Shown here one piece after another: positions 1 through 64,000 of a stretch of 64,000 nt of DNA; positions within the stretch are counted from its first letter, which is position 1; every line of letters starts with the position of its first letter. The position numbers were made by a program, and so were the translations under genes. Below the pieces are notes generated by a model. That model made no database searches and was not told where the DNA came from. It worked only from the letters and a program-made list of their open reading frames with translations. The DNA is from Bacteriovorax sp. (GTDB lineage: Bacteria; Bdellovibrionota; Bacteriovoracia; Bacteriovoracales; Bacteriovoracaceae): NCBI GenBank assembly GCA_028710485.1, contig JAQTTZ010000009.1:1-64000 (forward strand). Direction: 5' to 3'.

Positions 1-210
1 GACTTTCCGGATTCAAAATTTAAGCGACCAAGTAATGCTAAAATTATTTGGTTCCAGGAAGAATTATTGAAAAGAGGATACATCTGCACGACAAGAACCA
101 CAAAGGGCCAGGATATCCTGGCCGCTTGTGGACAATTAAAATCTGAATACGAAAAATTAAATTTATGGGATCAACGCGAGGCCCTTACGAGTCGTCTGGA
201 ATCCTTCTAA
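1..210 (+). CDS. rlmN: RlmN/Cfr-family rRNA/tRNA methyltransferase, C-terminal end (partial)
   Basis: Only the last 69 codons are present; the gene begins before the window. The fragment ends with the pattern T-R-x-T-x-G-x-DI-x-AACGQL, which is the hallmark of the RlmN C-terminus. In that family the cysteine of AACGQL (residue 43 of this fragment) is the methylated, catalytic one, and the enzyme is a radical-SAM protein that methylates C2 of A2503 in 23S rRNA and A37 of some tRNAs. The radical-SAM CxxxCxxC motif would lie upstream and cannot be seen. The call rests on the tail alone. Confidence 0.8.
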   Translation, partial: DFPDSKFKRPSNAKIIWFQEELLKRGYICTTRTTKGQDILAACGQLKSEYEKLNLWDQREALTSRLESF

Positions 211-222
211 ATTAAAACTAAT

Positions 223-555
223 TTAGTAAGCTGAATCAAGCTTGTTTCTGTAAAGCCAAGGCTTAGGCTCGACTTTATCTTCCGCTTTTTCTTCAACTTC
301 TACTTCTTTTTTCTTTTCTTTAGCGACTACAGAAGAAGGTTCACGGTCGGATGAATCTTTTTCTGAGGCAATTTGTCGGTCGGTTTTCGCGGCCCCTTCA
401 ACTTTATATTCTTCGTTGAATTCTGCCGTCTGCGTCTCTTTGTTTGACGGAGCTGTTTCTTTGAACCCCAAATTTGGTGATTTGTAATCGGCAGCAAAGG
501 CCACTGTGCAAACACCTAATGAGAGTACTGCGAGAGAGAGTATTTTCGTTTTCAT
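223..555 (-). CDS. Small secreted Lys/Glu-rich protein, function unknown
   Basis: The 110-residue product begins with a clear Sec signal peptide (MKTK, hydrophobic core, VAFA cleavage near residue 21). The mature part is low-complexity and charged, with a run of Lys/Glu/Val around residues 78-98 and a C-terminal patch containing KPWLYRNKLDSAY. No domain is recognised. It is transcribed away from sppA. Its upstream region carries a sigma-28-like promoter and three TATCGG repeats, so co-expression with motility genes is possible. A disordered periplasmic linker or surface peptide would fit, but that is inference. Confidence 0.7.
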   Translation of the reverse strand: MKTKILSLAVLSLGVCTVAFAADYKSPNLGFKETAPSNKETQTAEFNEEYKVEGAAKTDRQIASEKDSSDREPSSVVAKEKKKEVEVEEKAEDKVEPKPWLYRNKLDSAY

Positions 556-610
556 GATTCACCCCTTACCCGATCCTATCGGTTTCTAACTGCCTATCGG
601 TTCTTTCTGC

Positions 611-638
611 TTATCGGATTAATGTTTAAAAAACTTGA
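611..638 (-). promoter_or_regulatory. Possible sigma-28 (FliA) promoter for the 223-555 gene
   Basis: On the minus strand TCAAGTTT (one mismatch to the FliA -35 TAAAGTTT) is followed after 12 nt by TCCGATAA (one mismatch to the -10 GCCGATAA). The family optimum spacing is 11. Two further CCGATA copies lie downstream at plus-strand 594-600 and 576-582, spaced 17-18 bp. Confidence 0.45.
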
Positions 639-686
639 GAAGTCTGCTCGGTTTATTTTAAAGATTGTTTACGTAAGCTCATGTTT

Positions 687-716
687 TTGAGACTATAGAA
701 AAGATTTAAATATAGG
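687..716 (+). promoter_or_regulatory. Possible sigma-70-type promoter of sppA
   Basis: TTGAGA (687-692), an 18-nt spacer and TATAGG (711-716) lie just upstream of the GGAG ribosome-binding site (731-734) and the GTG start at 740. The match is moderate. Confidence 0.35.
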
Positions 717-739
717 TATTTTCAAAAAATGGAGTTTTT

Positions 740-1654
740 GTGACCGCTTCTAAAAATAGCAAGGCTTTGTTCGGCGTCTTCGCGATGGTATTTGTCTTTT
801 TTGTCATCCTCGTTCTCTTTGCGTTTTATACAATGAATGCATTCAATGAAACTTCCAGTGCAGAAAAAAATGCAAACCGTGCTCATATCGCAGTTGTCGA
901 AGTTGAAGGGGTCATCATGGACTCTAAAGATACAATCGACCTGTTGCAAACTGCTGAAGATGATAAACAAATCGAAGCCATCATTCTTAGAGTTAATTCT
1001 CCAGGTGGAGCAGTTGGACCTACTCAAGAAATTTACGAAGAGATCGGGCGGATTGATAAGAAAAAACCAATTTATGCCTCATTTGCAGGAATTGCTGCCA
1101 GCGGTGGATACTATATCGGAGCAGCTACTAGAAAAATTTGGGCAAGCCCAGGAACGCTCACTGGATCTATCGGGGTTATCATGGAGTTCATGGACCTTTC
1201 AAAATTATATGAGTTTGCAAAGGTTTCTCCTCACACGGTAAAGGCCGGACGTTATAAAGACGCAGGAAATCCGAGCCGCGCACTTACTCCAGAAGAATCG
1301 GACATGATGAATAAATTAATTGCAGGAGTTCATCAGCAATTTATTGACGACATTATGAAAAAGCGCGGAGATAGAATCAAAGGCGATATTAAAGAGATTG
1401 CTCAAGGACAAATTTTTTCTGGTGAGAGTGCAAAGACCAATGGACTGGTCGATGAAATGGGAAGTTTGTGGACAGCGGGGCGTGCGATTCACAAAACGCT
1501 TAAAACCAAAGATGAATTTGCTTTGAAATTTATGAAAAAAAAGAAACATTTAGGATGGCTAGATTTGATGGGTTCATTGGATGAAAACATCTCAAAGCTT
1601 AGTATTAATAATCTTATCCATAATGATAAGAGCATGCTTCTTATGTTTAGGTAA
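740..1654 (+). CDS. sppA: Signal peptide peptidase SppA (36K type)
   Basis: The 304-residue, single-domain protein has one N-terminal membrane anchor (about residues 10-32) and an S49 serine protease domain facing the periplasm. SppA cleaves remnant signal peptides in the membrane. The Ser/Lys dyad of the family is visible: Ser121 in AASGGYYIG and Lys173 in VKAGRYKDAG. The length matches the short 36K form, not the duplicated 67K form of E. coli. GTG is chosen as start because GGAG lies 5 nt upstream. The stop is followed after 2 nt by lapB, so the two are probably co-transcribed. Confidence 0.93.
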   Translation: MTASKNSKALFGVFAMVFVFFVILVLFAFYTMNAFNETSSAEKNANRAHIAVVEVEGVIMDSKDTIDLLQTAEDDKQIEAIILRVNSPGGAVGPTQEIYEEIGRIDKKKPIYASFAGIAASGGYYIGAATRKIWASPGTLTGSIGVIMEFMDLSKLYEFAKVSPHTVKAGRYKDAGNPSRALTPEESDMMNKLIAGVHQQFIDDIMKKRGDRIKGDIKEIAQGQIFSGESAKTNGLVDEMGSLWTAGRAIHKTLKTKDEFALKFMKKKKHLGWLDLMGSLDENISKLSINNLIHNDKSMLLMFR

Positions 1655-1656
1655 TA

Positions 1657-2889
1657 ATGGAAATTTATCTCACTTGGGTTTCTGAGCATTTATTAGCAGT
1701 AGTTGCTACCGCCATTACCATGGTGTTGGTTTACCATTACTTAATAGAAAAAGAGACGGGAGCGAAATTATCAAAGCGCTATCGCAATTCTATTTTTGAA
1801 GCGCAGTCAAAAATCTTTTTGAATGCGACTCAATACCTGATTTCCGGAAACAAAGATCTAGCCATTAAAGAATTCCTAAGTGCCGTGGATATCAATCGTG
1901 AAACCATTGAAACCTATTTTGCTTTAGGTGGACTATTTCGCAGTAATGGTGAAATTGAAAAAGCGATCAGTATTCATCGATCTCTTATTGCTCGTGAAAA
2001 TATTTCAGAAGCTCACCGTTTAAGAGCATTAAAAGAGCTGGCGGTGGATTTTGATAAAGGTGGTTTTGTTGATAAGGCCATTGAAACTTATAAAGACGTT
2101 TTAAAAATTAACCGCGATCAATTTGAAGTTATTCAGGCCCTGTGCCGGATCTATGAAGACATAGAAGATTGGGACCAAGCTTATAATTACCGCATAATGC
2201 TCTCTAAAGTTGGGCATCAAAATCAAGCGGAAACTATTTCACATATATTAGTTCAAAAAGCGAAACAGTATTTTGAGCGTGGCGACTTTAAAAAATGTGA
2301 AGAAGACTTAGAAGATGCTTTTAAGTTTGCTCCTTCTGTTTCGGCTAAGATTTTGCGGTTAAAGCTTTATTTGGTCAGTGGGGATTTAGAGCAGGCAAAA
2401 TTTCTTCTTTTAGAAATTCTTAAAGAGCATCCGATGTATGCTTCATTTATTTTTGTTTCAATCGGGGAAGACTTTGAATCCAATGATCAAGAATTGAAAA
2501 AAACTTATCAAGGTCGCCTTGAAATCTTAAGAAAATATTTCTTGGAAATGAACGATAAAGATTTAGTTAGTTCGGCTTCTGTTGTTCTTTCAAAAGTCCG
2601 TCTCTTAAAAGAGTCGGGAATGATTGAAAGTGCTTTTGATCTACTAAAAGAATGGATGGATCAAAATAAAAATTCTTCTGAAGTAATGAAAGTGGAATAC
2701 ATTAAACTTTTAATTGAACTCCAGAAAAAAGACGAAGCCCTGGCCCAGACCAAAGGATTACTGGAAAATCTTCATCAAACATTAGCTAAACATTATTGCC
2801 GTCAATGCGGCTATAACTCCGATAGTATTTTTTGGCGTTGTCCCCAATGCCATGAATGGGAAACAATTCAATTTAGATGGAAGGTCTGA
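1657..2889 (+). CDS. lapB: LapB/YciM-like TPR protein with rubredoxin-type metal-binding tail
   Basis: The 410-residue product has an N-terminal transmembrane anchor (about residues 10-27), a cytoplasmic array of TPR-like helical repeats (about 45-365), and a C-terminal zinc/iron knuckle with Cys381, Cys384, Cys395 and Cys398. This order and length are those of LapB, which with FtsH controls LpxC and so lipopolysaccharide synthesis. The tail pattern CRxCGY...WxCPxC is diagnostic. It starts 2 nt after sppA and overlaps the next gene by one base (TGATG), so it sits in the middle of an operon. Confidence 0.88.
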   Translation: MEIYLTWVSEHLLAVVATAITMVLVYHYLIEKETGAKLSKRYRNSIFEAQSKIFLNATQYLISGNKDLAIKEFLSAVDINRETIETYFALGGLFRSNGEIEKAISIHRSLIARENISEAHRLRALKELAVDFDKGGFVDKAIETYKDVLKINRDQFEVIQALCRIYEDIEDWDQAYNYRIMLSKVGHQNQAETISHILVQKAKQYFERGDFKKCEEDLEDAFKFAPSVSAKILRLKLYLVSGDLEQAKFLLLEILKEHPMYASFIFVSIGEDFESNDQELKKTYQGRLEILRKYFLEMNDKDLVSSASVVLSKVRLLKESGMIESAFDLLKEWMDQNKNSSEVMKVEYIKLLIELQKKDEALAQTKGLLENLHQTLAKHYCRQCGYNSDSIFWRCPQCHEWETIQFRWKV

Positions 2890-3335
2890 TGAGTAAGCTA
2901 CTCTTTTTCATCATATTAATATTTACAGAAGCTTTTGCCGCTGATCTTCCAGCTGCGTCTTCTACGTCCATGAAAAAAACTTTCATTGGGATCAAATATT
3001 TTTCAGAAATAATGGGTAATGTTCATCAAAATCCCTCGCGCTACTCTCAAGTTCTAACTACCATTAGTTGCAACCATCCTGTCAAAGTGATGAAAGAGAC
3101 TTCTAAAGATGGAAAAGATTTTGTTCTTTATGGTGAAGACAAGTGGAACCTGGTTACTGTCGGCCCCTACGAGGGATATGTCATGGCCGATTATTTAACA
3201 GATAAAAAAAATGTCTGCTTTGAAGAAGAATACTCCAAATTTTTTGATGGGCTTAATTTAGATATTAACGACCTCTATTATTGGGCGAGACTTTACGATC
3301 AATACGTCCAAGGGAAGTCAAAGGTTCGCCAATGA
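2889..3335 (+). CDS. Secreted protein with bacterial SH3-like domain
   Basis: I place the start at ATG 2889, overlapping the lapB stop, because GGAAGG lies just upstream and it gives a clean signal peptide (MSKLLFFIILIFTEAFA). An earlier in-frame ATG at 2877 would sit inside lapB. The mature protein of about 130 residues resembles a bacterial SH3 domain: a GNVHxNPSxxSxV strand near the start, then a Trp-Asn-x-Val and GYVMADYL segment. Such domains bind cell wall or ligands in the periplasm. Exact function is unknown. Its stop overlaps the next ATG. Confidence 0.72.
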   Translation: MSKLLFFIILIFTEAFAADLPAASSTSMKKTFIGIKYFSEIMGNVHQNPSRYSQVLTTISCNHPVKVMKETSKDGKDFVLYGEDKWNLVTVGPYEGYVMADYLTDKKNVCFEEEYSKFFDGLNLDINDLYYWARLYDQYVQGKSKVRQ

Positions 3336-4204
3336 TTACAGCAAAATTATTTTTATTGCTAGGTCTAATGCTTTTCGGTACGGGCAAACTTCAGGCCGAA
3401 GAAGAGTCTAAGGATCTGTTAGATTTTTCTTCCATAAAAGACATCATTAAAAAAGATGGACTTGAAGGCGAACTCAAAAAGAAACAAGACGAAAAAAGAA
3501 AATATCTCGATGATAAAAAACTTAAAGATATGAAGCGCTTTAATGTTCCCAACCAAGATGTCTTTTGGAGTTTTTTTTCCGAACTATGGTTGGTGAAGAA
3601 TGCAACTATCTTAAAATGGGATATTCATAAGCCTGATTTTGAATTGGAAAAATCTTTTACTGCTTTTCTTGAAAGCCAAGGTCACTACGAGAAAAAAATT
3701 AAAATTCTATTGCTGGACTCGGCTGAAATCGTTCACGCTGCCCTTCCTACCAACTCAGATGAGTATATCTTCATTCTTTCACTCCCATTTATCAGAACCT
3801 TGGATTTATCAAAAGTTGAAATCTCGTTGCTTTTATTTGAAGACTTTATCAGGGTAAAAAAAGGATACTTTAAAAATTATATTTTAGATAAAGACCTTGA
3901 AAGTTTTTTGGGATCAAATTTTAGCGGAAAACAATTTGATAAAAAAATGATAGACACTCATTTAAAAAAATACAATCAGGTTTTATTTGAGAAAGGTTTT
4001 AGTTTTCAAGAACAATTTGAGACCACTAAAGAAATTGATCTTCTATTGAAGAGTGATCTTAAAATATGGAATACATACTTAACTCTGCTGGAAAAAATCG
4101 ATACACTTACCAAGAATAATTCTCTTTATAAAAAATACAGTCAAATATATCCTTCGCCTGAATTGCAGCTCAACTGGTTGAAACCCAAAAATACAATACT
4201 CTAA
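3332..4204 (+). CDS. Secreted protein of unknown function
   Basis: The product is 290 residues if translation begins at ATG 3332, which overlaps the previous stop codon (ATGA) and has AAGG 7 nt upstream. An in-frame ATG at 3281 would overlap the previous gene by 55 bp and bury the signal peptide, so I reject it. A signal peptide (MITAKLFLLLGLMLFGTGKLQA) is followed by a lysine-rich region and a mostly helical body with several Phe/Leu-rich segments. No family is recognised. It appears translationally coupled on both sides. Confidence 0.7.
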   Translation: MITAKLFLLLGLMLFGTGKLQAEEESKDLLDFSSIKDIIKKDGLEGELKKKQDEKRKYLDDKKLKDMKRFNVPNQDVFWSFFSELWLVKNATILKWDIHKPDFELEKSFTAFLESQGHYEKKIKILLLDSAEIVHAALPTNSDEYIFILSLPFIRTLDLSKVEISLLLFEDFIRVKKGYFKNYILDKDLESFLGSNFSGKQFDKKMIDTHLKKYNQVLFEKGFSFQEQFETTKEIDLLLKSDLKIWNTYLTLLEKIDTLTKNNSLYKKYSQIYPSPELQLNWLKPKNTIL

Positions 4205-5064
4205 TGGAATTAAGAAAAAAAATTAATGAAGTTATTGATTTTTTTGATGCTCCACTTGGGTCTCAAATTAAATACTATACACTTTTCTGCTTTGTTCTTT
4301 GGAGTCTTCATCTTATTTTAATCTCTCTGATCTCTTATTTTCACTTGCTTCTTAATCACAATATCCGAACAATCGGGGACTGGATTGGGGATAGAGGCTG
4401 GGCCTTAATCATCATTTCTAAAGTACTTGTTTTTTACCTGGCCTTGCAGTTTATCCGCTTAAAGAGCAAAAAAATAAACTTAGTACGAAGCTATTTTAGA
4501 AATAGTATTCAATTGCCTAGAAAAGAAGTGATCGTGTCTTTGTTTTTTTTAATTATAGGTTTAATGGGTCTAGGAAGAATCACTCTTAATCACACATTAA
4601 TTTTTGAAATAGATCGCATGCTACTCTCAGTGGTGGGAACTTTTGTATTCTTTAGCGTGGATTATGCACTCTTAATCGTTCTGGAAATTTTCTTTCCTTT
4701 GGAATCAGTAATAGATAAAAATCGAAAGCTTTTCCTCTTTCCTCTTCTGTTTTATTATTTCACTTACGCAACTTTTATTTATGAACAAACCGTAAGCTTC
4801 AGACTTTATGCATTCTTCTTCCTTCTTTTGTATTTAGGAGAGTGGAGAAGACGCAATTGGACACTTCCGTTACTTTTTCTGTTGGCATTTATCATTCCGA
4901 GCTACGCTCTTCTTGGACTCGATCCGGTTTGGAATTCAAGTTATGCCTTTTTCACCGTCACGAACGTAATCTCGGGTTTCTCAATATTCATTTTGATTGG
5001 GTTTGCCATCGCCTATCTTCATCGAACTCAACGAAACAAACCAGAGTATATTTATCGGGATTAA
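4204..5064 (+). CDS. Polytopic membrane protein, function unknown
   Basis: The 286-residue product has about eight hydrophobic segments (roughly 24-48, 65-85, 108-126, 137-160, 175-195, 199-213, 221-240 and 250-272) and a basic C-terminus. No transporter signature is recognised. Its ATG overlaps the previous stop by one base, making it the last gene of the run that begins with sppA. A role alongside the two preceding secreted proteins in the envelope is the simplest reading, but it is only an inference from position. Confidence 0.7.
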   Translation: MELRKKINEVIDFFDAPLGSQIKYYTLFCFVLWSLHLILISLISYFHLLLNHNIRTIGDWIGDRGWALIIISKVLVFYLALQFIRLKSKKINLVRSYFRNSIQLPRKEVIVSLFFLIIGLMGLGRITLNHTLIFEIDRMLLSVVGTFVFFSVDYALLIVLEIFFPLESVIDKNRKLFLFPLLFYYFTYATFIYEQTVSFRLYAFFFLLLYLGEWRRRNWTLPLLFLLAFIIPSYALLGLDPVWNSSYAFFTVTNVISGFSIFILIGFAIAYLHRTQRNKPEYIYRD

Positions 5065-5115
5065 GTATAATAAAGCCTCGATTTATCTTAAAAATCTATG
5101 AAAGATTGTCTATGA

Positions 5116-5144
5116 TTGTATCAAGTTAAAAAAACTTATATAAA
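5116..5144 (+). promoter_or_regulatory. Promoter of the tol operon
   Basis: TTGTAT (5116-5121), a 17-nt spacer and TATAAA (5139-5144) precede tolQ. The spacer contains the inverted repeat AGTT-AAAAAA-ACTT. An AGGAG ribosome-binding site at 5160-5164 serves the GTG start. Confidence 0.55.
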
Positions 5145-5171
5145 ATCGCTTATCTTAGCAGGAGAAAATCT

Positions 5172-5867
5172 GTGCATTCAGCAAATTTGGATATCTTTAA
5201 ACTCATTTTGCAATCAGGAGTTGTCGTAAAATTAGTCTTAGGTTTATTGATACTAGCTTCAGTATTTTCTTGGGCCATTATTTTTAAAAAGCGTAAATTA
5301 TTTAAAGAAGTCGAAGCTAACAACGAAAAATTTTATGAAATCTACCGGAATTCTGAAAATTTAAAAGATGTACTACTTAAAAGTGAAATGCTCCCTTTTT
5401 CTCCCTACAAAGCACTCTTCATCAATGGCTATGCCGAATTAGTAAAAATTAGAGAAGCCTATACCGGTCAGCACAAAAGCGGATTGGCCTTTCACTTCCA
5501 AAATTTTGGATTGGGAATTCTAGAGCGCGGCCTAAAAAAAGGTGTGAATGAATCCAATGCTGAGTTGGGTGGACTTCTTTCAACCTTGGCTTCAATTGGA
5601 TCAGTGGCCCCATTCATTGGATTATTTGGAACCGTTTGGGGAATTATTGATGCATTCTCCGGATTAGCTGGCGGTGGGGGATCAATTGATGCCGTAGCCC
5701 CTGGTATTGCAGAAGCACTTATAACAACGGCCATAGGTTTAGCGGCCGCTATTCCAGCAGTATGGTTTTATAACTATTTCAACAACCAAAACGATAAAGT
5801 AAATTCTGATATGGAATCCTTCGGTCAAGACTTCTTGAATGTTGTTGAACGTTCTATCGTCGAATAA
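5172..5867 (+). CDS. tolQ: TolQ, proton-channel subunit of the Tol system
   Basis: The 231-residue MotA/TolQ/ExbB-family protein has a first membrane helix near residues 15-37, a cytoplasmic loop, and two C-terminal helices around 130-155 and 175-200 with the family pattern GTVWGIIDAF followed by EALITTAIGLAAAIPA. With TolR it converts proton-motive force into movement of TolA, pulling in the outer membrane at division. The GTG start has AGGAG 7 nt upstream. ExbB is the alternative, but the tolR-tolA-tolB order that follows decides for TolQ. Confidence 0.92.
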   Translation: MHSANLDIFKLILQSGVVVKLVLGLLILASVFSWAIIFKKRKLFKEVEANNEKFYEIYRNSENLKDVLLKSEMLPFSPYKALFINGYAELVKIREAYTGQHKSGLAFHFQNFGLGILERGLKKGVNESNAELGGLLSTLASIGSVAPFIGLFGTVWGIIDAFSGLAGGGGSIDAVAPGIAEALITTAIGLAAAIPAVWFYNYFNNQNDKVNSDMESFGQDFLNVVERSIVE

Positions 5868-5878
5868 GCGGAGGGGAT

Positions 5879-6295
5879 ATGGCCTTTAATACTGGAAAAA
5901 AGAAAGGAGCGATTTCCGATATCAACGTTACACCGTTAGTTGATGTCATGCTCGTTCTACTTATTATTTTTATGGTGACTGCGCCCTTGATGTTAAATGG
6001 AATAAAATTGGATCTTCCAAAGACCCGCGAAGTGAATCCTATTAATTTAAGTGCAACTCAGGTTATTCTTTCTTTTAGCAGGAGCGAAGATTATTTTCTT
6101 GGAAAAGATAAAATATTGGCCAATGAAATTATTCCTGAAATTAAGAAACAGTTTAAAAGTAATAAGACCGAAACGCTTTTCCTTCGTGCTGACTTTAATT
6201 TGCCTTACGGAAAAGTTGCGAGACTGATGTCTTTTTTAAAGCGTGGTGGGATTCATCAAATCTCGCTGGTGACAGTGACAGAAGATAAGGATTAA
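5879..6295 (+). CDS. tolR: TolR, Tol energy-coupling protein
   Basis: This 138-residue protein has the ExbD/TolR layout: a short cytoplasmic N-terminus, one membrane helix (about 19-41) and a periplasmic domain. The segment SDINVTPLVDVMLVLLIIF contains the conserved membrane aspartate (Asp22) through which protons move. Its start lies 11 nt after the tolQ stop, preceded by GGAGG. It is the stator partner of TolQ. Confidence 0.92.
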   Translation: MAFNTGKKKGAISDINVTPLVDVMLVLLIIFMVTAPLMLNGIKLDLPKTREVNPINLSATQVILSFSRSEDYFLGKDKILANEIIPEIKKQFKSNKTETLFLRADFNLPYGKVARLMSFLKRGGIHQISLVTVTEDKD

Positions 6296-6308
6296 TGACA
6301 AAAGTACA

Positions 6309-7166
6309 ATGAAACAACAACTTGAGTATACATTCCGAGGAAAAACATTTCCGTTTTATTTACGGCGATCGACCTATATTCATATTGCTCTTTTTTCACT
6401 TACTTTAATTGGTGGGAAAATTGTCTTTGAACAACAGGAAAAATTGCGCGAAAAAAATATGGAGCTAGTTCAGGCTTCAGTACGCGTGGACATGGTCGCC
6501 ATGCCAAAATATACTTTGAATGAATTAAAAAATCTTTCAAGTGGTGTGGAAGAAGCAAAGAAAGAACAGTCAACTCCCGAGCCTGTAAAACTTGAACCCA
6601 AAGTTGAACCTAAAATAGAACCCAAGGTTGAACCAAAGCCAGGGCCCAAAGAAGAAAAAGCTGATACCTCCCCAACTTTTGAAGAGGCCAATAAATTAAA
6701 ACGTCAGAGTTTTAAAAGTTTGCTTAAACAAATCGGAAATAAGAAAATCACGAGCTCAGGTAATCAAAAAGCTGACAAAGGCCTTTACGGTGAAAAGTCG
6801 ACGGATTTAAAAAATTTGGTGGTGGCCGGAAATAAATTAAGTAAAGGCGTTCAAATGTACGGTGGCGGAAATTCCGGCGACATGACGGCTTATCAGGTTT
6901 ATGTAGCAAGGCTTCCGGATCTTGTTCGTCCTCATTTTAAACTGCCAAGCTTTTTGAAAGAAAAAAAATTAAACTGCAGAGTGCGTGTTTGGGTTGCTTC
7001 TGATGGTGAAGTTACTCGCACAGAAGTGTATCAATCAAGTGGCGATAGTGAATATGATCAGCGAGCAGTTGAGGCCGTAAGGGCATCTTCTCCATTTCCA
7101 AGACTATCTGAAGAATTTGTAAAACGTGGCCTTAATGGCGACATAGCTTTAGGATTCCCTTTATGA
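6309..7166 (+). CDS. tolA: TolA-like protein with TonB-type C-terminal domain
   Basis: The 285-residue protein has one N-terminal membrane helix (about residues 22-42), a periplasmic linker with tandem EPKVEPK-type repeats (about 95-118), and a C-terminal domain from about 195 that looks like TonB_C/TolA_C (V-W-V-A-S-D-G-E-V, then Q-S-S-G-D-S-x-Y-D-x-R-A-V-E-A-V). By position and architecture it is the TolA rod that spans the periplasm. The repeat linker is shorter and more Pro/Lys-rich than the long Ala/Lys/Glu helix of enterobacterial TolA. Its stop overlaps the tolB start. Confidence 0.85.
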   Translation: MKQQLEYTFRGKTFPFYLRRSTYIHIALFSLTLIGGKIVFEQQEKLREKNMELVQASVRVDMVAMPKYTLNELKNLSSGVEEAKKEQSTPEPVKLEPKVEPKIEPKVEPKPGPKEEKADTSPTFEEANKLKRQSFKSLLKQIGNKKITSSGNQKADKGLYGEKSTDLKNLVVAGNKLSKGVQMYGGGNSGDMTAYQVYVARLPDLVRPHFKLPSFLKEKKLNCRVRVWVASDGEVTRTEVYQSSGDSEYDQRAVEAVRASSPFPRLSEEFVKRGLNGDIALGFPL

Positions 7167-8497
7167 AAAATCTTATTTTATTTGTTTTTCTTTTTTCAGT
7201 TCAAGCTTTCGGGCAAGACGATAACATAACAGTAGTAGCAGTCGGTGAGGCTACTCTTGAAAAAGACAAAATGGTCATTCAGGATCCTTATATCCAAGGC
7301 GCTGTTACCTCTGGTCAAAAAGCGGCAGCATCAGATTTAGTAAAACTTCTAAGAAACGATTTTAGTTTTTACCAAAAGAAATTTTTTCTAGTTGAATCTG
7401 CTCCCAATAATACCAATTTTCGTCCACCTACTAATTATGATTACTGGAGTGGTAAAAGTGTGCGCTTTCTCGGAACTGTAAGTGCAGAAAAAAGTGGAGA
7501 GAATTTAAAAATTACAGTCGCCTTTGAAGACATTAAAAGCCGCAAGCAAGTTTTCAATGCCACAACGACTACCAGTATTTTAAATCTAAGAAAAAATGGC
7601 CACGAAATGGCCAATAATATCTATAAGCAAATAATAGGAAAGGATTCGATTTTTAAATCGAAAATTGTTTTCATCTCTGACCGAAATACCAGAGGGGCAA
7701 AAACGATTAAAGAAGTTTATATGATGGACTTCGATGGGAAGAACGTCACTCAGATTACAAGTCACGGAGGAATTGCAATTTCTCCTTCTATGTCTCAAGA
7801 CGGACATCATCTGGTTTACTCACTTATTTTAAACTCAAGTGGCAAACGCAATAACAACCTGTATATGATGGATTTAAGAACTAAAGAGTCTCATGTCATT
7901 TCTTCTAAAGACGGGATTAACTCTGGAGCTATTTTTCTTCCAGGCGGAAAGAGTATTGCTTTAACTCTTACTGTTTCAGGAAATGCAGAAATTTATGAAA
8001 TGGACTTAGACGGTAAAAACCTCAGACGAATCACCAATCATTTCGCTTCAGATGTAGATCCTTCTGTTACCTATGATGGAAAACTAATGACATTTTTATC
8101 TGATAGAGCAGGTAAGGCCATGATCTACACCATGGATCCTAGTGGTGAAGAAAAAAATGTAAAACGTATCAGCTTCGTAGGCCAGTTCAATGCGACACCG
8201 CGCTTTTCCCCAGATGGCAAAGAGATTGTTTTTTCTTCGTGGCTGGATAACTCTTTTGACATCTTTAAAATTGGCTCTGATGGTTCGGGGCTCTCGCGCC
8301 TGACAAAGGATTTTGGTTCAAATGAAGACCCTAGTTTCTCCAACGATGGAGAGTTTATCGCCTTCACCAGCCAAAGAGTCATCTCACGAGTTAAGGCCGA
8401 TCAAAATATCTACATAATGGACCGGGACGGCGGGATTTTAGGGGCCGTTACTCAAGGTTTCGGAAACTGTATAAGCCCTAGATGGTATAACTTCTAG
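7163..8497 (+). CDS. tolB: TolB, periplasmic beta-propeller
   Basis: The 444-residue product starts with a signal peptide (cleavage after QAFG, about residue 17), then an alpha/beta N-domain (about 20-150) and a six-bladed propeller of PD40 repeats (about 170-444) with recurring SPDGK / YxMDxDG motifs. TolB links Pal and other outer-membrane partners to TolA. It overlaps tolA by 4 bp. Unusually, no pal gene follows: the next gene is a regulator on its own promoter, so Pal must be encoded elsewhere. Confidence 0.92.
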   Translation: MKNLILFVFLFSVQAFGQDDNITVVAVGEATLEKDKMVIQDPYIQGAVTSGQKAAASDLVKLLRNDFSFYQKKFFLVESAPNNTNFRPPTNYDYWSGKSVRFLGTVSAEKSGENLKITVAFEDIKSRKQVFNATTTTSILNLRKNGHEMANNIYKQIIGKDSIFKSKIVFISDRNTRGAKTIKEVYMMDFDGKNVTQITSHGGIAISPSMSQDGHHLVYSLILNSSGKRNNNLYMMDLRTKESHVISSKDGINSGAIFLPGGKSIALTLTVSGNAEIYEMDLDGKNLRRITNHFASDVDPSVTYDGKLMTFLSDRAGKAMIYTMDPSGEEKNVKRISFVGQFNATPRFSPDGKEIVFSSWLDNSFDIFKIGSDGSGLSRLTKDFGSNEDPSFSNDGEFIAFTSQRVISRVKADQNIYIMDRDGGILGAVTQGFGNCISPRWYNF

Positions 8498-8545
8498 TAA
8501 TCACGAATATAGCGCTTTTTTTTTAGACAACCGAGCATTTTAGTC

Positions 8546-8574
8546 TTGTAAAATATTCAGACGCACTGTATTAT
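8546..8574 (+). promoter_or_regulatory. Promoter of the GAF/AAA+ regulator gene
   Basis: TTGTAA (8546-8551), a 17-nt spacer and TATTAT (8569-8574) lie 54 nt before the start codon. The same hexamers with the same spacer occur before the small gene at 10233. Confidence 0.5.
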
Positions 8575-8627
8575 TTACTGAGTAACGCAAAGCAGGTTAT
8601 TCAATAAAAACGTCCAGGAGTTATACA

Positions 8628-10160
8628 ATGACAACATCAGCGACTAACCAAAAGACAGACCTAGCTACTCTTTCATCAGTTCTTTTCCTAAGTCTAGATG
8701 AGGCCCATTTCTTTAATGCAATTAACAAGTTTTTCTCAAACCATATGAACTGCCACAAGGTTCAAGCCTATAAACTTCTAGAAAACGGCCAGGCTCAATT
8801 AATGTCAGAAAATGGCGAAAGTGTTTTAAATGCAATAATTCTTGATAAAGGTGTTGGAGCAGTTGGATATATTGCTCGCACTAAAAAAGGATACTTCTCA
8901 AATACTGTTGAAAGAGATCCAGTTTTTACTCGCGAAGCAACTCTTGGAATCAAAGCAGAACTTTGTCTTCCAATTTCAGTAGATGGTGTTGTGATCGGTT
9001 CAATTCACTGTCAAATGAATGATTCATCGAGAGAATTTTCTCGTGAGGACATGACTTTTGGGGTATCGATCATCAATTCAATTTCTGCACCAATTCAAAA
9101 TATGAAAATGTATTTAGCTTCTAAGCAATTAAACGAAACTCTTTTAAGAACAATTGAATTAAAAGAAAAAGAACTTCAAGAATCACGTTCAGGATTGAAG
9201 CTCCAAGATACTTTTAGAATCATTGAAAAAGAAATTATCGGTAGATCACAAGCAATGAAAGATCTTTTAGCCTTAGTAGATAGAATTTGTGATAAGGATA
9301 TTTCGGCTTTTATTATGGGTGAAGCAGCTACTGGGAAAGAAATGATCGCTCGTAGAATTCACTGCAGAAGTCATAGACGTGATAGAGCATTCGTAGCAAT
9401 CGATTGTTCAACAATGAATGAAAAACAACTTGATATCGAAATTTTTGGTGATGAAACACATATGGGGATGCTAGAAGTGGCAAACTTCGGAACACTTTTC
9501 ATCAACTCAACTGAATCAATGCCAGCAAATATCCAAAATAAACTTATGCAATATATGACTAGTAAGATGGGGATCAAGGCCGGAAGCCAATCATTTTTTA
9601 AGTCAGACGTAAGAATTGTTTCTGCTTCAACAAAAGATCTTATGGATCTGGTAAAAGCTTCTGCTTTTAGAGAAGATTTATACTTCGCTCTAAGTACTGT
9701 TGTATTAAAAGCACCAGCGCTAAGAGAAAGAAAAGAAGATATCGAAATCCTTGCTAACTTTTTCTTGAACCAAAATAAGGCGAAAGATGCACAAAAATCT
9801 TTCTCACCTGGAGCAATCAAATCATTGTCTGAATATTCATGGTCAGGAAACGTAAGAGAGTTACAAAATGTAGTAGAAAGAGCTTTCATCCTTTCAGAAG
9901 GAATGATTATTGAGAAGCTTCACTTGGACCAAAATATTCAAAACGCAGAAGTTCTTTTAGTTGTAGAAAAAACGGTGCAAGTAAAATCTGCAGAATTCAT
10001 CCACGTAACACTGGAAGAATTAGAGAAAGGACATATTATGTGCACACTTGAAAACTTAGGTGGAAACAAGACAAAAACTGCAAAAGTTCTTGGAATCACA
10101 GTTAAGACTCTCTACAACAAACTTCATTCTTACGGAGTTGATTTTGATAAGGAAGCATAA
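8628..10160 (+). CDS. GAF / AAA+ / Fis-type regulator lacking sigma-54 activation motifs
   Basis: The 510-residue protein has an N-terminal GAF sensor domain (about 20-165), a short coiled linker, an AAA+ domain of the NtrC class (about 200-430) and a Fis-type helix-turn-helix (about 471-505). Walker A is present (GEAATGKE, residues 231-238, Lys237) and FREDLY near the arginine finger is kept. The GAFTGA loop that contacts sigma-54 is deleted: EIFGDET runs directly into MGMLEVANFGTLF. Walker B, normally GTLFLDE, reads GTLFINS (residues 288-294), so both acidic residues are gone. It probably binds DNA and perhaps nucleotide but should not remodel sigma-54 holoenzyme. A classic activator is therefore unlikely. 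Confidence 0.85.
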   Translation: MTTSATNQKTDLATLSSVLFLSLDEAHFFNAINKFFSNHMNCHKVQAYKLLENGQAQLMSENGESVLNAIILDKGVGAVGYIARTKKGYFSNTVERDPVFTREATLGIKAELCLPISVDGVVIGSIHCQMNDSSREFSREDMTFGVSIINSISAPIQNMKMYLASKQLNETLLRTIELKEKELQESRSGLKLQDTFRIIEKEIIGRSQAMKDLLALVDRICDKDISAFIMGEAATGKEMIARRIHCRSHRRDRAFVAIDCSTMNEKQLDIEIFGDETHMGMLEVANFGTLFINSTESMPANIQNKLMQYMTSKMGIKAGSQSFFKSDVRIVSASTKDLMDLVKASAFREDLYFALSTVVLKAPALRERKEDIEILANFFLNQNKAKDAQKSFSPGAIKSLSEYSWSGNVRELQNVVERAFILSEGMIIEKLHLDQNIQNAEVLLVVEKTVQVKSAEFIHVTLEELEKGHIMCTLENLGGNKTKTAKVLGITVKTLYNKLHSYGVDFDKEA

Positions 10161-10182
10161 GAGTCGTGTAAGGCTTAAAACC

Positions 10183-10211
10183 TTGTAATTACGGTAGTAA
10201 AAAAGTATTAT
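10183..10211 (+). promoter_or_regulatory. Promoter of the small basic protein gene
   Basis: TTGTAA (10183-10188), a 17-nt spacer and TATTAT (10206-10211). An inverted repeat AAGG-CTTAAAA-CCTT overlaps the upstream edge of the -35. A strong GGAGG ribosome-binding site follows before ATG 10233. Confidence 0.5.
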
Positions 10212-10232
10212 TAAAAAATCTGGAGGATACCC

Positions 10233-10463
10233 ATGTCAATTATAGAAACAGAAACAGAAGCAGTTGTAGAGAGTCCAAAAACTCCGAGAAACTTTAGAAC
10301 AGCTATTGATATTGAAAATTTTTACCGCTTCGTCAACGATAACGATCTTAGAAAAGAAGCTAAGATTATGCTTGAAATTATCCAAGCAAAAGTCATGGCC
10401 TCAGTGAAAAAGAAAAAGAAAGAAGCAAAAGCTGCAAGTAAAAAAAATAATAACTTACATTAA
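10233..10463 (+). CDS. Small lysine-rich protein, function unknown
   Basis: The 76-residue product has an acidic N-terminus (IETETEAVVES), a helical middle (IDIENFYRFVNDNDLRKEAKIML) and a strongly basic tail rich in Lys/Ala. A nucleic-acid-binding role is possible from the tail but unproven. It has its own promoter, a strong GGAGG and a perfect terminator immediately after it, so it is a genuine monocistronic unit, probably highly expressed. No family is recognised. Confidence 0.7.
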   Translation: MSIIETETEAVVESPKTPRNFRTAIDIENFYRFVNDNDLRKEAKIMLEIIQAKVMASVKKKKKEAKAASKKNNNLH

Positions 10464-10477
10464 TTAATATTTTAAAA

Positions 10478-10508
10478 AGCCCACTCACGTACGAGTGGGC
10501 TTTTTTTA
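10478..10508 (+). terminator. Rho-independent terminator
   Basis: A 9-bp perfect stem AGCCCACTC / GAGTGGGCT with the loop ACGTAC is followed directly by a run of T. It closes the small gene at 10233-10463. Confidence 0.9.
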
Positions 10509-10567
10509 TTCCCAGGATGGGATGTATGTCTGCGTGAGGCAGGAGCCGGAGCAGACCTTTAGGAAAG
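10509..10567 (+). promoter_or_regulatory. Structured leader element, copy A
   Basis: Two hairpins can be drawn. The first is TCCCA / TGGGA with a 3-nt loop. The second is GTCTGC / GCAGAC enclosing an inner GGC / GCC helix, with G-rich GA-type internal loop strands GTGA and GGA. It starts directly after the T-run of the preceding terminator and ends at the AGGAAAG ribosome-binding site of the HD-domain gene. A near copy sits at 16285. All differences between copies fall in loops. Confidence 0.6.
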
Positions 10568-10573
10568 TTGAAC

Positions 10574-12034
10574 ATGGAAGTCGCAACTCGGTCTCAAAGT
10601 CATACAAAAAATCATGTCATTTATGATCCTATTTATGGTTTTATTAAACTCAATCAAATTGAATGGGAAATAATCTCTTCACCTTTTTACCAACGTCTTC
10701 GCTGGATTAAGCAATTAGGTTTTTCTTGTTATATTTTTCCAGGTGCGGAACACTCACGATTTCATCACTCTATTGGAGTCATGTACAACGCTCATAAAAT
10801 TTTAGAGTCGTGTGGAAGGGCCGTTTCAGAAAAAGATCTGATGGATCTCGATTGCCTGACACCTGAGGCGATCTATCACAAGAGTTTGCGACTTGCGGCC
10901 TTGATGCATGATCTTGGAACCTTTCTTTTTTCTCATACTACAGAAGGTGCCTATATCGATTACGGTGAAACTACTCACTCTAAAGGTGGAAAGGGTTTAC
11001 CTGATGATCACGAAAATTTGGGTTCATTCATTATTAAGAACACCGATTACGATGGGGGGATCGCTCATATTTTAAAAAAATATGGAATCAGTCCTCAACG
11101 CATTTCAGATCTAGTGAAAGGTGTTGATGAATCTATTCTTGCCAATCAAATACTTCATTCGGAAGTCGATTGCGATCGCATGGATTATCTTCTTCGGGAT
11201 GCTCACTATACAGGATTAAAATACGGTTCATACGATCGCGATTATTTGCTTTATCATTTTCAAGTCAAGCGGGTAGATAACCACGACATCCTAACTATTC
11301 GTCACAATGCTCTTCATTGTGTGGAAGATTTTTTAACGTCGAGATTCGCTTGGTACTCCCAAGTTATTAGATCGCCTCGAGGTGCTAAGTTCGATGCAAT
11401 TGCAGAAACCATTTGCCATTATTTCCTGGAGAAGGGGTATATCTATCGCTACAGCGAGCTCTTGGAAATGATTGAAAAAGATCCAATGAAATTTTACGGA
11501 TTCAACGATAATTATTTTATGACTTTGGTTCATAAACATTTATTAAATGGTGACCTTGATAAAAATCCAAAAATTAAAGACATGGCAAAAACGATCCTAT
11601 TGGCAACAGGTGGAAAAGCGATTCGCTGTGAAGAATTCAAATCGCGTCTTTTATCTCAAGATGATCCTCAGGCCTTAGAAAAATACTCTAAACGAGCGAC
11701 CCAAAAAGCTCAAGAAATCGAGGAATTCCTAAAAAAGAAAGGTGGCCCTGCTGATTGGATGATCTACGATATTCCCAAAAAAGCCATCATGTTCGTTAAG
11801 TCTCCCAAAAATGTGGCCAAAAACTCTTCTGCCCAGCTCAATAATGTCCTTCTTGATCGAGACCCGGTCAAAATCGCTATGGAGAATGGCGAAGTCTTGC
11901 TTTTGGCGGAGGTTGAAAATTCCCTGATTTCTAAGCTATTTAATAGCAATAACTTTATTCCAAATGTTTATTGCTCAACTTCTGCCTATGAACTTCTTCT
12001 ATCGGAAGGGGTCATTGAGGGCAGCTTTAGCTAG
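10574..12034 (+). CDS. HD-domain phosphohydrolase (COG1078/dGTPase-like)
   Basis: The start is ATG 10574, with AGGAAAG 7 nt upstream; an in-frame TTG at 10568 is too close to that site. The 486-residue protein carries the metal-binding HD pattern: HSRFHHSIG (His60-His65), His112-Asp113 in LMHDLG, HENLG, and the conserved VDCDRMDYLLRDAHYTG block of the COG1078 group related to dGTPases and SAMHD1. Substrate is probably a (d)NTP or other phosphorylated nucleotide; the exact one cannot be read from the sequence. A structured leader precedes it, the same as that before xseA, suggesting shared control of nucleotide/DNA metabolism. Confidence 0.85.
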   Translation: MEVATRSQSHTKNHVIYDPIYGFIKLNQIEWEIISSPFYQRLRWIKQLGFSCYIFPGAEHSRFHHSIGVMYNAHKILESCGRAVSEKDLMDLDCLTPEAIYHKSLRLAALMHDLGTFLFSHTTEGAYIDYGETTHSKGGKGLPDDHENLGSFIIKNTDYDGGIAHILKKYGISPQRISDLVKGVDESILANQILHSEVDCDRMDYLLRDAHYTGLKYGSYDRDYLLYHFQVKRVDNHDILTIRHNALHCVEDFLTSRFAWYSQVIRSPRGAKFDAIAETICHYFLEKGYIYRYSELLEMIEKDPMKFYGFNDNYFMTLVHKHLLNGDLDKNPKIKDMAKTILLATGGKAIRCEEFKSRLLSQDDPQALEKYSKRATQKAQEIEEFLKKKGGPADWMIYDIPKKAIMFVKSPKNVAKNSSAQLNNVLLDRDPVKIAMENGEVLLLAEVENSLISKLFNSNNFIPNVYCSTSAYELLLSEGVIEGSFS

Positions 12035-12048
12035 GAATTGAACCAAAC

Positions 12049-12175
12049 CTGAATAAAATTCTCAGGTATAGAGAAACCCTACCTAAAAATATAAATTTAA
12101 GCTAAAATTTGAGGTGGGGTAATCCCGGCATAGATCAGGAAGATCTATTAAAAAGACTTTGGAGATATAGTCATT
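12049..12175 (+). promoter_or_regulatory. Structured leader region of ftsE
   Basis: It contains CCTGA / TCAGG (12049-12067), GGGG-TAA-TCCC, a perfect 7-bp hairpin ATAGATC / GATCTAT with loop AGGAA around 12131-12150, and GACT / AGTC whose loop holds the TTGGAG ribosome-binding site. A TAAAAT -10-like hexamer lies near 12102. The last hairpin could limit ftsE translation. Confidence 0.35.
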
Positions 12176-12895
12176 ATGTTAAATAAAGCTGGCTCGCTTA
12201 ATAAAAAAATTAGCAAAGGTCCTTCGGGGCCGACGGGTCCTATTTTTTATTGCGAAGATGTCTCAGTTGAATTCAACGAAATTCGCGCGCTCAAAAATAT
12301 TCAACTCACTGTCGAGCGTGGGGAAATAATTTTTGTCACTGGAGCTTCGGGAGCTGGAAAAACAACACTCTTAAAATTATTATCAGGATTGCAAGAGCCT
12401 ACTTCGGGTAAAATCATTCGTCCCAATTTCTTTGCAGGCAAAAAAAATCTTTATATATCAAACGTCTTCCAAGATTTACGATTGATGGGAAAATACACTT
12501 GCGAAGAAAATTTAATGTTTGCTTATGACTCTTCAATCTACAAAGACAAAGCAGAATTTATTCAAGATATGCATGAGCTTACAAGGATTCTTGGAATCAA
12601 AGACAGGCTTCATCTTAAAATTAATCAGGCCAATGGTGGTCTTCAGCAAAAAGTCGCAATCGTTCGCTCGCTCTTAACAAGGCCGGATGTACTAATTGCT
12701 GATGAACCTACAAGTTCTCTCGACACCGAAAATGCGAGACGTTTATTTGATGTATTTAATCTGTATAACGCCAAACGCGGTTTGACGGTAGTGTGGGCCA
12801 CACACAATAAGGAACTTTGTAAGAGTTTCACTGGTCGAATTATCCATTTAGACAACGGACGTCTAGTGTACTCGGGGCATGCATGTTTTATCTAA
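12176..12895 (+). CDS. ftsE: FtsE, ATP-binding subunit of the FtsEX complex
   Basis: The 239-residue ABC ATPase has Walker A GASGAGKT (Lys62), a signature region reading ANGGLQQ in place of LSGGQ, and Walker B VLIADEPTSSLD. FtsEX transmits ATP hydrolysis across the membrane to switch on peptidoglycan hydrolase activators at division. An N-terminal extension of about 25 residues contains a Gly/Pro/Ser stretch (GPSGPTGP) not usual in FtsE. It overlaps ftsX by 13 bp. Confidence 0.88.
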   Translation: MLNKAGSLNKKISKGPSGPTGPIFYCEDVSVEFNEIRALKNIQLTVERGEIIFVTGASGAGKTTLLKLLSGLQEPTSGKIIRPNFFAGKKNLYISNVFQDLRLMGKYTCEENLMFAYDSSIYKDKAEFIQDMHELTRILGIKDRLHLKINQANGGLQQKVAIVRSLLTRPDVLIADEPTSSLDTENARRLFDVFNLYNAKRGLTVVWATHNKELCKSFTGRIIHLDNGRLVYSGHACFI

Positions 12896-13677
12896 TACAG
12901 TTTTTTAAAATACTTTTCAAATCACCGCTGAGAGGATTTTTCCTTTTCTTCTTTTCTATCTTGATGGTTTTTTCTATTGGGCAGAAAGCTTTCCTGGAAG
13001 AACAATTCTTAAAGATGATTCCTGAAAACAAAGCGGGTTCCTATTTTTATGCTTTAATTGCTTCAACAGAATCTTATCAAAATGTAGCTCGCCAAATGGC
13101 GGTGCTTCCCGGTGTGCATAAAGTAGATGTTTTATCTGAAGCTCAAATTAAAGATGAGGTAAAAAGCATCCTAGGTTCTCTTCAAGTAAATCTAAATCAG
13201 ACGACTTTGGATTTAAACTATGCCGGATTAAAAGTGATCTATGCCAAAGACCTAAAGCCTCGAGCTCAAGACCTTATACGTGATTACCTCACTCACCTAG
13301 TAGGGGAAGGGAATATCACTCTTGGTGCTATTAAGTTAAATGATCAGTCTCTTGATAAGCGCAATCAATTTATTGGCGCGATTAAAACTTGGGGATACTC
13401 ACTTTACCTATTCATCATTTTTCTATTTTGGCTGATTTCTCTTTTATCGGTAAGAGTGAAAATTGCCGAAGCTTCATACCTTCTTGAGAGCTACCAAAGA
13501 AAAAGAAAAGTGGGTATTAAGATGGCAAGCTTTGGGCTTAGTCTTATTTTTGTTCTGTCTGTTGGCAGCACTTTTATTTTAGGAATACCTCAAGTTCTAA
13601 ACCTATCAGTAGCACTTATGATTTTCGTGGTAGGAATTCTTCTACATAGTAAAAAGTACCAGTGGGAGAATCATTAA
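12883..13677 (+). CDS. ftsX: FtsX, membrane subunit of FtsEX
   Basis: This 264-residue protein has the FtsX topology: a first membrane helix (about 18-35), a large extracytoplasmic loop (about 36-165) and three C-terminal helices. The loop contains VLPGVHKVDVLSEAQ, typical of the FtsX extracellular domain that contacts the hydrolase activator. It overlaps ftsE and is followed after 6 nt by the EnvC-like gene, its expected partner. Confidence 0.88.
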   Translation: MFYLIQFFKILFKSPLRGFFLFFFSILMVFSIGQKAFLEEQFLKMIPENKAGSYFYALIASTESYQNVARQMAVLPGVHKVDVLSEAQIKDEVKSILGSLQVNLNQTTLDLNYAGLKVIYAKDLKPRAQDLIRDYLTHLVGEGNITLGAIKLNDQSLDKRNQFIGAIKTWGYSLYLFIIFLFWLISLLSVRVKIAEASYLLESYQRKRKVGIKMASFGLSLIFVLSVGSTFILGIPQVLNLSVALMIFVVGILLHSKKYQWENH

Positions 13678-13683
13678 AATTTT

Positions 13684-14832
13684 ATGAATTTCAAAACTAT
13701 CATTTTGTTATGCCTTTTGCCGCTTGTGCTTCCAATGGCGCTTTCAGCTGCGGTTGAAACTGACGAAAAATTGAATATTTTTGCGATGAAGAAAAAACTT
13801 CTTACCCAAAATAAAATGATTCAAGAGATGAGCCACGAAGTAAGTAAAGTCGAGATGAATCTTGGCATGCAAAACAAGAAATACCTTCGTCTCGCCGACG
13901 AAAGGGCCAAAATTGAAGAAAGCCTAAGCAGCGCTCGCAAAAATGCCGACCTCGACAATCAAAATCTTAAAAAAAATTATTACGAAACTAAAATGATCCT
14001 AATGGGTGTTCTCTTAAATAAATTAGAGAAGGCAGAAAGTTCATCGGATTTATTATCTCGAAAAATCCTGGTAGAAAATCTTCAAAGAAGACTTCTTGAT
14101 TTAGACGGGATGATGAAAACCAATAAAGCAGTTCAAGACGATGTGGAAAGGCTCTATCTTAGGCTAGAAGACTCAATGAGAACGGAAAAAGAACTTCTTT
14201 CAATGATGAGTGAGCTTGAGCAAAGGAAGAAAGACCTTCACGCTAATATCGAATCTTCAAATCTGAAAAAATCAGATGCTCAAAATCATTTTGATGAAAT
14301 GAAAAATAAAATGGCAATGGAGAGAGAATCTCTTCACAAAAGCCAATTGAAAGAAAAACTTATGCCGGTGCAGATTACAGAAGAAATTAAGATTCCTTCA
14401 CAGGCTGCTCAGGGATCATCGGCTACGTCGCGGGTCTCTGTTGCCGGGGCCGATTTCTTTCCGCCGATTTCGTTGTATCAAGGAATTGATTATCAGAAAA
14501 AAGGTGTTACTTTTAATTTTCAAGGAAAAAATGAAGTACGTGCTCCAAAGGCCGGTAAAGTTGTCTATACTGGAAGCTTGGCAAGTTATGGTAATGTTTT
14601 AATGATTGATCACGGTAATGATACACGGACTGTTTTATTGGGGCAGTTTGATTATAATGTGAAAAATGGTGATCCGATACAAGCTGCCCAGTTAGTTGGT
14701 TACACCAACCCGCGTTCGCATAACGGATTAGGGGATGGAAAGATTTACTTTGAAGTGAGAAAAAATAATTTAGCACAAAATACATATTTGCTTTTAGATA
14801 AAAAAATACTCGCACGTAATTCATCTAAGTAG
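13684..14832 (+). CDS. envC: EnvC-like murein hydrolase activator (coiled coil plus degenerate LytM)
   Basis: The 382-residue product has a signal peptide (cleavage around residue 22), a long coiled coil (about 28-225) and a C-terminal LytM/M23 fold (about 260-380) with GKVVYTG...YGNVLMIDHG and GKIYFEVR. The zinc ligands of active M23 enzymes are lost: the HxxxD position reads GIDYQ, the HxH position reads LLGQF, and the last motif has Tyr for His. As in E. coli EnvC it should therefore activate amidases, not cut peptidoglycan. Position after ftsEX supports this. Confidence 0.85.
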   Translation: MNFKTIILLCLLPLVLPMALSAAVETDEKLNIFAMKKKLLTQNKMIQEMSHEVSKVEMNLGMQNKKYLRLADERAKIEESLSSARKNADLDNQNLKKNYYETKMILMGVLLNKLEKAESSSDLLSRKILVENLQRRLLDLDGMMKTNKAVQDDVERLYLRLEDSMRTEKELLSMMSELEQRKKDLHANIESSNLKKSDAQNHFDEMKNKMAMERESLHKSQLKEKLMPVQITEEIKIPSQAAQGSSATSRVSVAGADFFPPISLYQGIDYQKKGVTFNFQGKNEVRAPKAGKVVYTGSLASYGNVLMIDHGNDTRTVLLGQFDYNVKNGDPIQAAQLVGYTNPRSHNGLGDGKIYFEVRKNNLAQNTYLLLDKKILARNSSK

Positions 14833-14859
14833 CATCTATCCTAAGGAAGGAGTAGATTC

Positions 14860-16284
14860 ATGAAAAGAGAACTTTTTAGTCTCTTGCTATTGGCAATGTT
14901 CGTTCAACCAATAACTAGCGCTCGGGCAGCAGAAGCCAATTCTGAAGCGGCCAAAAAATCACGTTACGAAAAGTTAGAGCTTTTTAACAAAGTTCTTTAT
15001 CTAATTGAATCCCAATATTACAGGGAAGTTGATACTGAAAAACTTATTGAAGGCGCGATGAATGGAATGATGAATACTCTCGATCCTCATTCTGCTTTTT
15101 TAGACCGCGACATCTTCGCAAAAATGCAGGAAGAAACTTCTGGAGAATTTGGTGGCCTTGGAATTGAAGTAACACAAAAAGATGGCCTATTAGTTATCAT
15201 CACTCCTATCGAGGATTCTCCGGCCTATAAAGCGGGAATTAAGCCAGGGGATAAAATTGTGGAAATCAATCACGAATCAATGGTTGGTGTTTCGCTAGAG
15301 CAGGCGATTGATCATCTTCGTGGAAAAACAAAAAGTAAAATCATTTTAGGTATTGCACGTGACGGCTTGGATGGTGTTAAGAATTTCGAACTCACCCGAG
15401 AGATCGTTTACTTAAAACCTGTGAAGTATGAACTGCTACACAACAATTATGCTTATATTCGCTTAACTCAATTTCAAAAAAAATCAGCGGAATATATTAT
15501 TGAAGCCATTCTGAAAATAAGAGCTCAAATTAAAGACAAGGCCGGTCTTAAAGGTATTGTTTTAGACCTTAGATCTAACCCAGGCGGATTATTAGATGAA
15601 GCCGTAGATGTTTCTTCTATTTTCTTAAAAGATGGAATTGTCGTTTCGACTGAAGGCCGCGATCCAAAAAATAAAGAAATTCGTTATGTGAAAAAATCAG
15701 GTCATAAAGAGCTCGATGTACCTGTGGTTGTTTTGATCAATGGTTCAACTGCTTCAGCTTCAGAAATTGTTTCTGGGGCGCTACAAGACTCAAAACGCGC
15801 CATCATTATGGGAGCTCAGTCTTTTGGAAAAGGTTCAGTTCAATCAGTTGCTAAAATAGATGATCAGATCGGAGTGAAGTTAACTATCGCTCAGTATATG
15901 ACTCCAAGTGGAAAAAAAATTCAGGCAGAAGGGATTAAGCCAGACGTGGTTATAGATGAAGTAGAAGCAGAGTTTGTTGATAACAACAGAAAAGAATCAA
16001 CATTTATCCGTGAAAAAGATTTAAAGGGTCACTTAACGGCCACTATTGAAACAGAAGAAGAGAGAAAGGCCCGCGAAGTGACCGAACTTAAAGAACGCAT
16101 CGAAAGAACTGAGCGTTATAAGCAGTTGAGAGAGAAAAAGAAAAAAGGCAAAACTAAAGAGGTTGTCGCTGTTGGTGGTGACGATGAAGACAATCGAAAG
16201 ATCGCTCCCAAAGATGACTATCAGGTTAATCAGGCCATCAATTATTTAAAAAATATTGGACTGATTAAAAGTTTAAAATTCTAA
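14860..16284 (+). CDS. ctpA: Carboxy-terminal processing protease (S41A, CtpA/Prc type)
   Basis: The 474-residue periplasmic protease has a signal peptide (about 1-23), a PDZ domain (about 90-165) and the S41 protease core. The catalytic pair is visible at the family spacing of 25: Ser299 in TASASE and Lys324 in SFGKGSVQ. A basic, charged tail with KKKKGKTK precedes the C-terminus. Such proteases degrade or process periplasmic proteins, often peptidoglycan hydrolases, which suits its place behind ftsEX-envC. A strong AAGGAAGGAG precedes the start. Confidence 0.92.
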   Translation: MKRELFSLLLLAMFVQPITSARAAEANSEAAKKSRYEKLELFNKVLYLIESQYYREVDTEKLIEGAMNGMMNTLDPHSAFLDRDIFAKMQEETSGEFGGLGIEVTQKDGLLVIITPIEDSPAYKAGIKPGDKIVEINHESMVGVSLEQAIDHLRGKTKSKIILGIARDGLDGVKNFELTREIVYLKPVKYELLHNNYAYIRLTQFQKKSAEYIIEAILKIRAQIKDKAGLKGIVLDLRSNPGGLLDEAVDVSSIFLKDGIVVSTEGRDPKNKEIRYVKKSGHKELDVPVVVLINGSTASASEIVSGALQDSKRAIIMGAQSFGKGSVQSVAKIDDQIGVKLTIAQYMTPSGKKIQAEGIKPDVVIDEVEAEFVDNNRKESTFIREKDLKGHLTATIETEEERKAREVTELKERIERTERYKQLREKKKKGKTKEVVAVGGDDEDNRKIAPKDDYQVNQAINYLKNIGLIKSLKF

Positions 16285-16341
16285 TTATTCCCAGTATGGG
16301 ATGTATGTCTGCGAGAGGCATGGGCCGAAGCAGACACTTGG
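16285..16341 (+). promoter_or_regulatory. Structured leader element, copy B
   Basis: It fills the gap between the ctpA stop and xseA. It shares about 45 of 50 positions with copy A at 10509: the same TCCCA / TGGGA hairpin, the same GTCTGC / GCAGAC stem and inner GGC / GCC helix. Loop strands differ (GAGA and GAA in place of GTGA and GGA; ATGG in place of AGGA). No separate promoter is visible, so it is probably transcribed from ctpA. Confidence 0.6.
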
Positions 16342-16351
16342 ATAATATTGA

Positions 16352-17641
16352 ATGGATCTCGAAAGCAAAAATGTTTCTCAAGTCATTTCAGAAATAAAAA
16401 ATTTACTGGAAACAGAATTCACCAATATTACAATTGTTGGGGAGACCACTAATCTCTCGCTTTCTTCATCAGGTCACTGGTATTTTACGCTCTCAGATAA
16501 AGATGCATCAATAAGTGCGGCACTTTTTAAAATGGATGCCCTCAGAAACCCTCTGATAAAACAAATTAAAGACGGCGAGAAGGTCATTGTCGTAGGCGAT
16601 ATCAATGTTTATCCAAAACGTGGAACCTTCCAAGTCATCGTAAAAAAAATTGTTCCCTTGGGTGTCGGAGATTTAAAAGAGCAATTCGAAAAACTAAAAC
16701 GTCGACTTGCCAATGAAGGGCTGTTTGATCTCGATCGAAAAAAACTCATTCCACCACTTCCTAAAAGAGTCGCAATTATTACCGCCCTTCGCGGAGCGGC
16801 CCTTCAGGATTTTATCAATATCTATAAACGGCGATCTATCTGGATGGACTTAGTGGTTCTCCCCACTTTAGTTCAAGGAGAAGATGCTGCAAGATCCATT
16901 CGTGCGTCTCTTCACAAAATTATAAAATATTCGCTAGACGCTGAACCTGCAAAAAAGATCGATATTATCGTTCTTACCAGAGGGGGAGGAAGCCTGGAAG
17001 ATCTATGGGCCTTTAATGATGAGGGACTTGCTTGGGATTTATTTAATTGCCCGATTCCAACGATAAGTGCCGTCGGTCACGAAGTGGATTTCTCTATTGC
17101 CGATTTTGTTTGTGATTTAAGAGCGGAAACTCCTTCCGCGGCAGCCGAAGTGATTACGCACCAACAAACATTGATCAAAGAAAAAATGCGCACCCTTAAA
17201 GGAAGATTATTAAGCAATATTGAAATAAAAATCAGTCGTGTGAACAACCGACTTAAATATGCTCATCCCCATACTATTTTGAATATTATCTGGGGCGTTT
17301 ATAATAGTTATCAAAAAAGACTCAATCGTTGTGATATACAAAAAAGACTTAATGAACTGACTCATCTTCATGAATTTTACCAGAGGCTAGATGAGAGTAT
17401 TATAGATCTAAAAATTCTCTTAAAAGAGAAATTAGCTACACTCAACCACCGACTTGATAAATCAAGTGGTCTCCTGAATGTGCTAAATCCAAAAAATGTT
17501 CTCGAAAGAGGATATGGTTATGTTGAAACTCTTGAAGGTGCCGTCGTTGCCTCAGGCCATGATCTCGACAAATTGCCACATGATACTCAGTTGAATTTAT
17601 GTTTTCACGACGGAAAAAGATTAATTAAAAAGATTGAATAG
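16352..17641 (+). CDS. xseA: Exodeoxyribonuclease VII large subunit
   Basis: The 429-residue protein begins with an OB-fold (about 10-100, TNLSLSSSGHWYFTLSDKDASI) and continues into the ExoVII nuclease domain with the signatures GGGSLEDLWAFNDE, SAVGHEVDFSIADFVCDLRAETPSAAAE and a C-terminal LERGYGYV. ExoVII degrades single-stranded DNA to oligonucleotides. The xseB small subunit is not adjacent. The 68-nt gap before it is occupied by a structured leader element, and it runs straight into the histidine-kinase-like gene. Confidence 0.95.
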   Translation: MDLESKNVSQVISEIKNLLETEFTNITIVGETTNLSLSSSGHWYFTLSDKDASISAALFKMDALRNPLIKQIKDGEKVIVVGDINVYPKRGTFQVIVKKIVPLGVGDLKEQFEKLKRRLANEGLFDLDRKKLIPPLPKRVAIITALRGAALQDFINIYKRRSIWMDLVVLPTLVQGEDAARSIRASLHKIIKYSLDAEPAKKIDIIVLTRGGGSLEDLWAFNDEGLAWDLFNCPIPTISAVGHEVDFSIADFVCDLRAETPSAAAEVITHQQTLIKEKMRTLKGRLLSNIEIKISRVNNRLKYAHPHTILNIIWGVYNSYQKRLNRCDIQKRLNELTHLHEFYQRLDESIIDLKILLKEKLATLNHRLDKSSGLLNVLNPKNVLERGYGYVETLEGAVVASGHDLDKLPHDTQLNLCFHDGKRLIKKIE

Positions 17642-17646
17642 GATTT

Positions 17647-19335
17647 GTGAAAAATAAATTAAAAACCAAACTTAATTTCATTGTCGATTCCAAATTGGTT
17701 CAGGAAGACCGGGCTGAAATTTTACTTCGTGCCTTACAAGATGAAAAAATTAAATACATGATTGAATCAAAAGATTCAAAAGAAGAAGAACATAATCTTT
17801 CTATCATATTTACTCATAAAACAAATCTTCGTTTTTTTTCCAAGTACAAAAATCGGATTCATGTTCTAGATTCAAATGAAGATCATGAATCAGGACAAGT
17901 TGAAAAAATCAATTTGAATTCTTATGAAGAGATTACTCTTTTTTTAGAAAAACTGTTTATTCTCGAAAAAAGAACTGCCCTTCAGATTAGGACTAGAGAG
18001 AGCGAAAGGCTTTATGATAAAATTAAAATTCTCAATAACCAATTAACCTCAGCGGGATTGATCAATCTTTCAAGTGATCAGCAAAAAGATTTAGAAAGTT
18101 TATTGGACTTGGAAATTCTCCTTCTGCGAGAAGAACAAATCAGTAATTGGAATACTCATTTTAAAGCTTTCGCCAAAAAGCATGGGCAGCTTCAAAATAT
18201 GGGACTTTTTTGCTCGGCAGAACTATTGAAAGAAGAAAATGTTTTTGATGAAAGCACTTTGATTTTCAATCTTCCTTTTAATGACTTATTTTTAACTTTA
18301 AAATTTAAATCCATTGAAGAATCGGAGCAAGCCCAGTGTATCGAATTGGTTATCACTATGATTTTAAGAACTATTCAAATTCAAGATCAACAATTAATCA
18401 AGAGCGATGGAGAGATTGATTTTTGGAAAAAAATATTTTCCAAGATCCCTTATCCTATGGCAGTTATTTCGAATCTGGGAGATCTATTAATTTACAATGA
18501 ATCTTTTGCTAAGATTGGAATTCTTCCTAAAGAATGCCTGCGCTTTAAAGATCAGGAAAGTCTTGAGATTTACCAGCAGTTTTATAAAGTTCGTCGCATT
18601 GAATTTCCAATTAATCTTAGTGATGTTTCTTATTTTATTTTTTACACTATCGAAAGTCGAGATGCTAATAATGACCTTAAAACAAATCCCACCAATGACT
18701 CTCGAAAAGGAACACAAAAAGGGACTGTCGATGAACTGGGTATTGTTTCCAGTTCAATCGCTCATGAACTCAATAACCCACTGGCCGGAATTCTTGCGGC
18801 ACTTTCATTATTATCACTAGAGGATGATTGGTCGGAAGATGCTCTAATTGATTTAGATGATATGAAAAACGGGGCTAAAAGATGCAAAGAGCTAGTTGAG
18901 ATTTTTTTAGGATTCTCTAAGTTTTCTCCGTCCGCGGCACAGGCTCCGTCTATAAAAGACTCACTTGATCAGGCCCTCAATCTCTTAAGATTTAGGATGG
19001 TTGAATCTAATTTACGTTTAGAGATGAAGTACACTCCAACGCTTGAAGTTTTTTCTCATCAAATTAATTCATCAATCATGTCGATGATTCTTTATTTAAT
19101 CCTAAACGAATTAATGACGGCCTTTGCTCATGAACGCCTAATCACTCAAACTCACATCAATTCCATGAGTGGGGAAGTCTTAGAGTTTTCGAATCAGATC
19201 GTCATGAAACTGGATTACGATTTTGAGTATGAAGAAAAATTAGCTCAATCAAAACTTATTCAACATCTTCTCGCTTTTGAAAAACTAGAAATCAATTTTC
19301 TTAGAAAAGAAATCCGTCTTATTTACCGTTCATAA
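17647..19335 (+). CDS. Histidine-kinase-like protein with degenerate ATPase domain
   Basis: The 562-residue product starts at GTG 17647, 5 nt after xseA. An uncharacterised N-terminal region with helices (about 1-250), a PAS-like stretch (about 255-345) and a DHp helix with His373 in AHELNNPLAG are visible. After the DHp there is no recognisable N-box, G1 or G2 box: the region 420-562 keeps a helix resembling the N-box area (ILYLILNELMTA) but lacks DNGxG and GxGLG. It may therefore be a phosphotransfer or scaffold protein and not an active kinase. No cognate response regulator is adjacent. Confidence 0.75.
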   Translation: MKNKLKTKLNFIVDSKLVQEDRAEILLRALQDEKIKYMIESKDSKEEEHNLSIIFTHKTNLRFFSKYKNRIHVLDSNEDHESGQVEKINLNSYEEITLFLEKLFILEKRTALQIRTRESERLYDKIKILNNQLTSAGLINLSSDQQKDLESLLDLEILLLREEQISNWNTHFKAFAKKHGQLQNMGLFCSAELLKEENVFDESTLIFNLPFNDLFLTLKFKSIEESEQAQCIELVITMILRTIQIQDQQLIKSDGEIDFWKKIFSKIPYPMAVISNLGDLLIYNESFAKIGILPKECLRFKDQESLEIYQQFYKVRRIEFPINLSDVSYFIFYTIESRDANNDLKTNPTNDSRKGTQKGTVDELGIVSSSIAHELNNPLAGILAALSLLSLEDDWSEDALIDLDDMKNGAKRCKELVEIFLGFSKFSPSAAQAPSIKDSLDQALNLLRFRMVESNLRLEMKYTPTLEVFSHQINSSIMSMILYLILNELMTAFAHERLITQTHINSMSGEVLEFSNQIVMKLDYDFEYEEKLAQSKLIQHLLAFEKLEINFLRKEIRLIYRS

Positions 19336-19343
19336 ATAACGAT

Positions 19344-20639
19344 TTAGAGATAGTGCCGAGGGAAATCATAATTGTTAGGATTTTGGGCAATAAAGTTCTC
19401 GAGCGGTAATTTAAAATCTGTAGTTACAACTTTTTGAGTACTTCTATTAATAAGAAGGTACCCTTTACTTTTTTGAAGATAGGCTGCGAGAAAATTATGA
19501 ATCGCAGTGGGTAGATGATCTTTTTTCAATTTTGCCTGGGCGATACGGGCATTTTTGGAGTTGATATATTGTACCAGTTTATTTTGATGAGTTGGGTATC
19601 TAAAAACTAATTCCATCTTGTGATGAAGAGATCTCAAAGGATAGATGACAAATTGCTCGGGAATAAGATGGTTCATTATGACAAAGTCATGGCTAAATTC
19701 AATCGGTGCAGATGAATTAACGGTATCAAAAGGAATTTTATGAAATTCACACAACCTCTCGATAGTTTCTTTTTGAAGTGCTTCACTGAGCTTGGAAAAG
19801 TAAGACGACATCTCAATTAACCCTTGAAAAAATGGTCCAATCATTTTGATGGTCAGAATTTCAAAAGGAGTCTCTTTTATTTTTTGAATAATATATTGTG
19901 TTTCAGCGGCAGTTGAAAGTGTAGGAAAAGAAAAAAGAACCACTCCTTCAATACCTTTTAAAGTAATGAGTAACGGTATTTTTAGCGATTCAATTAAAAC
20001 AATGATTTCAGTGAGAGGAGTTTCTTTTTTAAAGTTTATACGATCCAGTTCAAATTTATTTTTAGGATAATAAAGGCTATTCACTTTATGAATATTCTTG
20101 TGGATAAAAATAGTGAGATATACCAAAAGAAGTTCAGCTGAAGCTAAAGTATCATCTAAGGCCCGGTGAGCTTTTTGGTGAGTAAGATTAAAAATCTTAC
20201 TCATATAATTTAAGTTTGAACTCAAGATATTAGGAATCATGTATTTGGTCATCAGATTGGTGCAAATAGACTTATTTGTTAACTCTGCTCTATCCAGTCG
20301 GCGAAGTACTGAATTAAAAAAGGGAACGTCAAAAGAGGTGTTATGGGCCACGAGAATGGAGTCTCCCATAAATTCTAGTATCTCATCAATCACATCTTCG
20401 ATTAATGGAGCGTCGTTGACGTCTGATTCTTTAATGCTGGTAAGTTTTTGAATAAAATCTGGAATATGCATTTCCGGTTTAATCAAAAAACTTTTTTGAT
20501 CAACAATCTTTAAGTTTTCAATTTTGACCAGTCCAATTTCAATTATTTTATCGTGGAGGTGGTTTCCCCCAGTGGTTTCTAGATCGAAGACACAAAATGA
20601 GAGTTCATTGAGAAGTTGGTGAGAGCTGTTCGTTGTCAT
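19344..20639 (-). CDS. DnaQ-type 3'-5' exonuclease with extra C-terminal domain
   Basis: Residues about 12-185 form a DEDDh exonuclease as in the epsilon subunit of DNA polymerase III: Asp19 and Glu21 in FDLETTGG, HNTSFDVPFF, and the final HRALDDT. The remaining 240 residues match nothing I recognise. They are too long for epsilon, where the tail only binds the polymerase, and no helicase or GIY-YIG motif can be seen. It is convergent with the kinase-like gene, separated by 8 bp. A repair or RNA-processing exonuclease is as likely as a proofreading subunit. Confidence 0.78.
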   Translation of the reverse strand: MTTNSSHQLLNELSFCVFDLETTGGNHLHDKIIEIGLVKIENLKIVDQKSFLIKPEMHIPDFIQKLTSIKESDVNDAPLIEDVIDEILEFMGDSILVAHNTSFDVPFFNSVLRRLDRAELTNKSICTNLMTKYMIPNILSSNLNYMSKIFNLTHQKAHRALDDTLASAELLLVYLTIFIHKNIHKVNSLYYPKNKFELDRINFKKETPLTEIIVLIESLKIPLLITLKGIEGVVLFSFPTLSTAAETQYIIQKIKETPFEILTIKMIGPFFQGLIEMSSYFSKLSEALQKETIERLCEFHKIPFDTVNSSAPIEFSHDFVIMNHLIPEQFVIYPLRSLHHKMELVFRYPTHQNKLVQYINSKNARIAQAKLKKDHLPTAIHNFLAAYLQKSKGYLLINRSTQKVVTTDFKLPLENFIAQNPNNYDFPRHYL

Positions 20640-20760
20640 AAAAATCCTTCGTCGAACATTCGCTCGATTGGTTAGGTCAAAGTTTACTCTTATAAAAAAG
20701 GGGGATCAATTTAAAAATTATGAATTACGGGGAATTAAATTGAGTCTTTAGGTCGGATAT

Positions 20761-20797
20761 CTAAAAAGTCGACCACCACGTATTTTGATGGCCGACA
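20761..20797 (-). terminator. Terminator of the 20814-22106 gene
   Basis: On the minus strand a 10-bp stem GTCGGCCATC / GGTGGTCGAC (two G-T pairs) with a short A-rich loop is followed by TTTTT. It lies 17 nt after the lytic transglycosylase stop codon. Confidence 0.75.
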
Positions 20798-20813
20798 GCT
20801 TATCAGCAATAAA

Positions 20814-22106
20814 TTATTTTTCTTTTATACCGCTAGAAACTTGACGGTACTCAGGAACCCCAGTCATCTTGCATCCTTCTTGGTCTAATGATTTAGCAAT
20901 AGATTCAGCTGGAAGTGTTACGTGTTGAATAACTCTTGCCACATGTCTTTGTACGATACAGCTTTTGAACCAACGTTGAGATAATTTATCTCCATCCTGA
21001 TCTTTGAAAACGACAGTGTCAGATCCTTTCTTCCATTTTCCACCCCAGTGTAGTGCTTCAATCAATCCTAATGGGTTTATCGCAGGAAAATTATTATTCT
21101 TAACTTGGTAATAGTGTTCAAGCAATTTAGCTTGGACAGGGCCGGCATTGTACATTGCTACCGCCAGTAACCATCCAGTGTGAAGAGGATATGCACGAGC
21201 TGAATAAGCATCTTTACAAACACGAGGAAAAGTTTTTCCTTCAGTATAAAGTTCAGCATCTTTTAATGACTTGGGAACAAAGTTGTCAAAAAGTGATTTA
21301 AGAGTTTGTGCTTTAAAAGAAATTGATAAAGGAATATTTTGGCAATTGTGAACAAAAGAAGTTACAGCCAAAAAGCGCTTATCTTGAATACTAGTATTTG
21401 AGAAACTAGAAGTCACATCTTTAGAGGTAATTCCCTTAAAGTCTTCAGCAGATAATTGGTAACTAGGACGATTTCCCACATTCTTAATAGCAATTTCATA
21501 GAATGGTTTCACAATATCAGTTGGAAGAACGGCTTCATCACAGCTAATCGCTGGCCATCCAAGCGCTGCTCTCTCCTCCTCTGGAAGACGATTCATGCTT
21601 TGACACCATTCTTGAATATTTAACTGAGACATTCCACATGAATAGTTTCCACCGTCTGGTGAAACGCCTAAAGAAGACATTAGAGATTCTTGTTTCATGG
21701 CTCCGATTAAAATTTGTGGTGGGATTCCATATTTTAAACTCGCTGATTGTATCGCTGCGAGTTTTTCTTTAACTTGTTTACCGCCATCAACCACCATCCA
21801 TGCCTGCTCAAGTGTCGCAGCCGAAAAGCTACCTGCTTTGATTTGTTCCCGGCGTAATACTTCACTGTTTCGACAAACCTTTAAGTCGGCCGCTTTATTA
21901 TTTTTCCAGTCCGTGATTTCTTCCTTTGTCGTTGCATCAGGAAAATCGGTATAAGGATTTTCAACTCGACTAAGATCGGGACAAGCTAATCCACTTGGTA
22001 AAATTTCTTCCGGACAAAGTACAGCTGGATTGTCCCAAGATATTGCAGACATTGCTGGTAGGGCATGAAGACAGAGAGTCAGGGGAACAAGTAAGTAACT
22101 TTTCAT
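20814..22106 (-). CDS. Secreted lytic-transglycosylase-like (SLT fold) protein
   Basis: The 430-residue product has a signal peptide ending PAMSA (about residue 21). A lysozyme-like core starts near residue 130: IGAMKQES holds the candidate catalytic Glu, followed by the GMSQLN motif and, late, VAMYNAGP, which match the E, GLMQ and AYNAG motifs of SLT enzymes. There is an unusually long insert of about 150 residues between GMSQLN and YNAG. It would cleave glycan strands in the periplasm or be exported. It is divergent from the deacetylase gene, sharing the 22107-22343 region. Confidence 0.72.
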   Translation of the reverse strand: MKSYLLVPLTLCLHALPAMSAISWDNPAVLCPEEILPSGLACPDLSRVENPYTDFPDATTKEEITDWKNNKAADLKVCRNSEVLRREQIKAGSFSAATLEQAWMVVDGGKQVKEKLAAIQSASLKYGIPPQILIGAMKQESLMSSLGVSPDGGNYSCGMSQLNIQEWCQSMNRLPEEERAALGWPAISCDEAVLPTDIVKPFYEIAIKNVGNRPSYQLSAEDFKGITSKDVTSSFSNTSIQDKRFLAVTSFVHNCQNIPLSISFKAQTLKSLFDNFVPKSLKDAELYTEGKTFPRVCKDAYSARAYPLHTGWLLAVAMYNAGPVQAKLLEHYYQVKNNNFPAINPLGLIEALHWGGKWKKGSDTVVFKDQDGDKLSQRWFKSCIVQRHVARVIQHVTLPAESIAKSLDQEGCKMTGVPEYRQVSSGIKEK

Positions 22107-22343
22107 AATTTTATCTCTCGATATTTTGCAACGATTGTTAGTGAAGCGAAAATTACAAAATAAAGTATACTTAGGATATAAGTGTGAAAAAGATACACGG
22201 ACATTTATTGAAATTATCGTCCATTTTGAAATTCCGACTAAAAGACTTTCTTTTTAATAAAAGCTTAATTAGAATTTTTCTCAATAATTGTCCAGAACGG
22301 GACGATAGAGAAATGTTTTAAACTCTTTAAGATAGGAGATTCT

Positions 22344-23792
22344 ATGCGTCTTAAAAGCTCTCTGGCATACCCTTTGATTTTTTGTTTTTTTCTCTCCTCG
22401 TGTGCGGGCCATTTGCCTCATGAAACACTCCAGAACCATCCAGTCATGCCGACAGTTCGAGAACCCAGTTCATCCATGGGTGAAGAGAATTTAAAAATTA
22501 GCTTTGATGCGCTGGTAAATTCAGCAGAACCTGAAAAAGAATTTTTAGCTTATCTAACCCGTTTAAAAAGTATCTATATAAGAGCGGAAGCGGGACTCAG
22601 CGAGTTTGATAAAGAACTTGATGAATCGGCATCAATTGCAGGTGGCATTTCGTTAGAAAATTCTAAGTCTTATAAAAAAATGATTGTGATGTGGAGCTTG
22701 AGCCATCGCTTGCAAGATAAAATTATCTTCCATTACTTAAGCCTAACCGATATGGCCTATGATAAGACCTTAAGTTCTACCAAGAGAAAGATGGCCAAGA
22801 ACATCCTGTTGGCGTTTAAAAAGAAATTAGACTCAAATGATGTTCTTGAAAAAATTTCTTACGATGAACTGAAGACTAATATTGCCTCATCAATAAGAGA
22901 AAGAAGAGGAATGTCGAATAAGTCCGCTTCTCCTTCCGAACTTCCTGCTGTTTCATTTAAAGATGAGCAAGAAAAAATAAAAATGTTAAGACAATACAGA
23001 GAGCAATTTCGTTTATTGGGAAGAGCTGAACAAGTTCGCAATGATGAACTTAACCAACAAATTGAAAGCGATTCTGATAAGTTGCAATTGATTGATCAAA
23101 AGGGGCGTGAGCCTCAGCAAAGTGATTTAAAATTTTATTCAAGTATTGGTCCCAATGGAAATGTTATGGGATTAATTTTTCCGAAAAACGTTTGGGCGCT
23201 GACTTATGACGATGGACCAAATCCGGTTCACACTCCGGCAATCGTAAAAAATCTTAATGATTTGGGAATTAAGGCCACCTTTTTTTGGTTAGCAGAGAAT
23301 GTTATTCGCTACCAAAGTGTAGTTGATTTAGTTAAAGAAAATGGATTGCCGCGAGCAAATCACTCTTGGTCTCACCCTCAATTACCAAAACTTACTGATG
23401 TGCAACTTCAAAAAGAAATTGTGCAATCAACTGAAGTTGACACAAAAGCTTTTGGAGAAAAACCTAAGTTTTTTAGATGTCCATATGGTGCCGGCAACTC
23501 TGTTCCACGCATTCGTAAAATGATCGCCGACTTAGATATGATTCACGTCTTTTGGAATGTTGATACATTAGACTGGCAAGATAAAGACCCTGATTCGATT
23601 GTCGCTCGGGCCCAAAAGCAAATAAAAGCTGCAGGTCACGGGGTAATTCTTTTTCACGATATCCACCCTCAATCAGTCATTGCTTCCAAAAAATTAGTTG
23701 AGTGGTCTAAGACTTTAAAAGGTAGTGAAAATGAAATTCGTTGGGTGACAATTCCAGAAATTATTAATGAAATGAACGGAGCTGGAAAATAA
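22344..23792 (+). CDS. Polysaccharide deacetylase lipoprotein (NodB homology)
   Basis: A lipoprotein signal (LSSC lipobox, lipidated Cys20) is followed by a helical region of about 240 residues and a C-terminal NodB domain of carbohydrate esterase family 4. The metal and catalytic residues are visible: Asp289/Asp290 in YDDGPNP and His340/His344 in NHSWSHP, then RCPYGAG, DTLDWQD and LFHDIH. Such enzymes deacetylate peptidoglycan or chitin-like sugars. In Bdellovibrio, related deacetylases modify prey wall, which would fit here, but self-wall modification is equally possible. GATAGGAG precedes the start. Confidence 0.88.
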   Translation: MRLKSSLAYPLIFCFFLSSCAGHLPHETLQNHPVMPTVREPSSSMGEENLKISFDALVNSAEPEKEFLAYLTRLKSIYIRAEAGLSEFDKELDESASIAGGISLENSKSYKKMIVMWSLSHRLQDKIIFHYLSLTDMAYDKTLSSTKRKMAKNILLAFKKKLDSNDVLEKISYDELKTNIASSIRERRGMSNKSASPSELPAVSFKDEQEKIKMLRQYREQFRLLGRAEQVRNDELNQQIESDSDKLQLIDQKGREPQQSDLKFYSSIGPNGNVMGLIFPKNVWALTYDDGPNPVHTPAIVKNLNDLGIKATFFWLAENVIRYQSVVDLVKENGLPRANHSWSHPQLPKLTDVQLQKEIVQSTEVDTKAFGEKPKFFRCPYGAGNSVPRIRKMIADLDMIHVFWNVDTLDWQDKDPDSIVARAQKQIKAAGHGVILFHDIHPQSVIASKKLVEWSKTLKGSENEIRWVTIPEIINEMNGAGK

Positions 23793-23806
23793 AATCCTTA
23801 TTAGTT

Positions 23807-24271
23807 ATGCTTTTCTTTAGTTCAATCTTTTCCTCATGCTCGACTTATCAACTTGATAGGCCGGGCATGGTTAAAATTGATCAGCATGATGATGCCGCAA
23901 ATTTTCTTATGTTGGTAGCTGATCAAGAAAAAGACCTCAAAGAAACCTGCCAGATTACCCCTACTGAAGCCTTAAATCTAATTCAGCCTCTGCATGCGAT
24001 GATCGATGAAGAGGTAAAGAAGGGGCCGCATATTATAACAACCGACCTCGAGGCCAGTTGCATGGCCAATTGCCATTGTGGGATTTACTCTGACTTGGCG
24101 AAAAGCAGAAGAATGAAAGAAGGCCTATTTAAAAAAGCTCAAACTATCCCTAAGAAGGCCTTAATTGCCTGTGCTGAAAAAACAGCAAAATGGTTTTGTT
24201 CTAGTAAGCTTCTAGAAAGATTAAAATCAGAAGTCAGTACTAATAATCTAGGTAGTCCAGACGGTCTCTAG
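23807..24271 (+). CDS. Small lipoprotein, function unknown
   Basis: From ATG 23807 the product is 154 residues, beginning MLFFSSIFSSC, a lipobox with no positively charged N-region. Reading six codons further upstream, from ATA at 23789, adds I-K-S-L-L-V and yields a normal lipoprotein signal with GGAG 7 nt before it, overlapping the deacetylase stop. The true start may thus be ATA 23789. The mature part has about six cysteines, including CMANCHC, and a helical tail. No family is recognised. It is coupled to the deacetylase. Confidence 0.65.
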   Translation: MLFFSSIFSSCSTYQLDRPGMVKIDQHDDAANFLMLVADQEKDLKETCQITPTEALNLIQPLHAMIDEEVKKGPHIITTDLEASCMANCHCGIYSDLAKSRRMKEGLFKKAQTIPKKALIACAEKTAKWFCSSKLLERLKSEVSTNNLGSPDGL

Positions 24272-24306
24272 TTCGACCTAAAATCACTTAAATCTCTTTA
24301 AGCTAA

Positions 24307-24342
24307 ATGTAATATTTACATCTTTTAATTCCCAACTTGTTA
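24307..24342 (+). promoter_or_regulatory. Operator-like palindrome and -35 region before the L,D-transpeptidase
   Basis: A perfect 15-nt inverted repeat ATGTAA-TAT-TTACAT (24307-24321) lies 15 nt upstream of TTGTTA (24337-24342), a candidate -35. The -10 is not obvious. TTAGGAG near 24391 is the ribosome-binding site. Confidence 0.35.
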
Positions 24343-24403
24343 AGGTGCCGTGTTTAGCGGTAAGTATGGCAAAAATCACTTAGCTTCTTATTAGGAGATA
24401 CGA

Positions 24404-25801
24404 ATGAAGAGCACCATCTTACCCTTAATTTTATTTTCAAGTATAATGAACTTTCCACTGGCAAAAGCTGATCAGGTAACGACACCAAATGCTACAATTT
24501 ATAACGATCAATCGATTTATTTTATTTCAAGCAATAGTGTAAGAGTTAGATCTGCTCCAGATGGCACTGGCAAAATATTAGGTGAACTAAGCCTTAACGA
24601 TAAAGTTAAAATCATCAACCCTACAGTCATTAATAACAAATTTGTTGAAGTCAGTATCATACTTACTTACGACCCAATTGTTAAAGCAGAAAAATATTTT
24701 GTTAGTACGGATTCTCTAGCCCCTAAAATCATCGACTATAAGGAATTTATTGGGAAGTATTTCGTAGTTGTGAATGTTGCGACAGAGACAATTCGTTTAT
24801 ATGAAAGATTGTGTGCAGATAATTCTTGCCCAAATAAAATGATCATGGAATCAGAAGTCGTTGTCGGGGAAGATATTGATCATCCAAAAGATGAAAAAGG
24901 AAAAGGAAGAAGTATTTTGGGAAGTTACCGTGTAACTGGCTGGACTAAATTCTATCAAGATCCAGAAGGACATTATCCTGCTTGGTATAAAAATGGATAT
25001 CCTGATACTCCAGGGCCTGATGCTAACTGGAGCGAATGGTTGTCTAAAAAATCTATGCCACTAGATGAAGCTGGAAAGGCCGAGGGAAAAATGAGAGGAG
25101 CTTTTGGATGGTTTACAGCATTCGTAGCACCTGAACCATATGGGCAATGGACACATGGAACATTAGGATGGGGTAGCGATAAAGATAAATTCATTAAGAG
25201 AGTTAAAAAACCTCTTATCAATATAGTTTCAGATCCAAGAAGTTCTGGTTGTACTAGAAACAATAACGAAGCGATCGCATTTTTGCGCAAGATGATTAAT
25301 ATTGGAGCTCCGATTATTAAAATTTATGCCAAAGAAGAAATTCTAGATCCAACTTATAAAAATTATCCAAATGAAACTGAAGAGTGGAATTATGTAATGA
25401 CAAAAAATAGAAATCACGCTGTTGATCGTGAAGAAGTTTTAAAATCTCTAAGTATAAATGGTCAAGATCTCGATGCATTTTGGGAAGCAAAACGCGCAGG
25501 TGGAGCACTTATTCTTGATCCAAAAAGTCCTCTTAATGATGTACTTGAAGTCGGGTCTTATGTTCGTGATGTTCATCCTGATGTCGTTGTCTACACTCCA
25601 GGTGAGAAGCTAGGAAGATTCAATAGAAAAATTGGTCGTAAGGGAAATGTTTACGGGTTATTAGATAAAGATATGCACGGAACTTTTTATATTGATGCTG
25701 GTATGTTGGAAGGTTACGCTCATCCAGAAGAAGTTGTAGAAGTTAGTGGTTTTTCTGATGAAGTGACACCTTCGTGGATGAAACTTTCGAATCTTAAATA
25801 A
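24404..25801 (+). CDS. L,D-transpeptidase (YkuD) with N-terminal SH3 domain
   Basis: The 465-residue product has a signal peptide (about 1-22), an SH3b domain (about 45-95, NSVRVRSAPDGTGKILGEL) and a YkuD catalytic domain from about 120 to 305. The catalytic cysteine is Cys283 in SSGCTRNNN, preceded by His251 in THGTLGWG. L,D-transpeptidases make 3-3 cross-links or attach proteins or D-amino acids to peptidoglycan. A C-terminal region of about 160 residues beyond the YkuD domain is unexplained. It forms a unit with the following carboxypeptidase gene. Confidence 0.88.
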   Translation: MKSTILPLILFSSIMNFPLAKADQVTTPNATIYNDQSIYFISSNSVRVRSAPDGTGKILGELSLNDKVKIINPTVINNKFVEVSIILTYDPIVKAEKYFVSTDSLAPKIIDYKEFIGKYFVVVNVATETIRLYERLCADNSCPNKMIMESEVVVGEDIDHPKDEKGKGRSILGSYRVTGWTKFYQDPEGHYPAWYKNGYPDTPGPDANWSEWLSKKSMPLDEAGKAEGKMRGAFGWFTAFVAPEPYGQWTHGTLGWGSDKDKFIKRVKKPLINIVSDPRSSGCTRNNNEAIAFLRKMINIGAPIIKIYAKEEILDPTYKNYPNETEEWNYVMTKNRNHAVDREEVLKSLSINGQDLDAFWEAKRAGGALILDPKSPLNDVLEVGSYVRDVHPDVVVYTPGEKLGRFNRKIGRKGNVYGLLDKDMHGTFYIDAGMLEGYAHPEEVVEVSGFSDEVTPSWMKLSNLK

Positions 25802-25817
25802 TTTCTTTGGAGTTAAG

Positions 25818-27128
25818 ATGAAGCTTTTTAGTCCTTTAAATATTTTCGTAGCACTAAATTTTACGGGATTGATCTGTACGCAAGCAATTGCAAATGACCA
25901 AACTGACAAAACCTGGAATCAGCAATTGAGAGCACAGGCAATAGTCGCAAAGGATCAATCATATTGCTACACAGATGAAAAAGGAAAGGCCCAAGGTTCA
26001 AATCTTGATATGCGAATTCGTTTAGCCTCAGTATCCAAACTTTTAACTTCACTCTGGGCAGTTGAAAAATTAGGCGTGGATCATAAATATGATACAAAGT
26101 TATTCATTAAAGGGAGCAATCTTCACATTCAAGGAAGCTATGATCCATATCTCGGCAATGAAAAAATGTTCTTCCTTATCTCTCAGCTAAATGAATTGGG
26201 ATATGAAAAGTTTGACACAATTACATTTGATAAAAATGTAATCATTTACCCAGACGTTGCATATGAAGCTGATGAATACCCGACAATTAATTCAGTAACA
26301 ATGGGAAGAGTTCTAAGAAATTATTTTAATACAAAAACCTGGACTCCTGATTCAAAAAATGAATATTCAAATTTCTATAATCTTGCTAAAACAGGAAAAT
26401 TTAGAAAAACAGTTAATTTTGAAGTGCAAAATGTAAAGAAGGTTGAAAGCAATCCATTTGCAGATGATGACTCTGTAAAAGTTCTAACTCTTTCATCTCC
26501 TGGTCTTTATAAATATTTGAAACAAATGAATGTTAAATCTAATAACTTCGTTGCTGAAACAGTTTTTCGTCAAAATGGCGGTGTCGCTAACTTTTCTCAA
26601 TTCTTAAGCGATCGTTTTGGCCTAACGGCAGACCAGATTCTCTTTTACTCTGGAAGTGGATTGCCAACAGTTATTGATGGAGTCCGCAAAGACAACTACG
26701 CTACTTGTGGTGTTATGCTTGATTTAATTTCTGAATTAAAAAACTCAATAGAAAAACAAGGTAAAACAATTGAAGACCTTGTTGCTGTTCCTGGAAGTGA
26801 TGGTGGAACATTTAGAAATCGCGTTTTTCCTTCTGACTTTAAAAATTCATTCGTAGCAAAAACCGGAACGTTGATGCATACATCAACACTTGCCGGAGCA
26901 ATGAATACTCAAAATGGTTTTAGCTTTTTTGGTGTTTTTAATCAATCAACAGATATTTCAGGATCTAAAATTGTTCAAAATGCCATGGTTAAATCAATTA
27001 TGACAGAAATGGGTGGTCCAAAAACTTTTAATTATGAAGTCGAAGGATTCCATCCAGATAATGGAGATACTTTAAAATCTTTTGAAGAAGTATCAGACTT
27101 CTCTCCAATCGAAGAAGGCTTGTTTTAA
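25818..27128 (+). CDS. D-alanyl-D-alanine carboxypeptidase (S13, PBP4/DacB family)
   Basis: The 436-residue product has a signal peptide ending TQAIA (about residue 25) and the three penicillin-binding motifs: SxxK at Ser71-Val-Ser-Lys74, SxN at Ser241-Asn-Asn243, and KTG at Lys348-Thr-Gly350. The S13 family cleaves the terminal D-Ala or the D-Ala-mDAP cross-link of peptidoglycan. Loss of D,D cross-links combined with the L,D-transpeptidase 17 nt upstream would swap 4-3 for 3-3 linkage. In Bdellovibrio, two PBP4-type enzymes act on prey wall at entry; a similar role here is inference. Confidence 0.88.
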   Translation: MKLFSPLNIFVALNFTGLICTQAIANDQTDKTWNQQLRAQAIVAKDQSYCYTDEKGKAQGSNLDMRIRLASVSKLLTSLWAVEKLGVDHKYDTKLFIKGSNLHIQGSYDPYLGNEKMFFLISQLNELGYEKFDTITFDKNVIIYPDVAYEADEYPTINSVTMGRVLRNYFNTKTWTPDSKNEYSNFYNLAKTGKFRKTVNFEVQNVKKVESNPFADDDSVKVLTLSSPGLYKYLKQMNVKSNNFVAETVFRQNGGVANFSQFLSDRFGLTADQILFYSGSGLPTVIDGVRKDNYATCGVMLDLISELKNSIEKQGKTIEDLVAVPGSDGGTFRNRVFPSDFKNSFVAKTGTLMHTSTLAGAMNTQNGFSFFGVFNQSTDISGSKIVQNAMVKSIMTEMGGPKTFNYEVEGFHPDNGDTLKSFEEVSDFSPIEEGLF

Positions 27129-27131
27129 TTG

Positions 27132-27218
27132 TAGTGTTAACAATAGATGGAGTTGATTCAGATGGCGATGGTGTTCGTGACGATGTTCAAATATGGATCA
27201 AAAATGGGTATGAATAAA
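27132..27218 (+). pseudogene. Fragment with a thrombospondin-3/calcium-loop motif
   Basis: Reading from GTG 27132, a short frame encodes DGVDSDGDGVRDDVQIWIKNGYE before a stop, split here as DGVDSDGDGVRDD and VQIWIKNGYE. The DxDGDGxxD loop is typical of calcium-binding TSP3 repeats in secreted proteins. It is only 28 codons and looks like a decayed remnant. Confidence 0.35.
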
Positions 27219-27452
27219 TTTTTGTTTTCGGTTCTCTTTATCACGAACACGTAAGGTTTTAGCTCTTTTGCGCGAGCTGAAAATGCTCCTGTCAGCTATG
27301 CCATCAAAAACTCTCTCGCTCAGTCTAAAAGGCCGATTTTTGGTCTGGCCTTGGGTTTTGTATTGAATTTACTGGCGTTAAAAAAGCTGAATAAGATAAG
27401 ATTAATGAAAGTGCCAATAATAATTTTGTCATACAAACTCCTACATAATTAA
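27210..27452 (+). pseudogene. Signal-peptide-bearing gene interrupted by TAA
   Basis: From ATG 27210 the frame reads MNKFLFSVLFITNT, then TAA (27252-27254), then continues GFSSFARAENAPVSYAIKN up to a stop at 27450. Without the stop this would be a normal signal peptide with cleavage after FARA and a short mature chain. It is probably a dead gene. Confidence 0.35.
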
Positions 27453-27532
27453 GAATTGTGTACTAAACCAATTATGGCATAAACGAATTACTATTAAAGT
27501 CTTTTGAACTTTTTACAATTGGGAACGTCTAG

Positions 27533-27688
27533 GAAATAGACACTCTGGATAAAAATTGGCCGGTGAGTGGGATTTCTAATACTCCAGAAGGACGCGCACA
27601 AAATCGTAGCGCCGATATTTTTATCCAAGGCTTAGAGCATTTTATCTTACCAGATATTGCTGGACCTATCGCCATTTTATTTTGGTAA
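27533..27688 (+). pseudogene. Remnant of an OmpA-type C-terminal domain
   Basis: The frame open from 27533 contains SNTPEGRAQNRSADIFI, which matches the end of OmpA/MotB peptidoglycan-binding domains (NxTxEGRAxNRRVE). The rest of the domain is missing and a TAG stop lies just upstream at 27530. Confidence 0.4.
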
Positions 27689-27700
27689 TGCGGGTGATGT

Positions 27701-27715
27701 CCTCTCCGCGAGAGG
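27701..27715. other. Perfect hairpin next to the stop of the 27717 gene
   Basis: CCTCT-CCGCG-AGAGG lies one base beyond the stop codon of the minus-strand gene. No T-run follows on either strand, so it is not a typical terminator; it may still protect the mRNA end. Confidence 0.4.
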
Positions 27716-27716
27716 A

Positions 27717-28055
27717 TTAATTCTTCATGCTCTCCATTGCGGCATCAATTTTTCCTTCAAAAAGTTCTCGATCAATACTTTCTTGATTTTCGCGTTCGAT
27801 GTCTTCCATTGTCATATCTAAAATCTTAGAGAATTGGGCCTCTGATAGTATATGGCAAATGTTGTCTTCGCTAAGTTTGTTTACGATGGAACTGTCTTCA
27901 TTTATATCTCTGATCATTTTATCTAAAGCGATCTTTGCATCAGTGCTAGTTCTTGAGTCAATAAGAAAACCTTGACAGGTACTATTGTCATTTGAAAAAG
28001 CATTTGAAGAGAAGGCAGTTAGGAGAGATAACACGATAATTGATGAGATTTTCAT
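27717..28055 (-). CDS. Small secreted protein, function unknown
   Basis: The 112-residue product has a clear signal peptide (MKISSIIVLSLLTAFSSNAFS). The mature part is acidic and mostly helical, with two cysteines (CQGF and NICHIL) that could form a disulfide in the periplasm. No domain is recognised. It stands alone, flanked by decayed sequence on one side and a 333-bp gap on the other. Confidence 0.65.
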   Translation of the reverse strand: MKISSIIVLSLLTAFSSNAFSNDNSTCQGFLIDSRTSTDAKIALDKMIRDINEDSSIVNKLSEDNICHILSEAQFSKILDMTMEDIERENQESIDRELFEGKIDAAMESMKN

Positions 28056-28388
28056 TTTATTTCCTTTTGTTAAGCTTTCTAGCTTGCGCGATTTTTGAAT
28101 TACGCTTTTGTTGTTAGAAAGATCATATAAGAATTTTTAGTTAATATTTGCGATCTAGCCTAAAATTACACAGTGTTATTTTTTAGACAGTATTGATCTG
28201 AAAAGATCGAAGAAAGAAGAAGTTTGCATCGCTTTTCTAAAAAGCCATTTGAATCTATCATTAATCTATAACTCCAATAATAATAAACTATGCTTCCTCT
28301 AATATATTGTAGCTAGTATTGCTACCATTGAATCAGTGTTGTATCCCTAATGGTCCTGAAAAACGCAGGAATAAAAAAAGGGGGAGCT
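28056..28388. other. Intergenic region, 333 bp
   Basis: Very AT-rich divergent spacer. It contains the small hairpins GATC-TGAAAA-GATC near 28196-28209 and GTAGC-TAGTATT-GCTAC near 28309-28325. No gene and no convincing promoter pair could be found. GGGGGAG before 28389 is a strong ribosome-binding site. Confidence 0.5.
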
Positions 28389-29396
28389 ATGTCAAAACAG
28401 ATCGTCGGATCTTGGATCGCCGGTATTTCAACAATCATTTTATTAATGAGCTGCTCGCAGGCCGATGAACTGGCGAGGATTAAAGCGCTCGATCGAATGA
28501 CATACACAATTAATCCAGCTATCAAATTAATTGGTCCAGTGTTTAGAGATCAAGGTGACAAGATTGAAAAATCAAAATATGCATCTTCGTTGGTTGCTCT
28601 CATTATAAAAGAAGCCGATGCAAAAGCTAAAAAATACCTGGAAGCAGGTGACACTCAAGCTTATTATGCTTTTCTAGCTTTAGGGTTAACCGTTCCCTTG
28701 CATGAAGGTCTTTATATCCATTTTCGAAATGTTGATGGAGATGTTTGTAATATTGCCGCCAATAATGCTGAGTTGGTTAAAAAAGCAGGGCCCACGAATT
28801 ACAAAATTTTTAATCAGTACTTTAAAAATCCGGAACGTCCTTATTTTCCAAATTGCGAAGTCATGAATATTAAGACGGGAGTCAATCAAATGATTCGAGG
28901 CGGAGATGGGACTGACTTGAGCATTATGCAAGTAAGTATCCGCTGGCATTTTGATGATTTTCTGGCCAATCGTAAATATGAAAGTGTTTCTCAAACACTT
29001 AGTTATGGGCTAAGTCTTCTGTTAAATGGATTTGATTCCGTTTATCGCAATGTCGCTGATTATAAATGCATTTCTGATGCAGGTTTTTTGTTTGAAAAAA
29101 ATAAAATCAACTATACCAATTTAATCAAAGGGATTTGGGCCGGAAAGTATAACTCTGGATCAAATACTCAAACTTGTCGTTTTGCGGACCCTAATTCTCC
29201 ATATAAAAATCATGATATTGGCTTTGCTAAAAACCTAGATAAGATTTTAAATTTTAATGGATCTATTTCACCTGATTATATAGGTGAAATTAAAATTGAA
29301 GGCGATTCTGCTAATGCGATAAAAGAAATTGTTGCTAATTTAAAAGACAATAAGAATGATCGAAAAGCATTAGATAAAATTATTGGATTACAGTGA
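28389..29396 (+). CDS. Lipoprotein of unknown function
   Basis: I place the start at ATG 28389, which has GGGGGAG directly upstream; an in-frame ATG at 28350 would hide the signal. The 335-residue product has a lipobox LLMSC (lipidated Cys about 22) and a helical body with conserved-looking aromatic residues. Six cysteines could pair. No family is recognised. Its stop overlaps the GTG of the next gene, so the two are translationally coupled and probably function together at the envelope. Confidence 0.72.
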   Translation: MSKQIVGSWIAGISTIILLMSCSQADELARIKALDRMTYTINPAIKLIGPVFRDQGDKIEKSKYASSLVALIIKEADAKAKKYLEAGDTQAYYAFLALGLTVPLHEGLYIHFRNVDGDVCNIAANNAELVKKAGPTNYKIFNQYFKNPERPYFPNCEVMNIKTGVNQMIRGGDGTDLSIMQVSIRWHFDDFLANRKYESVSQTLSYGLSLLLNGFDSVYRNVADYKCISDAGFLFEKNKINYTNLIKGIWAGKYNSGSNTQTCRFADPNSPYKNHDIGFAKNLDKILNFNGSISPDYIGEIKIEGDSANAIKEIVANLKDNKNDRKALDKIIGLQ

Positions 29397-30286
29397 AAAA
29401 GAAGAGAATTTTTTTTCTGGTTATTGCTGTCTTGACTAGTGCTGGATTGTTATGGAAATCACAATCTAGCACTAGTCTTACCAATCTTACCAACACTTTT
29501 GCCAACACTCCTGCCAACACAAATCCCGAAATTGTTTTAACAAAAGATCTTGAGAGACTAGAAAGAAACTTAAAAATAGAAACTTTGCAAGATGAAAATT
29601 GGGCCCAGGTTAATGACTACTCAATAACTGCTAAAAATTTGGTTAATAAAAAAAATGCCAATCATTTATTTAAACTTACAAATGGCAGCATTGCCAATCT
29701 TGCCGGTTGTTTGAAAAAAGATTTTTGTGGAATGGAGAGACGAAGTGAGAATGACTCCTATTTTGATAAAAACAAAACGCCAGGTCATATTCTCTTGGCA
29801 AGAAACTTAAGCATTATGCTTGAAAGTCTTCGGATAAATCCTGAACTACAGAGGGAAATAGATTGGGATCTCATTAGAGAACTTACCGATAATTCAAATG
29901 ATACTATTCAAGTTTTGGCCATTGAACTGATAAAAGATTTCTCGGTTATTGAGTCGGATCCAGAAAATCTATTCAAGCTCGTAGATAATTATAAAGGGAA
30001 TGCAAAGGCAGATGCATTAACTGAACTCTCAAAAAATAGTTCGTCAAGTGAGCGTCAATTGCTTGTGAACTCTTTGGAAAAAGCTTTTGCCGCTGATGAT
30101 CCAAACACTGTGATTAGCGTAGTTGAAAAACTCAAAAAAATGAATCTTTCGGTAGATGAAATGACAAAAGTATCTAAAAATTTATGTCATTATAAAGAAA
30201 AAGGAACTGAAGATCCTAATTGGAAAATGATCAAATACGATATGGGGAAAGTCAGCATAGATCTTGAGAAAATCTGCACTAACTAA
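29393..30286 (+). CDS. Membrane-anchored helical protein, possibly HEAT-like
   Basis: Starting at GTG 29393 (GTGA overlap), the 297-residue product has an N-terminal membrane helix (about 5-22), a Thr/Asn-rich linker with the tandem SLTNLTNTFANTPANT repeat, and an alpha-helical domain whose LxxLVDNYKGNAKADALTEL-like units suggest HEAT/ARM-type repeats. This would place a helical adaptor in the periplasm next to the preceding lipoprotein. The repeat assignment is by eye and uncertain. Confidence 0.62.
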   Translation: MKKKRIFFLVIAVLTSAGLLWKSQSSTSLTNLTNTFANTPANTNPEIVLTKDLERLERNLKIETLQDENWAQVNDYSITAKNLVNKKNANHLFKLTNGSIANLAGCLKKDFCGMERRSENDSYFDKNKTPGHILLARNLSIMLESLRINPELQREIDWDLIRELTDNSNDTIQVLAIELIKDFSVIESDPENLFKLVDNYKGNAKADALTELSKNSSSSERQLLVNSLEKAFAADDPNTVISVVEKLKKMNLSVDEMTKVSKNLCHYKEKGTEDPNWKMIKYDMGKVSIDLEKICTN

Positions 30287-30296
30287 AAAGAGAGAA

Positions 30297-30845
30297 TTAA
30301 TTTTTCAATCTAAAATCGAATATTTTTTCAAAACTACCGGCACTCGGACTCGAAATTTTCCAATCGGAAGCGGTTTTTTTGACTGTTTCATCCAACATTT
30401 TTATACCACTTGATTCAATAATATCAACTTTAGTAATTAATCCTTCTTGATTGTAATAAGCTTTAATTTTAACTTTTCCTTCGTAGCCTTTTTGTCGAGC
30501 GATAGGAGGGTAAGGTGGTTCTTTAAAACTGGTGAAGATGGGGGCAGTGCTATTTCCCAAGGTCTCAGATCCCGATCCTGAGTCCTTCGAGTTTCCATTT
30601 CCGCTTCCCTCTTCTTCTCCGCTTGGTGCAGAAAGACCAACTCTTTTAATAGAGTTTGTTGGAGCATGATACTTTTGCGAGATGGAAAAAGCATTTAGGT
30701 CTATCCCCTTAAGGGTGGATGTTTTTCCTCCGAAACTCCCTACTACAGGTGTTGGCGGAGTCGGCTTTTTGAGCAATAAATAGGCGAAGGGGATTACATG
30801 AAAGGAGAGCGCCAGAAAAAATGGTATGAATTTGTTAGTTCGCAT
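30297..30845 (-). CDS. TonB-family energy-transducer-like protein
   Basis: The likely start is ATG 30845 (MRTNKFIPFF); an in-frame ATG at 30866 adds seven residues. Neither has a clear ribosome-binding site, and the intervening bases look like a -10. The 182-residue protein has one membrane helix (about 6-22), a Pro/Gly/Ser-rich linker (GEEEGSGNGNSKDSGSGSE) and a TonB_C domain (about 100-182) with PPYPPIARQKGYEGKVKIK. TonB carries proton-motive force to outer-membrane receptors. No exbB/exbD is adjacent, so it may borrow TolQR or a distant motor. Confidence 0.75.
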   Translation of the reverse strand: MRTNKFIPFFLALSFHVIPFAYLLLKKPTPPTPVVGSFGGKTSTLKGIDLNAFSISQKYHAPTNSIKRVGLSAPSGEEEGSGNGNSKDSGSGSETLGNSTAPIFTSFKEPPYPPIARQKGYEGKVKIKAYYNQEGLITKVDIIESSGIKMLDETVKKTASDWKISSPSAGSFEKIFDFRLKN

Positions 30846-30896
30846 AGATAATATCTTATTGTACAATCACAAAGAAAAAAAGAGGGAGAGTGCCCA

Positions 30897-31754
30897 ATGT
30901 TTATGGATAAAAAATTTGTGAAGATGAGTGATGGGGCTGAACTTTATGTTCAGATTAAAGAAACCGGCAGTCCTGTCTGGATTGTGGCCACGCATGGGAT
31001 TGGCGAACATATGGAACGTCATAAGTATATTCCCGAACTTTTCGGACACGACTTCAATATTTTTCAATACGATCTTCGCGGCCATGGCCGCAGCACAGGC
31101 AGACGCGCCTGGATCCAAGATTTCTCGCAGTACATGGAAGACTTGAAAGAGATTATTCGCTTCTTGGAAGAAAAGTATCGCATGGATCGCTATATTTTAT
31201 TTGGTCACTCGATGGGGGCCCTTATTACCTGTGCTTTTATGCAAAATTTTGTTGAAGATGCACGTTATCCAGAAAGACTAGTGGTGAATGCTCCTCCATG
31301 TGGCGCTTCAGGTCTTCTTGGGAAAATCGTTAAAGTTATACCACCTGCTCTTTTTAAAGGGGCCTGTGATCTTCCTTATTCAATTCCTATTGGGGGTTTA
31401 ATTGATTTGGCACATCTGTCACATGACCCTCGCACTAGTGAAGATTATGTGAGGGATGAACTTAATTCAATGAAGCTTCAATCAAAACTCGTTTTTGAGT
31501 TGATGAAAACTGCACAGTCCACTTTTGCCAGACCTATTCGTTCAAAGTGCCCAAGCTTTGCCACTGTTGGTGGTTCCGATAGAGTGGTTGGTGCTGCTGA
31601 TGTCATTGAGTATTTTACCAACGTCGATAAATCATTTAATTTCAAAGTTTTTGATGGGGCCTACCATGAAATTCACAACGAAATTGAAAAGTATCGCAAG
31701 CCGTATTTTGATCATTTAAAAACGGTCTTTGGTGAAGTGCTATTCAAACAATAA
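30897..31754 (+). CDS. Alpha/beta hydrolase, monoacylglycerol-lipase-like
   Basis: The 285-residue protein has the serine hydrolase fold: oxyanion region THGIGEHMERHKYIPELF, nucleophile Ser105 in GHSMGA, a late Asp in GGSDRVV and His in YHEIHNE. The HGxGEHxxRY pattern is typical of lysophospholipase/monoacylglycerol lipase (COG2267). No signal peptide is seen, so it should be cytoplasmic. It is divergent from the TonB-like gene with only about 50 bp between starts. The precise ester substrate cannot be read from the sequence. Confidence 0.85.
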   Translation: MFMDKKFVKMSDGAELYVQIKETGSPVWIVATHGIGEHMERHKYIPELFGHDFNIFQYDLRGHGRSTGRRAWIQDFSQYMEDLKEIIRFLEEKYRMDRYILFGHSMGALITCAFMQNFVEDARYPERLVVNAPPCGASGLLGKIVKVIPPALFKGACDLPYSIPIGGLIDLAHLSHDPRTSEDYVRDELNSMKLQSKLVFELMKTAQSTFARPIRSKCPSFATVGGSDRVVGAADVIEYFTNVDKSFNFKVFDGAYHEIHNEIEKYRKPYFDHLKTVFGEVLFKQ

Positions 31755-31761
31755 GGTAAAG

Positions 31762-33024
31762 TTAATCCTTCACTATTTTAAATTTTTCTAGATAACTTAC
31801 TCTTTCAAGAGCTGGAGGATGTGAAAAATAAAACTTACTATAGATTGGATCAGGTGTGAGAGAACTAGCATTGTCTTTGTACATCTTTACCAGAGCAGAA
31901 ATTAGCTTTGAAGCCTTGGAATTTTGAGAAGCAAACTCGTCTGCTTCATATTCGTAACGGCGAGAAAAATAAGCTGAAACGGGGGTCAAGAAAAAAGTAT
32001 AAACTCCAGCGACCATTGAAAAAAGAGTCAGTGCCATATAGTTTGAAGGAGTGTGTACTCCATGGCCCTGGAAAAACATTAAATTATCTTTGAAGTATCC
32101 CAAAAGTGCAAAACCTAGAAAGCTAAAAATAAAACCTTTGATCATTCCTTTGAGAATATGTTTTCTTTTCATATGGCCTAGCTCATGAGCTAAGACAGCT
32201 TCTACTTCTTCAGAATCAAGTGTGTTTAATAATGTGTCGAAAAACACGATGCGCTTATTTTTTCCAAAACCAGTGAAGTAGGCATTGCCATGACCACTTC
32301 TTTTTGAAGCATCCATTACAAAGAGACCTGAACTTTTAAAACCACAGCGACTTAGGAGATTAATAATTTTTTCTTTTACTTCTCCTTCTTCCAAAGGAGA
32401 AAATTTGTTAAAAATAGGTGCAATAAAAGTTGGATAAATAAAAACGAGCAGCAATTGAATGACTGATAAAAAGATAAAAGCATACAACCACCAATGAGTT
32501 CCAAGCTTTCCCATGATCCAAAGGACGGCGTAGGCAATAGGACCTCCAAGTACCACGGCAAGCACAGTACCTTTTGCCATATCGCTGAGAAGTGTTTTCC
32601 AGGTTGTTTTATTGAAACCGTATTTTTCTTCAATCACAAACGTCATATAAAGAGATTGAGGAAGTGAGAGAAGAGCTGAGATTACCCCTAATAGTCCAAA
32701 AAAGATTAAGCCTGTTGCTATCTCTGATTTTCCAAAAGTTATGCTTATGCGGTTTAAGACTTCAAGGCCACCGCCTAAAGTCCAAAGAAGGAATACTACT
32801 AAATCAAAAAGATGAAAGTATTGATTTACTTTAATTTTTTCAACAGAATAATCAGCCGCTTTTTGGTGATCAGCGAGGCTTATCTGGGAAGCAAACTTTT
32901 CTGGCACGGCGCTTCGGTTGTTCACGATATGATCTAAATTTCTTTTATCTAAAACACTTTCAATCAGGCTTTTACAAAAAAGTGCCCCTAGAAAAACTTT
33001 AGTATATATATTCACTTCAAACAT
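31762..33024 (-). CDS. Ste24/CAAX-type M48 membrane metalloprotease
   Basis: The 420-residue polytopic protein has the zinc motif HELGH (residues 280-284) between membrane helices and the late EADEFA motif supplying the third ligand. The N-terminal half has helices around 60-80, 100-125, 150-170 and 175-195, as in Ste24 proteases, which cut within a large intramembrane chamber. In bacteria they act in membrane-protein quality control; CAAX substrates are absent. Convergent with the hydrolase gene. It is one of two M48 proteases within 4 kb. Confidence 0.88.
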   Translation of the reverse strand: MFEVNIYTKVFLGALFCKSLIESVLDKRNLDHIVNNRSAVPEKFASQISLADHQKAADYSVEKIKVNQYFHLFDLVVFLLWTLGGGLEVLNRISITFGKSEIATGLIFFGLLGVISALLSLPQSLYMTFVIEEKYGFNKTTWKTLLSDMAKGTVLAVVLGGPIAYAVLWIMGKLGTHWWLYAFIFLSVIQLLLVFIYPTFIAPIFNKFSPLEEGEVKEKIINLLSRCGFKSSGLFVMDASKRSGHGNAYFTGFGKNKRIVFFDTLLNTLDSEEVEAVLAHELGHMKRKHILKGMIKGFIFSFLGFALLGYFKDNLMFFQGHGVHTPSNYMALTLFSMVAGVYTFFLTPVSAYFSRRYEYEADEFASQNSKASKLISALVKMYKDNASSLTPDPIYSKFYFSHPPALERVSYLEKFKIVKD

Positions 33025-33065
33025 ATGGATCCCAGGTTTATTTTTGATTCTCTATAAACTATAGT

Positions 33066-33854
33066 ATGAAGACTATGAAAATTCATCAAATCTTCTTTAA
33101 GAATAGTCTAAGAAACTTTTGTTATCTAATCACTTTTGACGATGGGGCGATTTACTGTATCGATCCTTTTGCTTCACTTCCGATAATTAACTATTTAAAA
33201 GAGCAAACTCTAAGCGCCATAATTAACACTCATGACCATTGTGATCATTACTCAGGTAATGAGGAATTGGTTTTAGCTTATCAATGCCCCGTTATGGCGC
33301 ATGCACAGGCCTTGGTCCCGCATAAAAATAGAAATTTGGCAGACCAGGAAATTATTTATCATGGAACGCACGCTGGTATTGAGTGGACGCTTAAATCTGT
33401 CCATACCCCTGGACATACTTTGAGTCATATCTGTGTACTGCTAGAAAAAAATGATAAGGCCTTTGCCCTGTTCACAGGGGACTGTTTTTTCAACGCAGGT
33501 GTTGGTAACTGTCATAATGGCGGTGACCCTGAAGTACTTTACCAAAGCATTAGTACAATTTTTGAAAAGCTCCCTGATGATCTTCTCATTTATCCCGGGC
33601 ACGAATACTTAAAGCGCAATTTGGAATTCACTAAAAATTATGAACCCCATAATCTCGTTGCTCAAAATTTCCTCAAAGAAATTTCAACTCTCAATTTAGA
33701 TGAACATTTTTTTATTAATACTATGAAGACTGAAAGAGAAATAAATACTTTTCTAAGATTAAAAAGCCGCGATTTACTTGAAACACTAAATCTCGTCAAT
33801 TCAAATGAGAAACAAGTATTTTTAACTCTAAGAGAACTTCGCAATCATTGGTAA
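33066..33854 (+). CDS. Metallo-beta-lactamase-fold hydrolase, glyoxalase II-like
   Basis: The 262-residue protein has the dinuclear metal motif THDHCDH (residues 55-61), the second histidine in HTPGHT, the bridging Asp in TGDCFF and a late histidine in YPGHEYLKRN. These are the signatures of hydroxyacylglutathione hydrolase, which completes methylglyoxal detoxification to lactate. The YPGHEY block and following C-terminal helices favour glyoxalase II. A second ATG at 33075 is an equally good start. Bcp follows after 21 nt, so a detoxification operon is likely. Confidence 0.8.
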   Translation: MKTMKIHQIFFKNSLRNFCYLITFDDGAIYCIDPFASLPIINYLKEQTLSAIINTHDHCDHYSGNEELVLAYQCPVMAHAQALVPHKNRNLADQEIIYHGTHAGIEWTLKSVHTPGHTLSHICVLLEKNDKAFALFTGDCFFNAGVGNCHNGGDPEVLYQSISTIFEKLPDDLLIYPGHEYLKRNLEFTKNYEPHNLVAQNFLKEISTLNLDEHFFINTMKTEREINTFLRLKSRDLLETLNLVNSNEKQVFLTLRELRNHW

Positions 33855-33875
33855 GACCTGATACAAGGAGTTTCT

Positions 33876-34349
33876 ATGGCATTTCCAAAAGTGGGTAACT
33901 TGGCCCCGGCATTTAATTTATTAAACCAAGATGGAGTTGAGACAGATCTCAAATCTCTGCGCGGGAGTATTGTTGTTTTGTATTTCTATCCAAAGGCCAT
34001 GACTCCGGGATGTACGGTTCAAGCTTGCGGGATTCGCGATTTCAAAAAAGAATTCGCCAAATTAAATACGGTTGTTTTAGGGCTGAGTCCAGATGAACCC
34101 AAAAAGCTTTTAAAGTTTATTGAAAAAGAAAAATTGAACTTTAATCTTCTCTCAGACCCGGATCATGGGATTGCAGAGAAATACGGAGTGTGGGGACTAA
34201 AGAAATTTATGGGAAGAGAGTATATGGGAATTCTTCGCACCACTTTTATTATTGGTAGCGATGGCAGGCTTCTCCATATTATGGATGATTTTACAACCAA
34301 GTCGCACCATGAAGATGTCCGGGCCTATATCGAAGAGAATCTTGTTTAA
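33876..34349 (+). CDS. bcp: Thiol peroxidase Bcp (atypical 2-Cys peroxiredoxin)
   Basis: The 157-residue peroxiredoxin has the peroxidatic Cys46 in MTPGCTVQACGIRD and the resolving Cys51 five residues later, the arrangement of alpha-helix-linked Bcp/PrxQ enzymes. It reduces hydrogen peroxide and organic hydroperoxides using thioredoxin in the cytoplasm. AAGGAG precedes the start. It sits between glyoxalase II-like and secreted-nuclease genes on the same strand. Confidence 0.92.
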   Translation: MAFPKVGNLAPAFNLLNQDGVETDLKSLRGSIVVLYFYPKAMTPGCTVQACGIRDFKKEFAKLNTVVLGLSPDEPKKLLKFIEKEKLNFNLLSDPDHGIAEKYGVWGLKKFMGREYMGILRTTFIIGSDGRLLHIMDDFTTKSHHEDVRAYIEENLV

Positions 34350-34371
34350 AATTATTTGTTAGGGAGTATTT

Positions 34372-35526
34372 ATGCGCATTCTTTATCTGTCGGTAATCGT
34401 TTTAATTTCTTTTCAGTTGCAAGCGAGAACCTTGCAGGTGATGTCGTATAATGTTGAAAATCTTTTCGATGCAAAACACGATGTTATCAATAATATTGAT
34501 AAAAAAGATTGGACCTTTCTTCCCAAAGACGCTCCTGGAAAAAAAGAGGCGTGTCTAGGTGAGAAAAATAAACATCATCGAAAAGAATGCCTGGCCTCAG
34601 ACTGGACTGATGCCAAAGTCGATCTGAAAATTTCTCAGATAAATGATGTTGTTACTAAAGAGCGTTCTCTTCCGGATTTCTTGGGATTAGTTGAAGTTGA
34701 AAATAGCAATGTCGTTGGTCGCCTGGCCAAAAAGTTAGGCTATGAAAATTTTGAAATTACAGAAAGTCCCGATGAGCGCGGAGTGGATGTAGCACTTCTT
34801 TATAAAAACACAAAAGACGTAAGAAAAATCTCGAGAACTGAACATATTGTTCCAGTCGACTATGCCACCCGAAATATTTTAGAAGTAGAATTTTTAATTG
34901 ATGAAAAATACCCTCTGACTATTTTTGTTAATCACTGGCCTTCTCTGGCCAATCCCGATTCGTGGAGAATTAAAGCAGCAGAAATTTTGGTCAAACGATC
35001 GCAAGAAATTCTAAGAAAGAATCCAAAGATGGCAATCATGGCGCTGGGAGATTTTAATACGATCGACGATAATAGCCCACATCCTTTTAAGACGGTACTT
35101 TTTAAAGACAATCTTTTTACGGATGTGGGCCAAGCTTTTTTTGAAGATAAGCATATTGATGAAAAAACTAAAAAGACAATGGCCCCTGGAACCTATTACT
35201 TTGCTCCTAAAGATCAATGGAATTTCTTAGATCATTTTTTCGTGAATAAAGTATTAATGGATGGAAAAGATATCAAGCTGGTTTTAAAGTCCTTCGAAAT
35301 TTATTCTCCCGTTTTTATCAATCACGACTTGAAGAAAAAATTCTATGAGGGTGAACAGAAAAATATTAAAATTGTAGTTTCGCCTATGCGATTTGATACG
35401 GAAGGTACGAGCAAAGAGACTATTGGCTATTCTGATCATTATCCCATTTTAGTTAAACTTGATTATCCCGAGACTATAGTTACTAAAGTTCGAAAAAATA
35501 ATAAAAAGTCGAAGGTGAAATCTTAG
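34372..35526 (+). CDS. Secreted endonuclease/exonuclease/phosphatase-family protein
   Basis: The 384-residue product has a signal peptide (cleavage after LQA, about residue 18) and an EEP/DNase I-type fold: YNVENLFDAKHD, the metal-binding Glu in GLVEVEN, NHWPS, the GDFNTIDD block and the terminal SDHYPI. Many such secreted proteins are nucleases, but phosphatases share the fold. Export suits degradation of extracellular or prey DNA; this is inference. GGGAG precedes the start. The last four bases overlap the convergent M48 gene. Confidence 0.82.
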   Translation: MRILYLSVIVLISFQLQARTLQVMSYNVENLFDAKHDVINNIDKKDWTFLPKDAPGKKEACLGEKNKHHRKECLASDWTDAKVDLKISQINDVVTKERSLPDFLGLVEVENSNVVGRLAKKLGYENFEITESPDERGVDVALLYKNTKDVRKISRTEHIVPVDYATRNILEVEFLIDEKYPLTIFVNHWPSLANPDSWRIKAAEILVKRSQEILRKNPKMAIMALGDFNTIDDNSPHPFKTVLFKDNLFTDVGQAFFEDKHIDEKTKKTMAPGTYYFAPKDQWNFLDHFFVNKVLMDGKDIKLVLKSFEIYSPVFINHDLKKKFYEGEQKNIKIVVSPMRFDTEGTSKETIGYSDHYPILVKLDYPETIVTKVRKNNKKSKVKS

Positions 35527-36314
35527 AATTCTTGTCCAATTCCAAGTTTCGGAGAAGATTGATATTCAGTAAGTGCTTTTGGCAACAAACTTTGCAAATG
35601 CTCTTTTCTTTGTGGGCTTGGAGGGTGAGTTGATAAAAAGGCCGGAGGGGATTTTCCACCTGCCTGAGAGAATCTGTCCCAAAAATTAACGGCTTCTTGA
35701 GGATCATAGCCCGCACGAGACATAAGAGTTAATCCAATTTCATCTGCTTCTGTTTCATTAGCACGAGAAAAAGGAAGAATAATTCCAATTGTTGCTCCAA
35801 CTCCAAGAGCGGCCATGACCAGGCCCTTTTTATCAGGATCCATTTTTGCCAACCCCACCGCTGCTAATCCGGCAAGGGCCACGTTGGTGGCCATTGCCTG
35901 GGTCATCCGTTGTCCTCCGTGGCGAGCGATGGCATGACCAATTTCATGGCCCATAACTGTTGCCAGTCCGGCCTCATTCTTGGCGTATTTAAAAATTCCA
36001 GTGTAGACCGCAACTTTTCCACCCGGAAGGCAGAATGCATTAGGAGTATCGCTTTGAAGTGTTTTGAACTCCCATTTAAAGTCTGGTTGATTGGCAATGG
36101 CCGCTATACGTTTGCCGATGGCCTCAACCATTTTTGCTTCTCTGGTTCCGGTGACAACTTTTTCTTTTGCTAAAATATCACGATAAGCTTCTTCACCTTG
36201 CTGATTCTCAGTTTCAGAACTTGTCAGCAAAAAGGCCTGCTTTCCGGAGATTGGAGTGGTTGAACAAGCGGAAGTAAAGGCCGTGATGATCAGGATGCAA
36301 AATATTTTTTTCAT
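35523..36314 (-). CDS. Lipoprotein M48 metalloprotease (LoiP/YcaL-like)
   Basis: The 263-residue product has a lipobox FTSAC (lipidated Cys17) and a soluble M48 domain: HEIGHAIARHGGQRM supplies the zinc histidines, NETEADEIG the third ligand, and STHPPSPQR closes the domain. E. coli LoiP, YcaL and BepA are periplasmic members that degrade misassembled outer-membrane proteins. Length and architecture fit LoiP/YcaL and lack the TPR tail of BepA. Confidence 0.88.
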   Translation of the reverse strand: MKKIFCILIITAFTSACSTTPISGKQAFLLTSSETENQQGEEAYRDILAKEKVVTGTREAKMVEAIGKRIAAIANQPDFKWEFKTLQSDTPNAFCLPGGKVAVYTGIFKYAKNEAGLATVMGHEIGHAIARHGGQRMTQAMATNVALAGLAAVGLAKMDPDKKGLVMAALGVGATIGIILPFSRANETEADEIGLTLMSRAGYDPQEAVNFWDRFSQAGGKSPPAFLSTHPPSPQRKEHLQSLLPKALTEYQSSPKLGIGQEF

Positions 36315-36583
36315 CTCTTACCTTTTTGATCTAGTATGATTTCGTCGATTAAAACATCTATTTTAAATTTCTGAGAACACTGTTTAAGCAGGTGCTGGAC
36401 CTCGCCTTGGAGCAGAATATCGCCTTTTAAATCGATGTCTCTATACTGAGTATGAGGCTCATAGGGTAGAGTTGAGTAAAAGCATAGACCATCGTTTGAT
36501 TCCAGTTGGAAATATAAAAAAGCGGAGTCCTCTTTATTGAGGCGAATAATGTAGTGAAAAAGTTGACTAGAGTGATTAAGCAT
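36311..36583 (-). CDS. Small protein resembling DUF4911
   Basis: The 90-residue product has no signal peptide. Alternating strands (YIIRLNKEDSAFLYFQLESNDGL, then YRDIDLKGDILLQGEVQHLLKQC) recall the small DUF4911 family, an assignment I make with low confidence. Its stop overlaps the start of the M48 lipoprotein gene, so the pair is translationally coupled. Function unknown. Confidence 0.55.
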   Translation of the reverse strand: MLNHSSQLFHYIIRLNKEDSAFLYFQLESNDGLCFYSTLPYEPHTQYRDIDLKGDILLQGEVQHLLKQCSQKFKIDVLIDEIILDQKGKR

Positions 36584-36678
36584 ATATGACCTTCCAAATC
36601 CGTTGACTTGTTTTTGATCTGATTTAGAATAAAAGTTAAGTTATCGCTTTCACATTTACAAGTCATGGAGGACAAAAA

Positions 36679-37491
36679 GTGAAAAGGAAATATGCCATGA
36701 AGGCGCCTCTTGCATTGCTCTTAGTATGTAATGCATTGTTTTTCACTTCGTGTTCGTCGTTATTGTCTCATCGAGGCTTGACGGTGGACTCTGCTCAGCA
36801 GGGTCAGAGCACCGCTCCACCGGCCATGGTTCCAAAGGAGCAATATGATGAACTGGCTAGGAAATATCAAGAGTTGCTCAATCTTTCAAAAAATCAATTA
36901 GCTAAAACTGAGGCTCCGGCGGCGATGGCACCTGTTGTTACCCCTCATAATATTGATGGCAATGTTCAAACCAAGCCAGAAGTGGGCGCTTCTTCGGCGC
37001 TTGATCCTTCTGACTTAGTCAATCGTATCGATAAAGCGATTCCTGATACTGCTGCACTAGATTCGGTTGATGCTCTTAAAGCGGAAAGTCCGCAAGCAGA
37101 GAAAGGGCCACCAGTTCCAACCAGCATGGGGGTTCAGCATGTCAATAATACTGATGATATCGACGAGCAAATTACTAGATTGCGTGAAGTTCAAGAATTA
37201 GTGAAAGTAAATAAGTTTGATAGCGCTTTAACTCTTTTAAAAGAACTAGAAAATTCCAAAGAAAAACAAATTGTAGTAAGAGCGAAAATGATGCTGGGAG
37301 ATTTACTTTTTAATCAAGGCGAATACGATTTGGCGTCACAAGTATATGAAGAAGTTATTAAAAAATATGCTTTTTCAGGTCAAGTCCTGAAAGCGTTGGG
37401 AAAATTAGTGGCCTGTAGTGAGAAATTAAAACAACCAGAAAAGCAAGCGAAGTACTATTCTTTGTTGCATGATTTTTTTGAGGCCAGTTAA
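36679..37491 (+). CDS. TPR lipoprotein, YbgF/BamD-like tail
   Basis: GTG 36679 has GGAGG 7 nt upstream. The 270-residue product has a lipobox FTSC (lipidated Cys about 25), a short coiled coil (EQYDELARKYQELLNLSKNQL, near 55-75), a Pro/Ala-rich low-complexity stretch (about 80-165) and at least two TPR units (about 170-265, with ARAKMMLGDLLFNQGEYDLASQVYEEV-like consensus). The order coiled coil-linker-TPR is that of CpoB/YbgF, which couples Tol-Pal with wall synthesis, although this gene is far from tol. It is followed after 2 nt by the LysM gene. Confidence 0.72.
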   Translation: MKRKYAMKAPLALLLVCNALFFTSCSSLLSHRGLTVDSAQQGQSTAPPAMVPKEQYDELARKYQELLNLSKNQLAKTEAPAAMAPVVTPHNIDGNVQTKPEVGASSALDPSDLVNRIDKAIPDTAALDSVDALKAESPQAEKGPPVPTSMGVQHVNNTDDIDEQITRLREVQELVKVNKFDSALTLLKELENSKEKQIVVRAKMMLGDLLFNQGEYDLASQVYEEVIKKYAFSGQVLKALGKLVACSEKLKQPEKQAKYYSLLHDFFEAS

Positions 37492-37493
37492 TT

Positions 37494-39689
37494 TTGAATA
37501 AATATTTTTTTCTAGTCATTCTCGCAGGCCTAATGGCACTTCAAACTAAGGCCCAAGACTCAGTGTCTTCTGATTTAGAAGAAGTAAACGTGTATGAATC
37601 GTTAAAAAAATCAGGTGATGCTCCAGCTAATTCCGCTCCAGATGTAAAAATGTCTACACTTGAAGAACAAGACGATTTACAGTCCTTGAAAGAAGATATT
37701 GGTGATGTCGTTTTTGAAAAAGATAAAAAAACGACAGCAGATAAAAAAAATGAAGTTGAAACTGGGGCCGAAACAGCTCAAGTTCCAGCGGAAGATACAA
37801 AAAAAGAGGAAACAAAAAAAGAAGAATCAAAAAAAGGGACCCTAAGCGTTGTCAGTCCCACCAAAGGACAAACAACGGAGGCAGCTGCCACAGACAAAAC
37901 TGAAATTATCCCAGATAAAGACGCAGGATTTGATGTCGGGAGCGAAGAAAAAAAGCTGCTCGAACTTTCAAAATATGTCCAAAAGAAAATAACAGGAAAA
38001 GAATGGGATGATATTGCTGTTAAAGCAAAATTAGAAAAATATGAAGTTCAAAGAGGGGATTACCTCTGGAAGATTTCTAAGAAATTATTTGGCTCTGGGT
38101 TTTACTATTCAAAAATTTGGGCCTTAAATCCACAGATTGCCAATCCACATGAAATTGAGCCTGGAACTATTTTAGCTTTTGATACAGGAGATGCGGATAC
38201 TCTACCTAATGTTCAGGTGGGAGAGTTTACAGATGACGAAATGGGTACGAGCAAGCCGGGAACTAGGTACGCTGGTCCTAGTGAAAGTGAGCGCCCAGGT
38301 TGGATTAAAGAGAGAAAAAAACTTCTCGACCAAGGTGTTTATTTTCAATTTGCATCTGAAGAAACATATGATGATCTTGAACGCTTAGAAAAAGCACAAA
38401 AGAATGTAGAGTATGAAAAATACGATCCTCCAATGTCAGAGGTCGGAATTAAAGAGCCATCTGATCAATATGACAGTACTGGTTTTGATAAAAGTTCTAA
38501 GATTGTTTTCAATTATAAAGAAGGATTTTTTCTTAATAGTTTCGTGACTACTAACGTAGTTCAAGACTTAGGTGAGATTAAAAACGCACAAAAAGAATCA
38601 GTTTTTATTCATCGATTTGATACTATTTACGTAAGTTTCGATAAATCTGCCAAAGTAAAACCGGGCGATCTTTTTTCGGTTTATACCGCTGGTGGAGAAA
38701 TTAAAAATCCTATCTCTGACCGCTCGGGATTTGTTTACACCACTACCGCGCAAATTAAAACTATCCAAAAAAAAGATGATGTTTGGGAATGTAGTGTTGT
38801 CGAGCAATCGGGAATTGTGCAACGTAAAGACCGCATCACTGTCTACACTCCAAAAATTGGGAAAATTGCACGAACTTATAGCAAGCGCAGTGTAGAGGCG
38901 GCGATTATCGGAAGTTATCGTGAGTCTCTGGTTGGTATTGCCTTTGGTGATGTTGTTTATCTGGATCGAGGACGAGCTGATGGGGTAGAGCTAGGAAATC
39001 TTTTTGAAGTCTATTCTTTTGTCGATCGTGGAACTAATCGAAAAATTACGCCTAGTCCGACTTATAAAGTTGGTGAGTTGACCGTTATAAATATTACCGA
39101 CAATTTTGCCACGGCCCTAGTTACAAATTCTTCAAATGAAATAAGTTTGGGAAGTATCTCAATCACTAAAACTCAGGAAGAAGCAGCACGCGCCATTCGT
39201 TTAAAGAGCAAAGATAAATTAAAAGATGTGAAAACACTTGAAGGAAAAGCACTTGATGAATTGGATGTTGAATTAAATCTTGATGATGTAAGTCAAGACA
39301 TTCTCAATAAAGCAGATAAGATTCAATTAACTGAGGACGAACTAGAAGAACTAGAACGCCAGGAAAGAGATAAATCAGTCATTAAAGATTCAGAGCGCGA
39401 TGTAAAAGAACTCGACCGTCTTGAAAGCGAAATTCAAGATTCAGAAAAATCTCTCAACGAATCGAAAGTTGATGAAGATAAATTCTTAGAACAATCAAGC
39501 CTTGAAGAGCATGAAAAGAAAGCAAAACAACCCGACGCAAATGCATTTGAATCGATTAATGAAATTGAAAAGGACATTGGAAGAAAATATTTAGATGAAG
39601 ACATCAATAACAAAGAAAATCCATTCGGTCTCACTGAGTTTGACCTTGAAGAAGTGGACGAGTTGTTGAATACTGGTCCAAAAAAATAA
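37494..39689 (+). CDS. Large secreted LysM protein with acidic coiled-coil tail
   Basis: The 731-residue product starts at TTG 37494 with GAGG 10 nt upstream and has a signal peptide (cleavage after TKAQ). A charged low-complexity stretch (to about 170) leads to a LysM peptidoglycan-binding domain (about 182-228, YEVQRGDYLWKISKKLFG and NPHEIEPGTILAF), a beta-rich middle (about 320-560) with a repeated GDxFxVY-type unit, and a Glu/Asp/Lys-rich coiled tail (about 560-715). It likely binds the wall and spans the periplasm, with the TPR lipoprotein as partner. Confidence 0.78.
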   Translation: MNKYFFLVILAGLMALQTKAQDSVSSDLEEVNVYESLKKSGDAPANSAPDVKMSTLEEQDDLQSLKEDIGDVVFEKDKKTTADKKNEVETGAETAQVPAEDTKKEETKKEESKKGTLSVVSPTKGQTTEAAATDKTEIIPDKDAGFDVGSEEKKLLELSKYVQKKITGKEWDDIAVKAKLEKYEVQRGDYLWKISKKLFGSGFYYSKIWALNPQIANPHEIEPGTILAFDTGDADTLPNVQVGEFTDDEMGTSKPGTRYAGPSESERPGWIKERKKLLDQGVYFQFASEETYDDLERLEKAQKNVEYEKYDPPMSEVGIKEPSDQYDSTGFDKSSKIVFNYKEGFFLNSFVTTNVVQDLGEIKNAQKESVFIHRFDTIYVSFDKSAKVKPGDLFSVYTAGGEIKNPISDRSGFVYTTTAQIKTIQKKDDVWECSVVEQSGIVQRKDRITVYTPKIGKIARTYSKRSVEAAIIGSYRESLVGIAFGDVVYLDRGRADGVELGNLFEVYSFVDRGTNRKITPSPTYKVGELTVINITDNFATALVTNSSNEISLGSISITKTQEEAARAIRLKSKDKLKDVKTLEGKALDELDVELNLDDVSQDILNKADKIQLTEDELEELERQERDKSVIKDSERDVKELDRLESEIQDSEKSLNESKVDEDKFLEQSSLEEHEKKAKQPDANAFESINEIEKDIGRKYLDEDINNKENPFGLTEFDLEEVDELLNTGPKK

Positions 39690-39708
39690 TTAATTAAAGG
39701 TAAAAAAT

Positions 39709-42231
39709 ATGTGTGCTAAAGCTGTTGCTAAAAAATCGGCCGCAAAAAAGACTCCTGTGAAAAAAGCAGTAGTTACTAAAAAAGCGGCTCCAAAAGCAAA
39801 ATTAGCTGTAAAGATGCCTTCGAAACTATCTGCCAAGGCTTCAAAAGCTGTAGGGAAAGTCGTTGAAGAAGACGTTATCTCATCCGCAAAGCTTGGAAAA
39901 TATGATTTAGTAATAGTGGAATCACCTTCAAAAGCCAAAACCATTAAAAAATACTTGGGTCGTAATTATCAAGTTGTGGCTTCTAATGGACATATAAAAG
40001 ATCTTCCAAAATCAAAACTAGGCGTCGATGTAAAAGACGATTTTGCACTCGATCTTGTTCCGATCACTGGAAAAAAAGATAAGATCGAGCGCATTCAAGA
40101 ACTCGCTCGATACGCCAATCAAATTTACCTCGCCCCCGATATGGACCGTGAAGGAGAGGCGATTGCTTTCCATTTAGCAGAAGAAATTGGTAAAAAGAAA
40201 AATATTCACCGTGTAGTTTTTAACGCCGTTACAAAGTCTGCGGTTAAAAATGCAATTGATAATCCGACCGAACTTAATCAACAGATGTACGATTCGCAAA
40301 AAACGAGACGAGTACTCGATCGTTTGGTGGGTTATAAGATTTCACCAATTCTTTGGGATAAAGTTCAACGCGGGATTTCAGCAGGGAGAGTACAGTCAGT
40401 TGCTTTAAGAGTCATTGTCGATCGCGAAGATGTTATCAAAGCATTTACTCCAGAAAAATGGTTTTCAATTCAAGGTGAATTAGAAAAAAAGAATATTAAT
40501 TTCGAAGTTCGCTACTACGGTGAAGAGGCCGGTAAAAAAACTGACCTGGATGGACCTGAAGCTGAAGTCTTATCAAAAAAGATTCTTACCGATATTAAAG
40601 GTAAGACACTAAAAGCTATCGAAGTTAAAAAGAAAGAGCGCAAGCAAAACCCAACTGCACCATTTACCACATCCAAACTTCAGCAGGAAGCGGCCAACAA
40701 GTTAGGCTTCACTGCGAAGAAAACAATGATGATTGCCCAAATGCTATATGAAGGAGTTCAACTAAGAGATCACGGTCTTCAAGGTTTAATTACTTATATG
40801 AGAACGGATTCAGTGCGAACTGAGCCAGAGGCCATGAAAGCTCTTCGTGAATTCATCCCTAATAAATACGGTAAAGATTTTCTCTCAACAGAAGAGATTA
40901 CTTATAAGAAGAAAGGTACGAGCAAAGTTCAGGATGCCCATGAGGCCATCCGTCCAACTTCGTTTGAGTTCACTCCAGAAGAAGTGCGTGGAGATCTTGA
41001 TCCAGATCAACAAAAACTCTATGAAATGATTTGGAATAAATTTATTTCTTCACAAATGTCACCAGCTATCATTGATCAAACTTCGGTGACTTTCGAGTCA
41101 GGCGGACATTTTTTCAAATCAAATGGATCAATTGTTAAATTCCCAGGTTTTAGAACAGTTTATTTAGATTCCCTAGCTGAAAAGCAAAGTAGAAAAGAAG
41201 CAGATTCAGAAGATGTGGAAGAATCAAAATCAGGTCTTCTTCCAGAAATCAGTGAAGGAGAGACTTTTACTCAAAAAAAACTGATTGATATGGAAGAGCA
41301 TTGGACTTCTCCGCCTCCAAGATTTAACGAAGCAAGTTTAGTTAAAGCTCTTGAAGAAGATGGAATCGGACGCCCATCAACTTATGCTGCGATTATTTCA
41401 AATATTCAAGACCGTGGATACGTCGAAAAAATAGAAAATAGATTTATTCCTACAGAGCTGGGAACAGTTGTTTGTAAAATGTTAGTGGAGAGTTTCCCTG
41501 ACGTTATGGATATTGAATTTACAGCTAAAGTTGAAGAGCTTCTCGATAAAATCGAAGAAGGTGAAGTTAATTGGAAAAAAGTTTTACGCGATTTCTGGAA
41601 GGGATTTGAGCTCACTTTAGAAAAAGCTAAAGAAGAGATGAAGAACTTAAAAAAACAATCAATTCCAACTGGTGTTCATTGTAGAAAATGCGCTGACGGC
41701 GAATACCAAATTAAATGGGGAAAGAACGGCCAGTTTTTTGCTTGTTCAAATTATCCAGATTGTAATTCAACCGAAGATTTTAAAAAGAACCTCGATGGAT
41801 CATATCTAATCGTTGATAAAGTTTTTGCTAATGACCCTTGCCCGACTTGTGGTAAGCGCATGGCAATTAAAAAAGGAAAGTACGGAAAGTTCCTGGCTTG
41901 TGAAGAGTATCCTACTTGTGCGACGACTTTGCCATTTACGCTCGATATTCATTGCCCTGAATGTAAAGTTGGAAAATTTGCTGAGAAGAAAAGTCGTTAC
42001 GGTAAATTCTTTTATGGCTGTTCAACTTATCCTACATGTTCAAATGCCATGTGGACTAAGCCTTTTCCATTTGCCTGCCCAAAGTGTGGATATGCAGTAA
42101 TGGGGGAGAAGTTTACCAAGAAACTTGGTAAGCAGTTAGAGTGTCCGAAGTGTCGCCATCGCGTTGATATGGCCGATACGCCATTTCATGTTGAAGAAGA
42201 AAAAGTAGAATTTGTAGAGGAAGGGGCTTAG
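39709..42231 (+). CDS. topA: DNA topoisomerase I with lysine/alanine-rich N-terminal tail
   Basis: The 840-residue type IA topoisomerase has the TOPRIM domain (YDLVIVESPSKAKTIKKYLG; DMDREGEA), the catalytic Tyr363 in LITYMRTDSVR, and four C-terminal Cys4 zinc-ribbon modules (C-x2-C...C-x5-C, about 650-825). It relaxes negative supercoils. The first 55 residues are an unusual extension made of Lys, Ala, Pro and Val (AKKSAAKKTPVKKAV), like histone H1 tails, which probably adds non-specific DNA binding. An alternative start after the tail is not supported by a ribosome-binding site. Confidence 0.95.
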   Translation: MCAKAVAKKSAAKKTPVKKAVVTKKAAPKAKLAVKMPSKLSAKASKAVGKVVEEDVISSAKLGKYDLVIVESPSKAKTIKKYLGRNYQVVASNGHIKDLPKSKLGVDVKDDFALDLVPITGKKDKIERIQELARYANQIYLAPDMDREGEAIAFHLAEEIGKKKNIHRVVFNAVTKSAVKNAIDNPTELNQQMYDSQKTRRVLDRLVGYKISPILWDKVQRGISAGRVQSVALRVIVDREDVIKAFTPEKWFSIQGELEKKNINFEVRYYGEEAGKKTDLDGPEAEVLSKKILTDIKGKTLKAIEVKKKERKQNPTAPFTTSKLQQEAANKLGFTAKKTMMIAQMLYEGVQLRDHGLQGLITYMRTDSVRTEPEAMKALREFIPNKYGKDFLSTEEITYKKKGTSKVQDAHEAIRPTSFEFTPEEVRGDLDPDQQKLYEMIWNKFISSQMSPAIIDQTSVTFESGGHFFKSNGSIVKFPGFRTVYLDSLAEKQSRKEADSEDVEESKSGLLPEISEGETFTQKKLIDMEEHWTSPPPRFNEASLVKALEEDGIGRPSTYAAIISNIQDRGYVEKIENRFIPTELGTVVCKMLVESFPDVMDIEFTAKVEELLDKIEEGEVNWKKVLRDFWKGFELTLEKAKEEMKNLKKQSIPTGVHCRKCADGEYQIKWGKNGQFFACSNYPDCNSTEDFKKNLDGSYLIVDKVFANDPCPTCGKRMAIKKGKYGKFLACEEYPTCATTLPFTLDIHCPECKVGKFAEKKSRYGKFFYGCSTYPTCSNAMWTKPFPFACPKCGYAVMGEKFTKKLGKQLECPKCRHRVDMADTPFHVEEEKVEFVEEGA

Positions 42232-42250
42232 GCCACTTTCTCATATAATG

Positions 42251-43225
42251 CTATTTTAAGGCCTGGCACTCAGAGGAAATAAGTTTCATTTTGGTTTCAA
42301 ATAAACACCCTTCAAAGAAGGTAAGGTTTTCCTGCAGCTGTTTAACGGTGTGATCGCGGTTTTCGGCTACCGTTAGAAAAATCGAATTGACTGAATCAAT
42401 GAGTGGTAACGAAGGAAGTTGCAATCTTTTAGCTGAATAATCAATAAGAGCGTCGACCACTTGTTCGTTGCTTGAATTAAAAGGCCTTATGGCCAAAAAC
42501 CAACGGCGCATATCAGAGAAATAATGATAAGGAGAAATATTAGTTGGGGCATTCCCGTTTTCATAGCGCGCAATCATGTCGTTTAAATCAATCATCCAGC
42601 GAGAGAGTTCAATTCTCATACTGGCACCTTTATAAAAATATAGATCGGCTGAATTATATTTCGAATCTTTACACACATTAATGTTTTTCAGGCTTAAAAG
42701 TGGATAACCTTCAATACTTGTTAAATCGTAGTCAGAAAGTGTTTTTAAAATTTTGTCATTTAAAACTTTCTCGGAGCAGCTCATCTTGAGTTTTGGATTT
42801 GTTTCACCATTATTGGTGCGAATTTTTCCTGTATCAGAACTTTGATCAAGCAAATTTATGCTGCCAAAAAGAATTTTATGAAGTTTCATAATATCGTTAA
42901 ATTCTAAATAAATGGGGCTTAGTTTTTTAACAAATTTCTGGCCATTATTCCAGTTTGGCCATTCTTTATTTTTCGAGAGAGTTATTTCGCTGTGATTAAG
43001 AAGATCATTTTTAGCAGAAAAATAAGATATCTTTCCCAGGGCCTTTGGAATTTTAAATCCTTTTAGATCGGTTATGGTAATGGAGAATGTTTTGAACTCA
43101 GTAGATAGCGATTGAAAGCGATCCTGGGCCTTGCACTCCAACTCGTAGGGCTTCATAATATCGCTACATCCAAAAGCCTGGAAGCATCCGAGTAAGATAA
43201 ATAAAGCTAAAGAGAGAATTCGCAT
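42251..43225 (-). CDS. Secreted protein of unknown function
   Basis: The 324-residue product has a signal peptide (MRILSLALFILLGCFQAFG, cleavage near residue 19). Seven or so cysteines in the mature chain could form disulfides. It is mixed alpha/beta with WPNWNNGQKFVKKL and SYHYFSDMRRWFLAIRP-like segments, but no family is recognised. It is convergent with topA, 19 bp apart, and divergent from the MFS gene. Nothing around it indicates a role. Confidence 0.65.
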   Translation of the reverse strand: MRILSLALFILLGCFQAFGCSDIMKPYELECKAQDRFQSLSTEFKTFSITITDLKGFKIPKALGKISYFSAKNDLLNHSEITLSKNKEWPNWNNGQKFVKKLSPIYLEFNDIMKLHKILFGSINLLDQSSDTGKIRTNNGETNPKLKMSCSEKVLNDKILKTLSDYDLTSIEGYPLLSLKNINVCKDSKYNSADLYFYKGASMRIELSRWMIDLNDMIARYENGNAPTNISPYHYFSDMRRWFLAIRPFNSSNEQVVDALIDYSAKRLQLPSLPLIDSVNSIFLTVAENRDHTVKQLQENLTFFEGCLFETKMKLISSECQALK

Positions 43226-43290
43226 ACGGCCTTTATATCAAAAGAATGGCCATCACGACTTAAATGAGAAAAAATTATACCCTAAAGATT

Positions 43291-43322
43291 CAGAAGGTCA
43301 GAAGGTCAGAAGGTCAGAAGAT
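43291..43322 (+). repeat. 8-bp tandem repeat, four units
   Basis: CAGAAGGT occurs three times exactly and a fourth time as CAGAAGAT. The unit is not a multiple of three, so gain or loss of a copy would shift the frame if it is translated, or alter leader spacing if not. Confidence 0.9.
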
Positions 43323-43359
43323 CGTTCTCCCCGTCTTAAAACTTAAGGGGTTAAACAAC

Positions 43360-44529
43360 TTGAAAGCGAAAGTTATAACTAGAACCGTCTTCCTTTTATC
43401 ACTTGTGAGCTTCTTTGGAGATATCTCCAGTGAACTTCTTTATCCGATTATGCCTCTCTACTTAAAAAGTATTGGTATGGGGGCACTTTATATCGGGATG
43501 CTTGAAGGGGTGGCCGATGCCATTGCAGGAATATCTAAAAGTTATTTTGGAAAACTCTCAGACGTGAGCGGAAGACGAATGCCCTTTGTGTGGTTTGGTT
43601 ATGTGCTTTCGAGTTTTTCTAAGGCGGCAATCGGTCTATTTGTTAATCCTGTCTGGGTATTGTTCACACGCTCCGCTGATCGTCTGGGAAAAGGGGTGAG
43701 GACAGCTTCTAGAGATGCCATGTTATCTGCAGAAGCCACGCCGGAAACTAAGGGTGCAGTCTTTGGATTTCACCGATCCCTTGATACTTTTGGGGCATTC
43801 GTCGGACCTATTCTCGCGCTGGTTTATCTGCATTTTCATCCGGGAGAGTATCGCAGACTTTTTACGTATGCTTTGATTCCTGCGATCTTTGTTGTTTTTT
43901 CATTAATGTTTGTTAAAGAAAAAAAAGTTGAAAGAAAAGTAGAGAATGGAAATCTTTTTTGGAGTTCACTCACATACTGGAAAACGGCATCATCAGATTA
44001 TAAAAGAATTATTTCTTTGATTTTGCTTTTCACTTTGGTTAACTCTTCAGATATGTTTCTGCTCTTAAAGGCCCGTGCCAGTGGTCTCTCTGATGTGCAG
44101 ACTATTTCTCTCTACATTTTTTATAATTTTATCTATGCAGGCAGCTCTTATCAGATGGGAAAGATTTCAGACACCATTGGAAAGAAAAAAGTTTTTTTAA
44201 TGGGCCTTGTTTTTTTTGTCATTACTTATGCTGGAATGGCATTTAATACCCGCATGGACGTTTTTTACTTCCTCTTTTTCTTCTATGGACTTTTTGCTGC
44301 TTCGACAGAGGGAATTACCAAAGCATGGGTTAGTAATTTATGTGAAAAAGTTGATATGGCCACGGCTCTGGGCTTTCAATCAACCACCCAAAGCCTGGCC
44401 TCTATGCTGGCCAGTTTTATCGCTGGATTGATCTGGTATAGTTTCGGCAGTCAATATGTATTTATACTAGCGAGTTTGGTAACATTTATAATTGCGATCT
44501 TGCTTTTTAGAGAAAAACGAATCGCTTAG
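43360..44529 (+). CDS. MFS transporter
   Basis: A twelve-helix major facilitator protein with the loop motif GKLSDVSGRRMP between helices 2 and 3, DRLGKGVRTASRDAM (as in antibiotic/sugar-phosphate exporters of this clade) and a C-terminal half ending VTFIIAILLFREKR. I favour TTG 43360 as start, with AAGGGG 9 nt upstream (389 residues). ATG 43264 is in frame (421 residues), has no ribosome-binding site and would translate the 8-bp repeat. Substrate cannot be inferred. Confidence 0.8.
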   Translation: MKAKVITRTVFLLSLVSFFGDISSELLYPIMPLYLKSIGMGALYIGMLEGVADAIAGISKSYFGKLSDVSGRRMPFVWFGYVLSSFSKAAIGLFVNPVWVLFTRSADRLGKGVRTASRDAMLSAEATPETKGAVFGFHRSLDTFGAFVGPILALVYLHFHPGEYRRLFTYALIPAIFVVFSLMFVKEKKVERKVENGNLFWSSLTYWKTASSDYKRIISLILLFTLVNSSDMFLLLKARASGLSDVQTISLYIFYNFIYAGSSYQMGKISDTIGKKKVFLMGLVFFVITYAGMAFNTRMDVFYFLFFFYGLFAASTEGITKAWVSNLCEKVDMATALGFQSTTQSLASMLASFIAGLIWYSFGSQYVFILASLVTFIIAILLFREKRIA

Positions 44530-44588
44530 AGATTATTTATGAAAGAAAATTGTAAAATTACCAAAGAATCAAACAAAGAATAAAAAGC

Positions 44589-45485
44589 TTAACAAATATT
44601 TTTAGCAAAAGAATAAATTCCTGCCGGTAAGATTCTTTCGTCATTCGTGTGACGTACACCAAGTTCGCCCACTGTGATTTCTTTTTTAGAATGATGATCG
44701 TTCATCAAATTGCGAAGAGCTTCTGATTGAACACCATGGGTATGAGAAGACAAAAAGAAAAAACTATTTTCACGAGTGAGTGTATTAAAACAGTCATTCA
44801 CCAGTTCATAAATCATTTGATCGAATTCCCAAACTTCCTTATTGGCGCCATGACCCCAACTTGGAGGATCAGCTAAAATTCCGTCGTACTTAAATCCTTT
44901 GCGAAGAGAGTGCTTCACAAAAGCTTTAACATCTTCTTGAACGAATTTTATATTTTTTGCATCGAGAAGAGAGATGTCAACATTCTCTTTTCCCCAACTG
45001 AGAACCCCTCTACTCGAATCCACATGAAAAACTTCAGCCCCCGCAGAAAGGACAGCGAGGCTTGCGCAACCAGTGTAGCCAAAAAGATTTAAGAATTTTA
45101 GGGGACGGCCCAATTGAGTTTGTAATCTTAAAGTTTCTTCAACCAATGCGTTCCAAACGGCCGCTTGTTCAAAAAATACTCCGCAATGACCGAATGATGT
45201 GAATTTAAGTTTAAACTGAAGCTCTTTTTCTTCTGGAGTATTCCATTTTATAACGAGGTTATGAGGCTCTTTGTCTGATCTGTGTTGCCAGGTTCCACCA
45301 CCGTCACTTTTACGGATACAAACAGAAGTGGCCTTCTTCCACTCCGATTCAGCGAGCCTAGGGGCCCAGATCGCCTGAGGAGAAGGACGCTCGATAGTGA
45401 CGCCTGCGATGATCTCAAGCTTTTTGCCATGGCCTGAATCCAGCAAGCTGTAGCCAGGGATCTTATCAGAAGTAAGGTTTTTCAT
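44589..45485 (-). CDS. Class I SAM-dependent RNA methyltransferase-like protein (COG1092)
   Basis: The product of about 298 residues has the SAM-binding segment LNLFGYTGCASLAVLSAGAEVFHVDSS, then QEDVKAFV and the catalytic-loop motif DPPSWG. This is the RlmI/RlmK-type core of COG1092, enzymes that methylate 23S rRNA. The N-terminal PUA domain of RlmI is missing. ATG 45485 is preferred; an in-frame TTG at 45512 adds nine residues. No ribosome-binding site is visible, so the message may be leaderless. It is divergent from the tRNA. Confidence 0.8.
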   Translation of the reverse strand: MKNLTSDKIPGYSLLDSGHGKKLEIIAGVTIERPSPQAIWAPRLAESEWKKATSVCIRKSDGGGTWQHRSDKEPHNLVIKWNTPEEKELQFKLKFTSFGHCGVFFEQAAVWNALVEETLRLQTQLGRPLKFLNLFGYTGCASLAVLSAGAEVFHVDSSRGVLSWGKENVDISLLDAKNIKFVQEDVKAFVKHSLRKGFKYDGILADPPSWGHGANKEVWEFDQMIYELVNDCFNTLTRENSFFFLSSHTHGVQSEALRNLMNDHHSKKEITVGELGVRHTNDERILPAGIYSFAKNIC

Positions 45486-45513
45486 GTATTTTAAATATAT
45501 TAGAGAAAGCAAC

Positions 45514-45542
45514 TTGTCTAATGGGCTTGAAATTTTTATACT
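45514..45542 (+). promoter_or_regulatory. Promoter of tRNA-Arg
   Basis: TTGTCT (45514-45519), a 17-nt spacer and TATACT (45537-45542) end 19 nt before the tRNA. A second possible pair is TTGAAA (45527-45532) with TTATCT (45551-45556), 18 nt apart. Confidence 0.5.
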
Positions 45543-45561
45543 GAAAATGATTATCTTCTAC

Positions 45562-45638
45562 GCACTCTTAGCTCAGCTGGATAGAGTAACCGGCTTCGAA
45601 CCGGTTGGTCGGGGGTTCGAATCCCTCAGAGTGCGCCA
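45562..45638 (+). tRNA. tRNA-Arg (anticodon UCG)
   Basis: The 77-nt sequence folds as a full cloverleaf: acceptor GCACTCT / AGAGTGC, D-arm GCTC / GAGT, anticodon stem ACCGG / CCGGT with loop CTTCGAA (anticodon TCG, reading CGA), T-arm with TTCGAAT, and encoded CCA. Its 3' end is repeated at 51538, marking it as an integration site. Confidence 0.97.
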
Positions 45639-45645
45639 TTAGCAA
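45631..45645 (+). repeat. Putative attachment site, tRNA-proximal (attL)
   Basis: GTGCGCCATTAGCAA spans the last eight bases of tRNA-Arg and seven beyond. The same 15 bases recur at 51538-51552 in the same orientation. Confidence 0.65.
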
Positions 45646-45661
45646 CAATAGACGAACAAAT

Positions 45662-45862
45662 TTACTCCCTAAAATCTTCATCTAAATCTTTGATATCCAT
45701 GTCTTTTTTCTCTTTTTCAGTGAACATTCCATTAACCATTATTCTGGTTAAATAGTATTTAATCTCTTCGGATTTTTGAGGAGTTGCAGGAACGCCAATG
45801 AGTTCCATCTTTATGTCAGTTGATTTATTTTTTGTGGATGTGGAAACTTTTTTTTTCGCCAT
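45662..45862 (-). CDS. Small lysine-rich protein, function unknown
   Basis: The 66-residue product begins MAKKKVSTSTKNKST, then has a helical segment with a Met-rich stretch (YYLTRIMVNGMFTEKEKKDMDIKDLDEDF). No domain is recognised and the ribosome-binding site is weak. It lies just inside the putative element next to tRNA-Arg. It could be a small cytoplasmic regulator, but nothing decides. Confidence 0.5.
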   Translation of the reverse strand: MAKKKVSTSTKNKSTDIKMELIGVPATPQKSEEIKYYLTRIMVNGMFTEKEKKDMDIKDLDEDFRE

Positions 45863-45955
45863 TATTATTCTCAGTTGGTGGCGATGAGATTTAATTTCAC
45901 CGCCAATTTGAAGCTAACAAATATTTAATTAACAATTTTACTCTTTAAATTATTT

Positions 45956-46363
45956 TTAAAATCCTAGAAAAATATTTGTTGGTGTACAAGCATAGTAGCA
46001 TCCAGGATTGCTATCACATCGTGAGACCTTGCCTTTAAAATTTAAAATAGCACTGATGAAAATTTTCCCATTGATTTCTTTGAAGTTATCAGGATTGCAG
46101 TTACCTCCGTTAATTTCTTCCATAAAAGGCTCTGAAGATTGAATTAAATCATACCAAGCATAATGGGGGGCCAAAACTTTACATGTACCATTTGAAATTC
46201 TTGAGTCCGCTGAAGGCAAAGATGGTTTAAAGCTCACAACTTCCAAGAGCACGGTTTGAGAATTTGGGCAGTTTGGAAGTGTTCCCCCATGATTTTTATA
46301 AAGATCAGAGGCGTTTGCTGATAATCCTAATACTAACGATAGAAATAAAATTGCTTGTTTCAT
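45956..46363 (-). CDS. Small secreted cysteine-rich protein
   Basis: The start is ATG 46363, with AAAGGG 6 nt upstream; the longer in-frame reading to 46453 would bury the signal peptide. The 135-residue product has a signal (MKQAILFLSLVLGLSANA) and a mature domain with six cysteines, including CDSNPGCYYAC near the end, likely disulfide-bonded in the periplasm or outside. No family is recognised. Divergent from the regulator gene at 46507. Confidence 0.68.
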   Translation of the reverse strand: MKQAILFLSLVLGLSANASDLYKNHGGTLPNCPNSQTVLLEVVSFKPSLPSADSRISNGTCKVLAPHYAWYDLIQSSEPFMEEINGGNCNPDNFKEINGKIFISAILNFKGKVSRCDSNPGCYYACTPTNIFLGF

Positions 46364-46506
46364 ACTTTTCCCTTTGTTGTTTTCCAGCTTTTGCTGTGAA
46401 TTTTTTGTAATTGATTTGTTTTCGTAAATAAAGAATATATTGAAAAGGGTCATGTCATGATCTATAGTATATTGCTGGGTGATCTATTGCGAGGAGCGTG
46501 AAAAAG

Positions 46507-47229
46507 ATGAATAGTGAGTTTAATAAACAGATTAAAAATGTCCTCAAGCTTCAAGGCATTACCCAGGAAGAATTTGCTCAGCAAATGAAAGTATCTGTTC
46601 CAACTATTAAAAGATGGCTTAAGGGAGAAGGGGTTTTATTCACAGATTTGATTAGAATGCTTGATTGTTTAGGCCTGAGGCTGTCAGAAGTGGCAATGAT
46701 GTTCGAAGGGGCATTAGCTAATAAATTTACTTATACATTAAAACAAGAGCAGTTATTTGTAAGCATTGAAGGATTGTTAGCTTTTTTTGATCAGTTGTTA
46801 AAAGGAAGATCACCATCGCAAATTGCACGAACTTATTCTTTAACTGAAAAATCTGTAGTTTTTTATCTTTCTCATTTAGATAAGAGCGGATTAATTGAAT
46901 GGCTACCTAAAAATAAAGCAAGGGTTTTAGTAACAGGCGAGCCGAGTTGGATAAAAGGTGGTCCATTGTCACAAAAGTTTCGAAGACAGATTATTGATGG
47001 CCATATAGCGAACTACGTTGATGATCGCGATCATTTAAAAATTGGCATCTACTCATTAAGTAAAGAGAGTCAACTAAAAGTCAATTCAATGCTAATAGAG
47101 GTAACTGAAAAAGTGAGGGGACTTGAAGTGCGAGATAGTCAAAGCAAAGATACTAAAAAAATCACTACTTTGATTTTAGGTCATGGTCATAACGAAATTC
47201 CCATTTTAACTAATATTTCAAATAAGTAA
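46507..47229 (+). CDS. XRE-type helix-turn-helix regulator
   Basis: The 240-residue protein starts at ATG 46507, 10 nt after GAGGAG; an in-frame GTG at 46498 sits right on that site. Residues about 8-60 form an XRE/Cro helix-turn-helix (LKLQGITQEEFAQQMKVSVPTIKRWLKGE). The rest is helical with a second winged-helix-like segment near 90-130 (SPSQIARTYSLTEKSVVFYLSHLDKSGLIEW), typical of TIGR02147/DUF4423-like regulators in this phylum. It may control the secreted protein upstream, from which it diverges, or the element's genes. Confidence 0.75.
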   Translation: MNSEFNKQIKNVLKLQGITQEEFAQQMKVSVPTIKRWLKGEGVLFTDLIRMLDCLGLRLSEVAMMFEGALANKFTYTLKQEQLFVSIEGLLAFFDQLLKGRSPSQIARTYSLTEKSVVFYLSHLDKSGLIEWLPKNKARVLVTGEPSWIKGGPLSQKFRRQIIDGHIANYVDDRDHLKIGIYSLSKESQLKVNSMLIEVTEKVRGLEVRDSQSKDTKKITTLILGHGHNEIPILTNISNK

Positions 47230-47261
47230 TGAGCATTTTTTTATAACATTGCTTGGCCCAT

Positions 47262-47819
47262 TTATTTCGGCCAGTCTTTTAGCTTTTTACTTTTACCCTC
47301 TTTATAAAAATACTCTTTCGGTTCACAAACAGGACATTTATAATTAGGATCAAAAAAATTAGTTTTTGTTTTATATACCGAACGTGAAAACTCGATGTTA
47401 ATCTGTTGCTTTTTTAAAAATACTAATTCATTTTCTTTCACTGAAAATATAATTGCAGAAGCTTCCCAAGAAGCTGTTCCACCATTCCAGATAGCTATTC
47501 CAATTTCAGGAAATGTATCATCATTCAAGTCTTCAATGAACCTGTCTGGTATAATAGGAATAAAATTAGCTTTATACCAAGCTTCTCCATAATTATTATC
47601 AAAAGTTTTATCCCAAAGTATTTGCTTTTTATTTCTCATGAAAATTCTAATTTTACTAGGGGCATCGTCACTTGGAGAATGGTAAGAAATAAGAATTTCA
47701 TTTCCATTAAGAAGTTTTAAATATTTTTTTGCACTAAAATTTTCGACATAAGGATCAGGTTCTTTACTGAAAACGTTTTGTGAAAGAAGCATTATAAAGA
47801 TTAATAACTTTATGAGCAT
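47262..47819 (-). CDS. Secreted protein with FG-GAP/VCBS-like segment; possible immunity partner
   Basis: The 185-residue product has a signal peptide (MLIKLLIFIMLLSQNVFS). The segment DLNDDTFPEIGIAIW is the calcium-loop signature of FG-GAP/VCBS repeats. A CPVC pair occurs near residue 160. Its start lies 56 bp inside the end of the lytic transglycosylase gene, in another frame, so the two are tightly coupled. A periplasmic partner that inhibits the transglycosylase would explain this layout; that is inference. Confidence 0.7.
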   Translation of the reverse strand: MLIKLLIFIMLLSQNVFSKEPDPYVENFSAKKYLKLLNGNEILISYHSPSDDAPSKIRIFMRNKKQILWDKTFDNNYGEAWYKANFIPIIPDRFIEDLNDDTFPEIGIAIWNGGTASWEASAIIFSVKENELVFLKKQQINIEFSRSVYKTKTNFFDPNYKCPVCEPKEYFYKEGKSKKLKDWPK

Positions 47820-48453
47820 ACTCTTCTCCCTTTATCCAATCGTTGTAACCTCTAAGCATATTAAAGAGATTTTTTGGATTTCCTGTTTTTGGTTTTGTGT
47901 ATTTATAGCTTAACCAGCGAATGCCTGCGGCAATGTTGACTATAGGATCTTTTAAGTCTGACATTTCTAAATCAAGAAAACTGTCATGAAGATTATATTT
48001 TGAGTCTTCAGATTTTCCACTGAGATCTTGTCTTGTTCGGTTGGTAACTTGCATGAGTCCAGTTGCGGTACTTCTTGGATCTTTTGTTTTAATTGCTGGA
48101 TTAAACCTGGATTCAATTGCAATAATTGTTTTAATTAATAAAGGATCTAAGTCTTTTGGAAATTTAAGTCCTTCATTTTTCCAAAAATCTAGCCAGAATT
48201 GAATAACAGCATCTAGTTCAGGATAATTTGGAAATCCTTTAACTGGTCCGAGAGGTGGATAGTCTTGATCGCCATGCCAAAAAAGATACAGAAGGTTTTC
48301 AGGTAGAAGAACAATTTTCTTTCCTCGATTTTTACGAATATGGGCCTTTACAAAATACTTGATTCCATTTTTGGAAGTACGTGCTTGCTGGCTCACGACG
48401 TGAGATCCAGGAGGGGCCATTTTCATCATTGGTGGTCTAGTAATTAATGACAT
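47764..48453 (-). CDS. Leaderless lytic transglycosylase (SLT domain)
   Basis: The 229-residue protein lacks a signal peptide. An N-terminal region (about 1-90) with Lys/Arg-rich VKAHIRKNRGKK and LLYLFWHGDQDYPP precedes an SLT domain (about 105-220): IIAIESRFNP holds the catalytic Glu, then TATGLMQVT, NIAAGIRWL and a final GYNDW. Peptidoglycan cleavage requires export, so a specialised secretion route or lysis is implied. Genes of this form often act as interbacterial effectors or phage-type enzymes. It is followed by an overlapping secreted partner. Confidence 0.8.
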   Translation of the reverse strand: MSLITRPPMMKMAPPGSHVVSQQARTSKNGIKYFVKAHIRKNRGKKIVLLPENLLYLFWHGDQDYPPLGPVKGFPNYPELDAVIQFWLDFWKNEGLKFPKDLDPLLIKTIIAIESRFNPAIKTKDPRSTATGLMQVTNRTRQDLSGKSEDSKYNLHDSFLDLEMSDLKDPIVNIAAGIRWLSYKYTKPKTGNPKNLFNMLRGYNDWIKGEEYAHKVINLYNASFTKRFQ

Positions 48454-48465
48454 CTATTTCCTACT

Positions 48466-49608
48466 TTAAGGCAGGCCAAGTTCTTTACAAAATTTAATAA
48501 AAGGAAGAACTCTTCCGGTTTGTTCTTTTCCATAATCCTTAGTTCCCTGATGAACTTGATAAAAAGATGGAATATTGGTTCTTTCAGCAAAATATTTAAT
48601 ATGATTTGAAAGAACGCGTTCTCCAGTTTTACATTCAACTGCAAATAAAGGTTTTTTATTTTGTAATACAACGAAATCGACTTCTCTTTTATCAGTATCT
48701 CTTAAGAAACGTAATTCCATTTTATACCCTTCAGTATCTTCGCGATAATGACAATATTTTAACAGATGACTGGCAACTAAATTTTCAAAACGTGGGCCAA
48801 CTTCTTCATTCTGTGTCCAATCCCAGAAATAAATTTTCTGCTCTTTTTTTACGGCACGAATTTTTGGTGCACCATAAGGACTAATTCGAAATGTAAGATA
48901 AAGATTATCGAGAATAGTTACCCATCTCGCGATAGTCGGTTGAGAAACTTGTAAGTCACCGGCCAAATTTTTTAATGATAAAGGACTTCCAACTTTAGAG
49001 GGAAGAGTTTCAACGAGTAATTCAATAAGTGAAATTTCTTTTACTGTCTCAAGATCACGCAAATCTTCATAAACGACTTTTTGAATACGTTCTTTTTGCC
49101 AACGTCGTAAAAACGTTTCATCTTTTTCAAAAAATGGTTCTGGAAAACCACTATAAGTTAAGAGATTTTTTAAATCTTCTGATATTGGGTTTTTATTGAG
49201 TTCCATTAAACTGAGAGGGTGAAGCCTGTAGTAATGATATCGGCCTAAAAGGGAATCCCCACCTTTTCTAAAATGGTCCAGTCTTGCAGACCCTGTTACA
49301 ATAAAGCGAATGTCTTTTTTATATTTATCGTACAAGCCTTTTAATAAACTTCTCCAATTTCGGTATTTATGAATTTCATCAAAGATAAGTACTGGTTCAG
49401 TGAGAGGTAACTGATTTTTAAGAATAAGTGATCTATCTGGCAAATGATCCCAGTTTAGGTAACCAACATTTTTCTCAGATGCATTTTTTTTAAAGAACTG
49501 TAAAGAGAGCGTCGTTTTTCCAACCTGGCGCGGGCCACCAATAAAGACCATTTTCTTCTCTAAATCCTGAGCAATATTAAGAAATAAATATCTGTGTGAT
49601 TTAATCAT
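48466..49608 (-). CDS. AAA ATPase with DUF4143 domain
   Basis: The 380-residue protein has Walker A GGPRQVGKTT near residue 25, Walker B LIFDEIHKY near 75, the sensor GSARLDHFRKGGDSLLGR and a winged-helix segment (LAGDLQVSQPTIARWV). The C-terminal DUF4143 part contains the PD-(D/E)xK-like EVDFVVLQ...AVECKTGE. These AAA_14/DUF4143 proteins are common, often near mobile elements; their substrate is unknown. The gene has its own promoter with a palindromic operator. Confidence 0.85.
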   Translation of the reverse strand: MIKSHRYLFLNIAQDLEKKMVFIGGPRQVGKTTLSLQFFKKNASEKNVGYLNWDHLPDRSLILKNQLPLTEPVLIFDEIHKYRNWRSLLKGLYDKYKKDIRFIVTGSARLDHFRKGGDSLLGRYHYYRLHPLSLMELNKNPISEDLKNLLTYSGFPEPFFEKDETFLRRWQKERIQKVVYEDLRDLETVKEISLIELLVETLPSKVGSPLSLKNLAGDLQVSQPTIARWVTILDNLYLTFRISPYGAPKIRAVKKEQKIYFWDWTQNEEVGPRFENLVASHLLKYCHYREDTEGYKMELRFLRDTDKREVDFVVLQNKKPLFAVECKTGERVLSNHIKYFAERTNIPSFYQVHQGTKDYGKEQTGRVLPFIKFCKELGLP

Positions 49609-49614
49609 GATGTT

Positions 49615-49642
49615 ATTTTACTCATGAGTATTTTAATGTCAA
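49615..49642 (-). promoter_or_regulatory. Promoter and palindromic operator of the AAA/DUF4143 gene
   Basis: On the minus strand TTGACA (49642-49637) and TAAAAT (49620-49615) are 16 nt apart, and the ATG follows 6 nt after the -10, so the mRNA is essentially leaderless. The perfect 12-bp palindrome TACTCATGAGTA (49619-49630) overlaps the spacer and -10, a typical repressor position. Confidence 0.6.
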
Positions 49643-49739
49643 TGATGAAATGCTCATGTGTCTATAATTGGATAAAATCATGATAGAAATCTAGCAATAA
49701 TTCTTGGTCTTATAGATCCAAGGTTAAAATGAAAGGAGG

Positions 49740-49901
49740 CTATTTATTTGGCAAAAGCATCGCTTGGCCCCACTTCGAGGCTTGTGAATCTTTGATAAGC
49801 TGTAGTTGAGCTATACGGAGTTGACGTAGCACTTTAGGAAGCTGTCCAGTTGAAACAGTTAACACGGCCAGTGTAACAGCGATAGCGATTAATTTATCCA
49901 T
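49740..49901 (-). CDS. Small secreted or membrane peptide of 53 residues
   Basis: From ATG 49901, with AAAGGAG 7 nt upstream, the frame encodes a hydrophobic leader (MDKLIAIAVTLAVLTVSTG) and a short basic helical part ending LLPNK. The longer reading to 50036 would overlap the recombinase-domain gene and lacks support. The start overlaps the end of that gene by 8 bp, so it is probably translated by coupling. Function unknown. Confidence 0.6.
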   Translation of the reverse strand: MDKLIAIAVTLAVLTVSTGQLPKVLRQLRIAQLQLIKDSQASKWGQAMLLPNK

Positions 49902-50397
49902 TGTTTTCTCCTTTGGTTTCTCCTTTGGTTTGGTTGGATGGATGTTTTCGAATAATAGAAGCAACAGTTTTATCGTTCCAGCGCTTACCCAATTTACTTG
50001 GAATCTTCTGGTTGCTGAGATGAATAGAAATGGCATTGAAGCTCATACCTTTCTGGTGAAGAGCTAAAATCTTACGGACAATTTTAATCTCTCTAGGGTC
50101 AATTACGATCTTTCCATCAAGGATATTGTACCCGTAAGAAATGGCACCACGAAACGCTCGTTGTGGTTTTACTGGGCTATCAGCAATGGTTTTTTTATTG
50201 GATCTGAGTGGCACATTATTTAAAACAAGTACGTCTCTGATAGTACTTTTAGGAATGCCTGTTTCTAGCGAAATCTCTCTTAAAGGCATGCCGCTTTGAT
50301 AAAGTAGGAGAAACTCATCAAAATTCGAATTTGCTGGACTACCAAAATAGTTAATTATATCATGAGGATATCCTAGCAGGTGAGTCTGTTCTTTTAT
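49894..50397 (-). CDS. Recombinase-domain protein without catalytic domain
   Basis: A helix-turn-helix (MPLREISLETGIPKSTIRDVL) precedes a PF07508-like recombinase segment (AFRGAISYGYNI, DPREIKIVRKILALHQKGMSFNAISIHLSNQKIPSKLGKRW, TVASIIRK). The serine catalytic domain is absent. From ATG 50289 the product is 131 residues. The frame stays open for 36 more codons with coding-like residues (KEQTHLLGYPHDIINYFGS), and the only start there is ATA at 50397-50395, with GGAG 5 nt upstream, giving 167 residues. It may aid or regulate excision of the surrounding element. Confidence 0.65.
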   Translation of the reverse strand: MKEQTHLLGYPHDIINYFGSPANSNFDEFLLLYQSGMPLREISLETGIPKSTIRDVLVLNNVPLRSNKKTIADSPVKPQRAFRGAISYGYNILDGKIVIDPREIKIVRKILALHQKGMSFNAISIHLSNQKIPSKLGKRWNDKTVASIIRKHPSNQTKGETKGENNG

Positions 50398-50399
50398 TG

Positions 50400-50417
50400 T
50401 TGCTCCACCTGCGCCAT
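50400..50417. repeat. att-like repeat containing TGCGCCAT
   Basis: TTGCTCCACCTGCGCCAT matches 17 of 18 bases with 52225-52242. The core TGCGCCAT is also the end of tRNA-Arg (45632) and is found at 51539. Confidence 0.5.
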
Positions 50418-50517
50418 CTTAAAAAGTTCTCTATAATTTCAAAACATTAGAGCATGACCGAAATGAATCTCTCGAACTTTCTTTTATTCAAGTTAGTTTT
50501 CAGGTAAAATAAAATCA

Positions 50518-50673
50518 ATGGAAAATGATACTCAAAAAACATGTACAGATGAACAACTCAACTTGATTGAGATTAATCTTAATTTATCTATCGATGAAAG
50601 AATCAATCAACTACAAAGTGCCGTTAATCTCATTGAAGAAATGAGAAATGCAATAAATGAAAACAGATTTTAA
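50518..50673 (+). CDS. Small protein of 51 residues, possible antitoxin
   Basis: ATG 50518 opens a 51-codon frame ending at 50673. The product is acidic then helical (DERINQLQSAVNLIEEMRNAI). It overlaps the next gene by 17 bp, so the pair is co-translated. A short helical protein before a nucleotidyltransferase-fold gene recalls toxin-antitoxin modules. A TAAAAT -10-like hexamer lies a few bases before the start. Confidence 0.55.
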   Translation: MENDTQKTCTDEQLNLIEINLNLSIDERINQLQSAVNLIEEMRNAINENRF

Positions 50674-51154
50674 ATTATTGCTCTCAAAATTAGCCGAAAA
50701 TGATTTTGATTTTATCGTGATTGGTGGGTTTGCGGCAGCTGCTTATGGATCAAGTTTTGTGACGAGTGATTTAGATGTTTGTGCAATACTCACTCCTGAC
50801 AATATTGAAAAACTTAGAACGGCTTTAGTTGACCTTCACCCATTACATCGGATTGCTAACAATAAACCTTCATTTCTGGAAATTCCAAAATCAGTTGAGG
50901 GAATCAATAATCTTTATCTCCAAACTGATGCGGGGGTACTAGATCTACTTTCAAATGTAACGGGAGTAGGGGATTTTCAGGAATTGAGTAAGTCTTGTAT
51001 TGAAATAAAAATTTATGGATATCAGTGCAAGATCATTTCAATCAATGACCTGATTAAAGCAAAACTTGCTTTAAAAAGACCGAAAGATTTAGAAGTGGCT
51101 AAAGAATTAGAAGTTATCCAAAATTCATTGAATTTTAAAAAAAGTGATAATTAA
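50657..51154 (+). CDS. Nucleotidyltransferase-fold protein (MNT/AbiEii-like)
   Basis: The 165-residue protein shows the Pol-beta-type nucleotidyltransferase pattern: GGFAAAAYGSSFVTSDLDVC, i.e. a GG helix followed by the DxD metal ligands, and a later Asp in GVLDLLSN. Such minimal enzymes transfer NMP to proteins or tRNA and occur as toxins or antitoxins (MNT, AbiEii). The overlapping 51-residue gene supports a module of that kind, but substrate and polarity are unknown. Confidence 0.72.
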   Translation: MKTDFKLLLSKLAENDFDFIVIGGFAAAAYGSSFVTSDLDVCAILTPDNIEKLRTALVDLHPLHRIANNKPSFLEIPKSVEGINNLYLQTDAGVLDLLSNVTGVGDFQELSKSCIEIKIYGYQCKIISINDLIKAKLALKRPKDLEVAKELEVIQNSLNFKKSDN

Positions 51155-51156
51155 GA

Positions 51157-51525
51157 ATGGGTTTTCAGGTTAAATCTTTTGCTACAATTCGGATGTCAGT
51201 TTCCAATGTTTCAAAGAGCAGGGATTGGTACAAGCAATTATTCGAAATTGAACCGATTGAAGACATTGAAAATTTCGTTTCGTTTAAACTTCAAAATGTT
51301 TGTTTTGATATTTGCTTGGCTGATGAAAAATCTCCTGTCTCAGAAGGAGGTTCTGTTGGTTATTGGTTTGTAGATGATCTTGCAAGTTTATTGGATAAAG
51401 TGCATCGATTAGGTGGTTCCGTTTATAGAGGACCTTTGAAAGTAATAGAAATTCAGAGAACAATAGTTCAAATCATAGATCCGTTTGGGAATATAATTGG
51501 ATTTGAGGCATCGTTGCCAAACTAG
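51157..51525 (+). CDS. VOC-superfamily (glyoxalase/bleomycin-resistance fold) protein
   Basis: The 122-residue protein has paired beta-alpha-beta-beta-beta units: RMSVSNVSKSRDWYKQLFEIEP at the start and VGYWFVDDLASLLDKVHRLGG then IIDPFGNIIGFEAS at the end, the hallmark of VOC metalloenzymes. Substrates range from methylglyoxal adducts to antibiotics and cannot be told here. It starts 2 nt after the nucleotidyltransferase stop and ends 12 nt before the putative attR. Confidence 0.82.
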   Translation: MGFQVKSFATIRMSVSNVSKSRDWYKQLFEIEPIEDIENFVSFKLQNVCFDICLADEKSPVSEGGSVGYWFVDDLASLLDKVHRLGGSVYRGPLKVIEIQRTIVQIIDPFGNIIGFEASLPN

Positions 51526-51537
51526 TGCAAGAAGTTC

Positions 51538-51552
51538 GTGCGCCATTAGCAA
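51538..51552 (+). repeat. Putative attachment site, distal (attR)
   Basis: GTGCGCCATTAGCAA repeats exactly the tRNA-Arg end at 45631-45645. The 5.9 kb between the copies carries a recombinase-domain gene and accessory functions. Confidence 0.65.
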
Positions 51553-51570
51553 AATCAGACACGTTTTTAA

Positions 51571-51794
51571 TCAAAAATTCGAAGAAGCCAGTGCCCTACG
51601 AAGGATTTGGTTAATACCTAGAAAAGCAATGGCCAAGGGGTATTCTCCCTCAGCCATTTTACTATTTTTTTGTTGGTTGCGTGCCTCTTCCATAATATCT
51701 ATGCGGTAAAAGGTATTATTAAGAATGGCCGCACCGATAGTACTTGAGACAATTTCCTCCACTACTTGAGTGATAAAAGTAATTCCAGAAACAG
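51571..51794 (-). pseudogene. Recombinase-like tail, remnant copy 1
   Basis: The frame reads GLTVSGITFITQVVEEIV, NNTFYRIDIMEEARNQQ, then KMAEGEYPLAIAFLGINQ and ILRRALASSNF. The last 45 residues match the end of the remnant at 55905-56520. No start or upstream domain survives. Confidence 0.45.
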
Positions 51795-52472
51795 TTAAGC
51801 CGCAATACCCACTTCGTCTTCCGGTAAAATGGCCAGCGATGATTTTGACTCTGGAAAAACGCTCATATAAATAGGCATTTCAAAAAGATCAAAACGAAGT
51901 TCAATACAGTTTTACGCTGACAGTGCCCTGCCCTGCCATTTCCAATGACATCCCAAAAATATTTTGATTTGTCCACGGGGGTTTTATTGGTCTCCCGACT
52001 CATTAATAAGAAATGAGATGAATTGGTTTTATTCATAAGGAGAAAGAATTTATTGTTTAAAAATGTCCAAAGTCTAATTGTGTAGGTCTCTTCACCTTCT
52101 TTGAGATAGGCCATGCCAACAATCTTATTTTTCTCTATTTTTCCCTGAGCATTCCTTTGACCTTGAAAAAGTTGAAAGCGGTAATACTGAGATTGGCTTA
52201 ATAATCGCAAAAGTGCATCTGTGTTTGCTTCACCTGCGCCATTTTTCAAGCTTTGCGAACCATCGACCACAACAAATTTTTGATTTTTTCATGCCAGAGG
52301 TATTAGCATAACTTTTAACCCAATTGCGAATAGAAGCGTGATGTACGCCGGTTTTTACAGACATTTCATTTATTTTCTTATTAATTGGAAAATAGATGTC
52401 GAGCAGGGAAGGTAAGAGGGTCATGCAAGTTCGATAACCCTTCTTAATAGGATAGAGATGTGACCTAATCAA
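51795..52472 (-). pseudogene. Frameshifted gene with N-terminal helix-turn-helix
   Basis: Consecutive coding-like pieces lie in different frames: INEMSVKTGVHHASIRNWVKSY, then VVDGSQSLKNGAGEANTDAL and the long GMAYLKEGEETYTIRLWTF...KYFWDVIG block, then MAGQGTVSVKLY, then IELRFDLFEMPIYMSVFPES ending ILPEDEVGIAA. At least two, probably three, frame changes separate them. The intact protein would be about 220 residues. No known family is recognised. Confidence 0.5.
52225..52242. repeat. att-like repeat, second copy
   Basis: TTGCTTCACCTGCGCCAT, 17/18 identical to 50400-50417. Confidence 0.5.
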
Positions 52473-52644
52473 AGTTGGGGTTGTACCATCAAGGCTCAGG
52501 AATCACTGGCAATCAGTAACTTACAAACATTACTTATGATTACAGAAAATTAGTGTCAAATATTTTAGCAGTCTCAATTGTAAAATTTTCAAAACCTTTC
52601 AAAGAAACGAAAACGCTATAAAATCTTTATAAAGCGAGGTATTT

Positions 52645-53064
52645 ATGAAATTTTTTTTAGTTTTAATTTTTCTATTGGGTAGTTTCTCTAGCTTTGCTAG
52701 CGATAAGATAATCATAAAAAAAGGTATCCGAGTGGTCTATGATGGTAGTTTAGGTACTACCTATACCGGCAGTGTTCTTGAAATTTTTAATAATGGGAAA
52801 GTTCGTATCTCACCCGATGGATTTTTTTCCACCTCATCAGTGCAACTTACAAAGAGCGAAATAGGAATTGGATTCAGATGTTCTGGTAATTTGTGTGTTG
52901 GAGACAGAGTGAGCTTTAAAGGTAATCTTGGCGACTATAGTGGAACTGTTCTTGAAATTTTTAATAATGGGAAAGTTAGTATTTCACCTGATGGATTCTT
53001 TTCTCCTTCATCGGTATATCGTACGGTGACCGAATTGGGGTACGAATCGAATTTTTATAACTAG
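52645..53064 (+). CDS. Secreted protein of two tandem repeats
   Basis: The 139-residue product has a signal peptide (cleavage after SFA, about residue 18) and two copies of a domain of about 58 residues. Each contains GSVLEIFNNGKVRISPDGFFSxSSV (second copy GTVLEIFNNGKVSI...). The units look like small SH3-like beta barrels. Part of the duplication is exact at DNA level, so it is recent or maintained by conversion. GCGAGG precedes the start and a strong terminator follows. Function unknown. Confidence 0.75.
   Translation: MKFFLVLIFLLGSFSSFASDKIIIKKGIRVVYDGSLGTTYTGSVLEIFNNGKVRISPDGFFSTSSVQLTKSEIGIGFRCSGNLCVGDRVSFKGNLGDYSGTVLEIFNNGKVSISPDGFFSPSSVYRTVTELGYESNFYN
52773..52803 (+). repeat. 31-bp exact direct repeat, copy 1
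   Basis: Begins TGTTCTTGAAATTTTTAATA; identical to 52947-52977, 174 bp (58 codons) apart, inside the tandem-repeat gene. Confidence 0.9.
52947..52977 (+). repeat. 31-bp exact direct repeat, copy 2
   Basis: Identical to 52773-52803. Confidence 0.9.
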
Positions 53065-53102
53065 GTTGACTCTCAATTCGTGCCCTAAAATTTAAGCAAA
53101 TT

Positions 53103-53143
53103 AAAACGGTTGACGACGTAAAAAAATCGTCAGCCGTTTTTTT
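53103..53143 (+). terminator. Strong rho-independent terminator
   Basis: A 12-bp stem AACGGTTGACGA / TCGTCAGCCGTT (one G-T pair) is flanked by A-rich and T-rich runs and may work on both strands. It ends the tandem-repeat gene. Confidence 0.9.
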
Positions 53144-53145
53144 AT

Positions 53146-53304
53146 CTACAACTCAAGTTCAATACGCGCATCTTGATTTTCAAAATTTAAATCATGCTCC
53201 TGATATCGGTTGCCATCCGCCACTATGCTTGTATTAGACGATTGTTCCTCAAGCTTGAGTTTAGCCGCGTATAAATGAGATAGGTGGCCGAAAAGGTATG
53301 AAGT
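53146..53304 (-). pseudogene. C-terminal gene fragment
   Basis: A 52-codon frame with coding character (YLFGHLSHLYAAKLKLEEQ, then NRYQEHDLNFENQDARIEL) ends at TAG. A TAG stop lies just upstream and no start codon exists at its head. It looks like the surviving tail of a lost gene. Confidence 0.35.
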
Positions 53305-53329
53305 CTATGCTTTTCGAATCAGAAGACAC

Positions 53330-53354
53330 AAAAAAGCCGATTTTTCTCCGGCCT
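53330..53354 (-). terminator. Probable terminator of the 53461 gene
   Basis: On the minus strand GCCG-GAGAAAAAT-CGGC is followed by TTTTTT, about 107 nt after the stop codon. Confidence 0.5.
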
Positions 53355-53460
53355 ATTATTTAATTCTTAGGTCATGTGATCAATAATTCTTTCGAAACTT
53401 AGCGGATTAGAGCTAAAATAGTTACCCCTGATTTTTTAGTACACCAAGGGCCAAAACTAT

Positions 53461-53823
53461 TTAATTTTTAAAACAAACAACACTAGCTTCAAAATTCTCA
53501 TCTAGTGCCGATGTTAGCCTGATATCATCTTCATTTATTGACACTCTTTTTGATGCCCAAATTTTTTCTCCATCTTCACCTTCATCTTGGGCAATTATTA
53601 GCAAAATCTCATTTCCAATCTGTTTCGCATTAAAGGTAATAAGTCCGACCTCTAAAGCACCACGATAACCTACTTGGATTGAATCTTCTTCATTGTAGGT
53701 TAAGTGAGTTCTACGATTAAAATTGTCTTTTGTTAGATCACCTACACAATCCAAATCTCTAGTAGATGCCAACAAGTTAAACGAAATTGTTAAAAAAGAA
53801 GATACAAGTAGTAAATTTTTCAT
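53461..53823 (-). CDS. Small secreted protein, function unknown
   Basis: The 120-residue product has a signal peptide (MKNLLLVSSFLTISFNLLA) and a beta-rich mature chain with two cysteines (DLDCVGDL near the start, VVCFKN at the end) that could bridge the termini. AGGAG lies 5 nt before the start. No family is recognised, though a short secreted chain with this two-cysteine layout is common among envelope proteins of this group. Confidence 0.7.
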   Translation of the reverse strand: MKNLLLVSSFLTISFNLLASTRDLDCVGDLTKDNFNRRTHLTYNEEDSIQVGYRGALEVGLITFNAKQIGNEILLIIAQDEGEDGEKIWASKRVSINEDDIRLTSALDENFEASVVCFKN

Positions 53824-53964
53824 AAAATTCTCCTGATTTATTAATGTCCATTTTGTGTAGGATCACATGTTTATTTTAAATTCAATAGCTAACATATTCA
53901 AAAATAAAGCCGTTATATAATACTTATTGCTTTCATGGGCCATTGAAAGAATTGTTTCAATTCG

Positions 53965-54813
53965 CTATTTTTTACCGCGATAACAAACCATTTCCAAAAA
54001 TGAATTCTTATCAGAAAAATGATCTGAGTTTAAAAGTCGAACAGTTGTTTTGTCACCGCTTGGAAAGGGCACAGGCTGAGCATCTACGATAGTCTCTCGT
54101 TTCCTAGCATCATGGCCTTCATCTTTAAAGATAGAATAGAGCAATCCAGCAGATTTATTTTTTGCCCCTCCTTCGTATGTTTGAATGTTCACGAAATATT
54201 CATTAAGTTCTTTTTTATGAAAAATATCTCGTTGATATAAGTAATTCGAGGATGGGTAGGAGTTTCCATTAAAAGTATCAAGTACAGCAAGAACTTCAAA
54301 CCCTGCGTTTCCAGAGTAATGATATCTTTGAATCACACATGAGTAGTTAAAATCTGGGGATAATGATAGCTTTAATTCAATTAATTCTTGTAGGACAGGA
54401 CCTGAAATTTGGTAACTTTTGTCATTTTTTCCCATAAGACTTAAGTACTCATGAAGTACCAGCGCAAATTTGCTTTGATTTTTTTCTTCTTGAAAAATAG
54501 CCCCCCAGCGGTCGCGATTCACGATAATTTTCTGAGGAGGCTGCTCGGGAAAATTGAGGGCATCAACTTCAAGTCCACCGGCCACAAGTTTTTCATTTGT
54601 AGACTCGACTTGAGCATTATCAACAATCAACTTGAGGGCATCGCTATCAATTCCGGCTTCTCGTAAGGTCTTTAATCGGGGTAAGTTCTCAACAAGAACC
54701 TTTGCAAAACTTTTAAATTCAAGAGTGACTCGATCTCCTCCGTTACCTTTTTCATTCCCCGCGTAGGAGTTAAACATTACCAATGTTGATAAAATCAAAA
54801 TCATTTTTTTCAT
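53965..54813 (-). CDS. Secreted protein of unknown function coupled to a TIGR02147 regulator
   Basis: The start is ATG 54813 (signal MKKMILILSTLVMFNSYA), with TTGGA upstream; the longer reading to 54873 would overlap the regulator. The 282-residue mature protein begins GNEKGNGGDRV and contains a conserved-looking block (NRDRWGAIFQEEKNQSKFALVLHEYLSLMG) with an H-E pair that might bind metal, followed by a beta-rich half. Its start overlaps the regulator stop by 4 bp, so it is probably under that regulator. Confidence 0.72.
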   Translation of the reverse strand: MKKMILILSTLVMFNSYAGNEKGNGGDRVTLEFKSFAKVLVENLPRLKTLREAGIDSDALKLIVDNAQVESTNEKLVAGGLEVDALNFPEQPPQKIIVNRDRWGAIFQEEKNQSKFALVLHEYLSLMGKNDKSYQISGPVLQELIELKLSLSPDFNYSCVIQRYHYSGNAGFEVLAVLDTFNGNSYPSSNYLYQRDIFHKKELNEYFVNIQTYEGGAKNKSAGLLYSIFKDEGHDARKRETIVDAQPVPFPSGDKTTVRLLNSDHFSDKNSFLEMVCYRGKK

Positions 54814-55605
54814 AAATTTTCCAAGTGTTTTAAATTTTTTGTTAAAGGATAAAATTGAATAGCTAACTGACAAACATCCGTTTTTTGTCCATCTCTAAGC
54901 AGTGCAGACAATTTTTGCCTAAACTCTCTAATAATGGTTTTGACTTCTGGCATACGCTCAAGATCCATGGCGATCGTCATCGCTGAAAAATCTCTTAACT
55001 CAATCTCAATTTCTTCTAATTTATTTTTTCCCATTTTCAGGGTTTCAAGATGTGAGTCTTTTAATGCTTGCGATGTGACATCCTCAGTAGTACGAATTTT
55101 AGCATGCGCTTTAATTAAATTTCCTTCATCAGTTTTTTTTACAAGTCCACAAGTAAGAAGATTATTTAAAACGACTTCTGTTCTATTTTTAGTAATGCCA
55201 AGGCGAATAGATATTTCACTTACTTCTGCATTAAATCCATCGACGTCAAAAAGAGTAATGACTGCCGTAATGCTCCCATTCCGCAATTACTTTTGCATAT
55301 GATTCATCCAGCATAAAGCGATCATCATTCTGATTTATTTTTATATCGTCGAGATTAGTTTTAATATGATAAAGGCTTTCCAAAAATAGGGTGCGCTCTT
55401 TCGGACCAAGATTTAATTTACTCACAACGGCCGTTGCATTTTTTAAAGGCAAACTTCGTTTACCATTAAGAATCTGGCTCAAGGTTGAGGAGTGAACTCC
55501 CAAGTGCTTAGCATATGCCCTTAAGGAATATTGAGGATTCGTTCTCTGCTTATGAGATAAATCTTCTTTTATTTTGTTGATATAAAAATTGCTTGTTGCA
55601 TTCAT
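54810..55605 (-). pseudogene. TIGR02147-type regulator split by a one-base frameshift
   Basis: Two overlapping frames make one protein. The 5' part (from ATG 55605) has a helix-turn-helix (YSLRAYAKHLGVHSSTLSQILNGKRSL) and runs to AEWEHY. The 3' part continues AVITLFDVDGFNAEVSEISIRLGITKNRTEVVL to QLAIQFYPLTK, the family ending. One extra G near 55265 (TACGGCAG in place of TACGCAG) breaks the join. The repaired length of about 265 residues is normal for this family. It could also be a sequencing error or programmed frameshift. Confidence 0.65.
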
Positions 55606-55904
55606 GGAGAACTTATAACACAACTTTGCTTCACATTGATTATTTTTGAAAACAAAGCGCGGCAGCCACTTGCTACATGTAATAATTACAGGTCTGTTTT
55701 CTTGACACAAGAAAAGTCTTCATTAAATATATGAGTTTTTGTCTAATGGGTGAAGGTCGGCCAGTTTATTGAATTCCTTTGAATAAGTCCACCCCAAAAA
55801 AAAGCCCAAATTTTTAATTGGCTTGCGAACTATTCTTTTACTTTGATAATCAAAAAATTTGTCAATGATTAGAGGCCCAACTAATTGTTTCACATTTAGT
55901 TGTA
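55606..55904. other. Intergenic region, about 300 bp
   Basis: No coding frame with credible composition was found. It holds a possible minus-strand terminator at 55796-55825 and otherwise AT-rich sequence between two broken genes. Confidence 0.5.
55796..55825 (-). terminator. Possible terminator of the recombinase remnant
   Basis: On the minus strand AAGCC..., a short loop and GGGCTT are followed by a run of eight T. The stem is imperfect. Confidence 0.4.
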
Positions 55905-56520
55905 TTAATAGGTGACTTCGTCCAATGCTCGGCGAAGGGGTTGGTTTATTCCTAAAAATAAAATTGCCAAGGGGGTTTGCACCTCAGCCATCTTACTTTT
56001 CTTTTGTTGGTTAGATAAATCTTCCATAAGTCAAAATGGTAGAAGGTCTTAATCCCTTCGTGGGTAAAGATTAGACAATCAAACATTCTCCTTAAAAACC
56101 TTTTACGAACAATTGGGGTGGCTTTTTTCCATTCTCGATTAAACTTCTCCAGATTGTCTTCAAGGCTAAGTCTAGCTGCCCTTGCATCCTCAGAAGAATT
56201 TAAGCGGTCTCTAATGGCTTCCAATGAAAATTTTAGAGTCTTGTGTTGTTCTGCCATTTTCTCTAGTTTTTCTGCCACCAATTGAGATGTTTGTGACTTT
56301 GTATCCGTTGAAAATTGGAACTTTAATGCAGACTCAATTCCATTTCTAGGACATTAAGAGAATCTGCTTTGATCTCTCTTTCTTTTTTTTAATCTTCGTT
56401 TATTGATTGTAAAAAGATTTTAATATTATTTAAATAACCAGTGTTCGAAATAATTTCATCCAAATGATTAATAACAGCTTTTTCAACATCCACTGCGAAC
56501 CGCGAAGACCTATCTATCAT
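55905..56520 (-). pseudogene. Large serine recombinase, C-terminal remnant (copy 2)
   Basis: Three frames hold pieces in order. First comes RSSRFAVDVEKAVINHLDEII (from 56520). Then EKLEKMAEQHKTLKFSLEAIRDRL leads to WKKATPIVRKRFLRRMFDCLIFTHEG, the coiled-coil part of large serine recombinases. Last is KMAEVQTPLAILFLGINQPLRRALDEVTY. A missing base near 56022 separates the last two (GACTTATGG here against GATATTATGG in the copy at 51571). The catalytic domain is absent. Confidence 0.55.
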
Positions 56521-56730
56521 CCTGTAAAGATTATTGTTTTATCGCAAGGTAGTAAAATAAAAATAAAGAGGCTTACAGATGAGATAAAGAAAAAGTAAAG
56601 CACTGATTGAAAATCTATATACTTCCGAAAGCTTGTTTATACTATTTTACTTTTTCTTTATGTGTTCCACTTACCTTTTTACGCCATTTTTATGTCCTAG
56701 GGAATAAAGTGATTAAAAAGAGAGGTGTTT
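56521..56730. promoter_or_regulatory. Control region of the kdp operon
   Basis: AT-rich, with no gene. TTTATACTATTTTACTT (56636-56652) resembles the T-rich KdpE site of E. coli kdpFABC. A TTGAAA hexamer lies at 56608 and GAGAGGTG precedes kdpF. Confidence 0.5.
56636..56652 (+). promoter_or_regulatory. Candidate KdpE-binding site
   Basis: The 17 bases match most of the E. coli box as I remember it (TTTATACTTTTTTTACA). It lies about 80 bp upstream of kdpF. Confidence 0.45.
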
Positions 56731-56814
56731 ATGGATTTTCTACTTACTGGAATCTTAATAGTCGGAATTGTTGGTTACCTTATTTACACACTGGTATATC
56801 CGGAAAAATTTTAG
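56731..56814 (+). CDS. kdpF: KdpF, small stabilising subunit of the Kdp K+ pump
   Basis: The 27-residue product is one membrane helix (MDFLLTGILIVGIVGYLIYTL) followed by VYPEKF, the layout and length of E. coli KdpF, which stabilises KdpFABC in the membrane. It begins with GAGAGGTG upstream and ends 9 nt before kdpA, with the kdpA ribosome-binding site overlapping its stop (TTAGGAG). Its size makes it easy to miss in automatic annotation. Confidence 0.9.
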   Translation: MDFLLTGILIVGIVGYLIYTLVYPEKF

Positions 56815-56823
56815 GAGAAAGAT

Positions 56824-58497
56824 ATGAGTGCATTGGACTTCTTAGAAATTTTTCTTACCTTTGGTTCCATTATTGTTCTTACTCCTATTTTGGGTAAATA
56901 CATGGCCAAGGTTTTTGAAGGTAAGATTACTATTTATAACGATATTGAAAATTTTATCTATCGCATTCTCGGACTTGATGCTTATAAAGAAATGAATTGG
57001 GTTGACTACACACTTAATCTTATTGTTTTTAACTTGATCGGATTTTTGTTTGTCATTTCAATTTTAATGTTTCAAGCTCATTTGCCTTTTAACCCCCAAC
57101 ACTTTGTTGGGCTTTCGCTTCCTCTTGCCTTTAACGTTGCAGTAAGTTTTGTGACAAATACTAACTGGCAATCATATGGTGGTGAGAGCACTATGAGTTA
57201 TTTCTCACAGATGATGGCCCTTGGTACTCAAAATTTTTTAAGTGCCGCAACTGGTATTACTGTTCTTCTTGCTCTAGTGCGTGGATTATCTCGTAAATCA
57301 ATAGCCGAGCGCGAATCAAAAACACTTGGAAATTTTTGGAAAGATTTAACTCGCTCAACTCTGTTTATCTTAATTCCACTTTCTATTGTTCTCGCTTTGA
57401 TTTTAGTCAAACAAGGAACGATACAAAACTTTTCGTCATATATTCATGCAGCGACTATAGAGAGCAAAGATCAACTCCTTCCGGGGGGGCCAGCAGCTTC
57501 ACAAATTGCCATTAAGCAATTGGGAACTAATGGAGGTGGATTTTTTAACGTTAACTCTGCTCATCCTTTTGAGAACCCAACACCACTTGCAAATTGGTTA
57601 TCATTAATTTCTATTCTCCTTATTCCAGCGGCCCTTACTTATACATATGGATTGATGATTGGTGCAAAAAAACAAGGTTGGGCAATTTTCGCAGCGATGA
57701 TGATTACGTTAATGGTTGGAACATTTATCATTATCAAATCGGATTTAGCAGTCAATATGATGGAAGGGAAAGAAACACGCTTAGGTATCATTAATAGTTC
57801 AATGTGGACGAGTTGGACTACTGCTGCTTCAAATGGTTCGGTCAATTCGATGATATCAAGCCAAGCTCCAATCGCTGGTGGAGTAGCTATGCTAAACATC
57901 ATGCTCGGTGAAATTATTTTTGGTGGTGTCGGCAGTGGATTATACGGGATGATCCTTTTTGTTATTCTTACCGTATTCCTCTCTGGATTAATGGTAGGCA
58001 GGACACCTGAATACTTAGGTAAGAAAATTGAGTCTCGCGAAATCAAAATGATCATTCTTGCTATTCTTGCTCCGAGTGCTTGTATTCTTCTCGGCAGCGC
58101 GCTCGCTATTTCCACTAAAGTTGGACTAAGTAGTTTGTCCCATCAAGGCCCTCATGGACTTAGTGAAATTCTTTATGCGTTTACTTCGGCCGCTGGAAAT
58201 AATGGAAGTGCGCTTGCTGGTTTGAATGCAAATACAAATTTTTACAATTATCTTTTAGGCTTCACTATGATCATTGGGCGTTTCGCCATTCTAATTCCAG
58301 TCATGGCCATTGCTGGAAGTATGATTGTTAAAAAAGCAACTCCTCCGAGTTTTGGTACATTGGAAACCGACAATCCAATTTTCGTAGTTCTCTTAATTGG
58401 AGTAATTATCATTGTTGGAGCTTTAACTTTTTTACCAGCTCTTTCACTAGGCCCAATTGTAGAACAGATTTTAATGAATAAAGGAATTCTTTTTTAA
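56824..58497 (+). CDS. kdpA: KdpA, K+-channel-like subunit of the Kdp ATPase
   Basis: The 557-residue polytopic protein has the four degenerate selectivity-filter regions of KdpA: SFVTNTNWQSYGGE, LGTNGGGFFNVNSAHPFENPTPL, and ASAAGNNGSALAGLN among them. It binds K+ with high affinity and passes it to KdpB. Length is the same as E. coli KdpA. GGAG precedes the start. Confidence 0.97.
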   Translation: MSALDFLEIFLTFGSIIVLTPILGKYMAKVFEGKITIYNDIENFIYRILGLDAYKEMNWVDYTLNLIVFNLIGFLFVISILMFQAHLPFNPQHFVGLSLPLAFNVAVSFVTNTNWQSYGGESTMSYFSQMMALGTQNFLSAATGITVLLALVRGLSRKSIAERESKTLGNFWKDLTRSTLFILIPLSIVLALILVKQGTIQNFSSYIHAATIESKDQLLPGGPAASQIAIKQLGTNGGGFFNVNSAHPFENPTPLANWLSLISILLIPAALTYTYGLMIGAKKQGWAIFAAMMITLMVGTFIIIKSDLAVNMMEGKETRLGIINSSMWTSWTTAASNGSVNSMISSQAPIAGGVAMLNIMLGEIIFGGVGSGLYGMILFVILTVFLSGLMVGRTPEYLGKKIESREIKMIILAILAPSACILLGSALAISTKVGLSSLSHQGPHGLSEILYAFTSAAGNNGSALAGLNANTNFYNYLLGFTMIIGRFAILIPVMAIAGSMIVKKATPPSFGTLETDNPIFVVLLIGVIIIVGALTFLPALSLGPIVEQILMNKGILF

Positions 58498-58508
58498 GAA
58501 GGTAGTAT

Positions 58509-60596
58509 ATGAGTAAACATGAAAAAATTAATATAATATCATCTGCTATATTTAAACAAGCGCTAAAAGATGCAGTAACCAAATTAAATCCTCAGACCCT
58601 TCTAAAAAATCCCGTTATGTTTATCACATGGGTTTGTGCTTTGGTCACCACTATTATTTCAATTAGAAACGGACTGACTGGGCATCATTCTTTTTTTGAA
58701 ATTCAAATCGCTATTTGGCTATGGTTTACCGTTTTTTTTGCAAATTTTTCTGAAGCCGTTGCCGAAGGAAGAGGTAAAGCACAGGCCGATACCTTGAAAA
58801 AAACCAGATCGACAACCAAAGCTCGTTTGATGAACGGCAAGCATGAAACAATCATTAATGCTTTGGAATTGAAAAAAAATGATATTGTCGTCTGTGAATC
58901 TGGCGATCTCATTCCCGGAGATGGAGAAGTTGTAGAGGGAATTGCCACTGTAGATGAATCAGCAATAACAGGGGAGTCAGCTCCCGTTATTCGAGAAAGT
59001 GGTGGAGATAGAAGTTCAGTTACAGGTGGGACGTTGGTTATCAGTGATAAAATTTTAATTCGCATTGTTTCTGAACCAGGGAGCAGTTTTCTTGATCGCA
59101 TGATTTCATTAGTAGAAAGTGCAAGTCGCCAAAAAACACCTAATGAGATTGCTTTGAGTATTTTACTCTCAGGCTTAACACTAGTGTTTGTTTTAGCAGT
59201 CACCACTTTAAAATTTTATGCGGACTATTCGGGTATTGCTGCTCACCAAGACCTTTCTCATATTATTACTGTTCCAGTTCTCATTTCACTTTTAGTTTGT
59301 TTGATCCCGACAACTATCGGTGGTCTCTTAAGTGCCATCGGTATCAGTGGGATGGATCGTTTAATTAGAAAGAATGTTATCGCTACAAGTGGACGCGCAG
59401 TCGAAGCCGCAGGAGATATTGATGTGCTTCTACTAGATAAAACAGGAACCATTACTATTGGAAATAGAATGGCCAGTGAGTTTCGAGTCTCTCCGGGAGT
59501 TAGTGAAACGCTGCTTGCGAGAACAGCTCTACTTTCTTCGCTATCCGATGAAACTCCAGAAGGTCGCTCAATTGTGAGTTTGGCCCAGAGTAAATATAAG
59601 ATTGATGATATTACTATTCCGAATGAACAATTGGAATTTATTCCCTTCACTGCTCAAACACGTATGAGTGGAATTGATATTACTGAAAATGGTAAAATAA
59701 CATCAATTAGAAAAGGAGCATCAGATTCAGTAAAAAATTATATTGAATCGATAGGAGGGGATTTTCCTAGTGGCGCTCAAGACATCGTAGATAATATCGC
59801 TCGTGGAGGAGGAACTCCTTTAGTCGTGTGTGAAAACAACAAAATTTTAGGTGTGATCTATTTAAAAGATATCGTGAAGCCTGGAATTAATGAGCGTTTT
59901 GCTGAACTTAGAAAAATGGGAATTAGAACGGTGATGATTACCGGAGATAATCCACTCACGGCCGCGGCAATCGCTGCCGAAGCAGGAGTTGATGATTTTC
60001 TTGCTCAAGCTACTCCCGAGATGAAACTAGCTCGTATACGAGAAGAGCAAGCAAAAGGGCACTTGGTTGCCATGACCGGAGATGGTACTAACGATGCACC
60101 AGCGCTTGCTCAAGCGGATGTAGGTGTGGCGATGAATACAGGAACTCAAGCGGCAAAAGAAGCAGGCAATATGGTGGACTTGGATTCTAACCCGACTAAG
60201 CTCATTGAAATTGTAGAAACGGGAAAACAACTTTTGATGACAAGAGGGGCCCTCACAACATTTTCTGTAGCTAATGACGTTGCAAAATATTTTGCAATCT
60301 TACCAGCGCTCTTTGCTACTCTTTATGCGACTAATAATTTACCTGGCCCTCTATCACAACTAAACATCATGCACTTGGTATCTTCTCAAAGTGCAATATT
60401 AAGCGCAGTTATTTTCAATGCACTTGTAATCGTTGCTTTGATTCCACTGGCCCTTCGCGGAGTTAAATATAAGCCCTTACCTGCTTCGGCCCTTTTACAA
60501 AGAAATCTATTAATCTATGGTGCAGGAGGGCTCGTTGCACCTTTTATCGGTATTAAGTTAATCGATGCTGTTATTACAACAATGGGATGGGTCTAA
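58509..60596 (+). CDS. kdpB: KdpB, P-type ATPase subunit
   Basis: The 695-residue P-type ATPase has the actuator TGES motif (154-157), the phosphorylation site DKTGT with Asp310, and the hinge [10 protein letters not shown]. It hydrolyses ATP to drive K+ through KdpA. Serine of TGES, which is phosphorylated to inhibit E. coli Kdp, is present (Ser157). Starts 11 nt after kdpA. Confidence 0.97.
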
Positions 60597-61150
60597 TGAA
60601 AATTCTAATAAATAACTTGAAAATTTTTCTCTTTTTTATTGTTCTAACGGGCATAGCATATCCTTTGTTTATCACTGTCATTTCTCAAGCCATTTTTAAA
60701 GACGAAGCAAATGGTTCACTTATAACCAAAAATGGGAAGGTAGTAGGTTCTGAGCTGCTGGCCCAAGAATTCAAAAGGAAGCAGTATTTCTGGCCACGTC
60801 CTTCAGCCGCCAATTATGATTCGACATCTTCGGCGGCCAGTAATTTGAGTCCAGATAGTAAAGCACTTAATGAAACAATTGCGAAGCGAGCAGTTGCTAA
60901 TGGTTTGGATATTAAAAGTAATGATGATCTTTTATATGCGTCAGGATCTGGACTTGATCCTCATATAAGTCCAATATCAGCAGAAAGACAGATCGATCGA
61001 ATTGCAGAAGCACGTCACCTCGATGCGAGAAAAATCGAGGAATTAAAAAAGCTTATTGTAGATAATACTGAAAGTAGACAGTTCGGAGTATTAGGCAGAA
61101 AGCGTATAAATGTATTAAAATTAAATTTAGAATTAGATAAAAAACTTTAG
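60596..61150 (+). CDS. kdpC: KdpC, accessory subunit of the Kdp ATPase
   Basis: I place the start at ATG 60596, overlapping the kdpB stop (TAATG); ATG 60587, in frame, adds three residues. The 184-residue protein has one N-terminal membrane helix (about 8-31) and the family hallmarks QYFWPRPSAANYD, SNLSPDSKAL, and ASGSGLDPHISP. It raises the ATP affinity of KdpB in the complex. Confidence 0.95.
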   Translation: MKILINNLKIFLFFIVLTGIAYPLFITVISQAIFKDEANGSLITKNGKVVGSELLAQEFKRKQYFWPRPSAANYDSTSSAASNLSPDSKALNETIAKRAVANGLDIKSNDDLLYASGSGLDPHISPISAERQIDRIAEARHLDARKIEELKKLIVDNTESRQFGVLGRKRINVLKLNLELDKKL

Positions 61151-61158
61151 ACAATAAT

Positions 61159-63822
61159 ATGAATGAGAATACAAGACTCGATCCCGATAAACTTCTTGCT
61201 CGTTTAAAACAAGAAGAAATAAAAAATAACAGAGGTGCTTTTCGAATTTTCTTTGGGATGTGCCCAGGGGTGGGGAAAACTTATGCTATGTTAGGGGCCG
61301 CTCAGGAGCAACATAAACTCGGAAAACAAGTTATTGTTGGTGTCGTTGAAACACATGGGAGAATTGAAACAGACAAGATGCTCGAAGGCCTAACTGTCAT
61401 ACCTAAAAAGAGAATTTCTTATCGTGAAACGGTTTTATTCGAACTTGATATTGATAAAATTTTGGAATCAAAACCTGATATCGTCTTAATAGATGAACTC
61501 GCTCACAGTAATGCTCCAGGATCACGTCATAACAAACGCTACCAAGACGTCATGGAAATTCTTGATGCAGGGATTAGTGTTTATACGACTCTTAATGTTC
61601 AGCATATTGAAAGTCGTGCTGATATAGTTCAGCAGATCACAGGTATTCAAGTTCGGGAAACCGTCCCTGATTCTCTTTGGGATCTGGCCGATCAAGTTGA
61701 ATTGATCGATCTCTCTCCGCAGGAACTCATAAAAAGACTAAAAGAAGGAAAAGTTTATTTAGGGGATAAAGCTGCAAGAGCGGAAGAAAATTTTTTTAAA
61801 GAAGCTTACCTAATTGCTTTAAGAGAAATTTCGTTGCGTTTTACCGCAGAAAAAGTTGATCACGACCTTCAAGGGCATCTTTCAGTAAGACAACTCATCA
61901 GTCCTTGGAATACCAACGAGCGCTTGATGGTTGCTGTAAGTCACAGCCCTCATTCGACAAAACTTATTCGTGCGGCCAGAAGAATGGCCTTTAGTCTTGA
62001 AGCTCCTTGGATTGCAGTTCATATTGATAATGGGTTGCGACTGAGCCAATTTGATCAATCAACTTTATTTCAAAATATTAACTTAGCACGCGAATTGGGA
62101 GCAGAAGTTATTTCTCTATACGACAGTGATATCGTCGCTGCACTTAACCGCGTAGCTCTTGAGAAAAATGTCACCCAAATTATTTTAGGGAGACCTGAAC
62201 GTAGAACTTTTAGAATTCTTCTCGATAAACTCATTCAAAATACACATTTTGTAGATATTCATATAATAAGGCAGGAAAAAGATTCAGCCGAGTTAAAGGA
62301 AAAAAGAAAGATCAATGCTTCCCCAAATATTCTAGGTAATGGTCCAGTTCCATATTTTTATACCCTCTATTTTTTAATAATGGTTACGATTATAAGTCTT
62401 TTTCTCAATCCTTATATCGGGTATCGCGCCGTAGGCTTTCTTTATCTAATGAGTGTTATTGTCGTTGGGTTTAGAAGCACTTTGGGGCCTATTCTATTTG
62501 CGGCCTTTTCAGGTGCGCTTATTTGGGATTACGTTTTCATTCCACCACTTTTTGCATTTCGTATTAATGAAGTTGAAGACAGAATGATGTGTCTTTCGTT
62601 TGTTTTAGTTGGAGTCCTTTCTGGATTTCTTGCAAGAAAAACCAAGACTAAAGAGAGGCTTCTCATATTAAGAGAAAAAAAGACCAACGCCCTTTTTAAC
62701 TTGTTAAAGGATTTTTCGACCGCAATGAATTCAAAGGCCATTTGTGACCTTACTGAAAGAAGCGTCCAATCTCTTTTTGGGGCCCAAATAAAAATACTTT
62801 TAAAAAATGAAAAAAAAATTATTACAAGAAAATCTAACTCAGGAGATATTTCAGAGAAAGAATTTGCTTTAGCGCTATGGAGTTTTGATAATAAAAAACC
62901 CGCAGGCTGGTCAACCCAAACACTTTCAGAGTCTCACTGTTTGAGTATTCCTTTAATCGTGCCTGGGAAGATTTTAGGTATTCTTCTTTTTTATCCTGAC
63001 ATGAAAAAAACATTAAGCCTCGAAGACGAAAATTTATTAAATAGTATCTGTCTTCAACTTGCTAATGCTCTCGAACATTTAATGCTTCAAGAGCAGAATA
63101 AAGACATTCAATTATTTGAGGAATCAGAAAAACTTCATCAAACTCTTCTAAATTCGGTTTCTCATGAAATGCGTATCCCTCTGACTTCAATCATGGGGTC
63201 AGTAAGTGCCCTGCAAGATGAAAAAATTCAAAATTATCCAGAAAAAATTAAATTATTAAATCAAGAATTAATCGATTCTTGCCAAAGACTCAATCGAGTC
63301 ATTGAAAATTTGTTGGACATGAATAGATTGAGTTCGGGACTACTTACTTTGAAGAAAGAATGGATGGAAGCCTCTGACTTAGCACAATCAGTGATTTCTC
63401 AAGTGAAAGCAAAAAATAAAAAAATTATGCTCATCGAAAAAACTAGTCAGGTCTATCTAAGTTGTGATGGATTATTGTTGGAGCATGCATTAATGAATCT
63501 TTTATTAAATGCGATCGCTTATTCAGAAGAGAACTCTACTATTACAATTGAGATTGAGTTGGTGGAAGAGAAGATTAATATACGTGTCATTGATCAGGGC
63601 AAAGGAATTCCGGAAGATAAATTAGACTTGATATTTGATAAGTTCTACCGTCTTCCAGGAAGTCCAGCAGGTGGAGTTGGATTAGGTCTTTCAATTGTCA
63701 AAGGGATTGTAGAAGCTCATAATGGTAGAGTCTTTGGTCATAATAGGGTTGATCAACAGGGAGCTGTGTTTACGATTGAGCTACCGTGGATAAAACCCCC
63801 AATGAAATTAGACGAGGTTTAA
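61159..63822 (+). CDS. kdpD: KdpD, K+-sensing histidine kinase
   Basis: The 887-residue protein has the cytoplasmic KdpD domain with Walker A GVGKT (residues 37-41), a USP-like domain (about 245-370), four membrane helices (about 395-495), a GAF-like region and a histidine kinase core: His669 in SHEMRIPLT, an N-box (LLLNAIAY), DQGKGIP and GGVGLGLSIV. It senses low K+ or osmotic stress and phosphorylates KdpE. It starts 8 nt after kdpC and is followed by kdpE. Confidence 0.96.
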   Translation: MNENTRLDPDKLLARLKQEEIKNNRGAFRIFFGMCPGVGKTYAMLGAAQEQHKLGKQVIVGVVETHGRIETDKMLEGLTVIPKKRISYRETVLFELDIDKILESKPDIVLIDELAHSNAPGSRHNKRYQDVMEILDAGISVYTTLNVQHIESRADIVQQITGIQVRETVPDSLWDLADQVELIDLSPQELIKRLKEGKVYLGDKAARAEENFFKEAYLIALREISLRFTAEKVDHDLQGHLSVRQLISPWNTNERLMVAVSHSPHSTKLIRAARRMAFSLEAPWIAVHIDNGLRLSQFDQSTLFQNINLARELGAEVISLYDSDIVAALNRVALEKNVTQIILGRPERRTFRILLDKLIQNTHFVDIHIIRQEKDSAELKEKRKINASPNILGNGPVPYFYTLYFLIMVTIISLFLNPYIGYRAVGFLYLMSVIVVGFRSTLGPILFAAFSGALIWDYVFIPPLFAFRINEVEDRMMCLSFVLVGVLSGFLARKTKTKERLLILREKKTNALFNLLKDFSTAMNSKAICDLTERSVQSLFGAQIKILLKNEKKIITRKSNSGDISEKEFALALWSFDNKKPAGWSTQTLSESHCLSIPLIVPGKILGILLFYPDMKKTLSLEDENLLNSICLQLANALEHLMLQEQNKDIQLFEESEKLHQTLLNSVSHEMRIPLTSIMGSVSALQDEKIQNYPEKIKLLNQELIDSCQRLNRVIENLLDMNRLSSGLLTLKKEWMEASDLAQSVISQVKAKNKKIMLIEKTSQVYLSCDGLLLEHALMNLLLNAIAYSEENSTITIEIELVEEKINIRVIDQGKGIPEDKLDLIFDKFYRLPGSPAGGVGLGLSIVKGIVEAHNGRVFGHNRVDQQGAVFTIELPWIKPPMKLDEV

Positions 63823-63824
63823 TT

Positions 63825-64000
63825 TTGAGAAAAATATTAGTCATTGATGATGAAAATTCCATTCGCAAACTTCTACGTGTAAGTTTGGAAGCCAATAATT
63901 ATCAAATTATTGAAGCTGAAAATGCTCAAGAGGGTATTCAAAAAATTATCGAAGAACGTCCTGAAATCATTCTTCTTGATTTAGGTTTGCCCGATAAAAA
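63825..64000 (+). CDS. kdpE: KdpE response regulator, N-terminal part (partial)
   Basis: The gene starts at TTG 63825 (GAGG 8 nt upstream, 2 nt after the kdpD stop) and runs off the window. The 58 visible codons make a receiver domain: Asp8/Asp9 in VIDDEN and the phosphorylation site Asp52 in ILLDLGLPD. The name rests on position behind kdpD. Confidence 0.9.
   Translation, partial: MRKILVIDDENSIRKLLRVSLEANNYQIIEAENAQEGIQKIIEERPEIILLDLGLPDK

Follow-up and report, generated by a model that had tools for sequence, protein, structure and literature searches.

The REP and REPIN sequences of bacteria are short extragenic hairpins with a tetranucleotide at the 5' foot, non-autonomous and associated with the RAYT transposase (TnpA-REP), and in E. 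coli their stem contains a mismatch (excerpts of PMC8266576 and PMC3733652). Group IIC introns insert just 3' of terminators or other stem-loops, at a site of 3-4 nt (excerpt of PMC7923331). In the case of IS1272, transposition replaces a stem-loop; the target is picked by its hairpin structure and no target-site duplication (TSD) is formed (excerpt of PMC5678879). Bacterial MITEs and other small repeats such as BOX, RUP and SPRITE are small, structured, intergenic and non-autonomous (excerpt of PMC10969869).

The 51-nt repeat described here, from Bacteriovorax sp., resembles each of these in part. It is probably a non-autonomous, REP-like mobile DNA repeat that inserts 3' of a hairpin followed by TTAT, using an enzyme supplied in trans. 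Like the REPs of the excerpts cited it consists of short extragenic hairpins with a tetranucleotide at the 5' foot and a mismatch within a stem, but its two hairpins are unlike and in direct order, the tetranucleotides are TTAT and GTAT where REPs have GTAG or CGTC, no more than 26 copies per genome were seen, and its position behind hairpins is strongly marked. With group IIC introns, as the excerpt presents them, it shares only the target, having neither a ribozyme core nor a reverse transcriptase (RT) in its 51 nt. As with IS1272 (same excerpt), the target is chosen by a hairpin and there is no TSD, but IS1272 encodes a transposase and removes the target hairpin, which the present element usually leaves in place. 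It is also small, structured, intergenic and non-autonomous in the manner of the MITEs, BOX, RUP and SPRITE of the excerpt, and differs from MITEs in that it has no terminal inverted repeats and no TSD was seen. In the open-access literature on terminator-linked, hairpin-associated or Bacteriovorax/Bacteriovoracaceae repeats, as far as the texts were available, there was no description of this 51-nt element.

The repeat in the window and in the family

The window is the whole 64,000-nt stretch of DNA that was analysed, and its repeat search returned a pair of 51-nt copies with 90% identity (repeat family D3; Table 1). A sequence-only reading had already noted a near-identical pair of about 50 nt, with both stems invariant and all differences in a loop or the internal loop. 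This is borne out, as the five differences comprise one in the loop of hairpin H1, two in the loop of hairpin H2, two in the internal loop and none in the stems. Each copy folds alone into two hairpins (z -3.2 and -3.5 versus shuffles). Copy 1 lies 17 nt before the start codon of an HD-domain gene and copy 2 16 nt before that of xseA. The same reading recognised no riboswitch, and only a tRNA exceeded the gathering score in an Rfam scan of the window, with no family matching either copy and no intron match. Among the best weak Rfam matches, the top three alignments fall on the intrinsic terminator directly 5' of copy 1 and not on the element. This terminator, absent from the earlier reading, is the key to understanding the repeat. 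Elsewhere in the window, at 52761-53039, there are two 105-nt direct repeats (D1) with 79% identity and a spacing of 174.

Table 1. Coordinates of the two element copies and adjoining features in the window
Feature	Position	Strand	Basis or remark
Intrinsic terminator of upstream small ORF, target hairpin of copy 1	10474..10505	+	stem AAAAAGCCCACTC/GAGTGGGCTTTTT; kept in element-free relatives
Copy 1, 51-nt element	10506..10556	+	repeat search, BLAST, covariance model
TTAT, 5' foot of copy 1	10506..10509	+	also in empty sites, e.g. L168, L170
Hairpin H1 of copy 1, TCCCA-GGA-TGGGA	10510..10522	+	folding, covariation
Linker TGTAT of copy 1	10523..10527	+	linker tally over 79 copies
Hairpin H2 of copy 1, GTCTGC-GTGA-GGC-AGGA-GCC-GGA-GCAGAC	10528..10556	+	folding, covariation, loop tally
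HD-domain protein gene (PF01966), downstream of copy 1, outside element	10574..12034	+	domain match
Copy 2 of element, right after stop codon of S41/PDZ protease, without preceding terminator	16285..16335	+	
H1 of copy 2	16289..16301	+	folding
H2 of copy 2	16307..16335	+	folding
xseA (PF02601), downstream of copy 2, outside element	16352..17641	+	domain match

In the genome to which the window belongs (G000; 4.3 Mb on 234 contigs, contamination estimate 8%), BLAST gave 18 matches with E <= 1.5e-4, and 17 of these were used to build a covariance model, R1. With this model 26 copies were found in the same genome at E <= 1.4e-4, which places the repeat far above chance. When R1 was run on 57 genomes of relatives and phylum members (E <= 1), there were at least 16 matches in G002 and at least 11 in G005, both of the same genus, and no convincing match among those listed for G003, G006, G008 and G009 of that genus. 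A second model, R2, was made from 79 copies (alignment A3: 70 fetched loci, E <= 0.001). At E <= 0.001 it matched at least 44 of 129 family genomes and at least 19 of 48 genera, with a patchy distribution even inside a genus; searches over 40 genomes had stricter filters, and their counts are therefore given as minima. A search of 368 phylum genomes with R2 also matched at least 44, all of the same family, and among the matches listed none lay outside it. Those relatives of the HD locus that have names are Bacteriovorax and Bacteriovoracaceae metagenome-assembled genomes. Carriage by phages or plasmids was considered and rejected: blastn of copy 1 against plasmid and phage sequences gave short partial matches and no full copy, and among viral contigs a pattern search found no full copy and 12 matches to the H2 core only, of which the two that were read (L225 and L229) resemble chance.

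Structure and covariation

The consensus of the element reads TTAT, NNCCA-GGA-TGGNN, TGTAT, a 6-bp stem strand, GAGA, GGC-AGGA-GCC, GAA and the second strand of the 6-bp stem. There is thus a 5-bp hairpin H1 with an AGGAT loop, a TGTAT linker, and a hairpin H2 with an internal loop of the GAGA/GAA type and an AGGA loop. The 5' end, TTAT..., is not repeated in inverted form at the 3' end, ...GCAGAC, and the two hairpins are separate, so that terminal inverted repeats are lacking. TTAT is present at the 5' foot in 64 of the 85 copies whose surroundings were analysed. Over 79 copies, the linker is TGTAT in 41 and GGTAT in 15 (together 56), H1 has CAGGATG in 51, and the inner part of H2 is GGCAGGAGCC in 36. 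The internal loop is exactly GAGA/GAA in 20/79, close variants are found in many, and in at least 12/79 it is reversed, with the three-base strand first.

The stems vary freely, and the loops and the one internal mismatch are kept. Among 78 distinct copies 93.4% of the cells are paired, two-sided changes number 201 versus 57 after shuffling, and the covariation score is 0.489 against 0.163 for shuffled and at most 0.10 for slid controls; since this alignment was fitted to the covariance model, these values are biased towards the model structure. A model-free alignment of 17 copies agrees, with 23 two-sided cells versus 8.2 shuffled, a number reached in 0 of 500 shuffles. When folded as single-stranded DNA (ssDNA), the element again forms both hairpins (z -3.9 to -5.0), and the complement of copy 1 folds likewise. 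G-U pairs are rare (29 cells summed over the 78-copy alignment), which speaks mildly for pairing in DNA.

The loop sequences bring to mind a double hairpin bound by CsrA, as a sponge or a regulatory site. The CAGGATG of H1 and the GGA loops presumably resemble the CsrB repeat; GGA occurs in the H1 loop in 65/79 copies and in the H2 loop in 54/79, and CsrA is matched in 48 of 57 genomes. Only 46/79 copies have GGA in both loops, however, and the internal loop is also conserved, for which CsrA would have no need. CsrA is moreover found in genomes both with and without the element, and a position after terminators should exclude the element from many transcripts. Of the readings considered here, a CsrA site is among the most improbable.

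Position behind hairpins and empty sites

For the study of gene context, 91 of the R1 matches from the 57 genomes were used, with E up to about 0.003 plus eight weaker ones, leaving out G000:C176:17315, G000:C176:62229, G000:C59:11834 and G005:C11:39241. After removal of six copies that abut an upstream copy, 85 primary copies were retained, weak or partial matches included. A strong hairpin (score >= 18, ending within about 11 nt of the element edge) is found upstream in 48 of the 85 and downstream in 1. By the same test, control sites in these loci have hairpins in 2-5% of cases (TTAT 75/3333, TTTTAT 26/557). A second set of 22 copies from G076, G084, G142 and G143 has 11 with a hairpin upstream and 1 downstream. 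By the score used, 37/85 and 11/22 copies have no strong upstream hairpin. Most of the upstream hairpins are, by eye, intrinsic terminators that differ from one another in the sequence of the stem. Those of L363, L367 and L375 have no T-run, TTAT following at once or after a few bases; the L367 and L375 hairpins score just below the threshold.

With neighbouring genes called by the heuristic of ORF length only, the gene on the upstream side is directed towards the element in 68/85 copies. On the downstream side 42 genes are co-directional, 39 opposed and 4 undetermined. Together with the hairpin counts, this makes it an element of 3' ends that becomes a 5' leader merely by accident. Among 414 ORFs from 106 loci, no shared function of the neighbours was found beyond several flagellin-like loci. 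Ten of the 106 loci (L006, L051, L079, L109 and others) adjoin genes that belong to one protein cluster, the longest member of which is a flagellin by eye. At one orthologous site of this kind the element is present in four species, with stems that differ in sequence; in G001 and G013 all pairs are kept, and in G000 and G002 some are broken. Either a retained function or more than one insertion at a hot spot could account for this.

Head-to-tail arrays of about 51-nt units without spacer also exist, and the later units in these have CGAT ahead of them, not TTAT. In G142, L377 has a copy at 3027-3077 between two AAAAAAAGGGCCCCAT stretches, which looks like a terminator duplicated to either side of the element.

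Comparison of filled and empty sites is possible in sequenced sister species. At murG, the element is present in G000 and absent in 12 of 12 same-genus relatives that have the gene (G001-G005, G007-G013), the nearest of which is 92% identical in MurG. Eleven of these 12 empty sites have a hairpin at the threshold; in several of the 12 the sequence leading to the start codon is ...TTCTTATT or ...TTTTTATT. At the HD locus, none of the 11 related loci (L164-L174, of which L171 starts within the site) has a full copy. L168 and L170 show the terminator, TTAT and the ribosome-binding site with almost nothing between, and L164 and L165 have apparent remnants of the element. In L166 a different short hairpin, TGTCTGT...ACAGACA, follows the same terminator, in the place that the element occupies in the window. 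Neither of the two filled/empty sites, murG and HD, shows a visible target duplication. The 51-nt unit has also dispersed recently: G143 has three copies that do not differ at any of 51 nt (52 in one pair) and have unrelated flanks, and G142 is syntenic with one of these but has no copy there, other differences being present as well.

Other sites are less simple. At obgE, G000 has a remnant consisting of H1 only, and the G002 sequence is alike in length and start, not in structure. The xseA site of relatives L165 and L166 contains a terminator and lacks the element, whereas the window has the element without a terminator; same-genus G004 has a diverged copy (E 8.8e-7). This points to an old insertion, possibly with loss, or with replacement of the hairpin as in IS1272.

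These observations bear on the alternative that the repeat is a cis-regulatory RNA, controlling the gene downstream as a riboswitch or as a leader bound by protein. The earlier reading had put forward a new metabolite- or protein-binding leader, or else an interspersed element, and had named as support, in a covariance-model search, many copies in 5' leaders of related genes with compensatory changes in both stems. The covariation is indeed strong, and the conserved loops would suit a leader. The window, murG and dnaB-like (by eye) copies lie just before a start codon, and at the flagellin site stems have changed yet remain fully paired in two of the four species. Against this, the copies sit after terminators and not in leaders of related genes, and the next gene is almost as often opposed as co-directional. 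An HD gene and xseA do follow the window copies, but the theme of nucleotide or DNA metabolism seen in them does not extend to the family, whose neighbours lack a common function. The element is also missing at the same genes in close relatives and, among the matches listed, from the sister genomes G003, G006 and G008, and there is no Rfam match. A leader is highly improbable and was rejected on gene context and empty sites. It was the interspersed-element option that gained support. For comparative scans this is a caution that a structured, covarying "leader" can be mobile DNA.

Spread by landing behind hairpins, mostly gene-end signals, thus points to a mobile element rather than a gene-control leader. 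Insertion would occur immediately 3' of a TTAT that adjoins a DNA hairpin, without visible target duplication, and intrinsic terminators would be most of the target sites because their T-tracts often run into TTAT. A TTAT and a GTAT, one at the 5' foot of each hairpin, give the element a REP-like build. It would move as ssDNA, and an enzyme acting in trans would recognise the loops together with the internal loop. A replication-strand bias, which a lagging-strand mechanism might have produced, is not seen (21 of 36 versus 22.4 expected, after 5 of 41 rows with weak skew were dropped). The presence of the flagellin-site copy in four species weighs against pure selfishness, and a kept function could explain it. 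The repeat offers a clean natural case of DNA being inserted beside hairpins and terminators; the unit is very small, and its limits can be placed to within one or two bases.

Candidate enzymes for mobilisation

No mobilising gene was found among the Y1/RAYT, RT and PF13751 genes and element neighbours examined, and the fact that none of these gene families accounts for the movement counts against the mobile-repeat reading. A possibility close at hand is that the element is a REP proper, moved by the genome's own RAYT (Y1 transposase). The tetranucleotide at the hairpin foot, the stem mismatch and the conserved loop are as expected for this, RAYT-type Y1 genes exist in many family genomes, and one RAYT clade (100/99) is restricted to G000, G001, G002, G004 and G005, all of which bear the element. 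The close sisters of this clade, however, are in G003 and G009, neither with a good element match, and the Y1/RAYT genes (41 of 57 genomes) occur both with and without the element. No Y1 match with E <= 1e-3 was obtained in element-bearing G017 and G024 (G024 is 87% complete), the element model, run on 20 Y1 loci from genomes that bear the element, gave no match at E <= 5, in further difference from REPs, and the tetranucleotides are TTAT/GTAT, not GTAG. Clade members lie beside a different motif, GGTTCCAGGAGACTT and its kin. As the Y1 loci examined show no link to the element, an IS200/IS605 or RAYT mover was rejected, and a REP in the strict sense is unlikely. The RAYT loci L236, L242, L238, L243, L331, L302, L316 and L318 have their own flanking motif (GGTTCCAGGAGACTT, GGTTCCAGGAACC, GGTGCCAGCAGACTT and variants), which is a separate REP-like family on one or both sides of the gene.

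A second possibility is the relic of a retroelement with targeting like that of group IIC introns, that is, a stem-loop plus a 3-4 nt IBS1, here TTAT. The element and these introns share their target logic, with insertion on the 3' side of a hairpin and a short T-rich tetranucleotide (introns as in the excerpt of PMC7923331), and G029 and G034, which bear the element, do have RT genes. On the other hand, a search with PF00078 (RVT_1) at E <= 1e-3 found nothing in ten genomes that bear the element (G000, G001, G002, G005, G011, G013, G017, G020, G024 and G025), the window has no Rfam intron match, and 51 nt is too short for an intron core. A mover of the RT or group II type was rejected on the absence of RT from those ten genomes, and the relic is very unlikely.

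An IS1182-type mover was also rejected: PF13751, which we take to be a domain of IS1182-type enzymes, was found in 1 of the 18 element-bearing genomes searched, and there below its cut-off, another point of difference from IS1272. No recurrent transposase appeared among the 14 largest clusters of neighbouring proteins (414 ORFs, 106 loci). Tentatively, and with rather less than an even chance, insertion into ssDNA directed by a hairpin plus TTAT, or a process like reverse splicing, might be carried out by a trans-acting enzyme outside the known RAYT, RT and DDE families, as part of a new kind of mobilisation system, the element having been seen so far in a single bacterial family, that of relatives of Bacteriovorax. 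The element provides a handle for finding the enzyme that writes beside terminator hairpins.

In G005, a repeat of about 170 nt (TAAGTAAGTTCATTTCATTATAACCAGATTTT...) occurs in five places (L114 at 252, 2405 and 7143; L107 at 2408; L121) and carries, close to one end, a variant of the element. It was rejected as the parent of the element, no gene being seen inside. An autonomous parent in which H1 and H2 stand apart was also considered and rejected. A pattern of H1 plus linker, with one mismatch allowed, had matches in 13 of 13 genomes and 0 in the reversed control. By eye these matches are known full copies, except for six rows (G001:C2, G005:C13:70696, G076:C22, G143:C149 and G143:C236 twice) that lie beyond the model matches listed.
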